The position numbers and the translations under genes were made by a program. The notes under the pieces are model-generated. The model made no database searches, was not told the DNA's origin, and saw only the letters and a program-made list of their open reading frames with translations. DNA of 7,039 nucleotides from Acinetobacter sp. UBA6641. GTDB lineage: Bacteria; Pseudomonadota; Gammaproteobacteria; Pseudomonadales; Moraxellaceae. The stretch spans positions 47,300-54,338 of the forward strand of contig DKLL01000163.1 of assembly GCA_002455755.1 (NCBI GenBank), in the 5' to 3' direction. This document shows, in pieces, positions 1-7,039 of this stretch (position 1 is the first letter of the stretch; each line of letters starts with the position of its first letter).

Positions 1-1057
<1,057 letters not shown>

Positions 1058-1156
1058 GGTCACTCCTTTTTGGAATCATAATCATTCCTTTTAGATTTCA
1101 AATAGATAGGTCCACCGCATCCAATCTGGTTATAAGTCAAATGCGGCTTCTAACTG

Positions 1157-1173
1157 GCGCCACGATGTGGCGC
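1157..1173 (-). other. Perfect 7-bp hairpin in the todC1-todC2 spacer
   Basis: GCGCCAC and GTGGCGC form a perfect GC-rich inverted repeat around a 3-nt loop. It lies 15 nt past the alpha-subunit stop codon. A second short inverted repeat (AAGCT/AGCTT, 1174-1189) sits between it and the stop. There is no T-run after the stem on the minus strand, so it does not look like a full intrinsic terminator. It could stabilise the upstream mRNA or mark a processing site; either role is inference. Confidence 0.5.
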
Positions 1174-1188
1174 AAGCTGTCGTTAGCT

Positions 1189-2595
<1,407 letters not shown>

Positions 2596-2626
2596 TCAGA
2601 ACGGAGATCATTCACGTTTTTTGAAA

Positions 2627-3457
2627 TCATTCCTTAGTGGCAAGAAAATCATTGACCAAGCGGATAAAACTCTTGTTTTGCTCGATCTGCACCCAATGAC
2701 CACATTTACCAAAAACGTGTAATTGTGAGGTTTCGATCAACTGATTCAGCCGCAATGATGTTTCAAGAGGAATCACATGATCATCGCGACCGTGTAAGAT
2801 TAGTGTTTCATGCTGGATGGCCTGAATGTCCTGATCGGAACTTGCCAGCGCATCTACCCAACGCTGCCGCGGGGCAGGGAACATGGAGGAAAAAGCCTCC
2901 TGAAAGCCAGGTCTGATGCTTGCCTTGTAGCGCAACTCCGCCAGCTCATCAGAAATGAGACTTCGGTCGTAGGCGAAGTAGTCCATGACTTTGCGCATAT
3001 TCGGCACGGATGGCTCATAACCCCAGACTGCATCAAGTCCATCCGTAAGCTCGAATCTCACACCAACGGATCCCATCAGCACCAGCCGACGGACCCGATG
3101 TGGAAATCTGATAGCAAAGGCCAATGACAAGGCACCACCGAATGAATTCCCTACAAGATCGACACGGTCGAGTTCCAGTGCATCAAGGATTCCAATCAAA
3201 TGAGCAACCCAAGAGTCGATTCCGTAGTGAATTCCTTGCGGTCGCTGCGTGAAGCCGAAACCCACCATGTCCGGTGCAATGACGCGGCGGTGCTTGGACA
3301 ACTCGGGCATGACCGTCCTCCAGTTCGCCCAAGCGGTCACACCCGGGCCTGAACCATGAACGAGTACGACAGGCTCACCAGTACCAACATCATGGAGATT
3401 GGTTTCAATTCCACCAGCCAAGACCATGCGGCCAAGCTCTTCGTTTACATTCATCAT
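2627..3457 (-). CDS. todF: 2-hydroxy-6-oxo-2,4-heptadienoate hydrolase (meta-cleavage product hydrolase)
   Basis: This 276-residue alpha/beta-hydrolase belongs to the family that splits the C-C bond of the ring-cleavage product of 3-methylcatechol, giving 2-hydroxypenta-2,4-dienoate and acetate. The oxyanion-hole motif HGSGPG is at 34-39. The nucleophile elbow GNSFGG carries S105, the acid is D226 in GRDDHVIP, and the histidine is H254 in GKCGHWVQ, so the triad is complete. The lid region is about 135-200. It is very similar to TodF, with CumD/IpbD as close relatives. The ATG at 3457 was chosen because an AAGGAG site (3466-3471) lies 8 nt upstream; the frame also offers a TTG at 3460 and an ATG at 3454. 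In classic tod operons todX comes first; here todF is the first intact gene behind the TodT-type operator, with only a todX relic in front. Confidence 0.95.
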   Translation of the reverse strand: MMNVNEELGRMVLAGGIETNLHDVGTGEPVVLVHGSGPGVTAWANWRTVMPELSKHRRVIAPDMVGFGFTQRPQGIHYGIDSWVAHLIGILDALELDRVDLVGNSFGGALSLAFAIRFPHRVRRLVLMGSVGVRFELTDGLDAVWGYEPSVPNMRKVMDYFAYDRSLISDELAELRYKASIRPGFQEAFSSMFPAPRQRWVDALASSDQDIQAIQHETLILHGRDDHVIPLETSLRLNQLIETSQLHVFGKCGHWVQIEQNKSFIRLVNDFLATKE

Positions 3458-3482
3458 CAATTACGCTCCTTGTCCTTGGAGT

Positions 3483-3640
3483 TTAAAAATTTTAGTTCTA
3501 CGAAATACTGTATTTATTTAACTGTGGCTTTGCCGTAACATCTCTGTGCCAGCCAAGTACGATGGCGTCTGCACGCACTCTCACAGGTCAAAAGAAATCG
3601 CTAAATTGATCCTAGAGTCCTTAGTCATACTCACCACTGA
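3483..3640 (-). pseudogene. todX: Decayed 3' remnant of todX (outer-membrane toluene channel, FadL/OmpP1 family)
   Basis: Conceptual read-through gives KDSRINLAISFDL, a TGA stop (3583-3581), then VQTPSYLAGTEMLRQSHS and a TAA stop (3520-3518). This matches the C-terminal end of TodX as I remember it from P. putida F1 (roughly the last 50 residues). GGTGAGTATGAC at 3635-3624 encodes the preceding GEYD, but the next bases are about 5 short, shifting the frame. Near the end a single-base loss and further stops disrupt the final beta-strand, whose S..NF and TAA stop (3485-3483) can still be traced. TodX normally lets toluene cross the outer membrane. No start codon or N-terminal part is present upstream, so this is non-functional. 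It occupies the position expected of todX, directly before todF. The TodX match rests on memory and needs an alignment. Confidence 0.82.
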
Positions 3641-3673
3641 AAAGTAAACAACCACTACCTTTCTGCATGTACG

Positions 3674-3679
3674 ATATTA
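3674..3679 (-). promoter_or_regulatory. Possible -10 element upstream of todF
   Basis: TAATAT reads on the minus strand about 60 bp downstream of the tod box. There is no matching -35 hexamer, which is usual for an activator-dependent promoter. The distance from the tod box is shorter than in the published todX promoter, where the box is centred about 105 bp upstream of the transcription start; that spacing would put the start near 3645. The native core promoter may lie there or may have been changed by the todX deletion. Confidence 0.25.
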
Positions 3680-3718
3680 CAATCACGACCTAGCGGAATA
3701 TTGTTTTTTGGCTTATAG

Positions 3719-3733
3719 GTTTATAAAGTTATC
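3719..3733 (-). promoter_or_regulatory. Secondary TodT-like half-sites
   Basis: On the minus strand, GATAAC and ATAAAC occur in tandem, separated by 3 nt, about 25 bp downstream (centre to centre) of the palindromic tod box. ATAAAC is exactly one half of that box. Published work on the todX promoter describes additional imperfect TodT sites downstream of the main box, so these are plausible equivalents. The exact footprint cannot be read from sequence alone. Confidence 0.5.
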
Positions 3734-3742
3734 GCAGCTTTT

Positions 3743-3758
3743 ATAAACGATGGTTTAT
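3743..3758 (-). promoter_or_regulatory. tod box: binding site for the response regulator TodT
   Basis: The minus strand reads ATAAACCATCGTTTAT, a palindrome of ATAAAC and GTTTAT around 4 nt. As I recall it, this equals the tod box upstream of todX in P. putida F1, where the TodS/TodT two-component system activates the operon in response to toluene. Its orientation and place upstream of the todF-led operon agree with that role. todS and todT are not in this window. Confidence 0.85.
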
Positions 3759-3908
3759 AAATCTCCTGATGAATATGCACCTTGGCCTAAACACTTTGAT
3801 ATTTTCGAACAGACTGGCCGGAAAGGGGATGTCAAGGAAACATACAAATCAGATAGATGGTCTACGCTGGAATACGAAATTCCCGTAACCACTGTCAAAG
3901 CTTTTTGA
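3750..3908 (+). CDS. Small open reading frame of unknown function, doubtful
   Basis: This is the only short open frame of note on the plus strand beside the operator: ATG to TGA, 52 residues. It begins MVYKSPDEYAPWPKHF and continues with EQTGRKGD and DRWSTLEYEIP, a mixed, charged, protein-like composition without signal peptide or membrane segment. I do not recognise a family. Arguments against it are that its ATG lies inside the tod box, no Shine-Dalgarno sequence precedes it, and the opposite strand is also open across the same bases. It could be a chance frame, or a relic of a gene that once lay divergent to the operon. Confidence 0.2.
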   Translation: MVYKSPDEYAPWPKHFDIFEQTGRKGDVKETYKSDRWSTLEYEIPVTTVKAF

Positions 3909-4536
3909 AAATCAAGAATTAAATGCGAATTGACTAAACCAGGTAATTTATTATTGTTTTGCAATATTATTGTACATACCAAGGGCTAGATAGCTTTGGT
4001 TATCAAGCTTATTTGAATAAATGTTATAAATACAATGGTCACCCCCATCCAATCTGGCATAGGTATCTACACAATTTCCGAGCTTTTCATTAAATTGAAG
4101 AGCAAGCACTTCAATTTATCATCTCTAGTCTGAATAAACGTCTTATCAAATACTATAACAACCGTCTCACGCTCAAGATAAATCCTCTTGCTTCACTTAC
4201 TCCTGCTATCAAAGACCTGACTTCTATCTAAAAATCGGGTTTCACAACTACACAGACAGTTTGGCGATTCCGAAATAATGACTAAATCTTTTCTAAGTCT
4301 ATTAAAAAATTGATTGAACATCTCACATATGAACAGATCACTGCATCACTAACATGTGCAGCAAATACAGCATTCTGAAGATGAGTATAAGCAGAAAAAA
4401 ACCGTTTATTTCTTACCCATCTTTCAGGCAGGCAACAGAAGAGGTACGTTAGAAAGAGCACATACCCTATTTGTAGGACTTTCGACTTTACTGAATACCC
4501 TTCAACTGCTCTCAAAATATTCAATAAATGAACTGA
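3759..4536. other. AT-rich stretch without a convincing gene
   Basis: About 780 bp between the tod box and the pyruvate carboxylase terminator are clearly richer in A and T than either flanking operon. Frames on both strands are short, lack ribosome-binding sites and resemble no family I know. No tRNA, terminal inverted repeats of an insertion sequence, or CRISPR-like repeat was seen. A frame at about 4094-4228 (plus) reads LNKRLIKYYNNRL followed by SLTPAIKDL, vaguely like the C-terminal end of a DDE transposase, but too weak to call. The stretch most likely holds decayed sequence at the junction between the acquired operon and the host chromosome. Confidence 0.5.
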
Positions 4537-4570
4537 AAGCCAATTAATTCAATTATGAATTAATTGGCTT
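4537..4570 (-). terminator. Hairpin terminator downstream of pyruvate carboxylase
   Basis: A perfect 15-bp stem (AAGCCAATTAATTCA paired with its complement) closes a 4-nt loop. It lies 61 bp beyond the pyruvate carboxylase stop. On the minus strand the stem ends in GGCTT followed by TCAGTTCATTT, a weak T-rich tail, so termination is likely but not textbook. The other strand is followed by AAACAG, giving no T-run in that direction. Confidence 0.65.
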
Positions 4571-4631
4571 AAACAGAATTCGAGTTAACCCAGAATACCC
4601 AATAATTATAAAACCCAATTGATAGCCCGCT

Positions 4632-7039
4632 CTATTGAACGAGTAAAACCAAATCCATATTTCGAACCGGTTTACCTGGACTCATCAGAATGTCTTGAAT
4701 CACGCAATCCTTATCAGCCTTGATTGCGAGTTCCATTTTCATAGCCTCAATGGTAAATAGAGTGTCACCTTTCAGAATCGTTTGTCCCGGCTTCACTGCA
4801 ATCGTACTGATTATTCCTGGCATGGATGTACCTACATGACTTGGGTTCATTGGATCTGCTTTTGGATGAGTCGTAGCTTCTTTCTGGCTCGCCTGTTCAA
4901 TCTGAAGTAAGCGTAGTTGTCCATTCAGCTCAACAAATAGATCAATTACCCCGTCTTTGGCTTCTGCACGTCCCAACAACTTAATTTCCAGAGTTTTGCC
5001 ACGTTCAAGCTCAACCTCAACAGGGCTGTTTTCTTTTAATCCATAAAAAAATGCTGAGGATGGAATGCTCGACACCTTGCCATATCGCAATTTGTGCTGC
5101 ATAAAGTCAGTAAAGACTTTCGGATACATCAGATAAGATGCCAGTTCCTGCTCAGTGATCGCTTGATCAAAGATATTCTCCAGCATTGCCTTTTCACCAT
5201 TCAAGTCCACAGCTGGCAGAATGGCTCCAGGTCGATCACTTAATGGGGCGGCACCTTTTAACACCTTGTGCTGTAATTCTTTTGGGAAACCATGCTCTGG
5301 GGTACCCAATTCACCTTTAAACAGCGAAACTACCGATTCAGGGAAATCAATCTCAAGCTTTGGATTATGTATATCTTCTGGTGTGAGCTGATTGGACACC
5401 ATATATAGGGCCATATCCCCTACCACTTTGGAGGTCGGTGTGACTTTAACAATGTCACCAAACAGTAAGTTGACTTGTGCATAGGCATCCGAGACTTCAG
5501 ACCAGCGTTCTTCAAGGCCCAGTGAGCGTGCCTGTTCACGCAGGTTGGTATATTGCCCACCTGGCATTTCGTGATGATAAACATCGGCAGTACCAGCATG
5601 CATATCTGCTTCAAATGGCGCATAGATATGACGTACACCTTCCCAATAAGTGGAAAGTTGTTGTAGATTAGCTTGATTGAGACCTGTGTCTCGATCACTA
5701 TTTTGCAATGCTGCGACCACAGAGCCCATGCTTGGCTGTGAAGTGAGACCGCTCATGGCGTCCATGGCGGTATCTACAGCATCTACACCAGCATCAATCG
5801 CAGATAAAATACTGGCTGCCGCAATACCACTGGTGTCATGGGTATGGAAGTGTATCGGCAATCCAGTTTCTTCTTTCAGCACCTTGATCAACTCTCGTGC
5901 TGCAGCTGGTTTGCATATGCCAGCCATGTCTTTGATGGCAAGGATGTTAGCCCCTGCCTTTTGCAGTTGCTTGGCCATATCCACATAGTAGTTGAGATTA
6001 TAGCGGCGGTTGTTGTCAAAGATATCGCTGGTATAACAGATCGCTGTTTCACACAGCATGCCTGATTCTCTTACTGCATCAATGGCAACTCGCATATTGT
6101 CAACTGCATTGAGCGAGTCAAATACACGGAACAAGTCAATACCGCTTTGTGCTGCCTGGGCAATAAAGTGACGAACCACATTGTCCGGATAGTTGGTATA
6201 GCCCACGGCATTGGATGAGCGAAGTAGCATTTGAAATAAAATGTTCGGTACCGATTCACGCAGTTTGGCCAAACGCTCCCATGGGTCTTCTTTTAAAAAG
6301 CGCATGGAGACATCGAAGGTTGCACCACCCCAGCATTCCAGTGAGAACAGTTCACTGGCCATACGGGCATAGTATGGTGCGATCTCCAACATATCTGCGC
6401 TACGCATACGCGTTGCAAATAAGGACTGGTGAGCATCACGCATGGTGGTATCCGTAATCAATACACGCTTTTGATCCAGCATCCATTGAGAGAAGCCGTC
6501 TGCCCCTAGTAATTTGAATTGGTCTCGGGTTCCTGTCGGAATAGATTGGTTCAGGTCAAATGCAGGTCGCTGTGCAACAGCTGGAGCTGTCTCTGGAAGT
6601 AAACGTCCTTTGATTTCAGGCTGTCCATTAACGGTAATATCTCCAAGAAATTCCAGTAATTTGGTGGCACGGTCCTGTTTTGGTTTAAGGTTAAATAATT
6701 CAGGGGTACGATCAATAAATCGGGTAGTACATGTTCCTTGCGTAAATAAAGGATGTGTCACCACATTTTCTAAAAATGCCAAATTGTTAGAAACACCACG
6801 GATACGAAATTCCTGTAATGCTCGTAGCATGCGGGCATTAGCTACATCACTGCTGGCACCACGAACCGTGACTTTGGCCAGTAAGGAGTCGTAATAGGGG
6901 GTAATCACTGCACCGGTATAGGCAGTCCCGCTGTCTACCCGCACTCCAAAACCGGTCGCGCTACGAAATGCAGTCAAGCGTCCATAGTCGGGCATAAAAT
7001 CCTTTTTAGGGTCTTCGGTGGTTAGTCGGCATTGTAGTG
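4632..7039 (-). CDS. pyc: Pyruvate carboxylase, C-terminal about 800 residues (5' end beyond window)
   Basis: This biotin enzyme carboxylates pyruvate to oxaloacetate, refilling the TCA cycle. The frame stays open to the right edge: before the internal ATG at 6995 it reads LQCRLTTEDPKKDF, which runs into PDYGRLTAF as in the biotin carboxylase C-terminal domain, so 6995 is not the start. Numbering from that methionine, the biotin carboxylase tail spans about 1-100. The carboxyltransferase domain spans about 175-450, with metal ligands D182 (DTTMRDAHQ), H384 and H386 (HFHTHDTSG) and the lysine K355 (AIKDMAG) that is carbamylated in this family. The conserved pyruvate carboxylase domain follows, and the biotinyl domain ends the protein with K753 in EAMKM. 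All three activities on one chain indicate single-polypeptide pyruvate carboxylase (about 1150 residues) rather than an oxaloacetate decarboxylase alpha subunit. The stop is TAG. It appears to be a host gene unrelated to the tod operon. Confidence 0.94.
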   Translation of the reverse strand, partial: LQCRLTTEDPKKDFMPDYGRLTAFRSATGFGVRVDSGTAYTGAVITPYYDSLLAKVTVRGASSDVANARMLRALQEFRIRGVSNNLAFLENVVTHPLFTQGTCTTRFIDRTPELFNLKPKQDRATKLLEFLGDITVNGQPEIKGRLLPETAPAVAQRPAFDLNQSIPTGTRDQFKLLGADGFSQWMLDQKRVLITDTTMRDAHQSLFATRMRSADMLEIAPYYARMASELFSLECWGGATFDVSMRFLKEDPWERLAKLRESVPNILFQMLLRSSNAVGYTNYPDNVVRHFIAQAAQSGIDLFRVFDSLNAVDNMRVAIDAVRESGMLCETAICYTSDIFDNNRRYNLNYYVDMAKQLQKAGANILAIKDMAGICKPAAARELIKVLKEETGLPIHFHTHDTSGIAAASILSAIDAGVDAVDTAMDAMSGLTSQPSMGSVVAALQNSDRDTGLNQANLQQLSTYWEGVRHIYAPFEADMHAGTADVYHHEMPGGQYTNLREQARSLGLEERWSEVSDAYAQVNLLFGDIVKVTPTSKVVGDMALYMVSNQLTPEDIHNPKLEIDFPESVVSLFKGELGTPEHGFPKELQHKVLKGAAPLSDRPGAILPAVDLNGEKAMLENIFDQAITEQELASYLMYPKVFTDFMQHKLRYGKVSSIPSSAFFYGLKENSPVEVELERGKTLEIKLLGRAEAKDGVIDLFVELNGQLRLLQIEQASQKEATTHPKADPMNPSHVGTSMPGIISTIAVKPGQTILKGDTLFTIEAMKMELAIKADKDCVIQDILMSPGKPVRNMDLVLLVQ

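What the first reader, a model, noticed from the sequence alone, without database searches (positions are those of the whole stretch)
3483..3640. todX survives only as a broken 3' remnant in front of an otherwise intact tod operon
The 5' leader of todF encodes a recognisable TodX C-terminus, but with in-frame stops at 3583-3581 and 3520-3518, a roughly 5-bp loss after GEYD and a 1-bp loss near the end. TodF, C1, C2 and B next door have intact frames and complete active-site motifs. Loss of the hydrocarbon channel while the catalytic genes stay under selection suggests that uptake is unnecessary in this host or is done by another FadL-type protein.
Basis: partly seen in the sequence, partly recalled or inferred. 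Interest (0 to 1): 0.75.

Follow-up and report, generated by a model that had tools for sequence, protein, structure and literature searches.

The report
Deleted toluene-channel gene, kept promoter leader
In a probable Acinetobacter genome the toluene-uptake gene todX has shrunk to a broken scrap of its last 54 of 453 codons in front of intact toluene-breakdown genes, while the stretch just upstream, which likely holds the operon's switch, stays conserved; a related plasmid carries this leader twice, once in front of a different uptake channel that would likely replace TodX.

Summary
todF, C1, C2 and B have open frames. The closest relative found, Acinetobacter haemolyticus w12 plasmid p4 (CP085288), carries the leader twice: before todF, and in shorter form before an intact FadL-family gene that is closer to CymD and TbuX than to TodX. 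All three remnants start near the same TodX residue, so the deletion is probably older than the duplication. Upstream of the remnant lies a 16-base sequence that I recall as the TodT-binding 'tod box' of PtodX. That region (93-95%) and the ribosome-binding stretch (100%) are conserved between window and w12; the todX tail drifts (77%, with gaps). Best reading: an internal deletion removed todX but kept its promoter leader, which likely now drives todF; hydrocarbon entry would fall to another FadL-type channel or to slow passive diffusion. Modest interest: known parts, a new variant of arrangement.

The parts
3485..3641 (-). todX 3' remnant: TodX residues 400-405 (3641-3624) and 408-453 (3622-3485), with in-frame stops at 3583-3581 and 3520-3518 and a 5-base loss between the two pieces
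   Evidence: tblastn with P0121; frameshift-tolerant alignment against 60 shuffles; alignment with the two w12 copies
3743..3758 (-). ATAAACCATCGTTTAT, predicted TodT-binding tod box (identity of the motif recalled, not sourced)
   Evidence: exact match, chance expectation 0.01 for the window with up to 2 mismatches; exact in the w12 todF leader and in no other of 49 loci; one base different in the w12 channel leader
3710..3726 (-). TTATAAACC followed by TATAAGCC: two further half-site-like copies, predicted
   Evidence: TATAAACCTATAAGCC invariant in all three leaders; pattern scan
3664..3824 (-). conserved leader block, predicted promoter and control region kept upstream of the deleted todX body
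   Evidence: segment and sliding identities against w12; no sigma-70-type minus-strand hit is against it
3825..4038 (-). upstream extension of the leader, shared only with the w12 todF copy (88%)
3461..3489 (-). ribosome-binding stretch of todF (AAGGAG at 3471-3466)
   Evidence: 29 of 29 identical to w12
2627..3460 (-). todF, alpha/beta hydrolase, intact frame (likely ATG start at 3457 or 3454)
1189..2541 (-). todC1, dioxygenase large subunit, intact frame
494..1063 (-). todC2, dioxygenase small subunit, intact frame
162..485 (-). todB, Rieske ferredoxin, intact frame
4057..4537 (+). internally deleted insertion-sequence remnant (DDE transposase fragments) that bounds the leader

Best explanation
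An internal deletion likely removed codons 1 to about 399 of todX and left its last 54 codons as a decaying scrap, while the upstream leader, which likely carries the TodT-controlled todX promoter, stayed conserved and would now drive todF and the catalytic genes directly. Shown: the remnant and its breaks, the open catalytic frames, the shared start of the remnant in three leader copies, and the conservation pattern. Inferred: that the leader is PtodX, that it is active, and that the change was one deletion that came before the leader was duplicated. In the related w12 plasmid a second, shorter copy of this leader stands before a CymD/TbuX-type FadL channel, so uptake there would be served by a replacement channel under the same switch; whether the window's host has such a channel is untested.
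For: Only TodX residues 400-453 are found. The window leader and both w12 leaders start the TodX match at or near residue 400 and stay alignable upstream of it, which points to one shared junction. Exact tod-box-like palindrome plus two half-site-like copies upstream. Identity window to w12 todF leader: 95% and 93% over 3824-3690, 86% over 3689-3646, 77% with 10 gap columns over the todX tail, 100% over the ribosome-binding stretch; Fisher p 5e-5 for 3824-3690 against the tail, limits chosen after looking. w12 also encodes a TodS-like kinase (best solved match TodS PAS1, E 1.2e-67) and a receiver-GerE regulator. The w12 channel scores CymD 630, TbuX 509, TodX 336 bits, and CymD and TodX each support toluene growth in P. 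putida F1 (PMC7728783 section 6).
Against: The tod-box letters are recalled; no held paper prints them, and no P. putida DNA for PtodX was available to align. No sigma-70-type promoter is seen on the minus strand of the leader, and the segment just before the remnant is only 66% conserved against the channel-leader copy, so the core promoter may be damaged. The exact box is in one of the two w12 leaders; the other differs by one base. Leader or channel DNA was not found in any of 348 genomes of one family, so the pattern rests on two records.
Confidence: 0.6

Rival explanations
1. Plain loss: todX decayed because passive entry of toluene or benzene suffices for this host, and no replacement channel exists; the conserved leader is just the operon promoter.
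For: A P. putida F1 strain without its three FadL-type channels still grows slowly on toluene vapour (PMC7728783 section 6). The genome behind Acidovorax benzenivorans L001 has a tod-like operon but no PF03349 match. The window shows no channel gene.
Against: The nearest relative keeps a CymD/TbuX-type channel behind a copy of the same leader; relatives of that channel at 87-89% identity exist, one named Acinetobacter sp. ANC 5383.
Confidence: 0.25
2. The upstream block is not PtodX: a recombination or insertion-sequence event joined foreign DNA to the todX tail, and the operon is driven from elsewhere.
For: Insertion-sequence remnants bound the leader in the window, and an IS66-like stretch without annotation lies upstream of it in w12 (my reading); no sigma-70-type promoter on the minus strand; tod box known only by recall.
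Against: Exact 16-base match with chance expectation 0.01; the same block stands before two different genes in w12 and is better conserved than the tail.
Confidence: 0.12
3. Sequencing or assembly error in an intact todX.
For: Single-base slips are a usual form of such error.
Against: An independent record shows the same truncation twice, with different breaks; the absence of about 400 codons is not a base-calling error.
Confidence: 0.02

Closest known systems
tod operon of Pseudomonas putida F1 / DOT-T1E (todXFC1C2BADEGIH with todST; gene order recalled)
   Same: todF-C1-C2-B order; TodX tail in the usual place upstream of todF; 34 of 39 residues identical over the best-kept stretch of the tail
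   Different: todX reduced to its last 54 codons; leader joined to the tail
A. haemolyticus w12 plasmid p4 tod cluster (CP085288)
   Same: leader, remnant and operon; 92% over 4.05 kb
   Different: has a second, shorter leader copy before an intact FadL-type channel; its todC1 frame is broken in the record; a different insertion-sequence stretch lies upstream
CymD (6z34) and TbuX (3bry), FadL-family channels
   Same: closest solved relatives of the w12 channel
   Different: not present in this window
tod-like operons of Pandoraea pnomenusa MCB032, Cupriavidus campinensis MJ1 and Acidovorax benzenivorans (L048, L049, L001)
   Same: todF-C1-C2-B order, about 75-78% DNA identity
   Different: no todX remnant before todF and no exact tod box in the fetched loci; L048 has an intact TodX-family gene further upstream, L049 and L001 show none

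Membership tests
todX (Toluene_X / FadL-family channel gene) | open frame for a full-length 14-strand barrel channel | tested here: not met
   54 of 453 codons, two stops, frame slips
todX (Toluene_X / FadL-family channel gene) | descent from TodX rather than another FadL-family gene | tested here: met
   36 of 46 residues (78%) identical to TodX over 3622-3485
tod operon | todF, C1, C2, B in order with open frames | tested here: met
tod operon | todA, D, E, G, I, H and todST downstream | not testable with these tools
   beyond the window; no genome held; several of them present in w12
PtodX promoter | TodT boxes upstream | tested here: inconclusive
   exact box by recalled motif plus two half-site-like copies; no sourced sequence
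PtodX promoter | toluene-induced transcription through TodST | not tested
   bench experiment needed
CymD/TbuX-type channel (w12 gene, not in the window) | full-length FadL-family protein closer to CymD/TbuX than to TodX | tested here: met
   CymD E 1.6e-188, TbuX 7.8e-152, TodX 2.9e-99; PF03349 154 bits over cut-off 29.7; 40% identity to TodX

The most novel reading that the evidence does not exclude
In Acinetobacter the todX gene was hollowed out into a compact promoter cassette (tod boxes, todX tail, todF ribosome-binding stretch) that was copied and set before a CymD/TbuX-type channel of another lineage, so that one switch runs a swapped-in hydrocarbon gate and the old catabolic operon, in this host as in w12.
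Probability: 0.35. Interest if true: 0.55.

Novelty: new variant of a known kind. Interest (0 to 1): 0.37.

Why it matters
It would show how a catabolic operon changes its outer-membrane gate in a new genus: the channel gene is replaced by a non-orthologous one while the control region is kept and duplicated. It also offers a natural case for asking whether TodX is needed for toluene use, which the paper I read addressed with knockouts (PMC7728783).

Tried and rejected
Own-genome search: no genome is held for the window. Leader DNA in 369 genomes of the class of G001: 5 of 369 with a match, all 23-49 bases, judged chance. Leader-plus-channel DNA of w12 in 348 genomes of the family of G013 (by inference Moraxellaceae, from a FilD hit and the carboxylase matches): 11 of 348 with a match, all 24-53 bases, judged chance. 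Tod box in IMG/VR: 23 contigs hold the 16-mer, not followed, since 16 bases are few for so large a collection; a 22-mer from the leader gave 0. Tod box with up to 2 mismatches in 6 genomes: 1 of 6 with a weak match, not followed. Papers: no held text prints the tod-box letters; the Lau 1997 and Lacal 2006 papers are not held. A search for Acinetobacter, todX and toluene gave 6 papers, seen as a listing only; one for Acinetobacter haemolyticus, tod, benzene and plasmid gave 0; this is no proof that the arrangement is unpublished. Rfam over the window: 0 matches. Leader in the E. coli genomes: no match. The junction DNA between leader and channel in w12 has no other good plasmid match (itself and one 47-base match). 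A leader-peptide role for the remnant was considered and dropped because of its stops and drift.

Full report
What is there. On the minus strand the window reads, in order, the C-terminal part of a pyruvate carboxylase (7037-4632, cut by the window end; profile positions 355-1142 of 1143), an insertion-sequence remnant on the plus strand (4057-4537), a leader (4038-3461), then todF, C1, C2 and B with open frames. Acinetobacter as the host genus is inferred: the nearest tod relative found is an A. haemolyticus plasmid, and the carboxylase stretch matches two A. pittii plasmids at about 78% and up to 83% in a family that I infer to be Moraxellaceae (15 of 348 genomes with a match, 11 of them 970 bases or longer).

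The remnant. Intact TodX (P0121, 453 aa) hits 3622-3485 over residues 408-453 at 78% identity, E 4.8e-15. Six residues at 3641-3624 match 400-405; alone they are chance-level (E 14), but they sit directly before the main hit. The other 27 of 29 hits have E 0.14 or worse and are scattered. A frameshift-tolerant alignment scores 146 against at most 34 in 60 shuffles. Both stops, the 5-base loss and the late single-base slip are as described, with an added base further on. Nothing of codons 1-399 was found.

The relative. The best plasmid match to todF-C1 is A. haemolyticus w12 plasmid p4, 94.5% over the whole query (68 records matched, 3 covered at least 80% of the query in one place). There the leader occurs twice: before todF (L047 13413-14003) and, shorter, before an intact FadL-family gene (leader L047 10581-10958; gene annotated 11007-12500, likely start 11106). 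Both copies hold a todX tail: TodX residues 400-453 in the channel leader, and a match from residue 389 in the todF leader, in which residues 394-398 are gapped and the clear part begins at 400. The simplest order of events is deletion first, duplication second; this is inference. The channel is not TodX: among solved chains CymD scores 630 bits, TbuX 509 and TodX 336, and it is 40% identical to TodX. Relatives at 87-89% identity exist, one named Acinetobacter sp. ANC 5383; their surroundings could not be fetched with the tools at hand.

The leader. On the minus strand, about 100 bases upstream of the remnant, lies ATAAACCATCGTTTAT (3758-3743). From memory this is the tod box bound by TodT at PtodX. 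No held paper prints it, and two papers where I would look are not held. A held paper states that TodT binds three sites of PtodX with different affinity (PMC2442086, passages seen). Besides the palindrome the window has TTATAAACC at 3726-3718 and TATAAGCC at 3717-3710; TATAAACCTATAAGCC is invariant in all three leaders. The exact palindrome is in the w12 todF leader and in no other of the 49 loci held then; the channel leader differs by one base. w12 encodes a 979-residue TodS-like kinase and a receiver-GerE regulator at the end of its cluster.

Conservation. Between the window and the w12 todF leader, 3824-3765 is 95% identical, 3764-3690 93%, 3689-3646 86%, the todX tail 77% with 10 gap columns, and the last 29 bases before todF 100%; the upstream extension 4038-3825 is 88%. 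The first two segments together against the tail give Fisher p 5e-5, with limits chosen after looking. Fourfold sites differ at 24 of 131 (todF), 29 of 72 (C2) and 14 of 45 (B); codon third positions are 73-86% identical over the four genes. So the tail changes like unconstrained DNA between two better-kept stretches: a predicted control region and a ribosome-binding stretch. Against this reading, a sigma-70-type scan finds no minus-strand promoter in the leader, and the segment just before the remnant is only 66% conserved against the channel-leader copy.

Function. In P. putida F1, TodX and CymD each restore growth on toluene vapour to a strain without its three FadL-type channels, the fatty-acid-type channel does not, and the strain without channels still grows slowly (PMC7728783, abstract and sections 4 and 6 read). 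A CymD-type channel is therefore a plausible replacement, and its absence need not be fatal. The genome behind Acidovorax benzenivorans L001 has a tod-like operon but no PF03349 match; of 6 genomes or records searched, 2 had one (w12 plasmid and Pandoraea plasmid), and 2 of the 4 without are actinobacteria. A tod-like operon without such a channel is thus not unique.

Verdict. Observation confirmed. Interpretation partly supported and sharpened: probably a promoter-keeping internal deletion of todX, with channel replacement seen in the anatomy of a relative and untested for this host. The components are known kinds; the arrangement is a new variant.

Noticed in passing
L047 14922-16270 (w12 todC1): The w12 todC1 frame is broken midway in the record and no CDS is annotated there, while the window's todC1 is intact; a pseudogene or a sequencing error.
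   Followed up: partly
window 4057-4537: Internally deleted insertion-sequence remnant related to a DDE_Tnp_1 transposase of Acinetobacter sp. ANC 7924 plasmid pANC7924.1, directly upstream of the leader.
   Followed up: partly
window 4632-7037: Pyruvate carboxylase gene next to the tod operon; related stretches lie on A. pittii plasmids (about 78%) and in genomes of a family inferred to be Moraxellaceae (up to 83%).
   Followed up: partly
L001 (genome G001, Acidovorax benzenivorans): tod-like operon in a genome without any PF03349 (TodX/FadL) match at E 0.001.
   Followed up: partly
L047 10959-11105: Junction DNA between the duplicated leader and the channel start; the annotated GTG start at 11007 is likely too early, since relatives P0002 and P0003 start where 11106 would.
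   Followed up: partly
window 3755-3982: 75-aa minus-strand ORF over the upstream part of the leader, without any Pfam or NCBIfam match; probably not a gene.
   Followed up: no
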